Assembly: GCA_021851785.1 (NCBI GenBank)
Contig: JAJZBV010000013.1
Span: 1 to 64,000, forward strand
Direction of reading: 5' to 3'
DNA length: 64,000 nucleotides
Source: Pseudomonadota bacterium
GTDB taxonomy: Bacteria; Pseudomonadota; Alphaproteobacteria; Acetobacterales; Acetobacteraceae
This document shows positions 1-64,000 of the stretch, piece by piece (position 1 is the first letter of the stretch; every line of letters starts with the position of its first letter). The translations under genes and the position numbers were made by a program. Under the pieces are notes generated by a model. The model had not been told where the DNA came from. It worked only from the letters and a program-made list of their open reading frames with translations, and ran no database searches.

Positions 1-215
1 CACGGCCGGACCAGAGATTGCAGCCGGCAAAGCGGCAAAACACCGAAGCCCGCCCGGCATGGACCCCTTCACCCTGGAGGGTAAGAAAAATTTCCTTCAC
101 GGCATAGCGCGAGGCGGGAGGGTTTTCCGGCATGGCGCGGGGTTTTAGCCGCCCCCGGCGGCGCCGTCCATGACGGCGGAAGGGGCGGGGAGCGTCTTTC
201 CACCCCGGCGGCCAT
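1..215. other. window-edge intergenic DNA, no gene seen
   Basis: No supported coding frame, tRNA or attachment site is visible. The one structure noted is a perfect 7-base inverted repeat, CGCCGTC/GACGGCG with a CAT loop, at 162-178. It lies downstream of the HEPN gene on the minus strand and could form a transcript-end hairpin, but no T-run follows it. Confidence 0.4.
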
Positions 216-977
216 TCACGTAGTTGAAACGGGTCCGGTAGCGGGCTCAGAAATTGATGTCGTGGCGGGCTGCAGATTGAGATTGTCGAGCGTTTTGAGC
301 ATGGCCGAGCTGAACGCTAGGAGCATGTCGAGATCGGTGACGATCTGGCTGGGTGCGCTTGACTGGCCAGGGTTCAGTGCATGCGCAATTTTATTTCGCC
401 TTTCAAAAAAATTCTCGAGAGCCACAAGCAGCTTCCCATGCGCTTTGCTTGCTTCTGTCTCGCCAAAGAATTCACGCAAAGCCTGTTCTTGACAGACATT
501 TGCGCACATGTCTGAAAGACCCGCGACCTTGAACATGGAGTTAAGCTCGCTCGGCCGCATGTTATTCTCATTATGAATTAGATCTCGATAGATATCCTGC
601 GTGCGATCGCCCTTGACGAATGAGTAAGCGGCTGAGAATCGCGCCTCGATCGTGAGGTCTTCGCGTGCGAACTGCTCGCCGTCTAAGCGTAGGCGCGCCA
701 ATCCCGCCATCGACCGTTTCCAAACCGTTGAGATGAGTTTCTTAGGCAGCTTGTCAAACGAGGAAGTTGTTGTCACGACCATGCGCGCATGCGCGCGTGC
801 CATCTCGCGCACAAACTCCTCAAACGTTGCTGCCACTAGCAATGTCGCTGAATTCGCTGCGGCGATACGAACTTTTGCGTTTCCCCCGGGGAGCTCGAAG
901 GTCTTCACGAGTTGCTTGATCGCGTCAATCTCGCCGGCAAACTCGTCCCAAATCACTTTAAAGACGCTAGAGGCCAC
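216..977 (-). CDS. HEPN-superfamily protein, probable RNase toxin/effector
   Basis: A 253-residue, largely helical protein. Residues 194-199 read RNKIAH, matching the RxxxxH motif that forms the metal-independent RNase centre of HEPN proteins. By eye it is closest to the MAE_28990/RiboL-PSP style of HEPN domain; the exact subfamily is uncertain. It is the second gene of a two-gene unit, with its ATG starting 7 bases after the stop of the DUF262 gene. HEPN proteins are known to cleave RNA in toxin-antitoxin and phage-defence settings; that role here is inferred from the motif and partner. The DNA is clearly less GC-rich than the housekeeping genes from 3600 onward, which suggests horizontal acquisition. 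Confidence 0.75.
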   Translation of the reverse strand: MASSVFKVIWDEFAGEIDAIKQLVKTFELPGGNAKVRIAAANSATLLVAATFEEFVREMARAHARMVVTTTSSFDKLPKKLISTVWKRSMAGLARLRLDGEQFAREDLTIEARFSAAYSFVKGDRTQDIYRDLIHNENNMRPSELNSMFKVAGLSDMCANVCQEQALREFFGETEASKAHGKLLVALENFFERRNKIAHALNPGQSSAPSQIVTDLDMLLAFSSAMLKTLDNLNLQPATTSISEPATGPVSTT

Positions 978-984
978 TGGCGGC

Positions 985-2175
985 TTACTCCGGACGAAGT
1001 ATTTTCCGCATCAGTTCGATACGCTCTCGGACCGCCTTGGCAGTGTTCCCCGCGCCAGTCAGCATCGTGATGTGCTCGCCGCTTTTGAGAGCCGCAGTCA
1101 TCCGGTCGCGCACGCCGACGGCATCGGCCTTGATAAGTTCACGCTGAGCCCACAATTGATTCAGCGCAACCATTGAGGAGTCATAGATAGCCGCTGAAAC
1201 TCTAACGCGCCCCTTATCATCGGCAGGTAGTTCGAAAGGACGACGCTCAAATAGTTCATAGAGAAATGAGAACCGTTCGTTATATTCAATCTTCAAATCC
1301 TCGGCTTGCTGCTTGCTAATTTCGACATTCATGGCCCGATCGAGCATGGCTTTCATGGAGCCGCGGATGTTACCCGGGTCTTTAAGCGCAAAGTAGCGGA
1401 GGACAAGTTGGCAATCGCCCATGCTCGAGTAGATTGAGTTTTTCTGGCGTTCCTGGTTTTCATAGTAATCATTCGGATTTGTTTCAAAATAGGCGGGAAT
1501 ATTGAAGACATTTGTAAAAAGCTTTTCCCTCGTCAATTCTATTATGATGTCGTTGAGTGGACCTGGATTTAGGGCATTACGTACCTCCTGCGCGTTCAGC
1601 TTGGTGCCGCCAGTATTGAGGCGGTCAAAAATGAAACGCCGAACGTCTGTCAGGCTCAGTCGACCAGCGATCTTCTCCGGCTCGCTCTCCAAGAGTAGGA
1701 CGATGGCCGACAAGCTCGCCCGGTCAAGGGCGCGTTTGATGCGAGGTGGGCACCGGGAGTACCGAAGTCTGTTGAGCGGACTAAGTACGGTCAGGCCGGT
1801 AAGGGCGAAATCGCCGGCGATGAACTCGTGGATGGCGTTGAGGCGCTGTTGCCCATCCATCACCTCATACCGCGCTGCATCATTTTCATAAAGGAAGATC
1901 GGCGGTACGGGGATGTTCAGCAGCAGAGACTCGATGAGCCTGCTCTTCTGGACCGAACTCCACCGTAGCCTTCGCTGGTATTCCGGGCGGAGATTCAACA
2001 CCTCCCTTTTATCAATTATGTCACGTATCTGCGGCAGAAAGAAGTTGTTGGTTTGGTAAACGACGCGGAAAGCGTTGTTCGCAAAGAATTCGTCTGGATC
2101 CTGCCTTTCCGTCTCGGTTGGATCAATCCCCGGCTCATCGTCGGGCTCGCCCATCATGACTTCGACGTCCATCAT
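985..2175 (-). CDS. DUF262-domain protein (ParB/Srx-like fold), partner of HEPN gene
   Basis: This 396-residue protein has the DUF262 hallmarks: PEYQRRLRW near residues 64-72 and the DGQQR nucleotide-binding signature at 107-111. DUF262 is the N-terminal domain of GmrSD-type restriction enzymes and occurs in many defence proteins with a ParB-like NTP-dependent core. The DUF1524 HNH nuclease domain typical of GmrSD is not evident, so cleavage probably depends on the neighbouring HEPN protein (inference). GAGGAAGG sits only one base before the first ATG, so the second in-frame ATG (2172) may be the real start. A CCGATA-CGT-TATCGG palindrome lies just upstream. Base composition is lower in GC than the flanks. 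Confidence 0.82.
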   Translation of the reverse strand: MMDVEVMMGEPDDEPGIDPTETERQDPDEFFANNAFRVVYQTNNFFLPQIRDIIDKREVLNLRPEYQRRLRWSSVQKSRLIESLLLNIPVPPIFLYENDAARYEVMDGQQRLNAIHEFIAGDFALTGLTVLSPLNRLRYSRCPPRIKRALDRASLSAIVLLLESEPEKIAGRLSLTDVRRFIFDRLNTGGTKLNAQEVRNALNPGPLNDIIIELTREKLFTNVFNIPAYFETNPNDYYENQERQKNSIYSSMGDCQLVLRYFALKDPGNIRGSMKAMLDRAMNVEISKQQAEDLKIEYNERFSFLYELFERRPFELPADDKGRVRVSAAIYDSSMVALNQLWAQRELIKADAVGVRDRMTAALKSGEHITMLTGAGNTAKAVRERIELMRKILRPE

Positions 2176-2191
2176 ACCTTCCTCGCTCTAC

Positions 2192-2206
2192 CCGATACGT
2201 TATCGG
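2192..2206. promoter_or_regulatory. palindrome upstream of DUF262-HEPN pair, possible operator
   Basis: CCGATA-CGT-TATCGG is a perfect inverted repeat 17-31 bases before the DUF262 start. Its position fits an autoregulatory operator for the two-gene module. Function is inferred from position and symmetry only. Confidence 0.4.
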
Positions 2207-2365
2207 TATCCGGTCGAAAACGGCGCGGCAACCCTTGCCAACCCAGCATTCTCGGACCCATGTCCGGTTTCGGGAATGGCAGGGAACGCCGAGCAGTTGC
2301 CGACAAGGGCTGCGGCGCGCGGGAGCGCGGTCGCCCCGCCTGCGCGCCCTCGCCGGCGGGCCCCT

Positions 2366-2791
2366 TCACAGCAGCGCCGCCTTGACGCCCAGGGCGGAGC
2401 CGGTCTCGCTGAGCCGCCGGTCCAGCGTGCAGAGGGTCGCTCCGTGATCGGCGCAGATCGCGAGATGCAGCGCGTCACCGGCGCGGAGACCGAGCGCGTG
2501 CTGATCGGCAAACCGCGCGGCGGCGCGGAACTGTGCCCCGGAAACCGGCAGCCGGGTGAAGGTCTCCGCGCTCATCGTGGTGAACATGGCGAGTGCCTCC
2601 GCCCGGTGCTGCGGCTCGATCCGCCCAGACCGCAGCTTGATCGAAAGGGCCGAGGAAAACTCCGCCGTTACCCAATCGCTGATCGCGAGAAGTTCGGGAT
2701 CCTGGTCTCCCAGCCAGCGTTGCATGCGCGCGGTCTCCGCCGCATGCGTCAATGCCGCGACGAGCACCGAGGTATCGAGATAGAGGATCAA
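2366..2791 (-). CDS. vapC: PIN-domain toxin, VapC family
   Basis: This 141-residue PIN domain has the expected acidic quartet: Asp6 in the opening LDTS motif, Glu44, Asp106 (AGDALHLA) and Asp124 (TLDRR). VapC toxins are Mg-dependent ribonucleases that cut tRNA or rRNA. The ATG overlaps the 3' end of the upstream antitoxin gene by 4 bases (2788-2791), the usual arrangement for translationally coupled toxin-antitoxin pairs. All four acidic residues are present, so the toxin looks intact. The RNA target cannot be predicted from this sequence. Confidence 0.88.
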   Translation of the reverse strand: MILYLDTSVLVAALTHAAETARMQRWLGDQDPELLAISDWVTAEFSSALSIKLRSGRIEPQHRAEALAMFTTMSAETFTRLPVSGAQFRAAARFADQHALGLRAGDALHLAICADHGATLCTLDRRLSETGSALGVKAALL

Positions 2792-3030
2792 TAACGCGCT
2801 TTCTCGCGCACGCGGCGGATGAAGTCGCCCGCTGGCTCCGTCTGCCTCGGCATCTTCTCGACCATCGCGCGCAGGGCCGCGCTATCGATGCGCTGGCGCG
2901 GCGCGCGGGCGGCGGTGATCTGGGCGACCGGCTTGCCGCGGCGGGTGATCCGCACGGTCTCGCCGCCGGCGGCGCGCTCGACCAGTTCGCTGAGATGCGC
3001 CTTGGCGTCGGCGATGCTCACACTGCCCAT
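2788..3030 (-). CDS. vapB: Phd/YefM-type antitoxin of the vapBC-like pair
   Basis: An 80-residue protein with the Phd/YefM N-terminal fold: residues about 4-40 contain the ADAKAHLSELVERA helix and the GKPVAQI strand typical of these DNA-binding antitoxins. The C-terminal half is charged and presumably wraps the toxin. It precedes the PIN toxin gene and overlaps it by 4 bases. A perfect inverted repeat with an extended -10 element lies directly upstream, in keeping with autorepression. The symbol vapB is used in its functional sense; the fold is Phd-like. Confidence 0.85.
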   Translation of the reverse strand: MGSVSIADAKAHLSELVERAAGGETVRITRRGKPVAQITAARAPRQRIDSAALRAMVEKMPRQTEPAGDFIRRVREKARY

Positions 3031-3039
3031 GACATTGTC

Positions 3040-3067
3040 CTGACCATCTGGTTGGTCAGATATAGCA
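3040..3067 (-). promoter_or_regulatory. vapBC promoter with overlapping operator palindrome
   Basis: On the minus strand an extended -10 element, TGC followed by TATATC (3059-3067), is followed immediately by CTGACCA-N6-TGGTCAG (3040-3059), a perfect 7-base inverted repeat ending ten bases before the antitoxin ATG. The layout suits repression by the antitoxin or the toxin-antitoxin complex binding over the transcription start. Confidence 0.55.
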
Positions 3068-3124
3068 TGGCGCGGGCGGGAGCCAAAGCGCCAAAGCCGG
3101 TCGCCGGCGGGCCGGATACGAAAC

Positions 3125-3144
3125 GAGGGGGCTTTCGCCCCCTC
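3125..3144 (-). terminator. probable intrinsic terminator of the small secreted protein gene
   Basis: A perfect 8-base stem GAGGGGGC/GCCCCCTC with a four-base loop, GAAA on the minus strand. It lies 36 bases beyond the stop of the gene at 3180-3428. The downstream minus-strand sequence begins GTTTCG, so the T-tract is weak. Confidence 0.6.
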
Positions 3145-3179
3145 GGTGGATGGTTTCAGGCTTGCTGGAGAAGCCGGGG

Positions 3180-3428
3180 TCAGGCGCTGCCGTTCGGGCT
3201 CGCGCGCTGGGTTTCCGGGCGCTGGCCATCATAGCCCTGCGCGGTCTGGAAGCTGTTGGTCTCCATCCGCGGGGCGCGGCCCCAGGCCAGTTCGGCGGCG
3301 CGGCCGCTGCTGGTCGCGTGCGCCCAGGTGGCGGCCTGCTGCTGGAGGGAGGCGGGCGCCTGATGCACGCCACTGCCGGACGCGGTGAGCGCGATGGCGG
3401 CAACGGCGGCGAACAAGAATTTACGCAT
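3180..3428 (-). CDS. small secreted protein of unknown function
   Basis: An 82-residue product beginning MRKFLFAAVAAIALTASG, a clear signal peptide: basic start, hydrophobic core and small residues near position 18-20. The mature part, about 60 residues, is polar, rich in Ala, Gln and Ser, and has no cysteines or recognised domain. This ATG is chosen over an upstream in-frame start because AGAAGG lies eight bases before it and the signal peptide starts here. A strong hairpin follows the gene. No function is proposed. Confidence 0.6.
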   Translation of the reverse strand: MRKFLFAAVAAIALTASGSGVHQAPASLQQQAATWAHATSSGRAAELAWGRAPRMETNSFQTAQGYDGQRPETQRASPNGSA

Positions 3429-3603
3429 GATATCTGCCTTCTTTCGTCGTTTGGTGGTCTGCCGATCCGGCTGTCCACCTGACACGGGCAGAATTAATAG
3501 CGCGGGTTATTACATACAAGCTTATAAACGCATGGCTGTGTTGCGCCGCACACAAAAGCGCCGGGCTTGCCATATCAGCCTCGTCAGGGGGTGAGCGGGT
3601 GGT

Positions 3604-3795
3604 TCAGGGGATGAGCGGCCGGGCTTCCTCGGGCAGCATGATCGGGATGCCGTCACGGATCGGGTAGGCGAGGCCGGCGGCGTCGCTGATCAGCTCGTTG
3701 CGCGCGCGGTCATAGCGCAGCTTCTGCTTGGTGAGCGGGCAGATCAGGATTTCGAGAAGCCGGGGATCGACCGGGCGTTCGCTGGTCTCGGACAT
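3604..3795 (-). CDS. Trm112-like protein (UPF0434/YcaR family)
   Basis: A 63-residue protein with the Trm112 fold: [14 protein letters not shown] near the N-terminus and [12 protein letters not shown] near residues 43-54 match the conserved strands of this family. Eukaryotic Trm112 activates methyltransferases; the bacterial members are less well understood. Only one cysteine of the usual zinc site remains, as is common for the bacterial short form. It lies 28 bases downstream of the LON-domain gene on the same strand and is probably co-transcribed with it. Confidence 0.88.
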
Positions 3796-3823
3796 CTTGG
3801 GTCTCCAGGGACAAAGGGGAAAA

Positions 3824-4474
3824 TCAGCATAGGCGCGTTTTCTCGCCGGTTTCGGCGAGCGCCATCTCGAGCAGCGCGATCAGGGCGGCGAGCCGCTCAT
3901 CGCCGCTCGCGGCCTCCAGCAGCGCCTGCTTCTCCGCCGGCGCGAAGGGGCAGATCATGCACAGCGTGACGACCAGTTCCTCCGCCGGCATCGCCGCGAT
4001 CGTGTTCCAGTTCACGTCATAGTGCTGGCGGGCGAAATAGGGGCGGAGACGCGCGCCGAGCGCGTCGCGGTCCAGATCCCGCCCCGGCCAGGGCACGAGA
4101 TCGCCGGCATGGGCGGAAAAATCCGCCCGCACCCGGCGATAGCCGCGCCGCATCGGCACTTCCTCGACGACCGCGAAGCGGCTGACGCCGGCCAGCGTGA
4201 TGAGATAGCGCCCGTCCTCGGTCTCGCTGAACGTCGAAAGCCGCCCGAGACAGCCGACGCGATAGAGCGCCGGGCCGTTCGCCGTCGCCGGGCGGGCGCT
4301 ATCGGGCTGGATCATGCCGAACAGCCGCCCCGCCGCCAGCGCGTCCTCGACCAGCGCCAGATAGCGCGGCTCGAAAATATTGAGCGGCAGCCGCCCGCGC
4401 GGCAGGAGGAGGGCGCCGGTCAGGGGAAAGACCGGAAACGCCTCCGGCAAGCCGGCGGGCGGGACAGCGCTCAT
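3824..4474 (-). CDS. LON peptidase substrate-binding (N-terminal) domain protein
   Basis: A 216-residue protein made only of the Lon N-terminal domain; it has no AAA+ module and no Ser-Lys protease domain. The motif [20 protein letters not shown] near residues 16-35 and [10 protein letters not shown] after it are typical. Stand-alone LON-domain proteins are common in alphaproteobacteria and may bind misfolded proteins; their role is not established. It starts 6 bases after the thioredoxin-TPR gene and is followed by the Trm112-like gene, suggesting a protein-quality operon (inference). Confidence 0.87.
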
Positions 4475-4480
4475 CGTCGC

Positions 4481-5434
4481 TCAGCGGAACAGGAGGGCGG
4501 AGAGCTTGCGCCGCGCCGCCATCGTCACCGGGTCGTCCATGCCCCAGGCGGCGAAGAATTTCAGCAATTGCAGCCGCGCCGCATCCTCGTTCCAGCCCGG
4601 CTGGCGGCGGATGATGTCGAGCAGGGAATCGGCCGCCGCTTCGCGCTCGCCGAGCGCCGCCTCCGCCGTTGCCAGCGCGAGGCGGGCTTCGTGGTCGGCG
4701 GGGTCGGCCTTGAGACGGGCGCGATGGCTCTCGATCGCCGCCGCCGCCTTGCGGCCCTCGGCGGCGAGCGCGAGGGCGCTTTGGGCGCCGGTGATCTCGG
4801 CGTGCTCGGCCAAAGCCTCCGGCACCCGGGCGAGCGCCTGTTCGGCCTCCTCCTCCTCGCCGAGCGCGACCAGGGCGCGGATCAGCCCGCCCCAGCCGGC
4901 GGCGTTTTCCGGCTCCTCGGCGAGCAAGGCGCTGAACAGATCGCCCGCCCCGGCGGCGTCGCCCGCCTCCAGCGCCGCCCGCGCCTCGGCCAGGAGATCG
5001 GCCGCCGGCATCGCGCCGCCGGCCTGTTTCAGCAAAGTCTCGACGAAGCGCTTGACCTCCGATTCCGGCAACGCGCCCTGGAACAGATCGGCGATCTGCC
5101 CCTGCCAGAACGCGGCGACGGTCGGCACCGATTGCAGCGGCAGGCCGAGCTGGCTCAATTGCTGCACCAGCGACTGGTTCTTGTCGATGTCGATCTTGAC
5201 CAGCTTGATCCGCCCGCCGGCGGCGCGGGTGACTTTTTCGAGCGTCGGCGTGAGCTGGCGGCAAGGGCCGCACCAGGTCGCCCAGAAATCGACCAGAACC
5301 GGCACTTGCCGCGACGCCTCGACGACATCGCGCATGAAGGTTCGCTGATCGCCGTCCACGATCATGTCCGCGCCGGCGCCGGGCGGCGCCCCCGCCGTGG
5401 CGGCGCCGGGCCGCCCCTCTCCGATCAGTTCCAT
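4481..5434 (-). CDS. thioredoxin-TPR co-chaperone, YbbN/CnoX-like
   Basis: About 317 residues. The N-terminal thioredoxin domain carries the intact WCGPCRQ active site, followed by an Ala-rich helical half with TPR-like repeats. This is the layout of YbbN/CnoX, which holds chlorinated or unfolding proteins for GroEL and DnaK; E. coli YbbN lacks a working CxxC, whereas this one keeps it. An in-frame GTG at 5491 would add 19 residues. The ATG at 5434 is preferred because AAGGA stands about ten bases before it. It shares an operon with the LON-domain and Trm112-like genes. Confidence 0.85.
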   Translation of the reverse strand: MELIGEGRPGAATAGAPPGAGADMIVDGDQRTFMRDVVEASRQVPVLVDFWATWCGPCRQLTPTLEKVTRAAGGRIKLVKIDIDKNQSLVQQLSQLGLPLQSVPTVAAFWQGQIADLFQGALPESEVKRFVETLLKQAGGAMPAADLLAEARAALEAGDAAGAGDLFSALLAEEPENAAGWGGLIRALVALGEEEEAEQALARVPEALAEHAEITGAQSALALAAEGRKAAAAIESHRARLKADPADHEARLALATAEAALGEREAAADSLLDIIRRQPGWNEDAARLQLLKFFAAWGMDDPVTMAARRKLSALLFR

Positions 5435-5509
5435 ATCCGAAGCATCCTTGCTTGCAGGTTGTCGCAGTTTCGATCGTCCATCATATGGCACGAAACCGCG
5501 TGTCCGCCA

Positions 5510-6130
5510 TCAGCCGGGCGCCAGGGCGCCGCCTAGGGGAAGGTTGCGCAGAACATCGTGCGTGCCCTCGAAGATCATCTTCAGCGCGACATAGAGCACG
5601 ATCAGCCAGCCGAGCCAGGCGAGCCGCGGATAGCGCGCCAGCAGGCGCGCGATGAGGTCGGTCGCGAAGGCCATCAGCACGACGCCGAGGGCAAGGCCGG
5701 CGACCAGCACGGCGCGGTTGTTCTCCGCCGCCCCGGCGACCGCGAGCACGTTGTCGAGGCTCATCGAGAGGTCGGCTGCGATGATCCGCAGCAAGGCCCG
5801 GGGCAGCGTTTTCGCCGCCTTCCCGCCCTCGCCGCCGGCCGCCGGGCGGCGCAGCTCGCGGTACATCTTCCACGAAACCCAGAGCAGCAAGAGCCCGCCG
5901 GCGAGGGTGAGGCCGATGATGGCGAGGAGTTGCAGCGCCACCAGCCCGCCGAGGATGCGCAAACCGGTGGCCGTGGCGATGCCGAGCAGAATGGCCTTCC
6001 GGCGTGACGCCGCGGGCAGGCCATTGACCGCGAGGCCGACGACGATGGCGTTGTCGGCGGCGAGGACGAGATCGATCGCCGTGACCTCGATGAGCGCGAT
6101 CAACGCCGGCAGGATTTCGGCTGTGGTCAT
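5510..6130 (-). CDS. TerC/YjbE-family integral membrane protein
   Basis: A 206-residue polytopic protein with about six or seven membrane segments. Two conserved acidic motifs mark the TerC family: DLVLAADNAIVVG near residue 20 and DLSMSLDNVLAVAG near residue 120, each an Asp followed by an Asp-Asn in the membrane. TerC/YjbE/Alx proteins are linked to manganese and other metal efflux. The basic loop between the motifs is Ala/Gly-rich. It runs in the same direction as the thioredoxin-TPR gene, and purB lies divergently upstream. Confidence 0.88.
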   Translation of the reverse strand: MTTAEILPALIALIEVTAIDLVLAADNAIVVGLAVNGLPAASRRKAILLGIATATGLRILGGLVALQLLAIIGLTLAGGLLLLWVSWKMYRELRRPAAGGEGGKAAKTLPRALLRIIAADLSMSLDNVLAVAGAAENNRAVLVAGLALGVVLMAFATDLIARLLARYPRLAWLGWLIVLYVALKMIFEGTHDVLRNLPLGGALAPG

Positions 6131-6203
6131 CGCGGCTCCGGAGTGACGGCGGTGCAGGGTTGCGGCAAGCGGGGTTGTCAGGCGCCGCGCGGGAAGCTAG
6201 GGG

Positions 6204-6228
6204 CGAGCGAGGTTCTGATCCTCGCTCG
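6204..6228 (+). promoter_or_regulatory. perfect inverted repeat in the purB leader
   Basis: CGAGCGAGG and CCTCGCTCG form a perfect 9-base stem around a 7-base loop, ending 19 bases before the purB ATG. It may be an operator or a 5'UTR hairpin controlling the first gene of the purine run; neither is proven. It resembles a T-arm, but there is no tRNA around it. Confidence 0.45.
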
Positions 6229-6247
6229 TCAGGGATAACTGGAAATC

Positions 6248-7600
6248 ATGGTTCCACGCTATACCCGCCCGGCGATGGCCGCGATCTGGGCGCCGGAGAA
6301 CCGCTATCGCATCTGGTTCGAGATCGAGGCGCTGGCCGCCGAGGCGATGGCGGCGATCGGCGATATCCCGGCCGACGCGGCGCGCGCCATCCGTGCGCGC
6401 GGCGGCCCGCGCGTCGCCGCGATCACGGCGGCCGACCTCGCCCGCATCGAGGCGATCGAGCGGGAGACCCGCCACGACGTCATCGCCTTCCTCACCTGGC
6501 TCGCCGAGGCGGTGGGGCCGGAGGCGCGGTTCGTCCATCTCGGCATGACCTCGTCGGACGTGCTCGATACCTGCCTCGCGGTCCAGCTCACGCAGGCGAC
6601 CGATCTCCTGCTCGCCGATCTCGATCTCGTGCTGGCGGCGCTCGAGCGGCGCGCGCGCGAGCACAAGACGACGCTCACCATCGGCCGCAGCCACGGCATC
6701 CATGCCGAGCCGACCAGCTTCGGCCTCAAGCTCGCCGGGCATTACGCCGAATTCGCCCGCAACCGGGCTCGTCTCGTCGCCGCCCGCGCCGAGATCGCGA
6801 CCGGCGCGATCTCCGGCGCCGTCGGCACCTATGCCCATGTCGATCCCCGGGTCGAGGCGTTTGTCGCGGAAAAACTCGGCCTCGCGGTCGAGCCGGTTTC
6901 GACCCAGATCATCCCGCGCGACCGCCACGCCGCCTATTTCTGCACGCTTGCCGTCATCGCCGGCGGCATCGAGCGGCTGGCGACCGAGGTGCGTCATCTC
7001 CAGCGGAGCGAGGTGCGCGAGGCCGAGGAGTTCTTCCATCCCGGCCAGAAGGGCTCCTCCGCCATGCCGCATAAGCGCAACCCGGTGTTGAGCGAGAATC
7101 TCACCGGCCTCGCCCGCCTCGTGCGCGGCTATGCGCTGCCGGCGCTGGAGAATGTCGCGCTCTGGCATGAGCGCGACATCAGCCATTCCTCGGTCGAGCG
7201 GGTGATCGCCCCGGATGCGACGATTGGGCTCGATTTCGCGCTGACACGGCTCGCCGGGATGATGGAGACGCTGGTCATCCATCCCGCCCGCATGCAGGCC
7301 AATCTCGATGCCCTCGGCGGCGTCGTCCATAGTGGCGAGGTGCTGCTCGCGCTGGCCCGCGCCGGGCTCTCGCGCGAGGCGGCCTATGCGGTGGTGCAGC
7401 GCAACGCCATGGCGACCTGGGAAGCGCTCGGCACGCCGGGGGCGAAAACCTTCCGCGAAAACCTCGCCGCCGATCCCGAGGTCGCGGGGAGCGTGCCGGC
7501 CGCGGTGCTCGATGCGGCGATGGATCCCGGCCTCCATCTCCGCACCCTCGACACCGTGTTTGCCCGCGTTTTCGGGCACGACTTCGCGAAAGGAGGCTGA
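6248..7600 (+). CDS. purB: adenylosuccinate lyase
   Basis: PurB (450 residues) splits SAICAR to AICAR and adenylosuccinate to AMP, releasing fumarate. The fumarase/aspartase superfamily signature SSAMPHKRNP is present around residue 275, the HLGMTSSDVLDT motif near residues 97-108 and the catalytic-loop histidine in RSHGIHAEP near 155. Length fits the bacterial family. It opens a plus-strand run of purine genes and is followed, after 4 bases, by the NRDE gene. A strong inverted repeat lies in its leader. Confidence 0.97.
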   Translation: MVPRYTRPAMAAIWAPENRYRIWFEIEALAAEAMAAIGDIPADAARAIRARGGPRVAAITAADLARIEAIERETRHDVIAFLTWLAEAVGPEARFVHLGMTSSDVLDTCLAVQLTQATDLLLADLDLVLAALERRAREHKTTLTIGRSHGIHAEPTSFGLKLAGHYAEFARNRARLVAARAEIATGAISGAVGTYAHVDPRVEAFVAEKLGLAVEPVSTQIIPRDRHAAYFCTLAVIAGGIERLATEVRHLQRSEVREAEEFFHPGQKGSSAMPHKRNPVLSENLTGLARLVRGYALPALENVALWHERDISHSSVERVIAPDATIGLDFALTRLAGMMETLVIHPARMQANLDALGGVVHSGEVLLALARAGLSREAAYAVVQRNAMATWEALGTPGAKTFRENLAADPEVAGSVPAAVLDAAMDPGLHLRTLDTVFARVFGHDFAKGG

Positions 7601-7604
7601 ACCG

Positions 7605-8372
7605 GTGTGTACCCTGGTCGTGCTCCATCGCCCCGGCCATCCCTGGCCGCTGCTGCTCGCCGCCAATCGCGACGAGATGCTCGAACGCGCCTGGGACGCG
7701 CCGGGGGCGCATTGGCCGCAGCTTCCCGGCGTGATCGGCGGGCGCGACCATCTCGCCGGCGGCACCTGGCTTGCCATCAACCGCGCCGGGGTGGTCGCCG
7801 CGGTGCTCAACCGCCAGGGCAGTCTCGGCCCCAAGCTCGGCAAAAGGAGCCGCGGCGAATTGCCGCTGCTGGCGCTGGCCGAGGACACCGCCGAAGCCGC
7901 CGCCGCTGTGATCACCCGGCTCGATGCCGGGGAGTGGCGGCGCTTCAACATGGTGATCGCCGATCGATCGGGCGCCTTTTTCATCCGCGGCCTCGCCACC
8001 GGCGCGCCGCACGCCGAGCGTCTCGTGCCGGGCCTCGGGCCGGGCCTCGGGCCGGGCCTCGTGCCGGGCCTCGTGATGGTGACCGCGCGCGACCCCAATG
8101 ATCTCAGCAGCCCGCGCGTCGCCCGCCATCTGCCGCGCCTGGCGGCGGCGGCGGCGCCGGTTCCGCCTGACGACTGGGAGAGCTGGCGGACCATTCTCGC
8201 CGATCGTTCCGGGGCGGTCGAAAGCCAGTTCAATATCGTGCCGCAAGGCGGGTTCGGCACCGTCTGCTCCTCACTGATCGCGCTCTCGGCGCGGGGCGCG
8301 CCGATCTGGCTGTTCGCGCCGGGGCCGCCCGATAGCGCCGCTTTTTCGCCGGTGGCGCTCGGCGAGAGGTAA
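7605..8372 (+). CDS. NRDE (TANGO2-like) family protein
   Basis: About 255 residues, starting at GTG 7605 so that the protein begins MCTLVVL, with Cys2 as in the family. AGGAGG sits eight bases before it, overlapping the end of purB. The defining NRDE motif follows at residues 22-25 within LLLAANRDEMLERAW. TANGO2 homologues have been linked to heme transport and membrane traffic, and the bacterial role is unresolved. Near residues 141-156 four PGL repeats reflect a 12-base tandem repeat. Placement between purB and purC suggests co-expression with purine synthesis. Confidence 0.88.
   Translation: MCTLVVLHRPGHPWPLLLAANRDEMLERAWDAPGAHWPQLPGVIGGRDHLAGGTWLAINRAGVVAAVLNRQGSLGPKLGKRSRGELPLLALAEDTAEAAAAVITRLDAGEWRRFNMVIADRSGAFFIRGLATGAPHAERLVPGLGPGLGPGLVPGLVMVTARDPNDLSSPRVARHLPRLAAAAAPVPPDDWESWRTILADRSGAVESQFNIVPQGGFGTVCSSLIALSARGAPIWLFAPGPPDSAAFSPVALGER
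8025..8072 (+). repeat. four 12-base tandem repeats inside the NRDE gene
   Basis: Units GTGCCGGGCCTC or GGGCCGGGCCTC repeat four times without breaking frame, encoding Pro-Gly-Leu with an alternating Val or Gly. This looks like slippage expansion in a surface loop. Confidence 0.85.
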
Positions 8373-8444
8373 GCGGCTTTTCGCAGGCGCGGCGAGCGGC
8401 TATACCGATGCAGGCCGGTTTTCGCGGCACAAGGAAGGAAAATC

Positions 8445-9209
8445 ATGGCGCGGCGGCGGCAAATCTACGAAGGCAAGGCGAAAATCCTGTTCGAGGGGCC
8501 GGAACCCGGCACCCTGGTGCAATATTTCAAGGACGACGCGACCGCCTTCAATGCCCAGAAAAAAGGCGTCATCACCGGCAAGGGCGTGCTCAATAACCGC
8601 ATCAGCGAGTATCTGATGCTGCGCCTCGCCGAGGTCGGCATCCCCAACCATTTCATCCGCCGCCTCAACATGCGCGAGCAACTGGTGCGTGAGGTCGAAA
8701 TCATTCCGCTCGAGGTGGTGGTGCGCAACATCGCCGCCGGCAGCCTGTCGACGCGGCTCGGCATCCCCGAGGGCACCCGCCTGCCGCGCTCCATCATCGA
8801 GTTCTATTACAAGAACGACGCCCTCAACGACCCGATGGTGGCCGAGGAGCACATCACCGCGTTCGGCTGGGCGGCGCCGCAGGATCTCGACGATATCATC
8901 GCCCTCACCCTCCGCGCCAATGATTTTCTCACCGGGCTTTTTCTCGGCGTCGGCATCCAGCTCGTCGATTTCAAGCTCGAATTCGGCCGGCTTTGGGAAA
9001 ACGAGGAGATGCGGATCATCCTCGCCGACGAGATCAGCCCCGATAATTGCCGCCTCTGGGACGCCAAGACCAACGAGAAGATGGACAAGGACCGCTTCCG
9101 CCGCGATCTCGGCAAGGTCGAGGAGGCCTATCAGGAGGTCGCGCGCCGGCTCGGGATCATGCCCGAGGCCGGCTCGCGCGATCTCAAGGGGCCGGAGACG
9201 ATGCAGTAG
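8445..9209 (+). CDS. purC: phosphoribosylaminoimidazole-succinocarboxamide synthase (SAICAR synthetase)
   Basis: PurC (254 residues) joins aspartate to CAIR using ATP. The N-terminal [10 protein letters not shown] motif and the ATP-grasp-like core are clear, with [11 protein letters not shown] near residue 87 and [14 protein letters not shown] near residues 189-202, the two classic PurC signatures. AGGAAGG stands before the ATG. It precedes purS by 27 bases in the purine run, the usual alphaproteobacterial order purC-purS-purQ. Confidence 0.97.
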
Positions 9210-9236
9210 GAAGGCGGGACAGTAAGGAGGCGGGTG

Positions 9237-9482
9237 ATGAAGGCGATCGTCACGGTGATGCTGAAGGAGGGCGTGCTCGACCCGCAGGGCAAGGCGATCG
9301 CCCAGGCGTTGCACGGCTTGGGCTTCGCCGCGGTCGGCGAGGTGCGGGCGGGCAAGGTGATCGAGATCGAGGTCGATGAGACCGATCCCGAAAAGGCGCG
9401 TGCCCTGGCGTCCGAGATGGCGCGCAAATTGCTCGCCAATCTGGTGATTGAACGGTTTTCGGTGCGGATGGAGGCGGTTTGA
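9237..9482 (+). CDS. purS: phosphoribosylformylglycinamidine synthase subunit PurS
   Basis: PurS (81 residues) bridges the glutaminase PurQ and synthetase PurL in three-subunit FGAM synthases. The opening MKAIVTVMLKEGVLDPQGKA and the later EVRAGKVIEIEV are typical. ATG 9237 is preferred to the adjoining GTG 9234 because AAGGAGG is 6 bases upstream of it. Its TGA shares one base with the ATG of the following Rap1a/Tai-like gene. purQ, which normally follows directly, is displaced by that insertion. Confidence 0.95.
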   Translation: MKAIVTVMLKEGVLDPQGKAIAQALHGLGFAAVGEVRAGKVIEIEVDETDPEKARALASEMARKLLANLVIERFSVRMEAV

Positions 9483-9820
9483 TGCGATGTCTGCTGATTC
9501 TCGCGGTGCTGCTCGGCGGCGTGATGCTGCTGGCGGCGAGGCCCGCCCAGGCCGGCTTCATCAAGCGCGATTTTCTCCTCAATTCATGCGCCTCCTCGGA
9601 TGAGCAGCGTCTCGCCGACTGCACCGGCTATCTGATCGGCGTCACCGATACCACCCAGAGCGAGGCCGGCAGCACCGTCTGCGTGCCGGCCGGGATCGCG
9701 ATCCGCAATCTCCGCGACGCGGTCGTCTATTACCTTCGTGCCCACGCCAAGGGGCCGGATGGCGATGCGGCGCCCATGGTGCGCGCGGCGCTGCGGGCGC
9801 TCTATCCCTGCAAAAAGTGA
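9482..9820 (+). CDS. Rap1a/Tai-domain secreted protein
   Basis: A 112-residue protein with a signal peptide (hydrophobic residues 4-20, cleavage near AQAG) and a mature part matching the Rap1a/Tai fold: paired cysteines in NSCASS and LADCTGY, a GYLIGVTD motif, a VCVPAG motif and a closing LYPCKK. Rap1a-type proteins are immunity proteins against type VI amidase effectors, but many members have no linked effector, as here. It begins on the last base of purS (TGATG) with GGAGG 7 bases upstream, and ends 18 bases before purQ, so it is embedded in the purine operon. Its role there is unknown. Confidence 0.75.
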   Translation: MRCLLILAVLLGGVMLLAARPAQAGFIKRDFLLNSCASSDEQRLADCTGYLIGVTDTTQSEAGSTVCVPAGIAIRNLRDAVVYYLRAHAKGPDGDAAPMVRAALRALYPCKK

Positions 9821-9844
9821 AATCTGGCCCTGCAAAAAATGAAA
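9806..9844 (+). repeat. 17-base direct duplication spanning the purQ start
   Basis: Bases 9806-9822 and 9828-9844 match at 16 of 17 positions (both begin CCCTGCAAAAA). The first copy is the end of the Rap1a-like gene including its stop; the second supplies the purQ ATG. It looks like a short local duplication. Confidence 0.8.
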
Positions 9845-10531
9845 GCCGGCATCGTCCTCTTTCCCGGCATCAACCGCGAGCGTGACATGGCGATCGCGCT
9901 CCGGCGCGCGAGCGGGCGGGTTGCGCGCATGATCTGGCATCAGGAGACCGATCTCGCCGGGCTCGATCTCGTGGTGCTGCCGGGCGGGTTCAGCTATGGC
10001 GATTATCTCCGCTGCGGCGCCATGGCGGCGCATTCGCCGATCATGCGCGCGGTGCGGGCGTTCGCGGCGGCCGGCGGCCATGTGCTTGGTGTGTGCAACG
10101 GGTTTCAGATCCTGATCGAGGCCGGAATGCTGCCCGGAGCACTCCTGCGCAATGCCGGTTTGCGCTTCCTCGCCCGCGATTGCCATCTGCGGGTCGAGCG
10201 CGCCGATACCGCGTTCACCCGCCTCTACCAGAAAGGCGTGGTGTTCCGCGCGCCGATGGCGCATGGCGACGGCAATTACTTCGCCGATGCGGAAACCCTC
10301 GATCGGCTGGAGGGCGAGGGGCTGGTCGCCTTCCGCTACGCGACACCGGCGGGCGAATTGACGCCGGAGGCCAATCCCAACGGCAGCGCGCGCGCGATCG
10401 CCGGCATTTTCTCGCCCAATCTCCGCATTCTCGGCTTGATGCCGCATCCCGAGGATCTGGTCGATCCGCTGCTCGGCGGCGAGGACGGAATGCCGCTGTT
10501 TGCCGGGCTGGCGGGGGCGTTCGCGGCATGA
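9839..10531 (+). CDS. purQ: phosphoribosylformylglycinamidine synthase subunit PurQ (glutaminase)
   Basis: PurQ (230 residues) is the class I glutamine amidotransferase subunit of FGAM synthase and hands ammonia to PurL. The nucleophile Cys86 lies in VLGVCNGFQ, the oxyanion-loop [11 protein letters not shown] at 48-58, and the catalytic His in LMPHPED near the C-terminus. No good ribosome site precedes the ATG, which sits in a short duplication of the previous gene's 3' end. Its stop overlaps the ATG of the ATPase gene by 4 bases. Confidence 0.96.
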
Positions 10532-11781
10532 GCCAGGGACGGCGGCCGGATCGAAATGAAAGAGAACCGATCTCGGTGCCGCGGATCGAATCCCTCAAGG
10601 TGCGGAATTATCGCGCCCTGAAATCGATAGAGATCAGAGACCTCACGCCGATGACCGTGCTGCTCGGCCCCAACGGCAGCGGCAAATCGACGATTTTCGA
10701 CGTATTCAATTTTCTTTCGGAGTGCTTTCTCTACGGGCTGCGCCATGCCTGGGACCGGCGCGGGCGGGCCAAGGAACTGAAAACCAGGGACGGAGTCGGG
10801 CCGGTGGTGATCGAATTGAAATACCGGGAACGCCCCAATACGCCCCTCATCACTTATCACCTCGCGATCGATGAGGAACGGAGCGGTCCCGTAGTTAAAG
10901 AGGAGTCTTTAAAGTGGAAACGCCAGTCATACGGACACCCGTTTAGCTTTCTTGATTATAAAGAAGGTCATGGGAGAGTCATAAGAGGAGAAGAACCCGA
11001 TGAACAGGCGACCCGCATCGAGGTTTCTCTGCGTGCGCCCGATCTGATCGCCGTCAATACGCTCGGCCAGCTTGCCGAACATCCCCGCGTCGCGGCGCTC
11101 CGCGATTTCATCACCGACTGGTATGTTTCCTATCTTTCCATCGACGATGCGCGGGGGCAGCCGGAAGCGGGACCGCAAGAGCGGCTGAGCAAAACCGGGG
11201 GCAATCTGCCGAACGTCATCCAGTATCTGGGCGAACGCCATCCCGATCGGCTGAATGAAATTTTCCGCGTTCTCGCCGAGCGGGTGCCGCGTCTGGAAAA
11301 AGTCCTGGCCGAGGCGATGCCGGATGGAAGGTTGCTCCTACAGATCAAAGACGCGCCGTTCGACCGGCCGGTGCTGTCGCGCTTCGCCTCCGACGGCACG
11401 CTCAAAATGCTTGCCTATCTGGTTTTGCTCTACGATCCCGAGCCGCCGCGCTTCATCGGCATCGAGGAGCCGGAGAATTTTCTCCATCCGCGCCTGCTCC
11501 GGCCGCTGGCGGAGGAGTGCCGGCGGGCGAGCGAGCATTCCCAATTGCTCATCACCACCCATTCGCCGTTTTTTCTCGATGCCATGAAGCCAAAGGAAGT
11601 CCGCGTTCTCTATCGCGATGAGCAAGGCTATACCCAGGTCAAACGCGCGTCCGATATCGATGGGATCAACCATTTCATGGAAACGGGCGCCAGTCTCGGC
11701 CAGCTCTGGAGCGAGGGACATTTTGGGCTCGGTGATCCGCTGGTCCGTGCCGGGGCGCCGGAGAGCCGCCGGAAATCCTGA
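10528..11781 (+). CDS. AAA/OLD-type ATPase of a two-gene module with DUF4276
   Basis: About 417 residues. The ATG at 10528 overlaps the purQ stop (ATGA). Walker A GPNGSGKS is at residues 47-54, Walker B ends in EE at 313-314 within [14 protein letters not shown], and THSPFF at 344-349 supplies the switch histidine. This is the SMC/ABC-like ATPase core (AAA_15/AAA_21) seen in OLD proteins, Septu and PARIS-type defence systems. A less GC-rich patch at about 10880-11000 in the insert region suggests foreign origin. The gene ends on the first base of the DUF4276 ATG. Partnership with that TOPRIM-like protein suggests an ATP-dependent sensor with a nuclease effector (inference). Confidence 0.85.
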
Positions 11782-12401
11782 TGACGCCCGAGTCTGTCAA
11801 CGCCGAACACCTTGAAATCCTGGTCGAAGAGCCGTCAATGGAGGCTGCTCTGAGAGCATTCCTGCCCAAAATGATCGGCGCCAAGAGTTTCAAAATCACG
11901 AATTACATCGATAAGCCGACATTTCTTAAAAGATTGCCGGACCGTTTGCGAGGATATAAAAAATCTTTACAAAAATCCCATGTCATTCTCATTCTCATCG
12001 ACAGAGATAATGATGATTGCGGACAATTAAAAGCACGCATCGAAACCATGGCCCAACAAGCCAATTTGCGGATTCGCGACGATCATCGCGGCTCGGCCCA
12101 AATCATCGTCCGCATCGCCATCGAGGAGCTGGAAGCCTGGTATTTCGGGGATTGGCAGGCGGTGCAGGCGGCCTATCCGCGGGCCAGAAAGCCGGACAAG
12201 TATTGCCGCGCGCCGGATGCGATCAAAAGGGGAACCTGGGAAGCCTTCGAGGGGGTCATGAAAAAATCCGGCTATTTCGTCTCGGGCCTCAGAAAGATCG
12301 AGGCGGCGACGAGGATCGCGCCCCATATCGCTCCCGCCCGCAACACGTCCCCGAGCTTTCAGGCTTTTCGGCGGGCGCTTGAAAGGGTCAATCGCCCATG
12401 A
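11781..12401 (+). CDS. DUF4276 protein, TOPRIM-like nuclease candidate
   Basis: A 206-residue protein recognised as DUF4276 by its order of acidic motifs: Glu16-Glu17 in ILVEEPS, an Asp-rich strand end with Asp74, Asp76 and Asp78-79 in LIDRDNDD, and EELEAW at 115-120. An N-terminal Glu followed by a D-x-D is the layout of TOPRIM metal sites, so DNA or RNA cleavage is plausible but not shown. Its ATG shares a base with the ATPase stop, and its TGA overlaps the purL ATG by 4 bases. The first half is visibly less GC-rich than purL. ATPase-DUF4276 pairs recur as mobile accessory modules; here the pair sits inside purine synthesis. Confidence 0.82.
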
Positions 12402-14620
12402 CCGAAATCTCCGAATCCCTCGCCCGCTCCTTCGGCCTGAGCGCCGAGGAATATGGCCGGGTGTTGGCCATTCTCGGGCGCACACCAAGTCTCACCGAGC
12501 TGGGCATTTTCTCGGTCATGTGGTCCGAGCATTGTTCCTATAAATCCTCGCGCGTGTGGCTCCGCGAATTGCCGACCGCGGCGCCGTGGGTGATCCATGG
12601 GCCGGGGGAGAATGCCGGGGTGGTCGCGATCGGGGATGGTTTGGCGGCGGTTTTCAAGATGGAGAGCCACAACCACCCGAGCTTCATCGAGCCCTATCAG
12701 GGGGCGGCGACCGGGGTCGGCGGCATTTTGCGCGACGTCTTCACCATGGGCGCGCGCCCGATCGCCAATCTGAATGCGCTCCGCTTCGGCGATCCGGCGC
12801 ATCCGGCGACCAGGCGCATCGTCGATGGCGTGGTGCGCGGCATCGGCGGCTATGGCAATTGCGTCGGCGTGCCCACGGTCGGCGGCGAGGTCGATTTTCA
12901 TCGCTCCTATAACGGCAATCCGCTGGTCAATGCGATGACCGTCGGCATCGCGCCGGCGGATCGGATTTTCCTCAGCGCCGCCGCCGGCATCGGCAACCCC
13001 GTCGTTTACGTCGGCGCCAAAACCGGGCGCGACGGCATCCATGGCGCAACCATGGCGAGCGCGGAATTCGCCGAGGATGCCGAGGAAAAGCGCCCGACGG
13101 TGCAGGTCGGTGATCCGTTCACCGAAAAATTGCTGATCGAGGCCTGCCTCGAATTGATGGCGACCGACGCCATCATCGCCATCCAGGATATGGGCGCGGC
13201 CGGGCTCACCAGTTCCTCGGTCGAGATGGCGGGGAAGGGCGGGGTTGGCATCGCGCTCGATCTCGACCGCGTGCCCCAGCGCGAGACCGGCATGAGCGCC
13301 TATGAGATGATGCTCTCGGAAAGCCAGGAGCGCATGCTGATCGTGCTGCGGCCCGGGCGCGAGGCGATGGCGGCGGCGATTTTCCGCAAATGGGAGTTGG
13401 ATTTCGCGATCATCGGCGAGATCACCGACAGCGGCCGCATCGTCGTGCGCCATGGCGGGCGGGTGGAGGCGGATATCCCGCTCGCCCCGCTCGCCGATCA
13501 GGCGCCGCTCTATCGCCGCCCGATCGCGGAGACGAAGCCGCCGCCGGTGCTCGATCCCGTCGCCATCGCCGATCCGGCCGGCATCGCGCCCGCGCTGCTC
13601 CGCCTCATCGCCTGCCCCGATCTTTGCTCGCGCGCCTGGATCACCGACCAGTATGACGCGACGCTCGGCGGGCAGACGATCAAACGCCCGGGAGCGGCGG
13701 ATGCCGCCGTGGTGCGGATCGAGGGGCATGATCTGGCGCTGGCGCTCACCACCGACTGCACCCCGCGCTATTGCGCCGCCGACCCTTACGCCGGTGGGGC
13801 GCAGGCGGTCGCCGAGGCGTGGCGCAACCTCACCGCGACCGGCGCCCGGCCGCTCGCCCTCACCGATAATCTCAATTTCGGCAACCCCGAGAAACCCGAG
13901 ATCATGGGCCAGTTCGCCGCCGCCATCAGGGGCATGGCGGAGGCCTGCCGGGCGCTCGATTTCCCGGTGGTGAGCGGCAATGTCAGCCTCTATAACGAGA
14001 CCGAGGGCAGCGCGATCCTGCCGACGCCGGCGATCGGCGGGCTGGGTGTGTTCGATCATGCGGCGGATGCGGTCGGGATCGCGCTCGCGCCGGGGCTCGA
14101 TCTGGTGCTGATCGGGGCGAGTTCGGGCTGGCTCGGCCAGAGTTTGTGGCTCCGCGAGATCTGTGGCCGCGAGGACGGCGCGCCGCCGCCGGTCGATCTC
14201 GCCGCCGAACGCCGGGCGGGGGATTTCGTGCGTGGGGAAATCCTCGCCGGGCGCGTCAAAGCCTGCCACGATGTCGCCGATGGGGGGCTTCTGGTCGCGC
14301 TCGCCGAGATGGCGCTGGCGGGCGAGACCGGTGCTGTGCTCGACCCGACGCCGCCCGACCTGCCGGCGCATGCGTTCTGGTTCGGCGAGGAGCAGGCGCG
14401 CTATGTGCTGGCGGTCGCCGATGGCGCCGCCCTGCTCGTCGCCGCCGAGACGGCAGGCGTGCCGGCGCGGTTTCTCGGCAAAACCGGAGGGGGCAAAACC
14501 GGCGGGGGCAAAACCGGCGGGCGGGATTTGACACTGCCGGGTGCGGTCGCCATATCGCTGGCAGAGCTGCGGGCGGCGTATGAGCGGTTTTTCACCGAAT
14601 TCATGGCCGCTTCGCGCTAA
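12398..14620 (+). CDS. purL: phosphoribosylformylglycinamidine synthase subunit PurL
   Basis: PurL (740 residues, the small type that needs PurS and PurQ) makes FGAM from FGAR, ATP and ammonia. Visible signatures include [12 protein letters not shown] near residue 47, KMESHNHPS near 88, the [11 protein letters not shown] motif near 265 and FGNPEKPE in the second AIRS-like half. The ATG overlaps the DUF4276 stop by 4 bases. Near residues 694-708 a 15-base triplication gives three GKTGG-like units. Expression is probably coupled to purQ through the intervening pair. Confidence 0.97.
14477..14521 (+). repeat. three 15-base tandem repeats in the purL 3' region
   Basis: GGCAAAACCGGNGGG is repeated three times in frame, encoding Gly-Lys-Thr-Gly-Gly units just before the last PurL strand region. 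The number of units is likely to vary between strains. Confidence 0.88.
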
Positions 14621-14642
14621 GCCGACGAAACCGACGAGGGAT

Positions 14643-14882
14643 ATGGCGATGGCGATGGCGGTGAGCGAGATCGAGGCCCTGATCAAGGCGGCGCTGCCGG
14701 ACGCGCGGGTGACGATCGAGGATCTCGCGGGCGACGGCGACCATTACGCCGCGACCGTGGTGAGCGAGCGGTTTCGTGGCCTCTCGCGTGTCGCACAGCA
14801 CCAGATCGTCTATGCCGCGTTGCGCGGGCGCATGGGCGGCGAGCTGCATGCCCTCGCGCTGCAAACCACGCCCCCCGAATGA
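14643..14882 (+). CDS. bolA: BolA family protein
   Basis: About 79 residues with the BolA stress-morphogen fold: [20 protein letters not shown] at the start, then a [12 protein letters not shown] segment and the [11 protein letters not shown] helix. The C-terminal histidine-loop region fits iron-sulfur partners of monothiol glutaredoxins. The start is ambiguous: three ATG codons in a GATGGC array; GAGGG is two bases before the first and eight before the second (14649). The gene ends where the glutaredoxin region begins, and BolA-Grx4 pairs act together in Fe-S cluster delivery. Confidence 0.93.
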
Positions 14883-14908
14883 CGCATCCGATAAGGAGTT
14901 TTTCCCCG

Positions 14909-15262
14909 ATGGCCACCGAAGCTTCCGCCAATCCGGTTTTCGCGCGTATCCAGACCGAAATCGACGCCCATCCGGTCATGCTGTTCATGAAGGGGACGGC
15001 GATGTTCCCGCAATGCGGCTTCTCCGCCCGTGTCGTGCAGATTCTGAGCCATCTCGAAGTCCCCTTCCACACCGCCAATGTCCTGGAAGACCCGGAACTG
15101 CGGGACGGCATCAAGGAGTTCTCCAACTGGCCGACCATCCCGCAACTCTATGTCAAGGGTGAGTTCGTCGGCGGCAGCGATATCGTGACGGAGATGTTCC
15201 AGTCCGGCGAGCTTGCTGCGCTGCTCAAGGAGAAGGGCGTCCCGCACCAGGCCGCGGCCTGA
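14909..15262 (+). CDS. grxD: monothiol glutaredoxin, Grx4/GrxD family
   Basis: A 117-residue monothiol glutaredoxin with the CGFS active site at residues 36-39 and the [16 protein letters not shown] glutathione-binding stretch. It binds a 2Fe-2S cluster with BolA and serves iron-sulfur trafficking. AAGGAG sits ten bases before ATG 14909; an earlier in-frame ATG at 14879 overlaps the bolA stop and would add ten residues. The downstream ADP-ribosylglycohydrolase reading frame begins against its stop. Confidence 0.95.
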
Positions 15263-15309
15263 CGCCCGCTCGCGCCTCCGACCCGCGGCGCGAGCGGGCG
15301 CTCGGCGCC

Positions 15310-16185
15310 TTGCTCGGCCTCGCGGTCGGGGATGCGCTCGGCGCGCCGCGCGAAGGCTGCGCGCGCGATGTCGAACCACCGCTTGCCGGCATGATCGGCG
15401 GCGGGCCGTTCGCGCTCCCGCCCGGGGCGTGGACGGATGACACCGCGCTCGCCCTCTGCCTCGCCGATTCGCTGCTCACCGACCCGGCGCTCGACTCCGC
15501 TGATCTCCTGACCCGGTTTCGGCGCTGGTGGGAGAGGGGCGAAAACAGCGCGACCGGGGTTGGCCTCGGCATCGGGCGGACGACATTTGCCGCGCTCGAG
15601 CGGTTTCGCGCAACCGGCGCCCTGATCGCCGAGGACAGCCCGGCGCCGGCGAGCAATGGCGGGATCATGCGGCTCGCCCCGGTCGCCATCCGCTTTCATG
15701 CCGCGCCCGAAAGGGCGGCGGCGATCGCGCGGGCGCAAAGCCGGACCACCCATGCGGCGACGGCGGCGGTCGATGCCGCCGATCTCCTGGCCCGGATCCT
15801 GGTCGCGGCGATCGCTGGCGCGGGCAAGGCGGCGCTCTCCGCGCATGGCGCGAGCCTTGCTGATCCGGCGATCGCGGCTTTGGCGGCGGGAGGCTGGCGC
15901 GGCAAAGGGCGGGATGAGATCATCGCCGATGGCAGCGCCCGGGCAACCCTGGAAGCGGCGCTCTGGTGTGTCGGGATGGCCGGGGATTTTCCCGAGGCGG
16001 TACTGCTTGCCGCCAATCTCGGCGGCGATGCCGATACCGCCGCCGCGATCGCCGGCCAAATCGCCGGCGCCATCTGGGGCGCGGCTGCCATTCCACAAAC
16101 CTGGCTGGAAAACCTCGCCAAGGTCGCGCATATCACGGAGCGGGCGCTGCGGCTCTATGAGGCTGCCGGCGCGCCAGTGTTTTGA
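15310..16185 (+). CDS. ADP-ribosylglycohydrolase family protein, copy 1
   Basis: An ARH/DraG-fold hydrolase of about 291 residues from TTG 15310. Metal-binding motifs WTDDT and NLGGDADT and the RTTHAA segment are present; family members remove ADP-ribose from proteins or nucleic acids. About half of its residues match the next gene by eye. Copy 2 begins with ATG-Asp-Pro-Arg-Arg; in copy 1 the aligned bases are TCC-GAC-CCG, so the expected ATG is missing, although the frame is open upstream. TTG 15310 would cut off the first helix. A non-standard start nearer the grxD stop (ACG 15262 or CTG 15259) would restore it. Confidence 0.85.
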   Translation: MLGLAVGDALGAPREGCARDVEPPLAGMIGGGPFALPPGAWTDDTALALCLADSLLTDPALDSADLLTRFRRWWERGENSATGVGLGIGRTTFAALERFRATGALIAEDSPAPASNGGIMRLAPVAIRFHAAPERAAAIARAQSRTTHAATAAVDAADLLARILVAAIAGAGKAALSAHGASLADPAIAALAAGGWRGKGRDEIIADGSARATLEAALWCVGMAGDFPEAVLLAANLGGDADTAAAIAGQIAGAIWGAAAIPQTWLENLAKVAHITERALRLYEAAGAPVF

Positions 16186-16209
16186 TGATGCGACTGGAGG
16201 AGAGGATAA

Positions 16210-17109
16210 ATGGATCCGCGCCGCGATCGAGCCATTGGCAGCCTGCTCGGGCTTGCGGCCGGCGATGCGCTTGGCGTGCCGCTGGAATTCCAGAAACGCG
16301 ATTCCCGCCCCGCCGTCACCGATCTCATCGGCGGCGGCCCGTTCGGCCTGAAGCCCGGCGAGTGGACGGACGACACCGCGATGGCGCTCTGTCTCGCCGA
16401 ATCGCTCCTCGTCCAGTCCGATCTCGATCCGCGCGACCTGATGGAACGTTTCGTGCGCTGGTGGAAAAAGGGCGAGAACAGCGCGACCGGCACCTGTTTC
16501 GACATCGGCAACGCGACCCGCGCGGCGCTCGAGCGCTTCCGCAAGAACGGCGACCCGATGGCCGGCTCGGAAGACCCGATGGACGCCGGCAATGGCAGCA
16601 TCATGCGCTTGGCGCCGGTTGCCATCCGCTGGCATGGCTCGCCCGATCGCGCGGCAAGCATCGCGCGGAGCCAGAGCCGGACCACTCACGCCGCGCCGGC
16701 TTGCCTCGACGCCTGCGAATTGCTCGCCCGCGTGCTGGTGGCGGCGATCGGTGGCGCCGGCAAGGCGGCGCTGTTGCAGCCGGCGCGGCCGGGCTGGCTC
16801 GCCGATATCACCCAGATCGCCGCCGGGCGCTGGCGCGACAAGCAGCGGGCGCAAATCCGCTCATCCGGCTATGTCGTCGATACGCTGGAGGCGGCGTTCT
16901 GGTGTGTGGCGCGCTCGGAGGATGCGCGCGCGGCGCTCATCCTCGCCGCCAATCTCGGCCAGGACGCCGATACCGTCGCGGCCGTCACCGGACAGATCGC
17001 CGGTGCCATCTGGGGAGCGTCGGCGTTGCCGCTGGCGTGGCGGGAGAAGCTGGTCGGCGCCGATCGCATCGTCCGGCTCGCCGAGCAGCTTTTCGACGCC
17101 GTAAAGTAG
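16210..17109 (+). CDS. ADP-ribosylglycohydrolase family protein, copy 2
   Basis: A 299-residue ARH/DraG-fold protein, tandem paralogue of the preceding gene. EWTDDTAMALCL near residues 57-68 and NLGQDADT near 252-259 supply the two-metal site, and GENSATGTCFDIG is typical of the family. GGAGGAG lies 7 bases before the ATG. It is the last gene of the purine run; A/T-rich DNA with a palindromic element follows. DraG, a relative, reverses nitrogenase ADP-ribosylation, but no nitrogenase genes are present here, so the substrate is unknown. Confidence 0.92.
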   Translation: MDPRRDRAIGSLLGLAAGDALGVPLEFQKRDSRPAVTDLIGGGPFGLKPGEWTDDTAMALCLAESLLVQSDLDPRDLMERFVRWWKKGENSATGTCFDIGNATRAALERFRKNGDPMAGSEDPMDAGNGSIMRLAPVAIRWHGSPDRAASIARSQSRTTHAAPACLDACELLARVLVAAIGGAGKAALLQPARPGWLADITQIAAGRWRDKQRAQIRSSGYVVDTLEAAFWCVARSEDARAALILAANLGQDADTVAAVTGQIAGAIWGASALPLAWREKLVGADRIVRLAEQLFDAVK

Positions 17110-17200
17110 AAAATGAAAGAAAAAGAAGCAAAAAGACTTTATTTGTTTTTAAGAACAGGGTATCGCCAGCGGCGATGCCCAACAGTATAAAAATTTTTTG

Positions 17201-17222
17201 GTTCTTTTTTGCAAAAAAGAAC
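17201..17222. repeat. A/T-rich dispersed palindromic element, copy 1
   Basis: GTTCTTTTTT-GC-AAAAAAGAAC is a perfect 22-base palindrome preceded by TTTTTTG. Related elements lie near 29200-29237 and 39074-39110. The surrounding 17110-17290 is strikingly A/T-rich compared with the flanking genes. It could double as the transcription end of the purine run. Confidence 0.8.
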
Positions 17223-17297
17223 AAATTTTCTTATCGTAAAAAAACCCTTGTCGGAAGCACGCTGCAATTATACAAATCATGACGTTTATCCATATTT

Positions 17298-17326
17298 CCA
17301 CGATATAATATCGTGGTTTAGAGGAG
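17298..17326 (+). promoter_or_regulatory. metY promoter with palindromic operator and ribosome site
   Basis: CCACGATAT-A-ATATCGTGG (17298-17316) is a perfect 19-base palindrome with a consensus -10 box TATAAT (17304-17309) at its centre. GAGGAG (17321-17326) then precedes the metY ATG by 7 bases. A repressor bound to this palindrome would mask the -10. A weak -35 such as GACGTT lies 17 bases upstream. The regulator is not identifiable. Confidence 0.6.
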
Positions 17327-17333
17327 TGCCGCG

Positions 17334-18647
17334 ATGACGGAATCCCATTCGCCCCATCCCGAAACCCTGGCACTCCATGCCGGCTGGCGGGCCGATCCCG
17401 CCACCAACGCGGTCGCGGTGCCGATCTACCAGACCACGGCCTATCAGTTCGACAGCGCCGAGCACGCCGCCAATCTGTTCGCGCTGAAGGAACTCGGCAA
17501 CATCTATACCCGCATCATGAACCCGACCGTCGATGTTCTGGAAAAGCGTCTCGCGGCGCTCGAGGGCGGGGTTGCGGCGCTCGCCGTCGCCTCGGGGCAG
17601 GCGGCGTCCGCCTTGGCGTTGCAGAATCTCGCTTGCGCCGGCGACAACATCGTGAGTTCGACCGATCTTTACGGCGGCACCTGGAATCTGTTCGCCAATA
17701 CCCTCAAGGATCAGGGGATCGAGGTGCGCTTCGTCGATCCCGAGGATCCGGAGGCTTTCGCCCGCGCGACCGATGCCCGCACCCGCGCCTATTACGCCGA
17801 GACGCTGCCCAATCCCAAGCTCCACGTCTTTCCGATCGGCGAGGTCGCGGCGATCGGGCGCCGTTTCGGCGTGCCGTTGATCATGGACAACACCGCCGCG
17901 CCGCTGCTCGTCCGCCCGTTCGACCATGGCGCCGCGGTGGTGATGTATTCGGCGACGAAATGGCTCGGCGGGCATGGCAACTCGATCGGCGGCGTGCTGA
18001 TCGATGGCGGCAATTTCGACTGGGCGGCCTTCCCCGAGCGCCAGCCGCTCCTCAACCGCCCCGATCCCAGCTATCACGGCGCGGTCTGGAGCGAGGCGGC
18101 AAAACCGCTCGGCCCGATCGCCTATATCCTCAAGGCGCGGGTGACGCTGCTCCGTGATCTCGGCGCCGCGATCAGCCCGTTCAATGCGTTTCTCATTCTC
18201 CAGGGGGTCGAGACCCTGGCCCTTCGCATGCGCGCCCATAGCGAGAATGCCGCGACCGTCGCGGCGTTTCTCGCGGCGCACGGCGAGGTCACGCGGGTCA
18301 TCCATCCGGGCCACGCCGAAGGGATCGCCGCCGAACGCGCGGCGCGCTACATGCCGGGCGGGAAGGGCGGTCTCGTCGGCTTCGAATTGAAGGGGGGCGC
18401 GGAGGCCGGGCGGCGTTTCATCGACGCGCTCAAGCTTTTCTATCACGTCGCCAATATCGGTGATGCCCGCAGTCTCGCGATCCATCCCGCGACCACGACG
18501 CATTCCCAGCTTTCGCCGCAAGAGCAGGCGGCGAGCGGGGTTTCACCCGGCTATGTGCGGCTTTCGGTTGGCATAGAGCATCGCGATGACATCCTCGCTG
18601 ATCTCGATCAGGCGCTCGCCGCCGCGCGACAGGCGATCGCGGCGTAA
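17334..18647 (+). CDS. metY: O-acetylhomoserine aminocarboxypropyltransferase (sulfhydrylase)
   Basis: A 437-residue Cys/Met-metabolism PLP enzyme. The Schiff-base lysine lies in YSATKWLGGHG, with the YTRIMNPT phosphate-binding motif near residue 62 and SGQAASALAL near residue 88. Length and the long C-terminal domain favour the MetY type, which makes homocysteine from O-acetylhomoserine and sulfide, over cystathionine enzymes of about 390 residues. The start is supported by GAGGAG at 7 bases. A perfect palindrome covers its promoter, implying dedicated repression, perhaps by sulfur or SAM status (inference). Confidence 0.92.
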   Translation: MTESHSPHPETLALHAGWRADPATNAVAVPIYQTTAYQFDSAEHAANLFALKELGNIYTRIMNPTVDVLEKRLAALEGGVAALAVASGQAASALALQNLACAGDNIVSSTDLYGGTWNLFANTLKDQGIEVRFVDPEDPEAFARATDARTRAYYAETLPNPKLHVFPIGEVAAIGRRFGVPLIMDNTAAPLLVRPFDHGAAVVMYSATKWLGGHGNSIGGVLIDGGNFDWAAFPERQPLLNRPDPSYHGAVWSEAAKPLGPIAYILKARVTLLRDLGAAISPFNAFLILQGVETLALRMRAHSENAATVAAFLAAHGEVTRVIHPGHAEGIAAERAARYMPGGKGGLVGFELKGGAEAGRRFIDALKLFYHVANIGDARSLAIHPATTTHSQLSPQEQAASGVSPGYVRLSVGIEHRDDILADLDQALAAARQAIAA

Positions 18648-18665
18648 GAGTGGCGCGGCGTAGGC

Positions 18666-18854
18666 ATGGCGGATGACGGCGACGAGGAGGGATCACCGCG
18701 GGGCGCGCTGATCGCGCTGGTGGTGGTGGCCGTTCTCGTCGCCGGCGGGCTGTGGCTGGTTCATGTCCTCGGCGATGCCGGCCGGATCCAGGATTGCGTC
18801 GCCGCCGGGCGCGGCAATTGCGCGCCGATCGCGGGGGCGGGCGGCGGGCGCTGA
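18666..18854 (+). CDS. small single-pass membrane protein
   Basis: A 62-residue protein: acidic N-terminus, one membrane helix at about residues 13-36 (ALIALVVVAVLVAGGLWLV), then a short tail with two cysteines in QDCVAAGRGNCAPI. The tail pattern, Cys-x7-Cys near the membrane, recurs in small alphaproteobacterial hypothetical proteins. It starts 18 bases after metY and faces ispF tail to tail. Function unknown. Confidence 0.65.
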   Translation: MADDGDEEGSPRGALIALVVVAVLVAGGLWLVHVLGDAGRIQDCVAAGRGNCAPIAGAGGGR

Positions 18855-18859
18855 TCCCG

Positions 18860-18878
18860 CGGCGCGGTCAGCGCGCCG
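18860..18878. terminator. GC hairpin between converging genes
   Basis: CGGCGCG/CGCGCCG, a perfect 7-base stem with the 5-base loop GTCAG, fills the 24-base space between the small membrane protein gene and ispF. It may end transcripts from both sides; there is no T-run, so the call is tentative. Confidence 0.4.
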
Positions 18879-19397
18879 TCATCGCCCCAGGGGCAGCAGA
18901 ACGAGCACGCTGGCGATCGCCGCGATCCCTTCGCCGCGGCCGGTGAAGCCGAGTTTTTCCGAGGTCGTCGCCTTGATCGCGACCCGGCCCGGCGCGACAC
19001 CGAGGAGGTCGGCGAGCCTTGCCGCCATCGCCGGCACGTGCGGGGCGATTTTCGGGCGCTCGCAGATCAGGGTCACGTCGGCATTGCCGAAAACGCCGCC
19101 GTTTGCCGCGATGCGCGCGGCGGCGTGGCGGAGGAAGCGGGCGCTGTCGGCGTCTTTCCATTCGGCGTCGGAGGGCGGGAAATGGCGCCCGATATCGCCC
19201 TCGGCGAGGGCGCCATAAATCGCGTCACAGAGCGCATGGATGCCGACATCGGCGTCCGAATGGCCGGCGAGCCCTTGCTCATGCGGAACCTCGATGCCGC
19301 AAAGAACGAGCTTGCGCCCGGGCGCGAAAGCGTGGACATCGAAGCCGGTCCCGACACGGGGCAGCCAGCTTGGCAACGGCGCATGATTTTCGTGCAA
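18879..19397 (-). CDS. ispF: 2-C-methyl-D-erythritol 2,4-cyclodiphosphate synthase
   Basis: IspF (172 residues) closes the cyclodiphosphate ring in the MEP isoprenoid pathway. GTGFDVHAF near residue 17 and [15 protein letters not shown] near residue 45 supply the metal-binding Asp and His; [14 protein letters not shown] near the end is the family signature. Many alphaproteobacteria have an IspD-IspF fusion, but this gene has only a short N-terminal tail before the IspF domain and no room for IspD upstream. It is divergent from dusB, with 94 bases between the start codons. Confidence 0.95.
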
Positions 19398-19491
19398 AAA
19401 AACCGCGCTCCCGGCGCAAAATTGCTTTCTCTCTGCGCATGATCGCCGGACAATGGTTGCGCGTCAACCGCCATAGGGCTAATTTGATTAA

Positions 19492-20553
19492 ATGCTAAGC
19501 ACGCCATCACCGCAAACCGTCCTCCCATCCGGTTTTCCCGCCCTCGCCCCGATCGATCTCGGCGGCGGCGTGCGGCTTGCCGATCCGGTCATTCTGGCGC
19601 CGATGTCGGGCGTCACCGATCTGCCATTCCGCCGCCTGGTGCGCGCGCTCGGCGCCGGGCTCGTGGTTTCGGAGATGATCGCCTCGTGGGCGATGATCCG
19701 CGAAAATCAGACCACGCTGCGGATGGCGGAAGTGGTCTCCGGCAATGGCCCGAACGCGGTGCAGCTCGCCGGCTGCGAGCCGCAAGCGATGGCCGAGGCG
19801 GCGCGGATCGCGGTTGCGCGTGGCGCCGATCTGATCGACATCAATTTCGGCTGCCCGGTGAAGAAAGTCGCGCTCGGCCAGCAGGCGGGGTCGGCCCTGA
19901 TGCGCGACGAGGGGCAGGCGGCGCGTATCCTGGAAGCCACGGTGGCCGCCGTCTCCGTCCCGGTGACGCTGAAGATGCGCCTCGGCTGGGATCACGCGAG
20001 CCGCAACGCGCCGAGGCTCGCGCGCATCGCCGAAGCCTGCGGCATCCGCATGGTGAGCGTGCATGGCCGCACCCGCCAGCAATTCTACACCGGCAGCGCC
20101 GATTGGGATTTCATCGCCGAGGTCAAGCAGGCGGTTTCGATCCCGGTGATCGTCAATGGCGACATCAAGACGCCGCAAGACGCCGCGCGGGCGCTCGCCC
20201 GCTCCGGCGCCGACGGGGTGATGGTCGGGCGCGGCTGCACCGGCCGACCCTGGCTGCTCGCCGAAATCAGCCATTATCTCGCGACCGGCGCGAGGCTCGC
20301 GCCGCCGCCGCTCGCCCGCCAGAAGGCCATCCTGCTCGCCCATCTCGACGCCATGCTCGGCCATTACGGCGAGCATGCCGGGCTCCGCATCGCGCGGAAG
20401 CATATTTCCTGGTACACCGCCGGTCTTCCGGGCTCGGCGGCGTTTCGCGCCGAAATCAACCGCCGTGACGAGGTCGCTTCGGTCACGGCGCTGATCGACC
20501 GCCTCTATGACCCGCTCATCGCCGCGCCGTCGCCCGTCGCCGAGGCGGCATGA
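19492..20553 (+). CDS. dusB: tRNA-dihydrouridine synthase B (NifR3)
   Basis: A 353-residue FMN enzyme that reduces uridine in the tRNA D-loop. The flavin-barrel opening [15 protein letters not shown], the catalytic Cys in INFGCPVKK and the [14 protein letters not shown] phosphate-binding motif are clear. It is the first gene of the classic nifR3-ntrB-ntrC cluster and overlaps ntrB by 4 bases. No ribosome-binding sequence is visible in the 18 bases before the ATG, so translation may be leaderless or use a weak site. Confidence 0.96.
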
Positions 20554-21682
20554 TGCGCGCCATGCCCGGGCTCGGCGGTGCCGGGCAGGTGGCGGAGACG
20601 GTGACCGCGGCGCCGGCGCTGCTGCTCGGCGCCTTGCCGGTGCCGGTGGTGCTGCTCGACGCGGCGGACCGCTTCCATTACGCCAATCATGCCGCCGAGC
20701 AATTCTTCGGCCTCTCGCAGGCGCAGCTTTCCCAGCTTCGCCTTCTCGATCTGGTGCCGCCGGACAACCCGGTTTTTCTGCTGCTCGCCCAGGTGCGGCG
20801 CGGCGAGGTGACGGTCGCGGATCACGACCTGACGCTCGAAAGCCCGCGCCTGTCGAAGCCGGGGATCACCGTCCAGGGCACCCCGTTTCCGGAAAAACCC
20901 GGCTTCGTTCTGTTGGTTTTGCAGGATTTTTCGGCGGCGCGGGCGCTCGATCGGCAATTGAGCTTTCGCGGCGCCGCGCGCAGCGTCGCCGGCATGGCGG
21001 CGGTGCTCGCCCATGAGGTGAAGAACCCGCTTTCCGGCATTCGCGGCGCGGCGCAATTGCTCGAAAACTCGGTGGGCGAAAACGATCGCGAACTCGCCGT
21101 CCTGATCCGGAACGAGGCCGATCGCATCCGCGCCCTCGTCGAGCGCATGGAGGTGTTCGGCGAGAAGCCGCTGCGGCGCGAGGCGGTGAACATCCATCGC
21201 GTGCTCGAGCATGTCCGCCGCCTCGCGCAATCCGGGTTCGCCGCCGGGATCCGCTTCCACGAGCTTTACGACCCGTCGCTGCCGCCGGTCTCCGGCCATC
21301 GCGACCAGTTGCTGCAAGTGGCCCTCAATCTCGTCAAAAACGCCGCCGAGGCGATCACCGAAGCCGGCGTCGAGCCTGGCGAGATCACGCTCTCGACGGC
21401 GTTTCAGCACGGCTTCCGCCTCGCCGTCCCCGGGGCGGAGGAATCGCTGCACCTGCCCCTCGTGGTCGCGGTGCGCGATAACGGGCCGGGCATCGCCGAG
21501 GACATCCGCCCGCATCTGTTCGATGCCTTCGTCACCTCGCGGGTTGCCGGCAGCGGGCTCGGCCTCGCGCTGGTCGCCAAGATCGTTGGCGATCATGGCG
21601 GGCTGATCGAGGTCGAGAGCCGCCCCGGGCGCACCGAGTTTCGTCTCCATCTTCCCATGATGAGTGAAAAAGGCGACGCCGC

Positions 21683-21686
<4 letters not shown>
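20550..21686 (+). CDS. ntrB: nitrogen regulation sensor histidine kinase NtrB
   Basis: NtrB (378 residues) phosphorylates NtrC under nitrogen limitation under PII control. It is soluble: an N-terminal PAS-like domain (about 25-130), a HisKA domain with phospho-acceptor His155 in [14 protein letters not shown], and an HATPase domain with VRDNGPGI and SGLGLALV motifs. It overlaps both dusB and ntrC by 4 bases, indicating one translationally coupled operon. Confidence 0.95.
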
Positions 21687-23140
<1,454 letters not shown>

Positions 23141-23150
23141 GGCGGGCGGG

Positions 23151-25427
23151 GTGGGCGCCGTGACGCTGATCCTCCCCTGGCGCAAGCCGGTGGCGGCGTT
23201 CGCCGAGGACCATTTCGCCGACCCGCGGAGGGCGCTGGCCGAAGACGCGAGCGCCGGGCGGCGGTCGCGGCGGTTGGCGCGGCTCGGCGACCTTCTGCTT
23301 GGCAAGGGGGCAACGCTCCTGCTCGCCGCCGGCGCGCTGTTGCTCGGCATCGGCACCTTCTCGGTGCTCGCCAATGGGGTGCCGCTCGGCCTCCGGCCAA
23401 ACCTGGTGTTCGGCCTGGTGCTCGCCAATGTCGTGGTGCTGCTGCTGCTCGGCGCGCTGCTCGCCGGGCGCGTCACGCGGGTCTGGGTCGAGCGGCGGCG
23501 CGGCTCGGCGGGCTCGAAGCTGCATGTCCGCCTGGTGCTGCTGTTCAGCGGCGTCGCCGTCGTCCCGGCGATCGTGGTCGCCGGCTTCGCCGCCGCGATC
23601 TTCAATGTCGGCATCGAGGCGTGGTTCAACGAGCGCGTGCAGACCGCGCTCGAGGAGAGCTTGCAGGCGGCGCAGGGCTATCTCGACGAGCATCGCAACA
23701 ATATCCGTGCCGACGCCCTCGGGATGGCCAATGACCTCGCCCAGGCCGGCCGCTTCCTCGCCGATGATCCGGAAACCTTCGCGCGCATCCTCGGCACCCA
23801 GGCGGCGCTGCGCGGTTTGACCGAGGCGGTGGTGTTCGAGCCCGAGACCGGGCAGGTGTTGGCGTCCGCCGGGCTGATGTCGGGCCTCGGCGCGGAATTG
23901 CCGCCGGCCTGGGCGATCGAGGCGGCGCGCGGCGGCGATGCCGTGGTCATGGATGGCGGCGACGGCACACGGGTGCGCGCCGTCGTCCTGATCAATGCGA
24001 CGCCGTCCTTGATGCTGATGATCGATCGCCCGGTCGATCCCGCGATCCTCGATCACATGGCGCGGGTGCAGAAGGCGGTCGCGGAATATGACCGCCTCGA
24101 TCAGAACCGCTCTGGCCTGCAGATCACCTTCATCGTCGTCTTCGCGCTCGTGGCACTCCTCGTGCTTGCCGCGGCGGTCCTGATCGGCCTCGTCATCGCC
24201 AATCAGATCGCGCGCCCGATCGGGTGGCTGATCCAGGCCGCCGAGCGGGTGCGGGCCGGCGATCTCGCGGTCAGGGTGCCGGAAACCGCGACCGGGGACG
24301 AGATCGCCGGGCTGTCGCGGGCGTTCAACCGCATGACCGGCCAGCTCGGCGCGCAGCGCAGCGAGCTGATGGACGCCTATAGCCAGATCGATGAGCGCCG
24401 GCGCTTCACCGAGGCGGTGCTGTCCGGGGTTTCGGCGGGGGTCATCGGGCTCGACGCCGAGGGGAGGATCGAACTTCCCAACCGCGCCGCCGGCGCTCTC
24501 CTCGATCGCGAGCTGATGACCGCGATCGGGCGCGATCTCGGGGAGGAAGTGCCGGAATTCGCGCCCCTGATCGATGCCGCCCGCGCCGCCCCCGAGCGCG
24601 CGCAGACCGCCGAAATCGCGATCGGCCCGGCCCATCGCCGCCGCACCCTTTTGGTGCGCATCGGCGCCGAGCAGGCGGCGGGCCGGGCACGCGGCTTCGT
24701 CGTCACCTTCGATGACATCACCGAGCTGCAATCCGCCCAGCGCAAGGCCGCCTGGGCCGATGTCGCGCGGCGCATCGCGCATGAGATCAAGAACCCGCTG
24801 ACCCCGATCCAGCTCGCCGCCGAGCGCCTCAAGCGCCGCTTCGCCAAGGAAATCCACTCCGACCCGGAGACTTTCACCCAATGCGCCGACACCATCGTCC
24901 GCCATGTCGGCGATATCGGCCGCATGGTCGATGAATTCTCGGCCTTCGCGCGGATGCCGCAGCCGGTGATCCGCGCCGAGGATATCGGCCGCATCCTGCG
25001 CGAGGTGCTGATCCTCCAGCGCCATGCCCATCCCGAGATCGCCTGGACGACGCGGATCCCGCCCGCCGGGCCGATCGCGCCCTGTGACCGCCGGCTGATC
25101 GGCCAGGCGGTCACCAATCTCGTCCAGAACGCCGCCGACGCGATCGCGATGCGCCCGGGCGCCGGGGCGATCGCGCTCGCGCTCGCGGAAACCGCGGACG
25201 CGGTGCGGATCGAAATCCGTGACGACGGCGTCGGCCTCCCCGCCGAGGACCGTGCCCGCTTGACCGAACCCTATGTCACGCATAAGCCGAAGGGCACCGG
25301 GCTTGGTCTCGCCATCGTCAAGAAGATCATGGAGGACCACGGCGGCAGCCTGGGGCTCGATGATCGGCGTGACGGGCCGGGCGCCATCGCCACCCTGATC
25401 TTGCCTCGCGCCCCTGCTTCTCCCTAA
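23151..25427 (+). CDS. ntrY: sensor histidine kinase NtrY
   Basis: NtrY (758 residues) is the membrane-bound partner kinase of NtrX, tied to nitrogen and redox responses in alphaproteobacteria. It has three hydrophobic segments before residue 160, a large extracytoplasmic stretch, another membrane segment near residues 325-350, a HAMP domain, a PAS domain near 420-530, HisKA with His544 in IAHEIKNPLTPIQ, and an HATPase domain ending GTGLGLAIVKKIMED. GTG 23151 is used; GTG 23160 is an alternative. It follows ntrC and precedes ntrX by 9 bases. Confidence 0.95.
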   Translation: MGAVTLILPWRKPVAAFAEDHFADPRRALAEDASAGRRSRRLARLGDLLLGKGATLLLAAGALLLGIGTFSVLANGVPLGLRPNLVFGLVLANVVVLLLLGALLAGRVTRVWVERRRGSAGSKLHVRLVLLFSGVAVVPAIVVAGFAAAIFNVGIEAWFNERVQTALEESLQAAQGYLDEHRNNIRADALGMANDLAQAGRFLADDPETFARILGTQAALRGLTEAVVFEPETGQVLASAGLMSGLGAELPPAWAIEAARGGDAVVMDGGDGTRVRAVVLINATPSLMLMIDRPVDPAILDHMARVQKAVAEYDRLDQNRSGLQITFIVVFALVALLVLAAAVLIGLVIANQIARPIGWLIQAAERVRAGDLAVRVPETATGDEIAGLSRAFNRMTGQLGAQRSELMDAYSQIDERRRFTEAVLSGVSAGVIGLDAEGRIELPNRAAGALLDRELMTAIGRDLGEEVPEFAPLIDAARAAPERAQTAEIAIGPAHRRRTLLVRIGAEQAAGRARGFVVTFDDITELQSAQRKAAWADVARRIAHEIKNPLTPIQLAAERLKRRFAKEIHSDPETFTQCADTIVRHVGDIGRMVDEFSAFARMPQPVIRAEDIGRILREVLILQRHAHPEIAWTTRIPPAGPIAPCDRRLIGQAVTNLVQNAADAIAMRPGAGAIALALAETADAVRIEIRDDGVGLPAEDRARLTEPYVTHKPKGTGLGLAIVKKIMEDHGGSLGLDDRRDGPGAIATLILPRAPASP

Positions 25428-25436
25428 GGTTGAGCG

Positions 25437-26828
25437 ATGGCCCATGACATTCTGATCGTCGATGACGAGCCGGATATCCGGCTCCTCATCGAGGGACTGC
25501 TTTCCGACGAGGGCTATGAGACCCGCAAGGCAAGCACCGCCGAGGAGGCGATCGCGGCGTTTCGCCAGCGCCGCCCCTCGCTCGTCATCCTCGATGTCTG
25601 GCTCCAGGACAGCGCGATGGACGGGCTCGGCATTCTCGAAACCCTCCATCGCGAGGAGCCGCAAGTGCCGGCGATCATGATCTCCGGCCACGGCACGATC
25701 GAGATGGCGGTCGCGGCGATCCAGCAGGGCGCCTATGATTTCATCGAAAAACCGTTCAAGGTCGATCGCCTGCTGCTGGTCGTGCGGCGGGCGCTGGAGG
25801 CGGCGCGGTTGGCGCGCGAAAACGCCGAATTGCGGCTCCGCGCCGGCCCCGAGAACGAGCTGATCGGCCGTTCACCGACGATCGAGGCGCTGCGGGCGGC
25901 GATCGAGCGGGTGGCGCCGACCGGCTCGCGCGTTTTGATCAGCGGCGCCGCCGGGGTGGGCAAGGAGATCGCGGCGCGCATGATCCATCGCCTGTCGCGC
26001 CGCGCCGAGGGACCGTTCGTCGTGCTCAACGGCGCGACGCTGAGCCCCGGGCGCTTCGAGGAGGAATTGTTCGGGATCGAGGCCGGGCCGGACCCGACGC
26101 TGCGCCCGCGCCGCGCCGGTGTCCTGGAGCGCGCCCATGGCGGCACCCTGCTGCTCGACGAGGTCTCGGACATGCCGCTCGAGACCCAGGGCAAGATCGT
26201 CCGCGCCTTGCAGGATCAGACCTTCGAGCGCATCGGCGGGGCGGCGCGGGTGCGCGTCGATGTCCGCGTCATCGCCACCACCAATCGCGACCTCCAGGCC
26301 GAAATCGCCGCCGGGCGGTTTCGCGAGGATCTCTATTACCGGCTCAGCGTGGTGCCGCTTCGCGTCCCCGCCTTGCGCGAGCGGCGGGAGGATATTCCGG
26401 CGCTGGCGCGGCATTTCCTGCAACGCTCGGCCGAAAGCGCCGGGATGCCGCGGCGCGAGCTGTCGACCGACGCGCTGACCGCGCTCCAGGCCCATGACTG
26501 GCCGGGCAATGTCCGCCAGTTGCGCAATCTGATGGACTGGCTGATGATCATGGCACCGGTGGCGCCGGGCGAATTGATCCGCGCCGACGCCCTGCCGCCC
26601 GAGATCACCTCCGGCGCGCCCGCCGTGCTGGCGCTCGACCCGCACGCCGATATCATGGCGCTGCCGCTCCGCGAGGCGCGCGAAGTGTTCGAGAGCCAGT
26701 ATCTGCAGGCGCAATTGCTGCGCTTTTCCGGCCATATCAGCCGCACCGCGCAATTCGTCGGGCTTGACCGCAGCGCCTTGCATCGCAAGTTGAAGCAACT
26801 CGGCATCCAGGCCGAGGATCGCGGCTGA
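25437..26828 (+). CDS. ntrX: nitrogen regulation response regulator NtrX
   Basis: NtrX (463 residues) has a receiver domain with Asp53 in LVILDVWLQD, an AAA+ domain with Walker A GAAGVGKE near residue 166 and Walker B LLLDEVSDMP, and a C-terminal helix-turn-helix. Unlike NtrC in the same operon it lacks the GAFTGA loop: the aligned stretch reads FGIEAGPDPTLRPRRAG. It therefore probably does not activate sigma-54 polymerase and may act as a conventional repressor or activator, as reported for several alphaproteobacterial NtrX proteins. Confidence 0.95.
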   Translation: MAHDILIVDDEPDIRLLIEGLLSDEGYETRKASTAEEAIAAFRQRRPSLVILDVWLQDSAMDGLGILETLHREEPQVPAIMISGHGTIEMAVAAIQQGAYDFIEKPFKVDRLLLVVRRALEAARLARENAELRLRAGPENELIGRSPTIEALRAAIERVAPTGSRVLISGAAGVGKEIAARMIHRLSRRAEGPFVVLNGATLSPGRFEEELFGIEAGPDPTLRPRRAGVLERAHGGTLLLDEVSDMPLETQGKIVRALQDQTFERIGGAARVRVDVRVIATTNRDLQAEIAAGRFREDLYYRLSVVPLRVPALRERREDIPALARHFLQRSAESAGMPRRELSTDALTALQAHDWPGNVRQLRNLMDWLMIMAPVAPGELIRADALPPEITSGAPAVLALDPHADIMALPLREAREVFESQYLQAQLLRFSGHISRTAQFVGLDRSALHRKLKQLGIQAEDRG

Positions 26829-26912
26829 TTTTCCCTCGCGCGTGCGGGATGATTGGCGCGAAGGCCAAGGGTATGGCAGAAAGCGGCGGGCCGCGTTTGA
26901 AGGGGTGAGGGC

Positions 26913-28475
26913 ATGAACGGGCTTTCGCGGATGGAGAGGATGATCGCCGGCCTGGTTTTGGGCCTCGGCATGGTCTCGGCGGCTTGTCCTGGCGGCGTGG
27001 CGCGTGCCGCCGATCTCGCGCAGCCGCCGGGCATTGCCGGGCCGCCTGCGCCGGGCGCGCAAAAGGGCGCGCAGCAAGGGGCGCCGGCGATGGGGCCGCA
27101 ATTGCCGCATGCGACGGCGCTCGCGGCGACCACGACGCAGGCCGAGCCGCCGCATACCCTGGTCGCGGCGCTGGTCGCCGCCTATTCGACCAACCCGACT
27201 TTGCTCAGCGAGCGCGCGCATCTGCGCTCGGTCGATGAAAACGTGCCGACCGCGCTCGCCGGCTGGCGCCCGCAGGTCACGTTCCAGGGCGAGGCGGGCT
27301 ATGGCTACGGCACCCAGGCCTTCTATTTTCCGCCCGGTCCCCTCTCGGTGTTCGGCAATGCCCGCGACATCGGCCTCGCCCAGGCCAACATGACCCAGCC
27401 GCTCTATACCGGCGGCCGGGTGCATGCCCAGACGCAAGAGGCCGAGAACAACGTCATGGCCGAGCGCGCCAAGCTGATCGCGACCGAGCAGCAGGTGTTT
27501 TCCCAGGCCGTCAGCGCCTATGTCACGGTGATCGAGGATCAGCAATTGCTGGCCCTCAACATCAACAACGAGCAGGTGCTGACCAAGCAGTTGCAGGCGA
27601 CCAACGACCGTTTCCGGGTCGGCGAGATCACCCGCACCGATGTCGCGCAGGCGGAGGCGGCGCTGGCGCAGGCGCGCTCGCAGCGCGAGACCGCCGAGGG
27701 CACGCTGCAAACCGCGCGCTCGACCTATCTCAGCGTCGTCGGCGAACAGGCCGCGCATCTGAACGAGCCGCAGCCGCTCAAATTGCCGGTCAAGGACGAG
27801 GTCAACGTCAACAAGCTGGCTGCGGCCAATAATCCGAACGTGATCAACGCCCAGTTCCAGCTCGCCGCGGCCCAGGATGCGATCGACAGCGCCTTCGCCA
27901 ACCTGATGCCGACGATCAGCGTGCAGAACCAGACCTACACCCAGCAGAACGTCGCCTTTCCCTACAGCGCGACCAATGGCGGCCAGGTGACGCTGAATTT
28001 GAACATGCCGATCTATCAGGGCGGCGCGGAATACGCCGCCATCCGCCAGGCGCGCCAGAGCGAGCAGGCGGCGCGGAAAAACCTCGACGAGGCGCGCCGC
28101 ACCGCGATCCAGCAGGCGACGCAATCCTGGGAAACCCTGATCGCCGCGCGCGCCGCGATCGCGAGCGACCGTGCCGCCGTCCGCTCCAACCAGATCGCCC
28201 TCGAGGGCGTCGAGCGCGAGGCGATCGTCGGCAGCCGCACCACGCTCGACGTGCTCAACGCGCAGCAGGCGCTGCTCACCTCGCAGGTGACGCTGGTGCA
28301 GGATCTGGCGAACCTGGTGAATGCCTCGTACACTGTCGCCGCCGCGGTGGGGCGCCTCACGGCGCGCGATCTCAATTTGCCGGTCGCGGTCTATGACGAG
28401 ACGGCGTATTACCGGGCGGTGAGGAATCGCTGGTTCGGCAGCGGCGATTACGCGACCGGCCAGCCTGGGCGCTGA
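26913..28475 (+). CDS. tolC: TolC-family outer membrane channel protein
   Basis: A 520-residue outer-membrane efflux protein with a signal peptide (hydrophobic residues 9-25) and a Pro/Gln/Ala-rich linker to about residue 75. Two OEP repeats of long coiled-coil helices and YTGGRVHAQ/YQGGAEYAA motifs mark the TolC barrel-entry points. It serves type I secretion or drug efflux; no partner pump adjoins it, but the RTX-like protein at the window end would need such a channel (inference). It stands downstream of ntrX with its own ribosome site. Confidence 0.92.
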   Translation: MNGLSRMERMIAGLVLGLGMVSAACPGGVARAADLAQPPGIAGPPAPGAQKGAQQGAPAMGPQLPHATALAATTTQAEPPHTLVAALVAAYSTNPTLLSERAHLRSVDENVPTALAGWRPQVTFQGEAGYGYGTQAFYFPPGPLSVFGNARDIGLAQANMTQPLYTGGRVHAQTQEAENNVMAERAKLIATEQQVFSQAVSAYVTVIEDQQLLALNINNEQVLTKQLQATNDRFRVGEITRTDVAQAEAALAQARSQRETAEGTLQTARSTYLSVVGEQAAHLNEPQPLKLPVKDEVNVNKLAAANNPNVINAQFQLAAAQDAIDSAFANLMPTISVQNQTYTQQNVAFPYSATNGGQVTLNLNMPIYQGGAEYAAIRQARQSEQAARKNLDEARRTAIQQATQSWETLIAARAAIASDRAAVRSNQIALEGVEREAIVGSRTTLDVLNAQQALLTSQVTLVQDLANLVNASYTVAAAVGRLTARDLNLPVAVYDETAYYRAVRNRWFGSGDYATGQPGR

Positions 28476-28582
28476 ACTGGCGTTGGATGTGAACGCGGTT
28501 TTAAACAAAAGCGGCTAGAACGGGGCGGAGACGCGAACCGGCCGAGCGCCGCTATGGGGCGCCAACAGGGTGTGGAGTGGGC

Positions 28583-29158
28583 ATGAGTAACGAGACGCCG
28601 AAAGAGGGTGCGGCGGGCGATCCCTCCATGGAGGAAATCCTCTCCTCGATCCGCCGGATCCTGAGCGAGGATGAGACGCAGGCCGGCGCCAAGCCGCCCG
28701 AGGATGACGTCTTGGTTCTCGACCCGGGGATGCTGGTCAAGGACGGGGAGGACGCGCCGCCGGCCGCCGCCATGGTGCCCAAGCCCGAGCCCGAGCCGGG
28801 GCCGCAAGCCGAACCCGAGATCGATCCCGCGCCGCTCGTGGTGGCGCCGCCACCGCCGGAAGCGCCATCCACCGAAGCGCCATCCATGGAAGCGGCGCTC
28901 GCGGCGGTGGACATGGAATCGTCGCTGCTCGCGAACGATACCGCGGAAAGCGCCGCCGCCTCCATTCTCGGCCTGGTTCGCACCCTTGCCGCCGATCGTC
29001 TGACACCGGTGCATCGCGCCGGGCCGACGATCGAGGATCTGGTGCGGGAAGAGGTTCGCCCGCTGCTCAAGGTGTGGCTGGACGCGCATTTGCCGGCTCT
29101 CGTCGAACGCCTGGTGCGCAACGAGATCGAGCGCGTGGTCAACCGCGCCATGCCCTGA
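28583..29158 (+). CDS. PopZ-like DUF2497 protein
   Basis: A 191-residue protein of the PopZ/DUF2497 family: the N-terminal helix PSMEEILSSIRRILSED (residues 13-29), a long acidic Pro/Glu-rich disordered middle, and a C-terminal helical block, TIEDLVREEVRPLLKVWLD and VERLVRNEIERVV, that forms the polymerising hub. Caulobacter PopZ organises the cell pole and anchors ParB. ATG 28583 follows GGAG by 5 bases. Its position just before valS is common in alphaproteobacteria. A hairpin and T-rich element follow. Confidence 0.88.
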   Translation: MSNETPKEGAAGDPSMEEILSSIRRILSEDETQAGAKPPEDDVLVLDPGMLVKDGEDAPPAAAMVPKPEPEPGPQAEPEIDPAPLVVAPPPPEAPSTEAPSMEAALAAVDMESSLLANDTAESAAASILGLVRTLAADRLTPVHRAGPTIEDLVREEVRPLLKVWLDAHLPALVERLVRNEIERVVNRAMP

Positions 29159-29167
29159 TCCCCCCGG

Positions 29168-29237
29168 CCCCTCGGAGCGGCAGTGCCCGAGGGGGAAAGT
29201 TTTTTGGCTCTTTTTTTCAAAAAAGAACAGATTTCCC
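29168..29237 (+). terminator. terminator hairpin fused to dispersed palindromic element, copy 2
   Basis: CCCCTCGG/CCGAGGGG (29168-29175 and 29187-29194) is an 8-base stem followed by AAAG and a T-run, a good intrinsic terminator for the PopZ-like gene. The T-run begins a copy of the A/T-rich palindrome: GCTCTTTTTTT-C-AAAAAAGAAC with one arm mismatch, flanked by outer arms GGGAAA/TTTCCC (29193-29198 and 29232-29237). Confidence 0.75.
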
Positions 29238-29255
29238 GTTTATTCTGGATGTGAG

Positions 29256-31952
<2,697 letters not shown>

Positions 31953-31973
31953 ACCGGCTTCGGTCATCATGCG

Positions 31974-32840
31974 CTAAGTCACCGGCGCGATGCCGCGGAC
32001 GGTGAAGCGCTGGCTGAGTTCCGCCGGCACGCAGAGAAAATTCATCTGCACCGGATAAAGCGTGTAGCCCAATCCCTGAAGCCGCGTCTTGAGCGCGGCA
32101 TAGTCGGATTTCTGGAATTCGACATAGAGCACCGGCCGGCAGCGCTTCAGCGTTTCGGCGGCGCCTTCGAGCACCTCGTTCTCCATGCCCTCGGCGTCGA
32201 TTTTCACGAGGTCGAGGCGGCCGAAGCCGAAACGGTCGAGCGTGGTGACGGGCACGAATTCGCGGAGCAAAGGGTCGTGGCCGCGCGGCTGGTCGAGCGG
32301 TTCGCGCTGTTCGGGGCCGAATTCGACGCTGCCGAAATTGAGCGGCCGATGATAGTCGAATTGCGGCACTTCCAGCGCCCCCTCGCGCGCGCCGACCGCC
32401 ATGGTGTGGCAGATCACGTTGGTGAGCCCGTTGAGCACGGTGCTGCCGGCGATCATGTTGCAGAGGATGCGCTGCGGCTCGAAGCAATGCACCCGCCCGC
32501 GCGGCCCGGCGACGGCGGCGAGGCGCAGCGTGTAGGTGCCGATATTGGCGCCGACATCGACGACGATCGGGTCCGGCGGCGCGAGGCTGAGGATGGCGGC
32601 GAGCAGCTCGATCTCGGAATGGTCGATCGCCTGGCCGGTTTTGAACAGGGCGTTGGTCTGGTTGATGTCGTTGCGGTTGACCAGCATCTGGCCATAGACC
32701 GTCGGCACGATCAGCGTGAAGGAGAGCGGCCGCGCCGGCGCGAACCAGGGCGCGGGCGGCGGCCCAGCGGGGGCTGGTGTGCCCGGCGCCTCGGGAGCGG
32801 TGGTTTCGGGGGGAGGGGTGTCCGTTGGGTTTTCCGACAT
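31974..32840 (-). CDS. FkbM-family SAM-dependent methyltransferase
   Basis: A 288-residue FkbM-type methyltransferase. The SAM motif I reads [16 protein letters not shown] near residue 93, CFEPQ follows, and [17 protein letters not shown] is the family's later hallmark. A Pro-rich low-complexity N-terminus precedes the domain. Such enzymes O-methylate sugars in glycans or other small acceptors; the substrate is unknown. AGGAG lies 6 bases before the ATG. It converges on valS and is divergent from trpB. Confidence 0.88.
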
Positions 32841-32997
32841 CGGATCTCCTGAGCCGCTTCCGGCCGGCGGCGCGCGTGCCGCGTTTTCGCGGCGCTCTCA
32901 CCCTAGCCGCGAAATCCTAATCAATGCTTTCGGTGAGGGAAACAAAATCCTTGCCCCTCCCCGCGTGCCGGGCGTGACGGCCATTCCGGGCTGCGCT

Positions 32998-34274
<1,277 letters not shown>

Positions 34275-34278
<4 letters not shown>

Positions 34279-35096
34279 GCCGCATCGCCACGCGCTTCGC
34301 CGCCCTCCGCAAAGAGGGGCGCGGCGCCTTCATCCCCTTCCTCGAAGCCTTCGACCCCGACCGCGCCACCAGCCAGGCCATTCTCGATGGCATGCCGGCG
34401 GCCGGCGCCGATCTGATCGAGATCGGCATGCCGTTCTCGGACCCCATGGCCGACGGCCCGATCATCCAGGAAGCCGGCCAGCGCGCCCTCAAGGCCGGGG
34501 CGACGCTTGCCGGGACGCTGGCCATGGTGCGCGCCTTCCGCGCCAGGGACGGGGCGACGCCGGTGATCCTGATGGGCTATCTCAATCCCATTCTCGCCTA
34601 TGGCGAGGCGCGGTTCTGCACTGACGCCGCCGAGGCCGGCGTCGATGGGCTGATCATCGTCGATCTGCCGCCCGAGGAGGCCGATCTCCTCGCCGCCGAC
34701 GCGGCCCGCGCCGGGCTCGCTATCATTCGTCTCGTCGCGCCGACGACGGATGCGAAGCGTCTGCCGCACGTCCTCGATGGCGCCGGCGGCTTCGTCTATT
34801 ACGTCAGCATCACCGGCATCACCGGAACGAGAAGCGCCGCCATCGCCGATCTCGCCGCCGCCATGCCGCCGATCCGGCGCGCGACCGATCTGCCGATCGC
34901 GATCGGCTTCGGCGTCAAAACCCCGGCCCAGGCGGCGGAGGCGGTCGGCATCGCCGATGCCGCCGTGGTCGCGTCCGCCTTGATCGAGACCCTGGCGGCG
35001 AGCCTGGAGAACGGCCGCGCCGGGCCGGACACCGTCGCGCGCGTGCTCGACCAGGTGCGCGCGATCGCGCGGGCGATCCGGGAGGTGCGGCGATGA
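34275..35096 (+). CDS. trpA: tryptophan synthase alpha chain
   Basis: TrpA (273 residues) cleaves indole-glycerol phosphate and passes indole to TrpB. The catalytic Glu and Asp lie in [19 protein letters not shown] near residues 47-65. The start codon is GTG, overlapping trpB by 4 bases, and its stop overlaps accD by 4 bases. Confidence 0.96.
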
Positions 35097-35943
35097 ACTG
35101 GATCACCGAATTCGTTCGCCCAAAAATCCGTACCCTGCTCGGGCGGCGGGAGATTCCGGACAATCTCTGGCACCAATGCCCGGCCTGCGAGCAGATGGTG
35201 TTTCGCCGCGATCTCGAACGCAATCTCAAGGTTTGCCCCCATTGCGGCCACCACATGCGGGTGAGCGCCGCCGAGCGCCTCGCCTGGACCCTCGATGACG
35301 GTGGCACCCGCATCGAATTGCCCAAGGTGCCCGCCGACCCGCTGCGCTTTCGCGACGGCAAGCGCTATACCGATCGCCTCAAGGACGCGCGTGAGAAAAC
35401 CCACCTGCCGGATGCCATTCTCGTCGCCCATGGCACCATCGCCGGGCATAAGGCGGTGGTCGCGGCGATGGCGTTCGAGTTCATGGGCGGCTCGATGGGC
35501 GCCGCCGTCGGCGAGGGAATCGTTGCCGCCGCGCGTCTCGCGGTGCTTCAGGGCGCGCCGCTGGTCATCTACACCGCCTCGGGCGGGGCGCGGATGCAGG
35601 AGGGCGCGATCAGCCTGATGCAGATGCCGCGGACGGTGATCGCGGCGCGGCAGCTCAAGGCGGCGGGGCTGCCCTTCATCACCGTGTTCACCGATCCCAC
35701 CACCGGCGGCGTCACCGCGAGCTTCGCGATGCTCGGCGATGTCCAGATCGCCGAGCCCGGGGCGCTGATCGGCTTCGCCGGGGCGCGGGTGATCGAGCAG
35801 ACGGTGCGCGAAAAACTCCCGGAAGGGTTTCAGCGCGCCGAATACCTGCTCGCGCATGGCATCGTCGATGCCGTCGTCGCGCGCGCCGAGATGAAGCCCA
35901 TTCTCGCGCGGCTGATCGGGCTCTTGACCCAAAAGCAGGCCGC

Positions 35944-35947
<4 letters not shown>
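35093..35947 (+). CDS. accD: acetyl-CoA carboxylase carboxyltransferase subunit beta
   Basis: AccD (284 residues) forms the carboxyltransferase with AccA in fatty acid synthesis. A zinc ribbon at the N-terminus uses Cys29, Cys32, Cys48 and Cys51, followed by the crotonase-like core with ASGGARMQEGAISLMQM near residue 161 and a PTTGGVTASFAMLGD stretch. Alphaproteobacteria commonly place accD between trpA and folC, as here. Both ends overlap neighbours by 4 bases. Confidence 0.97.
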
Positions 35948-37272
<1,325 letters not shown>

Positions 37273-37313
37273 GACCGGCCGCCGCGCTTTTCGACGGTGA
37301 GGGAGAAACGACG

Positions 37314-38363
37314 ATGAACACCACCACCACGTCCCCGGCTGGGGCGCCCGGCGGCCCGCCGATGACCCCGCAAGGGTTGTTGCAGATGCACATGGCGATG
37401 GGCGCCTCGCGGGTGCTGAGCGCCGCAGTGCAGCACGCGCTGTTCAGCCATATCGCTTCCGGGCATGAGAGTGTCGCGGCGATCGCCGCGGCGGCCGGAA
37501 CCGATCCGCGCGCGACACGGATGCTGCTCGATGCGCTGGTCGCGCTCGGCCTGCTCGGCAAGGCGGACGGGCAGTACCGCCTGACGCCCGCGTCCCGCGC
37601 CTATCTCGTGCGCGAAAGCCCCGATTATGTCGGCGCGCTGATGGAGATCGATGATCTCTGGCATGCCTGGAGCGGCTTGCCGGAGGTGGTGCGGAGCGGC
37701 CGGCCGAGCGTCACCGTCGAGCTTCAGGCGCAGGCGGAGGCGTTCTTCCCGACGCTGATCCGGAGCCTCCACGTCCTCAACCGCGCGCCCGCCCGCCGCC
37801 TCGCCGCAGCCCTCGGCCTCGGCACGCGCCATCGGGGCTTACGCATTCTCGATATCGGCGCCGGCTCGGCGGTGTGGAGCATAGCGCTCGCCGAGGCGGA
37901 TGCGGGCGCCCATGTCACCGCCCAGGATTACCCCGGCGTGCTCAAGGAGACGGCGGGCTTCGTCACCCGCCACGGGCTCGGCGCGCGCTTTGACTATCTC
38001 GCCGGCGATCTCAACGCGGTCGATTTCGGCAGCGCCCGCTTCGATCTCGCGGTGCTCGGCAATATCGTCCATTCCGAGGGCGAAGCGTCATCGCGCCGCC
38101 TGTTCCGCCGCCTTCACGCCGCCCTGGCCCCCGGCGGGCGGCTCGCGATCCTCGATTTCTTCCCCGATGAGGATCGCAGCGGGCCGGCGCCGGCGGTGAT
38201 GTTCGCCCTCAATATGCTGGTCAATACCGAGCATGGTGATACCTATACCCTCTCGGAATACCGGGCTTGGCTCGCCGAGGCGGGGTTTGCTTCGGTCGAG
38301 ACGGTCGAGATCGGCGAGGACGGGGTGATGCCCGCCCCGGCGGTCGTCGCGACCAAGGCCTGA
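37314..38363 (+). CDS. O-methyltransferase (Methyltransf_2-like) with dimerisation domain
   Basis: A 349-residue protein with an N-terminal winged-helix dimerisation domain (about 20-100, with ATRMLLDALVALGLL) and a C-terminal SAM fold: motif I LDIGAGSAVWSIALA near residue 180 and DLAVLGNIVHSEGEA later. This is the acetylserotonin/caffeate O-methyltransferase architecture that bacteria use on small aromatic or polyketide substrates. GAGGGAG stands 8 bases before ATG 37314. The Thr-rich opening is low-complexity. Substrate unknown. Confidence 0.85.
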   Translation: MNTTTTSPAGAPGGPPMTPQGLLQMHMAMGASRVLSAAVQHALFSHIASGHESVAAIAAAAGTDPRATRMLLDALVALGLLGKADGQYRLTPASRAYLVRESPDYVGALMEIDDLWHAWSGLPEVVRSGRPSVTVELQAQAEAFFPTLIRSLHVLNRAPARRLAAALGLGTRHRGLRILDIGAGSAVWSIALAEADAGAHVTAQDYPGVLKETAGFVTRHGLGARFDYLAGDLNAVDFGSARFDLAVLGNIVHSEGEASSRRLFRRLHAALAPGGRLAILDFFPDEDRSGPAPAVMFALNMLVNTEHGDTYTLSEYRAWLAEAGFASVETVEIGEDGVMPAPAVVATKA

Positions 38364-38396
38364 CCGGGATGCGATGCTAATCGGAAGGAGACGATG

Positions 38397-39062
38397 ATGG
38401 GTGAGATGATCGAACTGACCGCGTCCTGCGGCCATCAATTCCAGGCCTATCTCACGGGAGACGCCAAGGCGGCGCGCGGGCTTGTCGTGGTGCAGGAGAT
38501 TTTCGGCGTGAACCCGCATATGCGGCGGGTTTGCGACGAACTCGCCGGCCATGGCTATCGGGTGATCTCGCCGGCCTTGTTCGACCGGGTCGAGCGCGGC
38601 GTCGAACTCGGCTATACCGAGGCCGATATCCAGCGCGGCCTCAAGCTTCGCGCGCCGATCGAGGAGGCGGCGGTGCTGCGCGACATCGAAGCCGCGGCGG
38701 GGAAGCTGGCGCCGCGCCCGACCGGCATCATCGGCTATTGCTGGGGCGGCACGATCGCCTGGCTCGGCGCGACGCGGAGCAAGGCGTTCAAGGCGGCGAT
38801 CGGCTGGTATGGCGGCGGCATCGCGGCGGCGCGGGACGAGACGCCGAACTGTCCGGTGCAGCTCCATTTCGGCGCCGAGGACAAGGGCATTCCGCTCGCC
38901 GATGTCGAGGCGATCCGCAAACGCCACCCCGAAATCCCGGTCCATGTCTATGACGGCGCCGGCCATGGCTTCGGCTGCGAGGAGCGGGCGAGCTTCAACC
39001 CGCGCGCCAACGAGATCGCGCTCCACCGCAGCCTCGCCTTCTTCGCGGAACATCTGACCTGA
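38397..39062 (+). CDS. dienelactone hydrolase family protein
   Basis: A 221-residue alpha/beta hydrolase of the DLH type. Its nucleophile is Cys115 in GYCWGG, the dienelactone-hydrolase variant of the GxSxG elbow, and the His is in GAGHGFGC near the C-terminus. Members open dienelactones in aromatic breakdown or act as general esterases; no aromatic pathway is linked. Of the paired ATG codons, 38397 is preferred because AAGGAG is 6 bases upstream. A palindromic A/T-rich element follows. Confidence 0.9.
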   Translation: MGEMIELTASCGHQFQAYLTGDAKAARGLVVVQEIFGVNPHMRRVCDELAGHGYRVISPALFDRVERGVELGYTEADIQRGLKLRAPIEEAAVLRDIEAAAGKLAPRPTGIIGYCWGGTIAWLGATRSKAFKAAIGWYGGGIAAARDETPNCPVQLHFGAEDKGIPLADVEAIRKRHPEIPVHVYDGAGHGFGCEERASFNPRANEIALHRSLAFFAEHLT

Positions 39063-39073
39063 CCGGGAAGGAA

Positions 39074-39110
39074 TTTTTTTGCTTCTTTTTTATAAAAAAG
39101 AAGCGTTTTT
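39074..39110. repeat. A/T-rich dispersed palindromic element, copy 3
   Basis: GCTTCTTTTTT-AT-AAAAAAGAAGC (39081-39104) is a perfect 24-base palindrome, preceded by a T-run and followed by GTTTTTC. It fills the gap between the dienelactone hydrolase and cardiolipin synthase genes, and may act as a terminator. Confidence 0.8.
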
Positions 39111-39142
39111 CTTGGTGATGGCGTCGTTGGGGCAGCGCTGCG

Positions 39143-40579
39143 GTGTTCGGTGACGAGGCCTATTGGCTGGCGGTGCTGTTCGGGCTGATCCGTGCCCAGA
39201 TTCTGGCGCCGCTCGGCATCGTCATCGCGCTCGCGCTCAGCGTCCATATCCTGCTCACCAAGCGCGATGTTGGTGCGGCGATCGGCTGGATCGGCCTCGT
39301 CTGGTTTTCGCCATTGCCGGGGGGCGTGGTCTATCTGGTGTTTGGCGTCAACCGCGTGCAGCGGCGGGCGCGGGTGCTGCGCGAGGGGCCCAGGGCGGTG
39401 CCGCGGGATGTGCCGGCGGGCTCGCCGCGCGAGGACCATCTCGCTCCGCTGGAGCGCGCCGCGCGCCACCTGACGCGCCGCGCGACGGTTGCCGGCAACG
39501 CGATCACGATGCTGCGCAACGGCGATGAGGTCTATCCGGCGATGCTGGCGGCGATCGCCGGCGCGCGCGCCTCGATCGCGCTTTCGACCTATATCCTGCG
39601 CGACGACGAGGCCGGCGCGCCGATCATCGACGCGCTGATCGCGGCCCACGCGCGCCGGGTCGTGGTTCGCGTCCTGCTCGATGGCGTCGGCAGCGGCTAT
39701 TTCGTCTCCCCCGCCTATCGCCGCCTCCGCCGCGCCGGGGTCCGGGTCGCGCGGTTTCTGCACTCGCCGCTGCCCTGGCGGATGCCGTTTCTCAATCTCC
39801 GCAGCCATAAGAAAATGCTGCTCATCGATGGCCGGCACGGGTTCACCGGCGGCATGAATATCGGCGCCGAAAACCTTGTCGCGCGGCGCCCGCGCCATCC
39901 CGTGCGCGATACCCATTTCACCGTCGCCGGGCCGATCCTGGCGCAGCTCGTCGAAGCCTTCGCCAATGACTGGGCGTTCGTCACCGGGGAAGAGCTGGAG
40001 GGCCCGGCCTGGTCTGTCGCGCCGGGCGCCAGTGGCGCGGCGGTGGCGCGGGTGGTGACCTCCGGCCCCGATGAGGATGTCGAGAAAATCGAGATGCTGG
40101 TGTTGCAGGCGGTCGCCTGCGCGCAGCGCTCGATCGCGATCATGACCCCCTATTTTCTGCCCGATGAGCGGCTGGTGACGGCGCTGGCGCTGGCGGCGCT
40201 GCGGGGCGTCGCGGTCGATGTCGTGGTGCCGGCGCGGAGCAATCACCTTCTGGTGGATTGGGCGAGTGAAGCCAATATCGCGCCGCTGCTCGAGGGTGGG
40301 GTTAGGATCTGGCGCAATCCGGCGCCGTTCGATCACTCGAAAGTGATGGTGGCGGATGACGCCTGGTGTCTGATCGGCAGCGCCAATTGGGACATGCGCA
40401 GCTTCCGGCTCAATTTCGAGCTGAACATGGAAGTGTTCCACGACGATCTCGCCGGCACCCTCAGCGCCCACATGGTGGCGTGCCGCGGGCCACGCATCAC
40501 CCTGGGCGAGATCGCCGCCACCCCGTTGCCGATCCGCCTCCGCAACGCCGCGGCAAGGCTGCTGCTGCCGTATCTGTGA
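39143..40579 (+). CDS. cls: cardiolipin synthase
   Basis: A 478-residue phospholipase-D superfamily synthase with two N-terminal membrane helices (about 5-30 and 40-60). Two HxKxxxxD motifs are intact: HKKMLLID followed by GFTGGMNIG, and HSKVMVAD followed by CLIGSANWD. It condenses two phosphatidylglycerol molecules, or PG with PE, at the inner membrane. The start is GTG 39143. Its stop is 8 bases from the converging EEP-family gene. Confidence 0.93.
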   Translation: MFGDEAYWLAVLFGLIRAQILAPLGIVIALALSVHILLTKRDVGAAIGWIGLVWFSPLPGGVVYLVFGVNRVQRRARVLREGPRAVPRDVPAGSPREDHLAPLERAARHLTRRATVAGNAITMLRNGDEVYPAMLAAIAGARASIALSTYILRDDEAGAPIIDALIAAHARRVVVRVLLDGVGSGYFVSPAYRRLRRAGVRVARFLHSPLPWRMPFLNLRSHKKMLLIDGRHGFTGGMNIGAENLVARRPRHPVRDTHFTVAGPILAQLVEAFANDWAFVTGEELEGPAWSVAPGASGAAVARVVTSGPDEDVEKIEMLVLQAVACAQRSIAIMTPYFLPDERLVTALALAALRGVAVDVVVPARSNHLLVDWASEANIAPLLEGGVRIWRNPAPFDHSKVMVADDAWCLIGSANWDMRSFRLNFELNMEVFHDDLAGTLSAHMVACRGPRITLGEIAATPLPIRLRNAAARLLLPYL

Positions 40580-40587
40580 GGGAAAAC

Positions 40588-41202
40588 TCAGGCCGCGGCC
40601 GAAAGGGCGGCGGCGCGGTGGAGATGGATCACGATCGGGTGATGATCGGAGGCGCCGCGGCCCAACACCGCGGGGGCGGCGGCGATCAGGCCGCGGGCGA
40701 GGCAGCGATCGATGCGCAGCGGCAGCACGTCGCCGGCGCGATGGGTCGGGCGACGCGGACCGACATCGCGAAACCCCGGCAGCCAGGCCGGTCCGATGAG
40801 GTTGAAATCGCCGAGCACGGCGGCCTCGGGCGGCAGCGCGGCGGCGATGCGGCGGAGCTGGCGGCGGTTCAAGACCTGGCCATGGGAGAGATGGACATTG
40901 GCGAGGGTGAACTCGCCGAGATCGATGATCTGGCTGATGCGCTTGACGAGGGTGCCGGACGGCAGCCAGAGCAGGCGCGGCTTGTGGGGCAGGGGCGCCT
41001 GGCTCCAGACCGCGAGGCCGTGGATGCGTCCGGGAAGCGGGGTGCGCGCGTAATGCCCGCCGATTTCGCGCGGCAGCGGGTCGATGGCCGCCGTCGCCTC
41101 CTGCATCAACAGGACATCCGGCCGCTCCCGGTGGATCAGCGCCGCGACATCGGCGAGTGATGCGCCCTTGAGGCGCAACAAATTCCAACTGATGATTTTC
41201 AT
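40588..41202 (-). CDS. endonuclease/exonuclease/phosphatase (EEP) family protein
   Basis: A 204-residue EEP-fold hydrolase, small for the family. The motifs ISWNLLRL at the start (metal-binding Asn), LLMQEAT near residue 34 (Glu), LGDFNLIGPAW near residue 135 (Asp, Asn) and the closing ASDHHPIVIHL (Asp-His) are in the right order. Substrates range from DNA to phospholipids; the specificity is open. It lies back to back with cardiolipin synthase, so a lipid role is possible but only suggestive. Confidence 0.87.
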   Translation of the reverse strand: MKIISWNLLRLKGASLADVAALIHRERPDVLLMQEATAAIDPLPREIGGHYARTPLPGRIHGLAVWSQAPLPHKPRLLWLPSGTLVKRISQIIDLGEFTLANVHLSHGQVLNRRQLRRIAAALPPEAAVLGDFNLIGPAWLPGFRDVGPRRPTHRAGDVLPLRIDRCLARGLIAAAPAVLGRGASDHHPIVIHLHRAAALSAAA

Positions 41203-41317
41203 GCCCGGTGATCGCTACCGCATCTTGCTCGCCTGATAAAATGGCAATCGCGTGAAGATTTTGCTACCGGCGCCGGCCCGACGGGCGCGAAAATCACCAT
41301 GCCGGCGACGCGGCGGG

Positions 41318-41881
41318 TCAAAGCCCGGCGAGATAGGTCGCGAGCGCCTTCATATCCTCGTCCGAATAGGCTTTCATCAAATCCGTCATCCAGACATTAT
41401 TGGCGCGCGCGCCGGAGCGGAACGCTTCCAGCGTCGCCAGAAGATAGTCAAAACCCTGATCGGAGACGCGCGGCACCAGACTGGCGCCGAGGAAACCGGC
41501 GAGATGGCATTGCGAGCATTGGGCGGAATTGGCCACCGCCTGGGCGCGTTCGGCGGTGGCCGCGTCGGCCGGCTTCCGGCCGAGATTGGGCCACGGCTTT
41601 TTCGAAAAATACTCGGCGAGCGCCATCATCTCATCGCGCGGCATATCGGCGACCATCGGCGCCATCATCTCGCTCGCGCGCGCGCCGCGTTTGAAATCCC
41701 GCAATTCGACGTAGAGATAGCCGGCGTTCTGCCCCCAGATCACCGGAATTTTCGGATCCACCGGCACGCCGTTCTCGCCGTGGCAGGAGGCGCAAAGTGT
41801 TGCCTTCTCGGCGATACCGTCGGCGCGGGCGGAGGGAATGACGGCAAGAGCGGCAAAAACCACCAAGATCCAGGTCGGCAT
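41318..41881 (-). CDS. diheme cytochrome c, c4-like
   Basis: A 187-residue periplasmic protein: signal peptide to about residue 20 (SARA cleavage), then two c-type domains with heme motifs CASCH at 30-34 and CSQCH at 122-126. This tandem arrangement is that of cytochrome c4. It lies 80 bases downstream of the PQQ alcohol dehydrogenase on the same strand, making it a candidate electron acceptor (inference; such enzymes usually use a cytochrome cL). ATG 41881 is chosen because the signal peptide begins there; GTG 41905 is possible. Confidence 0.9.
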   Translation of the reverse strand: MPTWILVVFAALAVIPSARADGIAEKATLCASCHGENGVPVDPKIPVIWGQNAGYLYVELRDFKRGARASEMMAPMVADMPRDEMMALAEYFSKKPWPNLGRKPADAATAERAQAVANSAQCSQCHLAGFLGASLVPRVSDQGFDYLLATLEAFRSGARANNVWMTDLMKAYSDEDMKALATYLAGL

Positions 41882-41961
41882 CGGGGGCAATCTCGTCTCT
41901 TTCACAGAAAAACGGGCGAGATCCTTGCCGATCCCGCCCGCCAAAACGTCAGGCCAGGAGA

Positions 41962-43695
41962 TCAGTCGAGTGTGAACGCGATGATGTTGTTGCCGCGCTT
42001 GGCATCCACCTGCGCGTTGCCGCCGGCACCGACGACGATGTATTCCCGACCCTCGACGCTGTAGCCGCTCGGCGGGGCGTTCACCCCGGCGCCGGCCTGG
42101 AAGCGCCACAGCTCGGCCCCGGTTTGCGAATCATAGGCCTTGAAGAAGCCGTTGCTCTCGCCGGTGAAGACGAGGCCGCCGGCGGTCGCCAGAATGCCGC
42201 CGATCATCGGCTGCGGGGTCTTCACCTGCCAGCGGATTTTGCCGCTGTTGTAGTCGACGGCGGTGACGTTGCCCCATTGCTCTTCCTCGGCAATGACGGT
42301 GAAGGCGCCGCCGAGCCAGAGCTTGTCGCCGCCGGGATAGGCGGCCGACTTGACCGAATAATGCATCGGCTGGTGGAGATTGATCGCGTAGGCGAGGTTG
42401 AGCGTGGGGTCGACCGCCATCGGCGACCATTCGACGCCGCCATTGGCGCCGGGCAGCATGCGCGTGCCGGGCGAGGCGGTGGGCAGGGCATACATGTGAT
42501 CCTGCGGCACCATCGCCTCGGAGAAACGGATCAGATGGCAGTCCTTGCGGTCATTGACATAGACGAAGCCGGTCTTGCCGGCATGGAGCACGGCCGGAAC
42601 GCTTGCCCCGTTCTCGCCCTTGGCATCGACCAGCACCGTCGCGCTGACCGAATCGAGATCCCACACGTCATGCGGGACATACTGGAAATGGCAGACATAT
42701 TTGCCGGTATCGAGATCGACCGAAACCAGGCTGTCGGTATAGAGGTTATCGCCCGGGCGCGGCGCGCCATCGAGATCGGGCGAGGGATTGCCGACCACGA
42801 AATAGATCCGCCGGTTGGCGAGATCGACGGAGGGATTCTGCCACACGCCGCCGCCGAGTTTCTTCGCCGGGTCGCCGAGTTTGGCGAGCGCCGCTTTTTC
42901 GGCGGCGATGTCGCGGTGCAGATCCTGCCCGGTCGCGTCCTTGGTCGCCCACACGCCGGTTGAATTATCGGCGATGGTGCTGAAGGTCCAGATCAGCTTG
43001 CCGGTCTTGGCGTCGAACGCCTTGACGAAGCCGCGGATGCCGTACTCGCCGCCATTGGTGCCGATGAGGATTTTGCCGTCCACGGCGGTCGGCGCCATGG
43101 TTTCGCTGTAGCCGAGTTCGGGGTCGGCGATGTCGCTCTGCCAGGCGACCTTGCCGGTCTTGGCGTCGAGCGCGACGAGCTTGGAATCGAGGGTCGCGAG
43201 ATAGACCATGTTGTCATAGACGGCGACACCACGGTTGTTCGGCCCGCAGCAATAGACGGTGATCGCGCCGAGCGGCTGCTTGTAGTGCCAAAGCTCGGCG
43301 CCGGTGCGGGCATCGAGCGCATAGACGTGATCGAAGGCGGTGGTGACGTACATCACGCCATCGACGACAATCGGCGCGGTTTCCTGGGTCTCCTTGACCT
43401 CGGTCTGGAAAATCCACGCCGGGTGCAGATGGCGCACGTTCATGGTGTTGATCTGGCGGTTGGGGAAATAGCGCTTCTGCGTGTAATCCCCATGCGTCAT
43501 CAGGAAATTATTGGCGTCCTGGCCGGCGTGGTTGAGCATGTCCTGGGACACCGAAGTCATATCGCCATAAAGCGTCGCGCGGTTGACTTCATCGGCGCGG
43601 GCGCTCACGCCCAGTGTGGTCACGAATGTGGTGCCGAGTGCGAGCAGGGCGGACAGCGCCACCCCCCCGGAAATGCGCGGGTTTCCGATCGACAT
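41962..43695 (-). CDS. PQQ-dependent alcohol dehydrogenase, methanol/ethanol family
   Basis: A 577-residue periplasmic quinoprotein with a signal peptide and the eight-bladed propeller W-motifs. The vicinal cysteines that sit over PQQ are in YCCGPNNRG near residue 149. The catalytic region reads PHDVWDLD: Asp346 is followed two residues on by Asp348, the D-x-D pattern established as the mark of lanthanide-using XoxF/PedH-type enzymes rather than calcium MxaF. There is no C-terminal cytochrome domain. GGAGGAGG stands just before the ATG. The diheme cytochrome c gene follows. The alcohol oxidised cannot be named. Confidence 0.93.
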
Positions 43696-43788
43696 GCTTC
43701 CTCCTCCGTTTCTGGCCGTTGATTATGCGGCGATAGAAGCACAACGCCGGAGCCAGAGGAACCTATACTTTTCGATCGAGTAATAGTT

Positions 43789-44910
43789 TTAGTCGATCGC
43801 CGCGTGGACGAGATTGCTGATCCGGTCGAGCCGCGCCGAGTGCCAGGGGTCGGGGGCGACGAAATTGGTGACATAGGCGAAGGAAACGCCGCTCGCCGGG
43901 TCGCCCCAGCAATAGGAACTGCCCACCCCGCCATGGCCGAAGCAGGCGGGATGGGCGAGGCTGCCGAGCCCCCGGATCCGCGGGCCGAGCCCCCGCCCAT
44001 GCGGCCCGAGGCCGCGATGCATACTGATCCCGCTCATGCCGTCATCGCCGCGCTCGCCGGTGAAGTCGCGGGTGACGAAGTCGATCAGCCGGGGCGAGAA
44101 CAGGCGCGCATCATGGAGCCGCCCGCCGCCCAGCATCATCTGATAAAACGCCGCCATGGCGCGGGCGGAGCCGTAACCGCCGCTCCCCGGAAGGCCGGCG
44201 GCGCGGAAGGCGGCGGTGTTTTCGCCCGGAACCTCCGCCCCCTCCGGGCCATGGATATCGGCGCAGCGCCCGAGCATCGCCTCCGGCACGCCGACCCGGA
44301 GTTCATCGCCAAGACCGAGCGGCGCGATCACCCGGTCATGGATTTCGGCGCGGTAGTCCCGGCCGGTGGCCGCCTCGATCACCATGGCGAGGGTGAAATG
44401 GGCGCTCCGGCCATGGTAATGCACGCGCGAGCCTGGCGTCCATTCGAGCGAAAAATCACATACCTCGGCGCGCATTCTGGCGTGATCCGCCCAGGCCTCG
44501 CGCGAGACATTGGCCGAGGGAAAGCCGCCCTGATGGGTCGCGACCTGAAACAGCGTGATCTCGCCTTTGCCGCGCGCGGCGAATTCGGGGAGATGATCGG
44601 CGACGGGATCATTGATCGAGAGCACGCCTTCCTCGATCAGGCTCCAGATCGCCGCCATGGTCAGGATTTTGGTGTTGGAAAAAAGCAGCCAGAGCGTGTC
44701 GTCATCCGCCGCTTGCCGCGCCGGCGCGAGGCGGGCATCGCCGAAGGTTTTCGAGAGCGCGAGGCGGCCATGGCGGGCAAGTGCGATCTGTGCGCCGGGA
44801 TAGCGGCCTTCGGCGATATGGCGGGTGATCAGCGCGTCGAGGTGTTCGAGGGGGCGGGCGGCGAAACCAAGCTCCGTCGGGGTCGCGGACGGCAGCGGAA
44901 AATTTTTCAT
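43789..44910 (-). CDS. serine hydrolase, beta-lactamase fold (class C-like)
   Basis: A 373-residue member of the beta-lactamase/transpeptidase-like family, nearest to EstB-like esterases. The SxxK nucleophile motif is SNTK at 78-81, and Tyr165 in VHYHGRS is the probable partner of the YxN box. No signal peptide is visible, so it is likely cytoplasmic. Members act as esterases or peptidases rather than true beta-lactamases. It lies between the MFS pump and the alcohol dehydrogenase on the same strand, separated from the pump by a strong hairpin. Confidence 0.87.
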   Translation of the reverse strand: MKNFPLPSATPTELGFAARPLEHLDALITRHIAEGRYPGAQIALARHGRLALSKTFGDARLAPARQAADDDTLWLLFSNTKILTMAAIWSLIEEGVLSINDPVADHLPEFAARGKGEITLFQVATHQGGFPSANVSREAWADHARMRAEVCDFSLEWTPGSRVHYHGRSAHFTLAMVIEAATGRDYRAEIHDRVIAPLGLGDELRVGVPEAMLGRCADIHGPEGAEVPGENTAAFRAAGLPGSGGYGSARAMAAFYQMMLGGGRLHDARLFSPRLIDFVTRDFTGERGDDGMSGISMHRGLGPHGRGLGPRIRGLGSLAHPACFGHGGVGSSYCWGDPASGVSFAYVTNFVAPDPWHSARLDRISNLVHAAID

Positions 44911-44947
44911 CTCGTTTCTCCCTCGGGGCTAAAACCCTAGCCGGGCG

Positions 44948-44974
44948 CGGCCATGGCGGCAACCGCCATGGCCG
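44948..44974 (-). terminator. strong hairpin after the MFS gene
   Basis: CGGCCATGGCGG/CCGCCATGGCCG is a perfect 12-base stem with a 3-base loop, placed 7 bases after the MFS stop and about 40 bases before the serine hydrolase start. No T-run directly follows; a TTTT lies further on. Transcript-end hairpin is the simplest reading. Confidence 0.55.
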
Positions 44975-44980
44975 GCGGGA

Positions 44981-46411
44981 TCAGCCCGAATGCCCGCTCA
45001 TCTCCGCCCCGGCATCGGCGGCCAAGCGGGCGGCGAAGATCAGCCCGAGGCCGGAGGCGGCGGCGACGGCGAGGAAGGCCCAGGAAAAATCCCCGAGCGT
45101 CGGCATCGCATGGCCGCCGATGGCCTGGCCGATCTCCAGCATCGCCGCCCCGACCGCGACGCCAAAGGTCAGCGAGATCTGCTGGATGGTGGCATAGAGA
45201 CTGGTCGCGGCGCTCATCCGCGGGCGCGGAATATCGGCATAGGCGAGGGTGTTATAGGCGGTGAATTGCAGCGAGCGGAACAGCCCGCCGAGGAGGAGCA
45301 GCGCGTAGATCGTGGCGAGCGGCCAGGAGGGGCGGAGCGCCGCGGTGGCGGCGAGAAAAACGACGGCGAGCGCGCCATTCCAGATCAGGGTCGCGCGAAA
45401 GCCGAAGCGCCGCAGCGCGCCTTGTGTCGCCGGCTTCATCACCAGCGCGCCGGCGGCGGCGGCGAAGGTGATCGCGCCGCTGGCCGCCGCCGAGCGGCCG
45501 AAGCCGATCTGGATCATCAGCGGCAAAAGAAACGGCACCGCGCCGACACCGATCCGAAACAGCGTGCCGCTGGCGACCGATAATCCGAAACTCGGGATGG
45601 CGAACAGCGAGAGATCGAGCACCGGGCGCGGGCAGCGCCGGGCGTGACGGAGATAGAGGAGGCCGGCACCAAAGCCGACGGCAACCAGAGCCAGCGAGGC
45701 CTCACCCGAAATCAGACCGCGCCCCAGGCTCTCGAGGCCAGCCATGATGGCGGCGAGGCAAACCCCGCTCAGGAGCAGGCCGACGCCGTCGAATGTCTCC
45801 GGCGTCTCTTCCCGGACATCGGCGATGTAGAGGCTCGCCAGGATCATGCCGAAGACGCCGATCGGCACGTTGATATAGAAAATCCAGCGCCAGGAGGCGT
45901 AGCTCACCATCAATCCGCCGAGCGGCGGGCCGATCACCGGGCCGATCATCGCCGGCACGGTGAGCCAGGCCATCGCCGCCACCAGTTCCGATTTGGCGAC
46001 CGTCCGCAACAGCAAGAGCCGCCCGACCGGCACCATCATCGCCCCACCCGCGCCTTGCAGGATGCGGGCGGCGATCAGGAAGCCGAGCCCGTTCGCCTGG
46101 CCGCAGAGAACCGAGCCGAGGGTGAAGACGGCGATCGCGGCGCGGAACACCGGGCGGGCGCCGAAGCGGTCGGCCATCCAGCCGCTGGCCGGGATGAACA
46201 CCGCGAGGCTGAGGAGATAGGAGGTCAGCGCCGCGCTCATGGGCACGGGATCGGCGCCGAACGCGCGCGCCATCGCCGGCAGCGCGGTCGCGATCACCGT
46301 CGAATCGAGGTTCTGCATGAATAGCGCCGAGGCGACGATCACCGCCGTCAGGCGGACGCGCGCCGCCCCGGCCTGCGGTATTTCTTCGGCGAGCACGCTC
46401 TGGTCGGACAT
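44981..46411 (-). CDS. DHA2-family MFS multidrug efflux transporter
   Basis: A 476-residue 14-helix major facilitator of the DHA2 (EmrB/QacA) type. Motifs include LDSTVIATALPAMA in the first helix region, GWMADRFGARPVFR between helices 2 and 3 and PVIGPPLGG in helix 5. These proton antiporters export drugs or fatty acid-like toxins. It has no linked EmrA adaptor. An XRE-type regulator gene sits 58 bases upstream on the same strand and may control it. Confidence 0.92.
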   Translation of the reverse strand: MSDQSVLAEEIPQAGAARVRLTAVIVASALFMQNLDSTVIATALPAMARAFGADPVPMSAALTSYLLSLAVFIPASGWMADRFGARPVFRAAIAVFTLGSVLCGQANGLGFLIAARILQGAGGAMMVPVGRLLLLRTVAKSELVAAMAWLTVPAMIGPVIGPPLGGLMVSYASWRWIFYINVPIGVFGMILASLYIADVREETPETFDGVGLLLSGVCLAAIMAGLESLGRGLISGEASLALVAVGFGAGLLYLRHARRCPRPVLDLSLFAIPSFGLSVASGTLFRIGVGAVPFLLPLMIQIGFGRSAAASGAITFAAAAGALVMKPATQGALRRFGFRATLIWNGALAVVFLAATAALRPSWPLATIYALLLLGGLFRSLQFTAYNTLAYADIPRPRMSAATSLYATIQQISLTFGVAVGAAMLEIGQAIGGHAMPTLGDFSWAFLAVAAASGLGLIFAARLAADAGAEMSGHSG

Positions 46412-46469
46412 CGGTCCAGCATGCCTGCCATTTTTTCGCGCGCAAAGTGCGCTCGGCGCAACCGAGCCA

Positions 46470-46853
46470 TCACCCCCGCCGGCGCCGGGGTCTGGCCGGA
46501 TGTGCCGTCGCGATCAGGGTCTCGATGGCGGCGACGGTCGCCGGCGGCAGATGGGGGAGGGTGTCGGCGAAGCGGTTGGCGAGCGCCGTCTGTTCGGGGC
46601 TCAGGCCGGCGGTGTCGAGGCGCGGGCGCGGCCGCGACAGGCGCGCGAGACGGGCCAGCGCCTCGGCATCGTCCCAGATCAGGTCGAAGGCCTCGCAGAT
46701 TTGATGGACGAGGCCGCGGCTCGGCGTGCCGCGCTTGCCGTGTTCGAGCGCCGAGAGATAGGCGGGCGAGACCGCGAGGCGGGCGGCGAGCGCGGAGAGC
46801 GTCATGCCGCGCGCGGCGCGCAACTCGCGGAGCCGCGCCCCGAACGGGGTCAT
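46470..46853 (-). CDS. XRE-family helix-turn-helix transcriptional regulator
   Basis: A 127-residue protein with an N-terminal HTH of the XRE/Cro-CI type (about 4-60): LRELRAARGMTLSALAARLA, then SPAYLSALEHGKRGTPS. The C-terminal half is helical and probably dimerises or binds a ligand. ATG 46853 overlaps the LOG-family stop by 4 bases (46850-46853). Its likely targets are itself, the LOG gene or the neighbouring MFS pump (inference). Confidence 0.88.
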   Translation of the reverse strand: MTPFGARLRELRAARGMTLSALAARLAVSPAYLSALEHGKRGTPSRGLVHQICEAFDLIWDDAEALARLARLSRPRPRLDTAGLSPEQTALANRFADTLPHLPPATVAAIETLIATAHPARPRRRRG

Positions 46854-47425
46854 CCGATGGCGTGATCCCGACGCGCGGCGAGTTCGCGGAGCCGCGCCAG
46901 CGTCGCCGCGACCCCGGCGAGCGGCTCGCAAAACTCCCGTGTCTGCATGGGAGCGAAACCGGCACCGATCGCGGCTTCGATGAGGGCCTGCAATGGACCT
47001 GCCGAGTTCTCGATATCGCAGAGCAGGACCGGTTTCGCGTGGAGGCCGAGCTGGCGCCAGGTGAGGATCTCCACCGTCTCGTCAAGGGTTCCGAGCCCGC
47101 CCGGGAGCACCACGAAAGCGTCGGCGAGGTCGAACATCAACTGCTTTCGCGCGTGCATGCTGGTGGTGATCACCAATTCGTCAACCCCGCGATGGGCGAC
47201 TTCCAGCCGGGTCAGGAAATCGGGGATCACGCCGATCACCGCGCCGCCTTCGGCCAGGGCGGCATCGGCGAGGGCGCCCATCAGCCCGATTTTCCCGCCG
47301 CCGAACACCAGCCGCATGCCGGCTTGGGCGAGGCCGCGCCCGAGCGCCGCCGCGCCGGCGGCATAATCGGGGTGATGGCCGGGGCGGGAGCCGCAGAACA
47401 CGGCCACGGTGAAGGCGAAACCCAT
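46850..47425 (-). CDS. LOG-family protein (possible cytokinin riboside 5'-monophosphate phosphoribohydrolase)
   Basis: A 191-residue Rossmann-like protein of the LOG family, often mislabelled lysine decarboxylase. VAVFCGSRPG opens it, GGGKIGLMGALADA follows, and the phosphoribosyl-binding PGGLGTLDE motif and the MHARKQLM Arg-Lys pair are intact. Family members remove ribose phosphate from AMP or cytokinin nucleotides. ATG 47425 lies 8 bases from the polyprenyl synthase stop. It overlaps the XRE gene by 4 bases, an unusual pairing. Confidence 0.9.
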   Translation of the reverse strand: MGFAFTVAVFCGSRPGHHPDYAAGAAALGRGLAQAGMRLVFGGGKIGLMGALADAALAEGGAVIGVIPDFLTRLEVAHRGVDELVITTSMHARKQLMFDLADAFVVLPGGLGTLDETVEILTWRQLGLHAKPVLLCDIENSAGPLQALIEAAIGAGFAPMQTREFCEPLAGVAATLARLRELAARRDHAIG

Positions 47426-47432
47426 CCCCCGC

Positions 47433-48542
47433 TCACCGGGCGCGATGAAGGGTGTACTCCGCCGCCTCGTGCAGGGCGTCGCGGAGCGGCGAGGGAGGAA
47501 AGCCGGCCAGCGCGTGCCGGGCCGCCTCAGCGAAACGCCCGGCGCGGGCGAGCGTCGCCTCGATCCCCTGATGGCGCTCGATGAGCGCGATCGCCTGCGG
47601 CAGATCCTCCGGCGTCTGTTCGCTCCGGGCGATGGTGCGCTCCCAGAAGGCGCGCTCCTCGGCGTCGCCGGCGTGATAGGCGAGGAGCACCGGCAGCGTC
47701 GTCTTGCCCTCGCGGAAATCATCGCCGATGGTCTTGCCGAGCTGCGCCTGATCGGCGGCATAATCCAGCGCGTCGTCGACGAGCTGGAAGGCGATGCCGA
47801 GATTGAGGCCGAATTGGGCGAGGGCGGTCTCGAACCGCGTCTCGCGCCCGGCGACCACCGCGCCGACCTGGCAGGCGGCGGCGAACAGGGCGGCGGTCTT
47901 GCCGCGGATGACGTCGAGATAGCGCGCCTCGTCGGTCGCGAGGTCGTTCTGGGTGATGAGCTGGAGCACCTCGCCCTCGGCGATGGTGGCCGCCGCCTGG
48001 GAAAGAATGGCGAGGACGCGGAGCGAGCCGTCCTCGACCATGAGCTGAAAGGCGCGCGCGAACAGGAAATCCCCGACCAGCACCGAAGCCTTGTTGCCGA
48101 ACACCGCGTTGGCGCTGGCGAGCCCGCGGCGGAGCGCGCTTTCATCGACGACGTCGTCATGCAGCAGGGTCGCGGTATGGATGAATTCGACGCAGGCGGC
48201 GAGTTGCACGTGGCGGGTTTCGCCAACCGCCGCGCCATAGCCGCAAAGCCGCGCCGCGGCGAGGGTGAGCAGCGGACGCAGCCGCTTGCCGCCGGCGGCG
48301 ACGATATGCGCGGCCAGCGCCGGGATCAGCGCGACCGGGCTCTCCATGCGCGCGACGATGGTGCGGTTGCAGGCTTCGAGATCGTCTTGCACCAAGGCGG
48401 CGAGCGTGTTCAACGCGGCCTCGCCGGGGCGTAGAGACGTGGTGGCGTTGGGTGAGGAAGGCATCGTGGCCAAAAGCCTCTCCTGGCCAGGGGTTGCGAG
48501 GGGGGAGGGGTCTCCACTCGGTGGCATGGCGCTCTCTCGCAC
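47433..48542 (-). CDS. ispB: polyprenyl diphosphate synthase (octaprenyl/decaprenyl type)
   Basis: A 369-residue trans-prenyltransferase. The first aspartate-rich motif is DDVVD at 129-133 with LLHDDVVDES around it, and the second is DDALD in FQLVDDALDYAAD. Together with GNKASVLVGDFLFARAF this fits the long-chain enzymes that make the ubiquinone tail. The N-terminal 26-30 residues are variable, and an internal ATG at 48464 (MPSSPNATT) may be the real start. The DUF2007 gene diverges 39 bases away. Confidence 0.92.
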   Translation of the reverse strand: MRESAMPPSGDPSPLATPGQERLLATMPSSPNATTSLRPGEAALNTLAALVQDDLEACNRTIVARMESPVALIPALAAHIVAAGGKRLRPLLTLAAARLCGYGAAVGETRHVQLAACVEFIHTATLLHDDVVDESALRRGLASANAVFGNKASVLVGDFLFARAFQLMVEDGSLRVLAILSQAAATIAEGEVLQLITQNDLATDEARYLDVIRGKTAALFAAACQVGAVVAGRETRFETALAQFGLNLGIAFQLVDDALDYAADQAQLGKTIGDDFREGKTTLPVLLAYHAGDAEERAFWERTIARSEQTPEDLPQAIALIERHQGIEATLARAGRFAEAARHALAGFPPSPLRDALHEAAEYTLHRAR

Positions 48543-48581
48543 GATATCGGCGCGCCGGAAAGAGGGTCAAGGAACGCCTGA

Positions 48582-48788
48582 ATGCACATCATCGCCCAGT
48601 CCAACGACGCCGTGCGGTTGAGTTTCCTCCAGGTTCTCCTTGGCGATGCCGGGATCAGGGCGGTGCTCCTCGATGCCCATACCAGCGCGATGGAGGGCAG
48701 CATCGGCGCCATCCCGCGCCGCCTCGCGGTCGCCGACGAGGATGCGGCGCGGGCCCGCCGGGTTCTCGCCGAGGCCGGCGAGGGATGA
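48582..48788 (+). CDS. DUF2007 domain protein
   Basis: A 68-residue protein of the DUF2007 type, a ferredoxin-like fold of possible PII-like signalling ancestry. The pattern AVRLSFLQVLLGDAGIRAVLLD and later RRLAVADEDAARARRVL is typical. Its stop overlaps the following methyltransferase by 4 bases, an arrangement seen in many alphaproteobacteria. Its function is unknown. Confidence 0.87.
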   Translation: MHIIAQSNDAVRLSFLQVLLGDAGIRAVLLDAHTSAMEGSIGAIPRRLAVADEDAARARRVLAEAGEG

Positions 48789-49525
48789 GCGAACCGCCTG
48801 AAACCACGGGGTCTTTGCTGGGCGGGCGGATTGTCTACAGCCAGCCGCGAAGCGGCTTCCGAAGCGGCATCGAGCCGGTTCTGCTCGCCGCCGCGGTCCC
48901 GGCGCGGGCACAAGAACGTGTGATCGAGGCCGGCTGCGGGGCGGGGGCGGGCCTGCTTTGTCTTGCCGCGCGGCTGCCCGGGATCGGCGGGCATGGCGTC
49001 GAGCGCGATCCGGCGCTGGCCGCGCTGGCCGCCCGCAACATCGCCGCCAATGGCTGGGCGGCGCGGCTATCGGTCGCGGCCGGCGATATCACCACCCCGC
49101 CCGCCGAGGGCGAGATCTTCGATCACGTTTGCGCCAACCCGCCCTGGCATGATCGCGCCGCCACCCCCTCGCCGCATCCCGGGCGGCGGGCGGCGAAGAT
49201 CGCGGGCGCGGATCTGCTCGCGCAATGGACGGCGGCGCTGGCGGCCCGGCTTCGCCGCCGCGGCAGCCTCACGCTCATCCTCCCGGCGAGCCAGCTCGCG
49301 CGCGCCCTCGCCGCTTTGCGCGCTGGCGGTTTCGGTGCGGCAACGCTACTGCCGCTCTGGCCGCGCGCCGGGCAGCCGGCACGACTGATCCTTCTCCAGG
49401 CGATCAAGGGCGCCGCCGGCGGCGAGCGGGTTCTCCCCGGTCTCGTGCTGCATGGCGAGGCCGGCGGGTTCACCGAGGCCGCCGAGGCCATTCTCCGTAA
49501 CGGTGCCGGGCTGCCGCTCCGCTGA
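48785..49525 (+). CDS. tRNA1(Val) adenine-N6 methyltransferase-like protein (TrmN6 family)
   Basis: A 246-residue SAM methyltransferase. Motif I reads EAGCGAGAG at 48-56 and the amino-methylating motif IV is NPPW at 118-121, which fits N6-adenine methyltransferases. The YSQPRSGFRSGIEPVLLAA opening is characteristic of TrmN6, which modifies A37 of tRNA1(Val). Start ATG 48785 overlaps the DUF2007 stop. Confidence 0.87.
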   Translation: MSEPPETTGSLLGGRIVYSQPRSGFRSGIEPVLLAAAVPARAQERVIEAGCGAGAGLLCLAARLPGIGGHGVERDPALAALAARNIAANGWAARLSVAAGDITTPPAEGEIFDHVCANPPWHDRAATPSPHPGRRAAKIAGADLLAQWTAALAARLRRRGSLTLILPASQLARALAALRAGGFGAATLLPLWPRAGQPARLILLQAIKGAAGGERVLPGLVLHGEAGGFTEAAEAILRNGAGLPLR

Positions 49526-49638
49526 TCCGGCGCCCGCTTTGCTGCACCGGCGCAGAACCCCGCTTGCGGCGGGTGACGGCAGGCGTCTAAGCTTCGCGCC
49601 AAGCGGGACGGCAAGTCCGGCGCCCACAGGGAGGTTTC

Positions 49639-50475
49639 GTGCGCGGATCTGCGGAGACGGATGCCGTCCTACGCCTGAGGCCTGGCGCTGAAGCGGCGCT
49701 TTTGCTGCGTGTCGCGGGCGTGATGGTTCGCTTCGGCGGCGTCCAGGCGCTGGCGGGCGTGTCGTTCGATGTCGCTCGCGGGCAGATCTGCGGCCTGATC
49801 GGGCCGAACGGGTCCGGGAAAACCACCCTCTTCAACTGCATCAGCGGCATCTACCGCTATGGCGCCGGCAAAATCCTTTTCGCCGACCAGGATCTCGCCG
49901 CCGTTTCGCGCGCCCGCCTCGCCGGGCTTGGCATCGGGCGCACATTCCAGAATGTCGCCCTCTTCCGCAGCATGACGGTGCGCGAGAATATCCTGGTCGG
50001 CGCCCATCATCTCGGCCGCTCCGGGTTTCTCGCCAATGCGCTCGCGCTGCCTTCGGTGGCGCGCGAGGCGCAAGCGGCGGCGGCGCGGCTCGATGACCTC
50101 CTCGACCGGCTCGATCTCGCCGCGGTTGCGGATATCGCGGTGGCCCGCCTGCCGTTTGGAACACAAAAACGTGTGGAACTCGCGCGCGCGCTGATCGGCG
50201 CGCCGAAGCTGCTTTTACTCGATGAGCCGGCCGGCGGCCTGAACCACGACGAGGTCGCGGCGCTCGCCGATCTTCTGCAGGATATTCGCGAACGCTTCGC
50301 GCTCACCATTCTTCTCGTCGAGCACCACATGAATCTGGTGATGCGGGTCTCCGACAAGGTGGTGGCGCTGGAATTCGGCGGCAAGATCGCCGACGGAACG
50401 CCCGACGAGGTGCGCCGCGAGCCGCGGGTGATCCGCGCCTATCTCGGAGACGGCGCCGATGCCAGCGCTGCTTGA
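49639..50475 (+). CDS. livG: branched-chain amino acid-type ABC transporter, ATP-binding protein LivG
   Basis: A 278-residue ABC ATPase of the LivG type. Walker A GPNGSGKTT is near residue 55, and Walker B LLLLDEPAGGL near residue 195; the IGRTFQNVALF Q-loop and the C-terminal DEVRREPRVIRAYLG extension are typical of LivG. The start is GTG with GGGAGG 5 bases upstream. It overlaps livF by 17 bases. ATPase genes precede the permeases here, the reverse of the enteric order. Confidence 0.92.
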   Translation: MRGSAETDAVLRLRPGAEAALLLRVAGVMVRFGGVQALAGVSFDVARGQICGLIGPNGSGKTTLFNCISGIYRYGAGKILFADQDLAAVSRARLAGLGIGRTFQNVALFRSMTVRENILVGAHHLGRSGFLANALALPSVAREAQAAAARLDDLLDRLDLAAVADIAVARLPFGTQKRVELARALIGAPKLLLLDEPAGGLNHDEVAALADLLQDIRERFALTILLVEHHMNLVMRVSDKVVALEFGGKIADGTPDEVRREPRVIRAYLGDGADASAA

Positions 50476-51169
50476 GGTCGCCGCTCTCTGCGCCGGCTAT
50501 GGCGAGACCGAGGTTCTGCACGGCATCGATTTCGCCGTCGCGGCGGGTGGTGTGACGGCGCTGCTCGGGGCCAATGGCGCCGGCAAGACGACGACGCTCC
50601 GCGCCATTTGCGGCATGGTGCGGGCGCGCGGCGACATCGTGTTCGACGGCGAGGCGATCGCCGGCCGCGCGACCGAGGCGGTCGCAAGACGCGGCATCGG
50701 CCATGTCCCTGATGGGCGCGGGACGTTTCTCGAACTCAGCGTCGAGGAGAATCTCCGCCTCGGCGCGATCAGCCGCCGCGATCGCGCGGTCGGCGGCGAT
50801 ATCGAGCGCATGTTCGGCTATTTCCCGAAGCTCCGCGAGCGCACGCGCCAGCAGGCGGGCACGCTTTCGGGTGGCGAGCAGCAGATGCTGGCGATCGCGC
50901 GCGCGCTGCTGTTGCGCCCGAAATTGCTGCTGCTCGATGAGCCCTCGTTCGGGCTCGCGCCGCTGATCGTTGCCGAGATGTTCGCCATTCTGGCACGGAT
51001 CAACAAGGAAGAACGCATGAGCATGCTGATCGTCGAGCAGAACGCCAATCTCGCGCTGGCGCTCGCCGATCATGCCTATCTTCTGGAGACCGGGCGGATC
51101 ATGATGTCGGGAGGGGCTGCGGAAATGCGCGAGAACGCGGCGATCCGCCGCTCCTATCTCGGCTATTAG
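50459..51169 (+). CDS. livF: branched-chain amino acid-type ABC transporter, ATP-binding protein LivF
   Basis: A 236-residue ABC ATPase of the LivF type. Walker A is GANGAGKTT, the signature LSGGEQQMLAIARALL, Walker B LLLLDEPSFGLAP. It pairs with LivG to drive import. It starts within the end of livG. The exact substrate class (branched-chain amino acid, amide or aromatic acid) cannot be told from the ATPase. Confidence 0.92.
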   Translation: MPALLEVAALCAGYGETEVLHGIDFAVAAGGVTALLGANGAGKTTTLRAICGMVRARGDIVFDGEAIAGRATEAVARRGIGHVPDGRGTFLELSVEENLRLGAISRRDRAVGGDIERMFGYFPKLRERTRQQAGTLSGGEQQMLAIARALLLRPKLLLLDEPSFGLAPLIVAEMFAILARINKEERMSMLIVEQNANLALALADHAYLLETGRIMMSGGAAEMRENAAIRRSYLGY

Positions 51170-51186
51170 CAAAAGGGGCGCGCCGG

Positions 51187-52059
51187 ATGCAAGCCTTGCT
51201 GCACCAGATCTTCTCCGGCATCGCGACCGGCGGCATCTATGCCAGCGTCGCCCTCGCCTTGGTGATGATCTATCAGGCGACGCACCATGTGAATTTCGCG
51301 CAAGGCGAGATGGCGACGTTTTCGACCTACATCGCCCTCACTCTGATCGAGGCGGGGTGGAATTACTGGCTCGCTTTAGTGGTGACGATCCTGGTCTCCT
51401 TCGTCATCGGCCTGGTCATCGAGCGGCTGCTGATGCGGCCGATGGCGGAGGCGCCGGTATTGTCCTCGGTCGGCGTTTTCATTGGCCTTTTGCTGATTTT
51501 CAACAGCGTGACGGGGTGGATTTTTTCCTACTCGGTCAAGGCGTTCCCGAGCCCGTTTCCGGAGACGAGCCGCTTGCTCGGCGGCTGGGCCTCGCCGCAC
51601 GAGGCCGGGGCGACGGCGGTGACGCTGATCGTGCTCGCCATGGTCTATGGGTTTTTCCGCTTCACCAGGCTCGGTCTCGCGATGCGCGCCGCGGCCTTCA
51701 ATCCGGTCTCCAGCCGCCTGGTCGGCATTCGCGTCGGCTGGATGCTGGCGCTCGGCTGGGGGCTCGCGGCCGGGATCGGGGCGATCGCCGGGATGATGGT
51801 GGCGCCGATCGTTTTCCTCGACCCCAGCATGATGTCCGGCATATTGCTGTATGCCTTCGCCGGCGCGCTCCTCGGCGGGATCGACAATCCGCTCGGCGCG
51901 GTGATCGGCGGATTTGCCGTCGGCGTGATCGAGAACATCGCCGGCGCCTATCTGGTCGGCGCCGAACTCAAGCTGACCTTGGCGCTGATCATCATTCTCG
52001 CCGTTCTCATTCTCAAACCCGCCGGCCTGTTCGGCCGCGCCATCGTCAGCCGGGTATAG
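51187..52059 (+). CDS. livH: ABC transporter permease, LivH type
   Basis: A 290-residue inner-membrane permease with about eight hydrophobic helices. The opening LLHQIFSGIATGGIYASVALALVMIYQATHHVNFAQGE region and GALLGGIDNPLGAVIGG near residue 230 are LivH hallmarks. It lies 17 bases after livF and 2 bases before livM, in one operon. Confidence 0.93.
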   Translation: MQALLHQIFSGIATGGIYASVALALVMIYQATHHVNFAQGEMATFSTYIALTLIEAGWNYWLALVVTILVSFVIGLVIERLLMRPMAEAPVLSSVGVFIGLLLIFNSVTGWIFSYSVKAFPSPFPETSRLLGGWASPHEAGATAVTLIVLAMVYGFFRFTRLGLAMRAAAFNPVSSRLVGIRVGWMLALGWGLAAGIGAIAGMMVAPIVFLDPSMMSGILLYAFAGALLGGIDNPLGAVIGGFAVGVIENIAGAYLVGAELKLTLALIIILAVLILKPAGLFGRAIVSRV

Positions 52060-52061
52060 CC

Positions 52062-53084
52062 ATGAACGCGGCGCGCCGGCCAATTTTTCTCGCCGTTCTC
52101 CTTCTCGTGCTCGCCGCAGCACTCGCGTTTCTGCTCAGCGATTATCGGTTGTTTCAGATGACCATGGTGGTCGCCTACGCCATCGCCATTCTCGGTCTCG
52201 ACATGCTGACCGGCTATACCGGCCAGATCTCGCTCGGCCATGGCGCGTTCTACGCCGTCGGCGCTTATACCGCGGCAATCCTGATGGCGAATTTCGATGT
52301 CCCTTACTGGGCGACGCTGCCGATCGCGGCACTCATCTGTGCCGGCTTCGGTTTCGCCTTCGGCTTTCCCGCGTTGCGGCTCGGCGGGCTCTATCTCGCG
52401 CTCGCGACCTTCGCGCTCGCGATCGCGGTGCCGCAATTGCTGAAATACAAGGCCTTCGAGGCGTGGACCGGCGGCGTGCAAGGCATCGTGATCAGCAAGC
52501 CGGATCCTCCCTTCGGCCTCAAGCTCAGTCAGGATCAATGGCTTTATCTGTTCACGCTGGCGGTGGCGGCGGTGCTGTTCCTGCTCGCGCGCAATCTCCT
52601 GCGCGGGCGGATCGGGCTCGCGATGCGCGCGGTACGCGATCATGCGCTGGCCGCCGAGGCGATGGGTATCGATATCGCCTTGCTCAAGACCCGCACCTTC
52701 GCGCTGAGTGCTATGTATACCGGCATCGCCGGCGCGCTCGGCGCGATCGCGGTGCAGTTCGTCGCCCCCGACAGTTTCGCGGTTTTTTTCTCGATCACGC
52801 TGTTCGTCGGCCTGGTGGTGGGCGGCATCACCTCGCTTCTCGGCGCGGTGTTCGGCGCGATCTTCATCGTATTCATCCCGAACATCGCGGATAAGATCTC
52901 GAAGGCGGCGCCGGGGGCGATCTATGGCGTCATTCTGATCGCATTTCTCTATCTTCTGCCGATGGGGTTCGCAGGGCTTCTCCGCCGCGCGGCGCGGCTG
53001 GATGCTTGCGCGGCCCCGCCGACGAAAACGCTGGCTCCGCCGCCGGGAAAGATGGCGGAGGAGATCAGGATCAGGAACGGATGA
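52062..53084 (+). CDS. livM: ABC transporter permease, LivM type
   Basis: A 340-residue permease with about ten hydrophobic segments. MLTGYTGQISLGHGAFYAVGAY near residue 47 is the LivM signature; GRIGLAMRAVRDHALAAEAMG follows and the last part is a Pro/Lys-rich cytoplasmic tail. ATG 52062 is just 2 bases past livH. Confidence 0.93.
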   Translation: MNAARRPIFLAVLLLVLAAALAFLLSDYRLFQMTMVVAYAIAILGLDMLTGYTGQISLGHGAFYAVGAYTAAILMANFDVPYWATLPIAALICAGFGFAFGFPALRLGGLYLALATFALAIAVPQLLKYKAFEAWTGGVQGIVISKPDPPFGLKLSQDQWLYLFTLAVAAVLFLLARNLLRGRIGLAMRAVRDHALAAEAMGIDIALLKTRTFALSAMYTGIAGALGAIAVQFVAPDSFAVFFSITLFVGLVVGGITSLLGAVFGAIFIVFIPNIADKISKAAPGAIYGVILIAFLYLLPMGFAGLLRRAARLDACAAPPTKTLAPPPGKMAEEIRIRNG

Positions 53085-53120
53085 ACGAGGTTACATAAAA
53101 GAACTCAGGGAGAAGACGAG

Positions 53121-54335
53121 ATGCGATATTCGGTTTTTGCCGCCATCACTGCCTCCGCCATGGCGCTGGGGCTTGCCGCCGGGGGGGCGCGTGCCGGCGA
53201 CATGCCGGGCGTCACCGCGACCGAGATCAAGATCGGTGGCACCATGCCCTATAGCGGCCCGGCCTCGGCCTATGGCGCCGATGGCCGGGCGGAGGTGGCC
53301 TATTTCAAGATGGTCAATGACCAGGGCGGCATCAACGGCCGCAAGGTCGATCTGATGTCGGTCGATGATGGCTATAGCCCGCCGAAGACGGTCGAGCAGA
53401 CGCGCATGTTGGTCGAACAGGAGGGCGTCGCCTTCATGTTCAACGGGCTCGGCACGCCGACCCAGACCGCGGTGCAAAAATACCTGAACATGAAAAAAGT
53501 GCCACAGCTCTTTGTCGCCACAGGCGCCGATAAATGGGGCGATTACAAGCATTTTCCGTGGACCATCGGCTATCAGCCGAGCTACCGGATCGAGGCGCAG
53601 GTCTATGCGAAATACATCCTCAAGACCAAGCCCAATGCCAAAGTCGCGATCATTTATCAGAACGATGATTTCGGCAAGGACTATCTCAACGGCGTCAAGG
53701 ACGTGTTCGGCGACCAATATGCGAAGCTGATGGTCAAGGAAGCGACCTACGAGGTCACCGATCCGACCACCGATTCCCAGGTGGTGACGCTGCAAGCCTC
53801 GGGCGCCGATACGCTGGTGATCGCCGCGACGCCGAAATTCGCCGCCCAGATCATCCGCAAAGTCTATGATATCAACTGGCACCCGGCCGAGTTCCTGACC
53901 AATGTATCGATCGCCGTGGGCTCGGTGATCAAACCCGCCGGGGTCGAAAAAGCGGTCGGCATCATCACCGGCGGCTATCTCAAGGACAGCACCGATCCCG
54001 CCTGGGCCGACGATCAGGGGATGAAGGACTGGCTCGCCTTCATGGACAAATACATGCCCGGCGCCGACAAGACCGATGGCAATTATACCTATGGCTATGC
54101 CGTCGCGATGACGCTCGCCCATGTGCTCAAGGAATGCGGCAATGATCTCTCGCGCGAGAACGTCATGAAACAGGCGACCAATATCCAGGATCTCGAAATT
54201 CCGGTGCTGATCCCCGGCATCAAGGTCAATACCAGCCCGACCAATTTCCACCCGCTGCGTCAGTTGCAGCTCGCGCGCTGGAACGGCAAGACCTGGGAGC
54301 GCTTTGGCGAGATCATCGAAGGCAGCGGTTCCTGA
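53121..54335 (+). CDS. ABC transporter substrate-binding protein (Leu/Ile/Val-binding family)
   Basis: A 404-residue periplasmic binding protein of the Peripla_BP_6 family with a signal peptide ending in GARAG near residue 26. TEIKIGGTMPYSGPASAYG opens the first lobe, and KTVEQTRMLVEQEGVAF and VAIIYQNDDFGKDYLNGVKD are typical. It sits last in the livGFHM operon and defines the ligand, probably a branched-chain or related amino acid. It is not a lipoprotein (no lipobox). Confidence 0.92.
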   Translation: MRYSVFAAITASAMALGLAAGGARAGDMPGVTATEIKIGGTMPYSGPASAYGADGRAEVAYFKMVNDQGGINGRKVDLMSVDDGYSPPKTVEQTRMLVEQEGVAFMFNGLGTPTQTAVQKYLNMKKVPQLFVATGADKWGDYKHFPWTIGYQPSYRIEAQVYAKYILKTKPNAKVAIIYQNDDFGKDYLNGVKDVFGDQYAKLMVKEATYEVTDPTTDSQVVTLQASGADTLVIAATPKFAAQIIRKVYDINWHPAEFLTNVSIAVGSVIKPAGVEKAVGIITGGYLKDSTDPAWADDQGMKDWLAFMDKYMPGADKTDGNYTYGYAVAMTLAHVLKECGNDLSRENVMKQATNIQDLEIPVLIPGIKVNTSPTNFHPLRQLQLARWNGKTWERFGEIIEGSGS

Positions 54336-54353
54336 TCGCCGGCGCGGCTTGAG

Positions 54354-54390
54354 GGCAGGCGGCGGGGCTGGACGGCGCCCGCCGCTCGCC
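54354..54390 (+). terminator. GC-rich hairpin after the ABC importer operon
   Basis: GCGGCGGG/CCCGCCGC (54359-54366 and 54378-54385) is a perfect 8-base stem with outer GGC/GCC pairing and an 11-base loop. It lies 19 bases past the substrate-binding protein stop. No T-run follows. Confidence 0.4.
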
Positions 54391-54424
54391 TCTACCCTCT
54401 GGCGAAACCCGCTGGAGAATGACG

Positions 54425-55429
54425 ATGAGCACCCCCGAGACCATGCACCATATCGCGACCGAAGGCGCCGGTGGGCCGGAGGTCATGCGCCTCGTCACCG
54501 GGGCGAGGCCGCGCCCGCGCGTGGGCGAGGTGCTGATCCGCGTCGCCGCCGCCGGCGTCAACCGGCCCGATATCCAGCAGCGCCGCGGCCTCTATCCGCC
54601 GCCGTCGGAGGCGAGCCCCATTCTCGGCCTAGAAGTCGCGGGCGAGGTGGTCGGGCTGGGCGAGGGGGTGACGCGCTGGCGGATCGGCGATCGGGTCGCG
54701 GCGCTGGTCAATGGCGGCGGCTATGCGGAATACTGCGTCGCTCCCGAGGGGCAGTGTCTCCCCTGGCCGTCCGGCTATGACGCGATCCGCGCCGGCGCCT
54801 TGCCCGAGACCTATTTCACCGTCTGGGCCAATCTCTTTCAGCTCGGCCGCCTCGCGCCGGGTGAGCGCGTTCTCATCCATGGCGGCACCAGCGGCATCGG
54901 CGTCACCGCGATCCAGCTCGCGGCCGCCTTTGGCGCGACCGCCTACGCCACCGCCGGCAGCGATGAGAAATGCGCCGCCTGTCTTCGCCTCGGCGCGGCG
55001 GCGGCGATCAATTACCGAACCCAGGATTTCGCCGACGAGATCGCCCGCCTCACCGATGGCGCCGGCGTCGATGTCGTGCTCGACATGGTCGGCGGGCCCT
55101 ATGCCGCGGCCAATCTCCGTTCGCTCGCCAAAGGCGGGCGGCTGGTGCTGATCGCTTTTCTCGGCGGGCCGAAGGTGGAAAAATTCGATCTCACCCATGT
55201 CATGACCAAGCGCCTCACCATCACCGGCTCGACCATGCGGCCGCGGAGTGCTGAGGAAAAAGGCGCCATCGCCGCCGAGCTGCGCGAGAAGGTGTGGCCG
55301 CTGCTCGACGCCGGGCGGGGCGGGCCGGTGGTCCACGCGGTGTTTCCGCTCGCGGAGGTGCAGGCGGCGCACGCGCTGATGGAGAGCAGCACCCATATCG
55401 GCAAGATCATGCTGCGTGTCGAGGCCTGA
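54425..55429 (+). CDS. NAD(P)H-quinone oxidoreductase, zinc-type/PIG3-like
   Basis: A 334-residue medium-chain reductase. The Rossmann [19 protein letters not shown] region is near residue 149, with [21 protein letters not shown] in the N-terminal GroES-like part, typical of the PIG3-like quinone reductases that reduce quinones with NADPH. No zinc-binding catalytic cysteine set is seen. ATG 54425 is preferred because GGAG is 7 bases before it; ATG 54419 is too close. Its TGA lies inside the first unit of a four-unit tandem repeat. Confidence 0.9.
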
Positions 55430-55485
55430 AAGCGCGGGCCCCGAAAGCGCGGACCCTGAAAGCGCGGACCCTGAAAGCGCGGGCG
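55426..55485 (+). repeat. four 15-base tandem repeats joining two genes
   Basis: Units CTGAAAGCGCGGGCC, CCGAAAGCGCGGACC, CTGAAAGCGCGGACC and CTGAAAGCGCGGGCG run end to end. They fill exactly the gap from the quinone oxidoreductase stop to the EamA ATG at 55486. The EamA frame remains open through the repeats. Confidence 0.92.
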
Positions 55486-56421
55486 ATGTCGGGCATGGCG
55501 CGTCCGGGTGAGATCACCCCGGCGGGGATCGCACAACTCGCGGGCGCGGTGCTGCTCCTCGGCGGGGCGTGGCCGGTGACCAAATTTGCGACCAATGCGG
55601 GGGCGGCGCCGCTCTGGTTCGGGCTCGGGCGGGCGGCGTTTTCGGGTTTTGCGGCCTTTGTGCTGCTCGGCGCGCTCGGGCGATTGCGCTGGCCGCGGAG
55701 AGCCGATCTGCCGGCGCTGCTCGCCGTCGGCGTCTTGCAGATCGCCGGCTTCTTCGCCCTCGCCCATGCCGCCATCGCCTATGTGCCGGCCGGGCGCACC
55801 GCGATCCTCTCCAACACCACGACGATTTTCGTCGTCCCGCTCTCGCTCCTCGTCTTGCGTGAGGCGATCCCGGCGCGGCGCTGGCTTGCGGCGCTGATCG
55901 GGCTCGCCGGGATCATCGTCCTCGTCGGCCCGTGGGCGGTGGACTGGCACCATGGCGAGGTGCTGGTCGGGAATCTGTTTCTGCTCGGCGCCGCGGGGTC
56001 GTGGTCGCTCGCGATCATCGCGGTGCGGCGCTTTCCGCCGCAAAGCTCGATGTTCGCGCTGCTCCCCTGGTGTTTCGCGATCGCCTCCGCTCTCCTCGCG
56101 CCGCTCGCGATGCTGCATGGCGGGGTCGGGCACTGGACGCCGGGTGGGCTCGCGGCCCTCGGCTTCATCGGCCTGATCGGCGGCCCGATCGGCACCTGGT
56201 GCGTGATGGAGGCGGCGATGACCTTGCCCTCCGTCGTCGCCTCGGTCGGGTTTCTTGCAACGCCAGCGGTCGGGCTTCTGCTGTCGGCGCTGTTTCTCGG
56301 CGAAAAACTGGACGCCGCTCTCTTGAGCGGCACGGCGCTGATCCTCGGCGGCGTCCTGGTCGCGGTCTGGCCGCGGCGGCGAGCGAGGGGGCTCGGCTTG
56401 CGCGAGCGGGTGGTGCGCTGA
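55486..56421 (+). CDS. EamA/DMT-family transporter
   Basis: A 311-residue drug/metabolite transporter with ten membrane helices in two EamA halves. GGAWPVTKF opens helix 1, AYVPAGRTAILSNTT lies in the first half and GGPIGTWCVMEAAMTLPSVVAS in the second. Such proteins export amino acids or other metabolites. The ATG directly follows the 15-base tandem repeats, and no standard ribosome site is seen; the frame is open upstream through the repeats. The stop shares a base with the next ATG (TGATG). Confidence 0.9.
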   Translation: MSGMARPGEITPAGIAQLAGAVLLLGGAWPVTKFATNAGAAPLWFGLGRAAFSGFAAFVLLGALGRLRWPRRADLPALLAVGVLQIAGFFALAHAAIAYVPAGRTAILSNTTTIFVVPLSLLVLREAIPARRWLAALIGLAGIIVLVGPWAVDWHHGEVLVGNLFLLGAAGSWSLAIIAVRRFPPQSSMFALLPWCFAIASALLAPLAMLHGGVGHWTPGGLAALGFIGLIGGPIGTWCVMEAAMTLPSVVASVGFLATPAVGLLLSALFLGEKLDAALLSGTALILGGVLVAVWPRRRARGLGLRERVVR

Positions 56422-57224
56422 TGCGTTTGCATGTCATCGAGGCCGGCGCCGGGCCGGCGATCGTGATCCTGCACGGGCTGTTTGGTGCCGCGCGCAATTT
56501 CGCGACCATTCAGCGCCGTCTTGCCGCCCATTATCGCGTGCTCGCCCTCGATTTGCGCAATCACGGCGAAAGCCCGCACGCGCCGGGCATGGCGTATGCG
56601 ACGCTCGCCGCCGATGTGCGCGAGACGCTTGCCGCCCACGGCGCGCTGCCGGCGGCGGTGGTCGGGCACTCGATGGGGGGGAAGGTCGCGATGCGGCTCG
56701 CGCTCGCCGCGCCCGAGGCGGTGAGCCGCCTCGCCGCCTGCGATATCGCCCCGGTTCCCTATCCGAGCCACGGCCATCGTGGCTATATCGCGGCGATGCG
56801 GGCGCTGCCGCTCACCCCCGAACTCACCCGCGCCGGGGCCGAGGCCGCGCTCGCCGAGGCCGTGCCCTCGGCGCCGCTTCGCCAATTCCTGCTCCATAGT
56901 CTCCGCTTTGGCGCGGCGCCTTCCTGGCGGCTTGGGCTCGCGGAGATCGCCGCGGCGATGCCGGAGATCGAATCCTGGGACGCGCCCCCTGGCGTCAGCT
57001 ATGCCGGGCCGACGCTGTTTCTGACCGGCGGCCGCTCGGATTACGTGCGGCCGGAATACCGCCCCGCCATTCGGGCGCTGTTCCCGCATGCCCGGTTCGC
57101 GACGCTGAAGCAGGCCGGGCATTGGCTGCACGCCGACGACCCGGAGGGGTTCCTCGCCGCGATTGCCGCTTTTCTCAGCCCGCTGCTGGGCTCGGGGATC
57201 AGAGCGGAGGGGGCGGAACCTTGA
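56421..57224 (+). CDS. alpha/beta hydrolase, YbfF/ABHD11-like
   Basis: A 267-residue hydrolase. The oxyanion HGLFGAARNF motif near residues 18-27, nucleophile Ser84 in GHSMGG and the closing GHWLHADDP (catalytic His) are present. The order and the length match YbfF/ABHD11-type esterases. It begins on the last base of the EamA stop. Its 3' end overlaps the converging lactate-dehydrogenase-family gene by 26 bases. Confidence 0.9.
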   Translation: MRLHVIEAGAGPAIVILHGLFGAARNFATIQRRLAAHYRVLALDLRNHGESPHAPGMAYATLAADVRETLAAHGALPAAVVGHSMGGKVAMRLALAAPEAVSRLAACDIAPVPYPSHGHRGYIAAMRALPLTPELTRAGAEAALAEAVPSAPLRQFLLHSLRFGAAPSWRLGLAEIAAAMPEIESWDAPPGVSYAGPTLFLTGGRSDYVRPEYRPAIRALFPHARFATLKQAGHWLHADDPEGFLAAIAAFLSPLLGSGIRAEGAEP

Positions 57225-58293
57225 GTTCGTTCGCGGTTGCCCCGATCGCGGCCCAGGTCTCGGGCGAGAGCGGGATGCCGGCGGCAAGGCGCGCGGCGCG
57301 CGTCCGGGTTTCGGGCTCGCCGGGCAGCAGCACCTCGCCCCCCGGTGTCGTCGGCCGCGCCGCTTTCACGTAAGCGGCATAGTCCTCGACCGCGCGCGCG
57401 AAGCCGGCGCCGGCGAAATGAGCGGGATCGATATAGAGCGACAGCATGCCGTTGGTGATCCGCCGTGACCCCTCCGGCATCGGCCCCGAGGTCGCGCCGC
57501 CGGTCAAGCAGCCGGCGAGGAGTTCGCACATGAACGCCAATCCCGAGCCCTTGTGCTCGCCGAAGGTGCGAAGCGCGCCCTTGCCCTTGGTCGCATCACG
57601 GAGATGGGTGCCTTCGATCTCGCCATAGAGCAGGCGCGGGTCGCCGGAGATCGTGCCGTCGGGGCCGATCAGCGAATCCTCGGGGACTTTCTTGCCCCCC
57701 TGGGAGGCGACCAGCACCTTGCCCTCGGCGACGCGCGAGGTCGCGAAATCGAGCACCAGCGGCAATGCGCCGGGGCGCGGCACGGTGATGCAGATCGGGT
57801 TGGTGGCGAAGCGCCGCGAGACGCCGCCCCAGGGCGCGGTCAATTCACCGCCCGCGACATTGACGAAATGGAGCGAGAGCAGCCCGGCTTCGGCGGCGCG
57901 CTCGCCCCAATCGCCGATGCGGCCGAGATGGCCGGCGCGCCGGAGCGCGATCGCGGCGAGCCCGGTGTTTTTCGCCTTGGCGATGCCGAGATCGACGGCG
58001 AGCGGCCCGACGGTCTGCCCGAACCCGCAATTGCCATCGACCACGGCATGGCTCGGCAGGTCATGGACGATGGTGAGCGTCTGCCCGGCCAGCACCGCCC
58101 CCTCCTTGAGCCAGGCGACATAGCGCGGCACCCGGATGACGCCGTGGCTGTCGTGCCCCGCGAGATTGGCCGAGACCAGATAGCGCCCGATCCGCGCCGC
58201 TTCCTCGGCGTCGCAGCCGGCGGCGGCGAAGATCCTGGCGACGAAATCCTGCAAGCGATCGACAGGGACGGCGATGATGGCATGATCCGGCAT
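57199..58293 (-). CDS. malate/(S)-lactate dehydrogenase family oxidoreductase (Ldh_2)
   Basis: A 364-residue NAD(P)H-dependent dehydrogenase of the YlbC/YiaK/Ldh_2 fold. ANLAGHDSHGVIRVPRY near residues 39-55 holds the conserved His and substrate residues, and the GSGLAFMCELLAGCLTGGA stretch near 237 is also typical. It may act on malate, lactate or ureidoglycolate-like compounds. ATG 58293 is chosen because GGGAG lies 6 bases before it; an in-frame start at 58323 would add ten basic residues. The 3' end overlaps the opposing hydrolase gene by 26 bases. Confidence 0.9.
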   Translation of the reverse strand: MPDHAIIAVPVDRLQDFVARIFAAAGCDAEEAARIGRYLVSANLAGHDSHGVIRVPRYVAWLKEGAVLAGQTLTIVHDLPSHAVVDGNCGFGQTVGPLAVDLGIAKAKNTGLAAIALRRAGHLGRIGDWGERAAEAGLLSLHFVNVAGGELTAPWGGVSRRFATNPICITVPRPGALPLVLDFATSRVAEGKVLVASQGGKKVPEDSLIGPDGTISGDPRLLYGEIEGTHLRDATKGKGALRTFGEHKGSGLAFMCELLAGCLTGGATSGPMPEGSRRITNGMLSLYIDPAHFAGAGFARAVEDYAAYVKAARPTTPGGEVLLPGEPETRTRAARLAAGIPLSPETWAAIGATANELKVPPPPL

Positions 58294-58372
58294 TTTTTTC
58301 TCCCACGGCTTTCTCTTCCCCATGGTTTAGCGCCTGCCGCGCCGCCGGCCCAGAGGGGCTCGCTGCGTATCG

Positions 58373-61300
58373 TCATCCGTAATGGAGACTTTCGGCTACT
58401 TGGCTGGAGGAAATGCCAACAAAGGCGATGGCGGTACCGTCGGGGAGGGTCATCGCGGTGCCGCCACTATTGGCGACGATATGCGCCGCGCCGGCACTAT
58501 AGCCATACAGATTAACCACGTCCTGCCCCGGCTTGAAGCCAAAGATCATGTTCTGGCCGCCGGCGGTGCCGCTGATCACGTCATAAACATCGGTGCCGGC
58601 GTTGGTGCCGCTGGCGCCCCAGATGGTCGCGTCACCTGATTGCAGGACAATGGAATCGATGGCCTGGCCGCTATTCTGCAATACCGCCGTCAAGGCTTCG
58701 CCCCCGGAGAACAGAGTCGTGTTGCCGACGCCGGAGAAGATCGTGGCATGGCCGGAAGTGGCGCCGACGAATTCCTGATCGCCGGAGCCGCCGACCAGCG
58801 TCGATGCGCCGGTTCCGGCGACCACGGTGGTGTTTCCCTGGCCGCCGCCCAAAGTCTCGTTGCCGGAGCCGCCGAAGAGAATATCCCGTCCCGTCCCACC
58901 CCACATTTCATCATTGCCGGTCGACCCGACCAATGTCGCGGCGCCGGCGTTTCCGCCGACCAGGGTATCGGTGCCGGAGGCGGTGCCGAAAACGGTGTCA
59001 TTACCGCCGTTGCTGGCGGCGAAGACCAGATCATTCGGCGTCGCGGCAATCATCACCGTGCCCGCGGCACCCACCAGCGTATCATTTCCCCCGGTGCTGC
59101 CAAGGACAGTGGTGGCGCCGCCATTCGCCACCAGCACATTGTCGCCGCCGGCGCCGCCCTCCAAAAGCCCGCCGCCTTGCCCAAAGACAGTGGCCGCGCC
59201 CATATGGCCGAGGAAGGTGAGCGCGGCCGAGGGGCCGGCGGATACCCAGATGTTTTTCGCCAGCGCGCCGATCGTGTCCGCGCCGCCATTGGCGTAAATC
59301 GTGCCGCTGTTGGAAAAATCCGGCATGTCGACATTGCCGTCGAGCGCGAGCGTCCCGCCACTTGTGATGGCGCCGTCGAGCGCCAGCGTCGTCCCCGAGA
59401 TGGCCGAGATCGTGCCGTTGCCGGAGAAGATGACGGGCGTTTTCAGCGTCGTATTGCTGGCACCATCGTCGAGCGCGCCGCCATTGGGGATCGTTAATGT
59501 CCCAAAAGGATATTCTATTGCCGTGCCATTCACCTCAATGGTACCGCTCAATTCGGGGCTCTGTGGCGGGGGCGTTACGGTGCCGGTAAAAACGCCAGGT
59601 GGCGGGGTGACAGAAAAACCTGAGGACCAGGTAATGGCCGAGAATTTTCCAGACGTGCTGAGATTAAAGTTGTTGGCAGTGTAGGCTCCAGAAAAATCCA
59701 AAGTTCCAACCAGCGTGCTGCCATCATATAATGAAACAATAGCTTCTGAATGAACGATAGACACGCTGCTTTTTGTTATAGTTAGCGAATCAATCCGGAC
59801 GAGATCCCCGCTTTGATAATTGTCTATCGTTCCCGCAAAACCGGTGAGATCACCGAGGTCCAGCGTGCCGGTGCCATCTAAAAAAGCAACGGTCTGGCCG
59901 CTGCCAATGGCTCCCATAAGTGCGACGTCAGCGCTGGTTCCGATGGACACGGTCCCAGTGCCGGTGATGGATCCCTCAACGGTCAGTTCTTCGCCAGTGG
60001 GGTCAAGAACGCCATTGTTTGTTACATTGCTCCATAGAACACCGTAGCCATCAACCAGACCAGAGGTGTCAATTGTTACGCCATCTCGTGTGTTTACGGC
60101 GTTGCCCGTAAGTGACATTGTGCCGCCAGAGTTGATCAAGGCTGTGTTGGTGTTGATTTGCGCCCCGGTAGGTAAAACGGTGTCGGTGGCCGAGCCTACA
60201 ACGAGAGCATTCATGTTGACATCGATCGTGCTGGTTGCCCCGATCGAACTTCCTGACGTATCGCTCACCGACCAGGTGATGGTGCGACTGTCGTCGGTTC
60301 CGTTTGCGGTCGGGTCGGTTGCGCTCGAACCGAAGCTTACCGAATCGAGCGCTTTCTGGTAATCGGCGAGACTTGCGGTGCCGGACAGCGTCAGCACGCC
60401 GGCCGTGTTGTCGAAACTGCCGCTGATGCCGTTCTGGTTGGTGAAATCGAGCGTGTCGCCGGAAAGGAAGCCATGGCTGATCACGACGCTGGCCCCGACC
60501 AAATCGGTGGCAGTGGCGTCACTGACACCGAGGTTCGGATCAATCGCGACCGCCGCGCCACCAGCCGTGTAAGCAACAGTGTTGCCTTCCCCTGATAGTG
60601 AAATCCCGGTATTAATATTGGAACCCGTGATTTGGAGATTGCTCCAATAGGCTTGGTTGGGGCTGCCGCTGGAATAGGCGCCGGTGCCGTCGGAGAGCAC
60701 GACGTAGAATGGCCCGGTGCCGACGCTGGCCGTGTTGCTGCCGAGAAGGGTGCCGTTGTTGGCGACGCTGACCGTCGCCTCGCCGGCGGCACCGACGCTG
60801 ATGGTGAAGGTGTAGGGCACGTTGAGCGTTGGTGCCGTGGCGTAGAGATTGCCGGCCGTCTGCCAAAGCGTGCCTGGTCCGGAGGGCAGGCTGTAATTGA
60901 ACCCGGTGGTCTGGGGATTAGCGCTCTGACCCGCGTCGATGCCGATGCCCGAGCCGCCATCGGCGCTGGTAATCGCGATCTGCAGCGGCCCGCCATCGAT
61001 CGAGGTCGCCATGCCGGTCGCGGTCACCGTGAATGGCCCGGAGAACGCTTCCGTGCTTTGAATGCCGCCCTGGGTATAGGTGCCAGCCGGATCGCCGATC
61101 CCGAGCCCGAGGGTTGGCGAAAACGTGATCTCCGGCGCGATGATCGTTGCCGTCGGGGACGCATCGAAGTTGGTGAGCGCCGCTGTCGCTGCGGGTCCGT
61201 TGATCTCGAATAAATTGGCATTGAGCGAACTATCCTGCGTGAAATTATCGCTCAGAAGAGTCGTGGAATTGCTGATGGTCGTGGAAGCGTTGATTCCCAG

Positions 61301-64000
61301 GTTCGGGAAGCTTGTCGCGACGTTGCTGAGATCGGCGCTTCCGCCCGCGCCAGTGATGCTGGCGCCGTTGAGGTCGAGGGTGGAGACAGCCAGCGCATCG
61401 GTGCTCTGGCCGGATTGCACGGTGTAGTCGAATACCAGGTCCGACGTGCCCGACGCCGCGGCGTCATACGTTGCCGTGCCGCCGTCGTTCAGGATGAGAT
61501 CGGGCGTGCCCCCGGAGACCGTCACCGGGGCGCTGAGATCGAGCGTGAAGGCGATGCTGTGGCCGGTCGTGATGTCCCCCGTATCCGGCGAGGCGGTCAG
61601 CGCCGTCAGGGTCGGCGCTGATTGAGCGGTGGAGCCATTGACTATCCCCACATCGCCGCCGGCGTTGACAAGGCTGAAGTCGCTCGCCGAGTAGCTGCCA
61701 CTTGGGTTGAATTGCAGGCTCGCGAGTGGGCCATTGGCGCCGGCCACGGTTAGCGCGTTGTTGGCGCCGAGCGAAACCTGATCAGCGCTTGTGTAGGCGT
61801 CATTGGTGAGAACGATGGTGTCGCCGGTGACAAATCCGCTAATAATTCCGGAAAATTCGCCAGGAACGCCAAGATCCAGTACGCCACCGACGCCGTTGAA
61901 CGAAACATCTTGCCCATCATTTGCACGGAGATCAATCGTCCCGGCCGCCTCGATTGTTGCCGCGCCGGCGCCAGTGACAGGGATATCCACGATCAATAGG
62001 CCATGATGTGCGACGAATTCGCCATCGTTAACGAAAGAGTAGTTGCCAGGATCAAGCACAAGTGCGCCACCGGATACGTTCGCTTCAACCAGCCCCCCTG
62101 CACCATTGATGAAATTAAAAGTGTCTATGGCTCCGGCACCAGAGATCGTATTGTTGTAATTTGTTAAGGTGGCGCGGCCGTTGCTAAGGACACTGCTATT
62201 TCCAGAGAGCGAGATCGATCCTCCCCCTGTTAGCGTCAAGTCTTCGTTAGAAAGGAGATCAGAATTCTGGTCGACGGAAATGACGCCGGCATTGTTGACA
62301 TCTCCACCACCACTTATAGATAAAACGCTACCCTGCGTGATCGTCAGTGTCGCATCGGAGCTTAGCGTAAGATTTTTGCAAAATGGATTATCACCATTAT
62401 TGATTACGACAGTACCAGCTTCGATAATTACATTATCGGTTGATCCTGGTATAACGATTGGGCTCCAATCTGTAGACGTAGCCCAATTCCCATTTGTACC
62501 ATTCGACCACGTTATATTAATATTTTGTGGAACATTAACCGCCAGATTCGCAAATGTCTCAAAGGGTGCGTTTGGAAAATTGGCGCTTCCCCCCGCACCG
62601 ATGACGCCGGCGCCATTGAGGTCGATGGTCGACACAGCCAGCACGTCAGCGCTCTGGCCCGATTGGACGGTGTAATCGAACACCATGTCCGATCCGCCCG
62701 ATGCCGCTGCGTCATAAGCCGCTGTGCCCCCATCGTTCAGTATGAGTTCTGGCGTGCCCGAAACCGTCACCGAAGCGCTCATGCGGAGCGTAAAGGTGAT
62801 GGACTGGCCAGTCGTGATGTCAGCCGTCGCATATGGCGAGACCGTCAGCACCGTCAGAGTTGGCCCTGGCTGGGGTTGAAGTTGAACATCGATCGTGCTG
62901 GTCGCCAGCTTCGACGACCCATTGGCATCGCTGACCATCCAGGTGATGGTGCGGCTGGTATCGGTTCCATTTGCTGTCGGGTCAGCCGCCGTTGAACTGT
63001 AAGTGACGGAGTCGAGCGCCGTCTGATAGTCAGCCAAACTTGCCGTGCCCGAAAGCGTTAACTCGTCGGTCGCACCATTAAATATGAAGACCTCGCCAAC
63101 GATGCCATTTTGATCGACGAAATTGAGCCTATCACCTGCGAGCACACCACTGCTAATTTGAACGATGGCGCCGGTCAAATCGGCAGAGCTGGGATCAGTT
63201 ACTTTCAGACCGGGATCTAATGCAGCGGCGGCGGCGCCGGCAGTATAAGTCGCGGAGACTCCGATACCTGTAACAGAGGGGAGCGCATTGACTTCTAGGT
63301 TCGGGAAGTTTTGCGCTACATTGGAGAGATCGGCATTTCCCCCCGCGCCGGCGATGCTGGCGCCGTTGAGGTCGAGGGTGGACACCGAAAGCGCGTCGGT
63401 GCTCTGGCCGGATTGGACGGTGTAATTGAACACCAGGTCCGAAGCGACTGACGCCGCCGCGTCGTACGTCGCGGTGCCGCCGTCGTTCAATACGAGTTCG
63501 GGCGTGCCCCCGGAGACCGTTGCCGGGGCGCTGAGATCGAGCGTGAAGAGAATCGTCCCGCCGGTCACGATATCGCCGGTCTCCGGCGAGGCGGTCAGCG
63601 CCGTCCAGGTTGGCGTTGGATGAGAGGAGGATTGAACATCGATCGTGTAGCCAGGCAAAACAGCACTTCCGGCTGAAAGATCGAGTGTTGTGGTGGGTAA
63701 GGTTAAAAGTGGCAAGAAAGACGACGGGACCAATGGATAGGTTTGATCGAATGCTGGGCCTAGCTGAAGCGTACCACCGAGTGATACCACCTGAAGAGAC
63801 AAAGCAGAAAGGTCAAGCGCCGCTGACCCGGCTAATCCATATTGGGTTGTTAGAATACCCGAGAGAGAATAAGTGGGCGTCAATACAACTGGCTGGTTCC
63901 AGCCGCTCGGAACATGAAAAACGAAGCCGCTACCGACTGGCTCGGTTTCCGCTTGGCCACCAAAATTTGGCGTCAGGGTAATATCAAGCGCCGTCGGTGT
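58373..64000 (-). CDS. giant secreted RTX-like adhesin, 5' end beyond window
   Basis: The 3' part of a minus-strand gene, at least 1875 residues; the frame is open to base 64000. From N to C: Ig/cadherin-like repeats of two kinds (A in three copies, B in two), a beta-helix-like Asn/Gly/Ser-rich region (about 61625-62515), a lectin/LamG-like domain (about 60615-61255), a second beta-rich region, and a C-terminal RTX-like block with degenerate GGxGxD-type repeats (GGSGNETLGGG, GGTGRDILFGG) and an ending FKPGQDVVNLYGY. Cysteine is almost absent. Such proteins leave by type I secretion. No dedicated ABC exporter is near; tolC at 26913 could serve. A/T-rich patches at 59640-60200 and 61800-62530 suggest mosaic assembly. 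Confidence 0.85.
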   Translation of the reverse strand, partial: TPTALDITLTPNFGGQAETEPVGSGFVFHVPSGWNQPVVLTPTYSLSGILTTQYGLAGSAALDLSALSLQVVSLGGTLQLGPAFDQTYPLVPSSFLPLLTLPTTTLDLSAGSAVLPGYTIDVQSSSHPTPTWTALTASPETGDIVTGGTILFTLDLSAPATVSGGTPELVLNDGGTATYDAAASVASDLVFNYTVQSGQSTDALSVSTLDLNGASIAGAGGNADLSNVAQNFPNLEVNALPSVTGIGVSATYTAGAAAAALDPGLKVTDPSSADLTGAIVQISSGVLAGDRLNFVDQNGIVGEVFIFNGATDELTLSGTASLADYQTALDSVTYSSTAADPTANGTDTSRTITWMVSDANGSSKLATSTIDVQLQPQPGPTLTVLTVSPYATADITTGQSITFTLRMSASVTVSGTPELILNDGGTAAYDAAASGGSDMVFDYTVQSGQSADVLAVSTIDLNGAGVIGAGGSANFPNAPFETFANLAVNVPQNINITWSNGTNGNWATSTDWSPIVIPGSTDNVIIEAGTVVINNGDNPFCKNLTLSSDATLTITQGSVLSISGGGDVNNAGVISVDQNSDLLSNEDLTLTGGGSISLSGNSSVLSNGRATLTNYNNTISGAGAIDTFNFINGAGGLVEANVSGGALVLDPGNYSFVNDGEFVAHHGLLIVDIPVTGAGAATIEAAGTIDLRANDGQDVSFNGVGGVLDLGVPGEFSGIISGFVTGDTIVLTNDAYTSADQVSLGANNALTVAGANGPLASLQFNPSGSYSASDFSLVNAGGDVGIVNGSTAQSAPTLTALTASPDTGDITTGHSIAFTLDLSAPVTVSGGTPDLILNDGGTATYDAAASGTSDLVFDYTVQSGQSTDALAVSTLDLNGASITGAGGSADLSNVATSFPNLGINASTTISNSTTLLSDNFTQDSSLNANLFEINGPAATAALTNFDASPTATIIAPEITFSPTLGLGIGDPAGTYTQGGIQSTEAFSGPFTVTATGMATSIDGGPLQIAITSADGGSGIGIDAGQSANPQTTGFNYSLPSGPGTLWQTAGNLYATAPTLNVPYTFTISVGAAGEATVSVANNGTLLGSNTASVGTGPFYVVLSDGTGAYSSGSPNQAYWSNLQITGSNINTGISLSGEGNTVAYTAGGAAVAIDPNLGVSDATATDLVGASVVISHGFLSGDTLDFTNQNGISGSFDNTAGVLTLSGTASLADYQKALDSVSFGSSATDPTANGTDDSRTITWSVSDTSGSSIGATSTIDVNMNALVVGSATDTVLPTGAQINTNTALINSGGTMSLTGNAVNTRDGVTIDTSGLVDGYGVLWSNVTNNGVLDPTGEELTVEGSITGTGTVSIGTSADVALMGAIGSGQTVAFLDGTGTLDLGDLTGFAGTIDNYQSGDLVRIDSLTITKSSVSIVHSEAIVSLYDGSTLVGTLDFSGAYTANNFNLSTSGKFSAITWSSGFSVTPPPGVFTGTVTPPPQSPELSGTIEVNGTAIEYPFGTLTIPNGGALDDGASNTTLKTPVIFSGNGTISAISGTTLALDGAITSGGTLALDGNVDMPDFSNSGTIYANGGADTIGALAKNIWVSAGPSAALTFLGHMGAATVFGQGGGLLEGGAGGDNVLVANGGATTVLGSTGGNDTLVGAAGTVMIAATPNDLVFAASNGGNDTVFGTASGTDTLVGGNAGAATLVGSTGNDEMWGGTGRDILFGGSGNETLGGGQGNTTVVAGTGASTLVGGSGDQEFVGATSGHATIFSGVGNTTLFSGGEALTAVLQNSGQAIDSIVLQSGDATIWGASGTNAGTDVYDVISGTAGGQNMIFGFKPGQDVVNLYGYSAGAAHIVANSGGTAMTLPDGTAIAFVGISSSQVAESLHYG
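60205..60590 (-). repeat. adhesin repeat type B, copy 2
   Basis: Module with VAYTAGGAAVAIDPNLGV, LTLSGTASLADYQKALDSV and DSRTITWSVSDTSGSS, matching copy 1 closely at the GTASLADYQ and TITW positions. Confidence 0.85.
61270..61622 (-). repeat. adhesin repeat type A, copy 3
   Basis: Module with TASPDTGDITTGHSIAFTLD, DGGTATYDAAASGTSDLVFD and DLNGASITGAGGSADLSNVA, very like copy 1. Confidence 0.85.
62520..62865 (-). repeat. adhesin repeat type A, copy 2
   Basis: The most divergent of the three A modules: TVSPYATADITTGQSITFTL, then DGGTAAYDAAASGGSDMVFD and STIDLNGAGVIGAGGSANFP. It leads into the Asn-rich beta-helix-like region. Confidence 0.8.
62872..63270 (-). repeat. adhesin repeat type B, copy 1
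   Basis: Encodes a cadherin-like module with ATYTAGAAAAALDPGLKV, LTLSGTASLADYQTALDSV and TSRTITWMVSDANGSS. The second copy is at about 60205-60590. A and B alternate in the upstream portion. Confidence 0.85.
63280..63612 (-). repeat. adhesin repeat type A, copy 1
   Basis: Encodes a module running from ALTASPETGD through DGGTATYDAAAS and TVQSGQSTDAL to SNVAQNFPNLEVN. Copies also lie at about 61270-61622 and 62520-62865. Copies 1 and 3 are very close at DNA level, pointing to recent duplication. Confidence 0.85.

Follow-up and report, generated by a model that had tools for sequence, protein, structure and literature searches.

A HEC-01-type ATPase–DUF4276 gene pair between purQ and purL, at a variable junction of the purine operon in the Acetobacteraceae

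The window analyzed here, a stretch of 64,000 nucleotides from a genome of the Acetobacteraceae, carries genes for an ATPase and a DUF4276 protein between purQ and purL; purQ has a single match in the source genome. An earlier note, made from the letters of this DNA, had described an OLD/SMC-type ATPase and a DUF4276 protein at this place, joined to each other and to both flanking genes by short overlaps. The open reading frames, Pfam matches and motifs confirm the gene content, and the joints lie where they had been put, with the reservation that the ATPase possibly starts at an in-frame GTG. The layout, with the corresponding features of the congener G002, is as follows.

9839..10531, forward strand: purQ (FGAM synthase glutaminase subunit), the upstream flank; Pfam GATase_5, E 4.4e-42
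10528..10531, forward strand: ATGA joint of the purQ stop and the ATPase start; the joint is identical in G002
10528..11781, forward strand: HEC-01A-type ATPase with an OLD/SMC/Rad50-like head, 417 aa; PADLOC HEC-01A, Pfam AAA_21/AAA_15
10576..10578, forward strand: in-frame GTG, an alternative ATPase start preceded by AAAGAGA; the 27 nt ending in GTG are identical in G002
11779..11783, forward strand: TGATG joint of the ATPase and DUF4276 genes; present in G002 too
11781..12401, forward strand: HEC-01B-type DUF4276 protein, 206 aa, with a predicted OLD-type TOPRIM nuclease fold; Pfam, PADLOC and structural model
12398..12401, forward strand: ATGA joint of the DUF4276 and purL genes; missing from G002
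12398..14620, forward strand: purL (FGAM synthase), the downstream flank; Pfam AIRS, AIRS_C and FGAR-AT_linker

Given the GTG at 10576, the overlap of purQ with the ATPase is certain as an open reading frame and uncertain as an initiation codon. The insert is less GC-rich than its flanks, as had been remarked before, with GC3 values of 0.70 (ATPase) and 0.64 (DUF4276) against 0.82 (purQ) and 0.84 (purL), and its composition is foreign-leaning. A promoter and terminator isolating the pair had been named as evidence that would speak against a link to the operon; consensus scans gave no excess over shuffled sequence for either promoter-like sites (2 vs 1.2 expected) or terminator-like sites (3 vs 5.6 expected), and the pair is thus probably expressed as part of the purine operon mRNA.

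The ATPase is by far best matched by the PADLOC model HEC-01A (PDLC04182; E 2.9e-163). It also matches Pfam AAA_21 (E 6.2e-31), the AriA model (E 1.4e-30, far below HEC-01A) and the mad3 model (E 1.7e-23); the eight-gene MADS system combines mad3 with mad4, against which the DUF4276 protein reached merely E 0.019. The motifs pointed out earlier (Walker A, Walker B with its two glutamates, THSP) show little or no variation across an alignment of 46 sequences, the window's own one counted in.

10666..10692, forward strand: Walker A, residues 47-55; residues 47, 49, 50 and 52-55 in 46/46
11389..11400, forward strand: SDGT, an ABC signature-like motif, residues 288-291; 46/46
11452..11478, forward strand: Walker B, residues 309-317; E314, P315, E316 and N317 in 46/46, E313 in 45/46
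11554..11568, forward strand: H-loop TTHSP, residues 343-347; residues 343, 345, 346 and 347 in 46/46

The predicted model of the ATPase (pLDDT 86) has SMC/Rad50 heads and retron/Septu PtuA among its listed fold matches (Z 19.5-21.8), and the best match among PDB sequences is likewise a PtuA (8ee4, E 9.5e-15).

The partner protein belongs to DUF4276 (E 1.1e-27), its sole Pfam family at E <= 0.001, and has PADLOC HEC-01B (PDLC04202; E 1.9e-70) as its best match by far; the defence-type pairing of an ATPase with a TOPRIM-like protein that had been proposed is therefore recovered in the PADLOC search, as HEC-01A/B. A model predicted with a 70-sequence alignment (pLDDT 90.6) finds its top fold match in the C-terminal region of BpOLD (6nk8; Z 10.2, rmsd 4.0, 170 residues). 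Three XccOLD entries score Z 9.2-9.7, a Pyrococcus protein of unknown function (2p62, Z 9.4) falls within this OLD range, and the remaining matches among those listed start at Z 8.7. With Foldseek, just two OLD entries pass E 0.001, at a TM of about 0.48. AriB was absent among the best 50 fold matches, which does not exclude a likeness to it, and the DUF4276 profile gave no match below E 0.07 among PDB sequences. The BpOLD residues E400, E404, D455, D457, T506 and E508 are described as serving two metals, with K562 as the catalytic lysine (PMC6755086). The following residues of the DUF4276 protein were paired with these from aligned ranges and spacing, rather than by a residue-level structural alignment.

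11826..11828, forward strand: E16, the probable Toprim Glu (BpOLD E400 by aligned range); 70/70
12000..12008, forward strand: D74-x-D76, the probable DxD (BpOLD D455/D457); each 70/70
12123..12134, forward strand: E115-E116-L117-E118, a third acidic cluster in which E118 is probably BpOLD E508; E115, E116 and E118 in 70/70
12294..12296, forward strand: K172, candidate catalytic Lys (BpOLD K562); 68/70

K172 follows E118 by 54 residues, the same spacing as that of K562 after E508 in BpOLD. E21, present in 65/70 sequences, is a possible counterpart of E404 at an offset of one residue; neither E404 nor T506 can be paired with certainty. The TOPRIM-like acidic residues noticed from the translation alone thus fit a predicted OLD Toprim fold in which E16, D74, D76 and E118 are invariant. 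With the fold, the Glu, the DxD, the metal-B Glu and a candidate Lys all matched, the DUF4276 protein is probably an OLD-type TOPRIM nuclease domain, and on the predicted models the best reading of the pair is an OLD-type ATPase/TOPRIM nuclease split over two genes.

HEC-01, short for Hma-embedded candidate 01 (PMC12988326, citing the Payne et al. 2024 preprint 10.1101/2024.01.29.577857), is itself a two-gene candidate defence system. The pair is like it in that both genes have their best matches there and are adjacent and overlapping; it differs by its position inside a purine biosynthesis operon, outside any defence locus. PMC12839542 describes how TOPRIM-linked OLD-ABC pairs occur inside BREX and BR (Hma) systems. 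These too are embedded accessory modules in which the OLD-ABC ATPase and the TOPRIM nuclease are separate, and some close homologues of our pair adjoin pglZ, pglX and brxL genes, whereas the direct flanks here are purQ and purL. The likeness to PARIS-type AriA/AriB drawn in the earlier note holds in kind: as in PARIS, ATPase and TOPRIM nuclease are separate genes, and the ATPase matches the AriA model. It does not extend to the family, since HEC-01A scores far higher than AriA, the family models give HEC-01 instead of PARIS, and the nuclease is a DUF4276 protein, whereas AriB belongs to the DUF4435 family. PARIS AriB is described as cutting tRNA (PMC12409363). Septu/retron PtuA shares a similar ATPase head fold (Z about 20-22). 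Its partner PtuB is an HNH nuclease, where the ATPase of the window is paired with a DUF4276 protein of predicted OLD-type Toprim fold. Of the group formed by Gabija GajA and the class 2 OLD nucleases, BpOLD and XccOLD give the closest solved TOPRIM fold (Z 9.2-10.2), with matching probable metal ligands and Lys; here two open reading frames stand in place of the single GajA chain, and no GajB helicase lies alongside. GajA is described as a nickase (PMC8136825).

To follow the pair as a unit we located its homologues in the family and beyond. At E 1e-5, the DUF4276 gene was found in 14/299 family genomes; its presence at this place in all relatives, with purL-like codon use, had been named as evidence against the earlier reading, and its third codon positions differ from those of purL as well. 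The ATPase adjoins DUF4276 at 14/15 family loci, the exception (L030) beginning at a contig edge, and accompanies it at 79/80 wider genome-contig loci by tblastn, a kept subset of 579 confirmed, with an exception (L153) cut by the contig start. Among the 75 called pairs (5 of the 80 were uncalled and stand outside the count), the two genes overlap by 1 or 4 bases in 46 and otherwise in 6, are 0-30 bases apart in 21, and lie further apart in 2. A tree of 71 pairs requires 26 phylum-label changes, against a possible minimum of 13 and a larger number for shuffled labels; this fits transfer between phyla plus some inheritance, without proving it. The DUF4276 protein is rare in 72,556 plasmid records (10) and 50,697 phage records (1), which counts against a horizontally acquired immune module.

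Neighbouring proteins at the homologous loci include one PglZ-type BLAST cluster (7 members) and one HsdR-type cluster (10 members), and scanned representatives, one for each, matched PglZ, PglX, BrxL, type I restriction and type I specificity models. Other homologues adjoin the core genes nrdB, gyrB, mutS, recN, uvrD, hslU, nth and trpA, and further neighbours are a dUTPase, a leuS-type tRNA synthetase, two transporter permeases, an IclR protein and an aminotransferase; inositol-monophosphatase-like and dGTPase-like neighbours matched below curated cut-offs. As these were picked by eye from 139 immediate neighbours, 16 of which were scanned, they give no rate. A general preference of HEC-01 for operons was rejected: an upstream neighbour lies on the same strand within 100 bp in 31/66 cases and a downstream one in 27/73, against 184/550 background gene pairs, which leaves at most a modest upstream excess, and the in-house gene caller used for these loci shortened some genes, purQ included. 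Direct repeats between the flanks (<=3 kb each) occur at 6/68 homologue loci (L092, L097, L130, L155, L156 and L158; several distant or short) and in 0/203 mismatched pairings, the clearest being 437 bp at 99.5% around the nrdB start of L130. We do not take these as establishing a target-site duplication. A limited literature search found no report tying DUF4276 to defence.

The history of the locus was traced in the six genomes of the genus, two of which (G004 and G005) have contigs broken at purQ–purL. G002 likewise carries the pair between purQ and purL, with the first two joints identical; its DUF4276 and purL genes are 164 bp apart, separated by a dispersed repeat, which matches at least 42 times in every one of five genus genomes and at least 21 times in the sixth. 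This spacer shows that the overlap of DUF4276 with purL is not conserved. The suggestion that translation is coupled along purQ, the ATPase, DUF4276 and purL therefore stands in part: the overlaps exist, and that between ATPase and DUF4276 is common among homologues (46/75), but coupling from purQ through purL was rejected as a conserved arrangement. In G001 neither gene of the pair was found at this place, and purQ and purL are kept. The bases past its purQ end resemble the end of the G002 DUF4276 gene (0/20,000 shuffles as good), reading RRAMTRV-stop vs CRAMERI-stop in the same frame in G002. Because DUF4276 proteins elsewhere end at about the same point, we read the match as a deletion scar, and the pair was apparently lost in G001; alternatively, the end of the G002 gene may have been taken from the host. 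In G003, purQ and purL are separated by a 12-kb segment whose genes look ordinary by eye (ilv, miaA), more likely a rearrangement than cargo; the G003 purL leader bears a weak resemblance to the end of DUF4276 in G002 (126/20,000 shuffles as good).

Divergence between the source genome (G000) and G002 is uneven. Nucleotide identity is 0.95 for purQ, 0.86 for the ATPase, 0.71 for DUF4276 and 0.92 for purL, falling to 0.52-0.62 in the first half of DUF4276, to 0.71-0.74 in three ATPase windows and, as well, to 0.74-0.83 at the purL end. The corresponding NG86 dS values are 0.16, 0.47, 0.88 and 0.25, and dN/dS is 0.16 for the ATPase and 0.27 for DUF4276 (NG86; 0.13 and 0.25 by YN00). Uneven identity together with low dN/dS suggests that parts either diverged fast or were replaced by exchange, under continued purifying selection. 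In the two species both genes remain intact and keep their conserved motifs.

The junction itself was then compared across the family. The sample comprised 140 family genomes at least 90% complete, with purQ found in 135 and purL in 137; the two are collinear in 123 and lie on different contigs or strands in 11 more. The comparison of purQ–purL spacing in relatives proposed earlier shows the genes adjacent in most collinear genomes, the gap between matches being <=60 bp in 89, 61-200 bp in 11, 201-700 bp in 5 and >700 bp in 18, the last spread over 11 genera. An excess of >700 bp over the median gap occurs at purQ–purL in 16/116 genomes (some rows omitted relative to the 123), against 1/127 at purS–purQ, where one further genome has the genes 1.7 Mb apart, and 0/127 at purL–grxD. 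Insertion is thus enriched at purQ–purL over two other junctions of the operon, with related species entering these counts as non-independent cases, and purQ–purL is a variable junction, described here for the first time. Of the 18 expanded junctions, 5 contain defence-type matches and 4 contain low-GC orphans with no match; the remaining 9 have other called genes or none.

Source genome: HEC-01 pair, one of the 5 defence-type cases
G106: AriAB-like ATPase-DUF4435 fusion, E 2.1e-54
G162: ATPase nearest the PDC-M29A and AriA models, with a weak PDC-M29B-like partner
G108: ParA-like and SIR2 proteins
G010: putAbiC
G016, G165, G111, G008: low-GC3 orphans with no confident match
G003, G041, G125, G129, G040, G163, G155: neither defence-type nor orphan, genes named by eye
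G128, G049: DUF4096-like ORF, neither defence-type nor orphan candidate, genes named by eye

The genus of G106, for which 11 genomes were examined in addition to three already covered and with G304 split, is collinear in 14/15 genomes, with purQ–purL gaps of 2.8-17.6 kb. Inserts there include an IrrE/RmrA-like and DUF4411 pair (G300), a DUF4238 protein (G306) and orphans (G303, G266 and G237), with many GC-rich ordinary genes alongside in the 11 added genomes. Some inserts at the junction are defence-like, 5/18 being a plain count and no measure of enrichment. A limited literature search found no report linking purL and purQ to anti-phage function, and none of a core-operon defence hotspot in the Acetobacteraceae.

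We consider it likely that the pair is a horizontally acquired HEC-01-type immune module, a split OLD-type ATPase and TOPRIM nuclease that landed at purQ–purL. The HEC-01 matches, the pairing, the predicted OLD Toprim fold with its conserved probable metal ligands and lysine, the BREX/RM neighbours, the mixing of phyla in the tree, the patchy presence, the shared place in G002 and apparent scar in G001, the lower GC3, the low dN/dS, the junction gaps and the defence-type matches at this junction in other species point to this; counted against it are the 9/18 expanded junctions with neither a defence-type nor an orphan candidate and the homologues that lie beside core genes also. The module would have arrived by horizontal transfer at a junction that accepts inserts in several genera of the family, and the pair would probably be transcribed from the purine operon, translation of the nuclease being coupled to that of the ATPase. 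If OLD, PARIS and Septu/retron PtuA are a guide, the ATPase would bind ATP, dimerize and hold or license the nuclease; a phage-derived trigger would then let the nuclease cut nucleic acid with two metal ions, and infection would be limited or aborted.

Two other explanations appear improbable to about the same degree. The pair might be kept in the pur operon for nucleotide sensing, a GajA-like nuclease inhibited by NTPs and dNTPs firing when phage replication drains the pool and co-expression with purine synthesis tuning it. The guarding of purine metabolism and the expression tied to nucleotide synthesis that the earlier note had suggested stay speculative. GajA is indeed reported as strictly inhibited by nucleotides (PMC8136825), the DUF4276 model is closest to class 2 OLD Toprim regions, and some homologues adjoin nrdB, dut or a dGTPase-like gene; such neighbours are, however, few among very varied ones, G001 keeps purQ and purL without the pair, and the overlap with purL is not conserved. 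We likewise give little credence to domestication for a housekeeping task outside phage defence, such as nucleotide supply, DNA repair or the cell cycle. Purifying selection, the shared place in two species and the several homologues beside core genes would suit it, as would an archaeal OLD-family ATPase described as acting in cell-cycle progression and apparently not as an antiviral (PMC12796447), but the presence of the DUF4276 gene in just 14/299 family genomes, the apparent loss in G001, the uneven and fast divergence and the BREX/RM neighbours at many homologous loci argue against it. Least plausible is a neutral passenger without current function at a junction merely tolerant of insertions: the inserts are varied, many of them non-defence, and the pair was apparently lost once in the genus, yet both genes are intact with conserved motifs in two species, at dN/dS of 0.13-0.27.

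The HEC-01 module is real and intact in an unusual place; its protein family is ordinary, and the interest lies in the address and in the variability of the junction. Searches for defence genes usually turn to islands, prophages and other mobile elements. A lone module in a core operon, with other inserts in relatives, suggests that essential operons can serve as landing sites for immune modules without adjoining mobility genes. Taken to its furthest, and we regard this as a long shot, the junction would be a defence hotspot in a core operon, HEC-01 would exploit such operons elsewhere (nrdB, gyrB, mutS, recN, dut and others), and a class 2 OLD-like, nucleotide-sensing nuclease expressed from the pur operon would tie immunity to the nucleotide pool. 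With DUF4276 assigned to the OLD TOPRIM fold and a two-metal site probable, HEC-01 lends itself to a direct test by point mutation. If core operons do act as landing sites, a simple route to new defence genes would be to look for widened gaps between core genes that normally adjoin, and the low-GC orphans without a confident family match in G016, G165, G111, G008, G303, G266 and G237 are candidates.

The purine operon of the window and its surroundings carry three further features, all given in window coordinates:

9479-9820, small Rap1a-immunity-like protein between purS and purQ (Pfam E 4.6e-18)
14478-14530, short tandem repeat, in frame within purL, encoding 15 residues near the C-terminus
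15310-17109, two similar ORFs in tandem (291 and 299 aa) past purL

The congeners G001, G002, G003, and G005 have relatives of the Rap1a-immunity-like protein; in four more of the fetched loci, ORFs with weak similarity to it occur. The tandem ORFs resemble ADP-ribosylglycohydrolase-type proteins.

Four features of other genomes concern the purQ-purL junction or the HEC-01 pair, the candidate defence system of an ATPase and a DUF4276 protein:

L025:3909-4067 (G002), palindromic repeat, dispersed in the genome and some 140 bp long, upstream of purL
L130:4137-9793 (a Latescibacteria genome), HEC-01 pair flanked by a partial and a full nrdB copy
L194:366-2477 (G237), 703-aa orphan inside the purQ-purL gap
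L182:8868-9470, DUF4096-like ORF of about 200 aa (Pfam DUF4096, putative IS4/5 transposase)

The palindromic repeat, with at least tens of matches per genome in every genome of the genus, also lies 5' of purL in G001 (L026) and G003 (L027), whereas it is absent upstream of purL in the window; the overlap of DUF4276 with purL there probably arose when the repeat was lost.

The two nrdB copies of L130 share 437 bp at 99.5% identity, and another, distinct HEC-01-type pair lies upstream; the nrdB-flanked pair is apparently a recent insertion that duplicated the 5' end of its target gene, nrdB.

The G237 orphan has a GC3 of 0.38 and a P-loop-like GAVGKST motif, and found no match in Pfam and PADLOC scans at the limits used; it is a candidate for an as yet unrecognised defence gene.

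The DUF4096-like ORF of L182 (E 1.4e-9; 38.5 bits, cut-off 34.3) recurs close to purL in 19 further fetched purQ-purL loci from several genera, mostly at 53-80% identity (one at 35%), and low-GC inserts adjoin it in some of these loci. It is possibly a domesticated transposase fragment tied to the variable purQ-purL junction.
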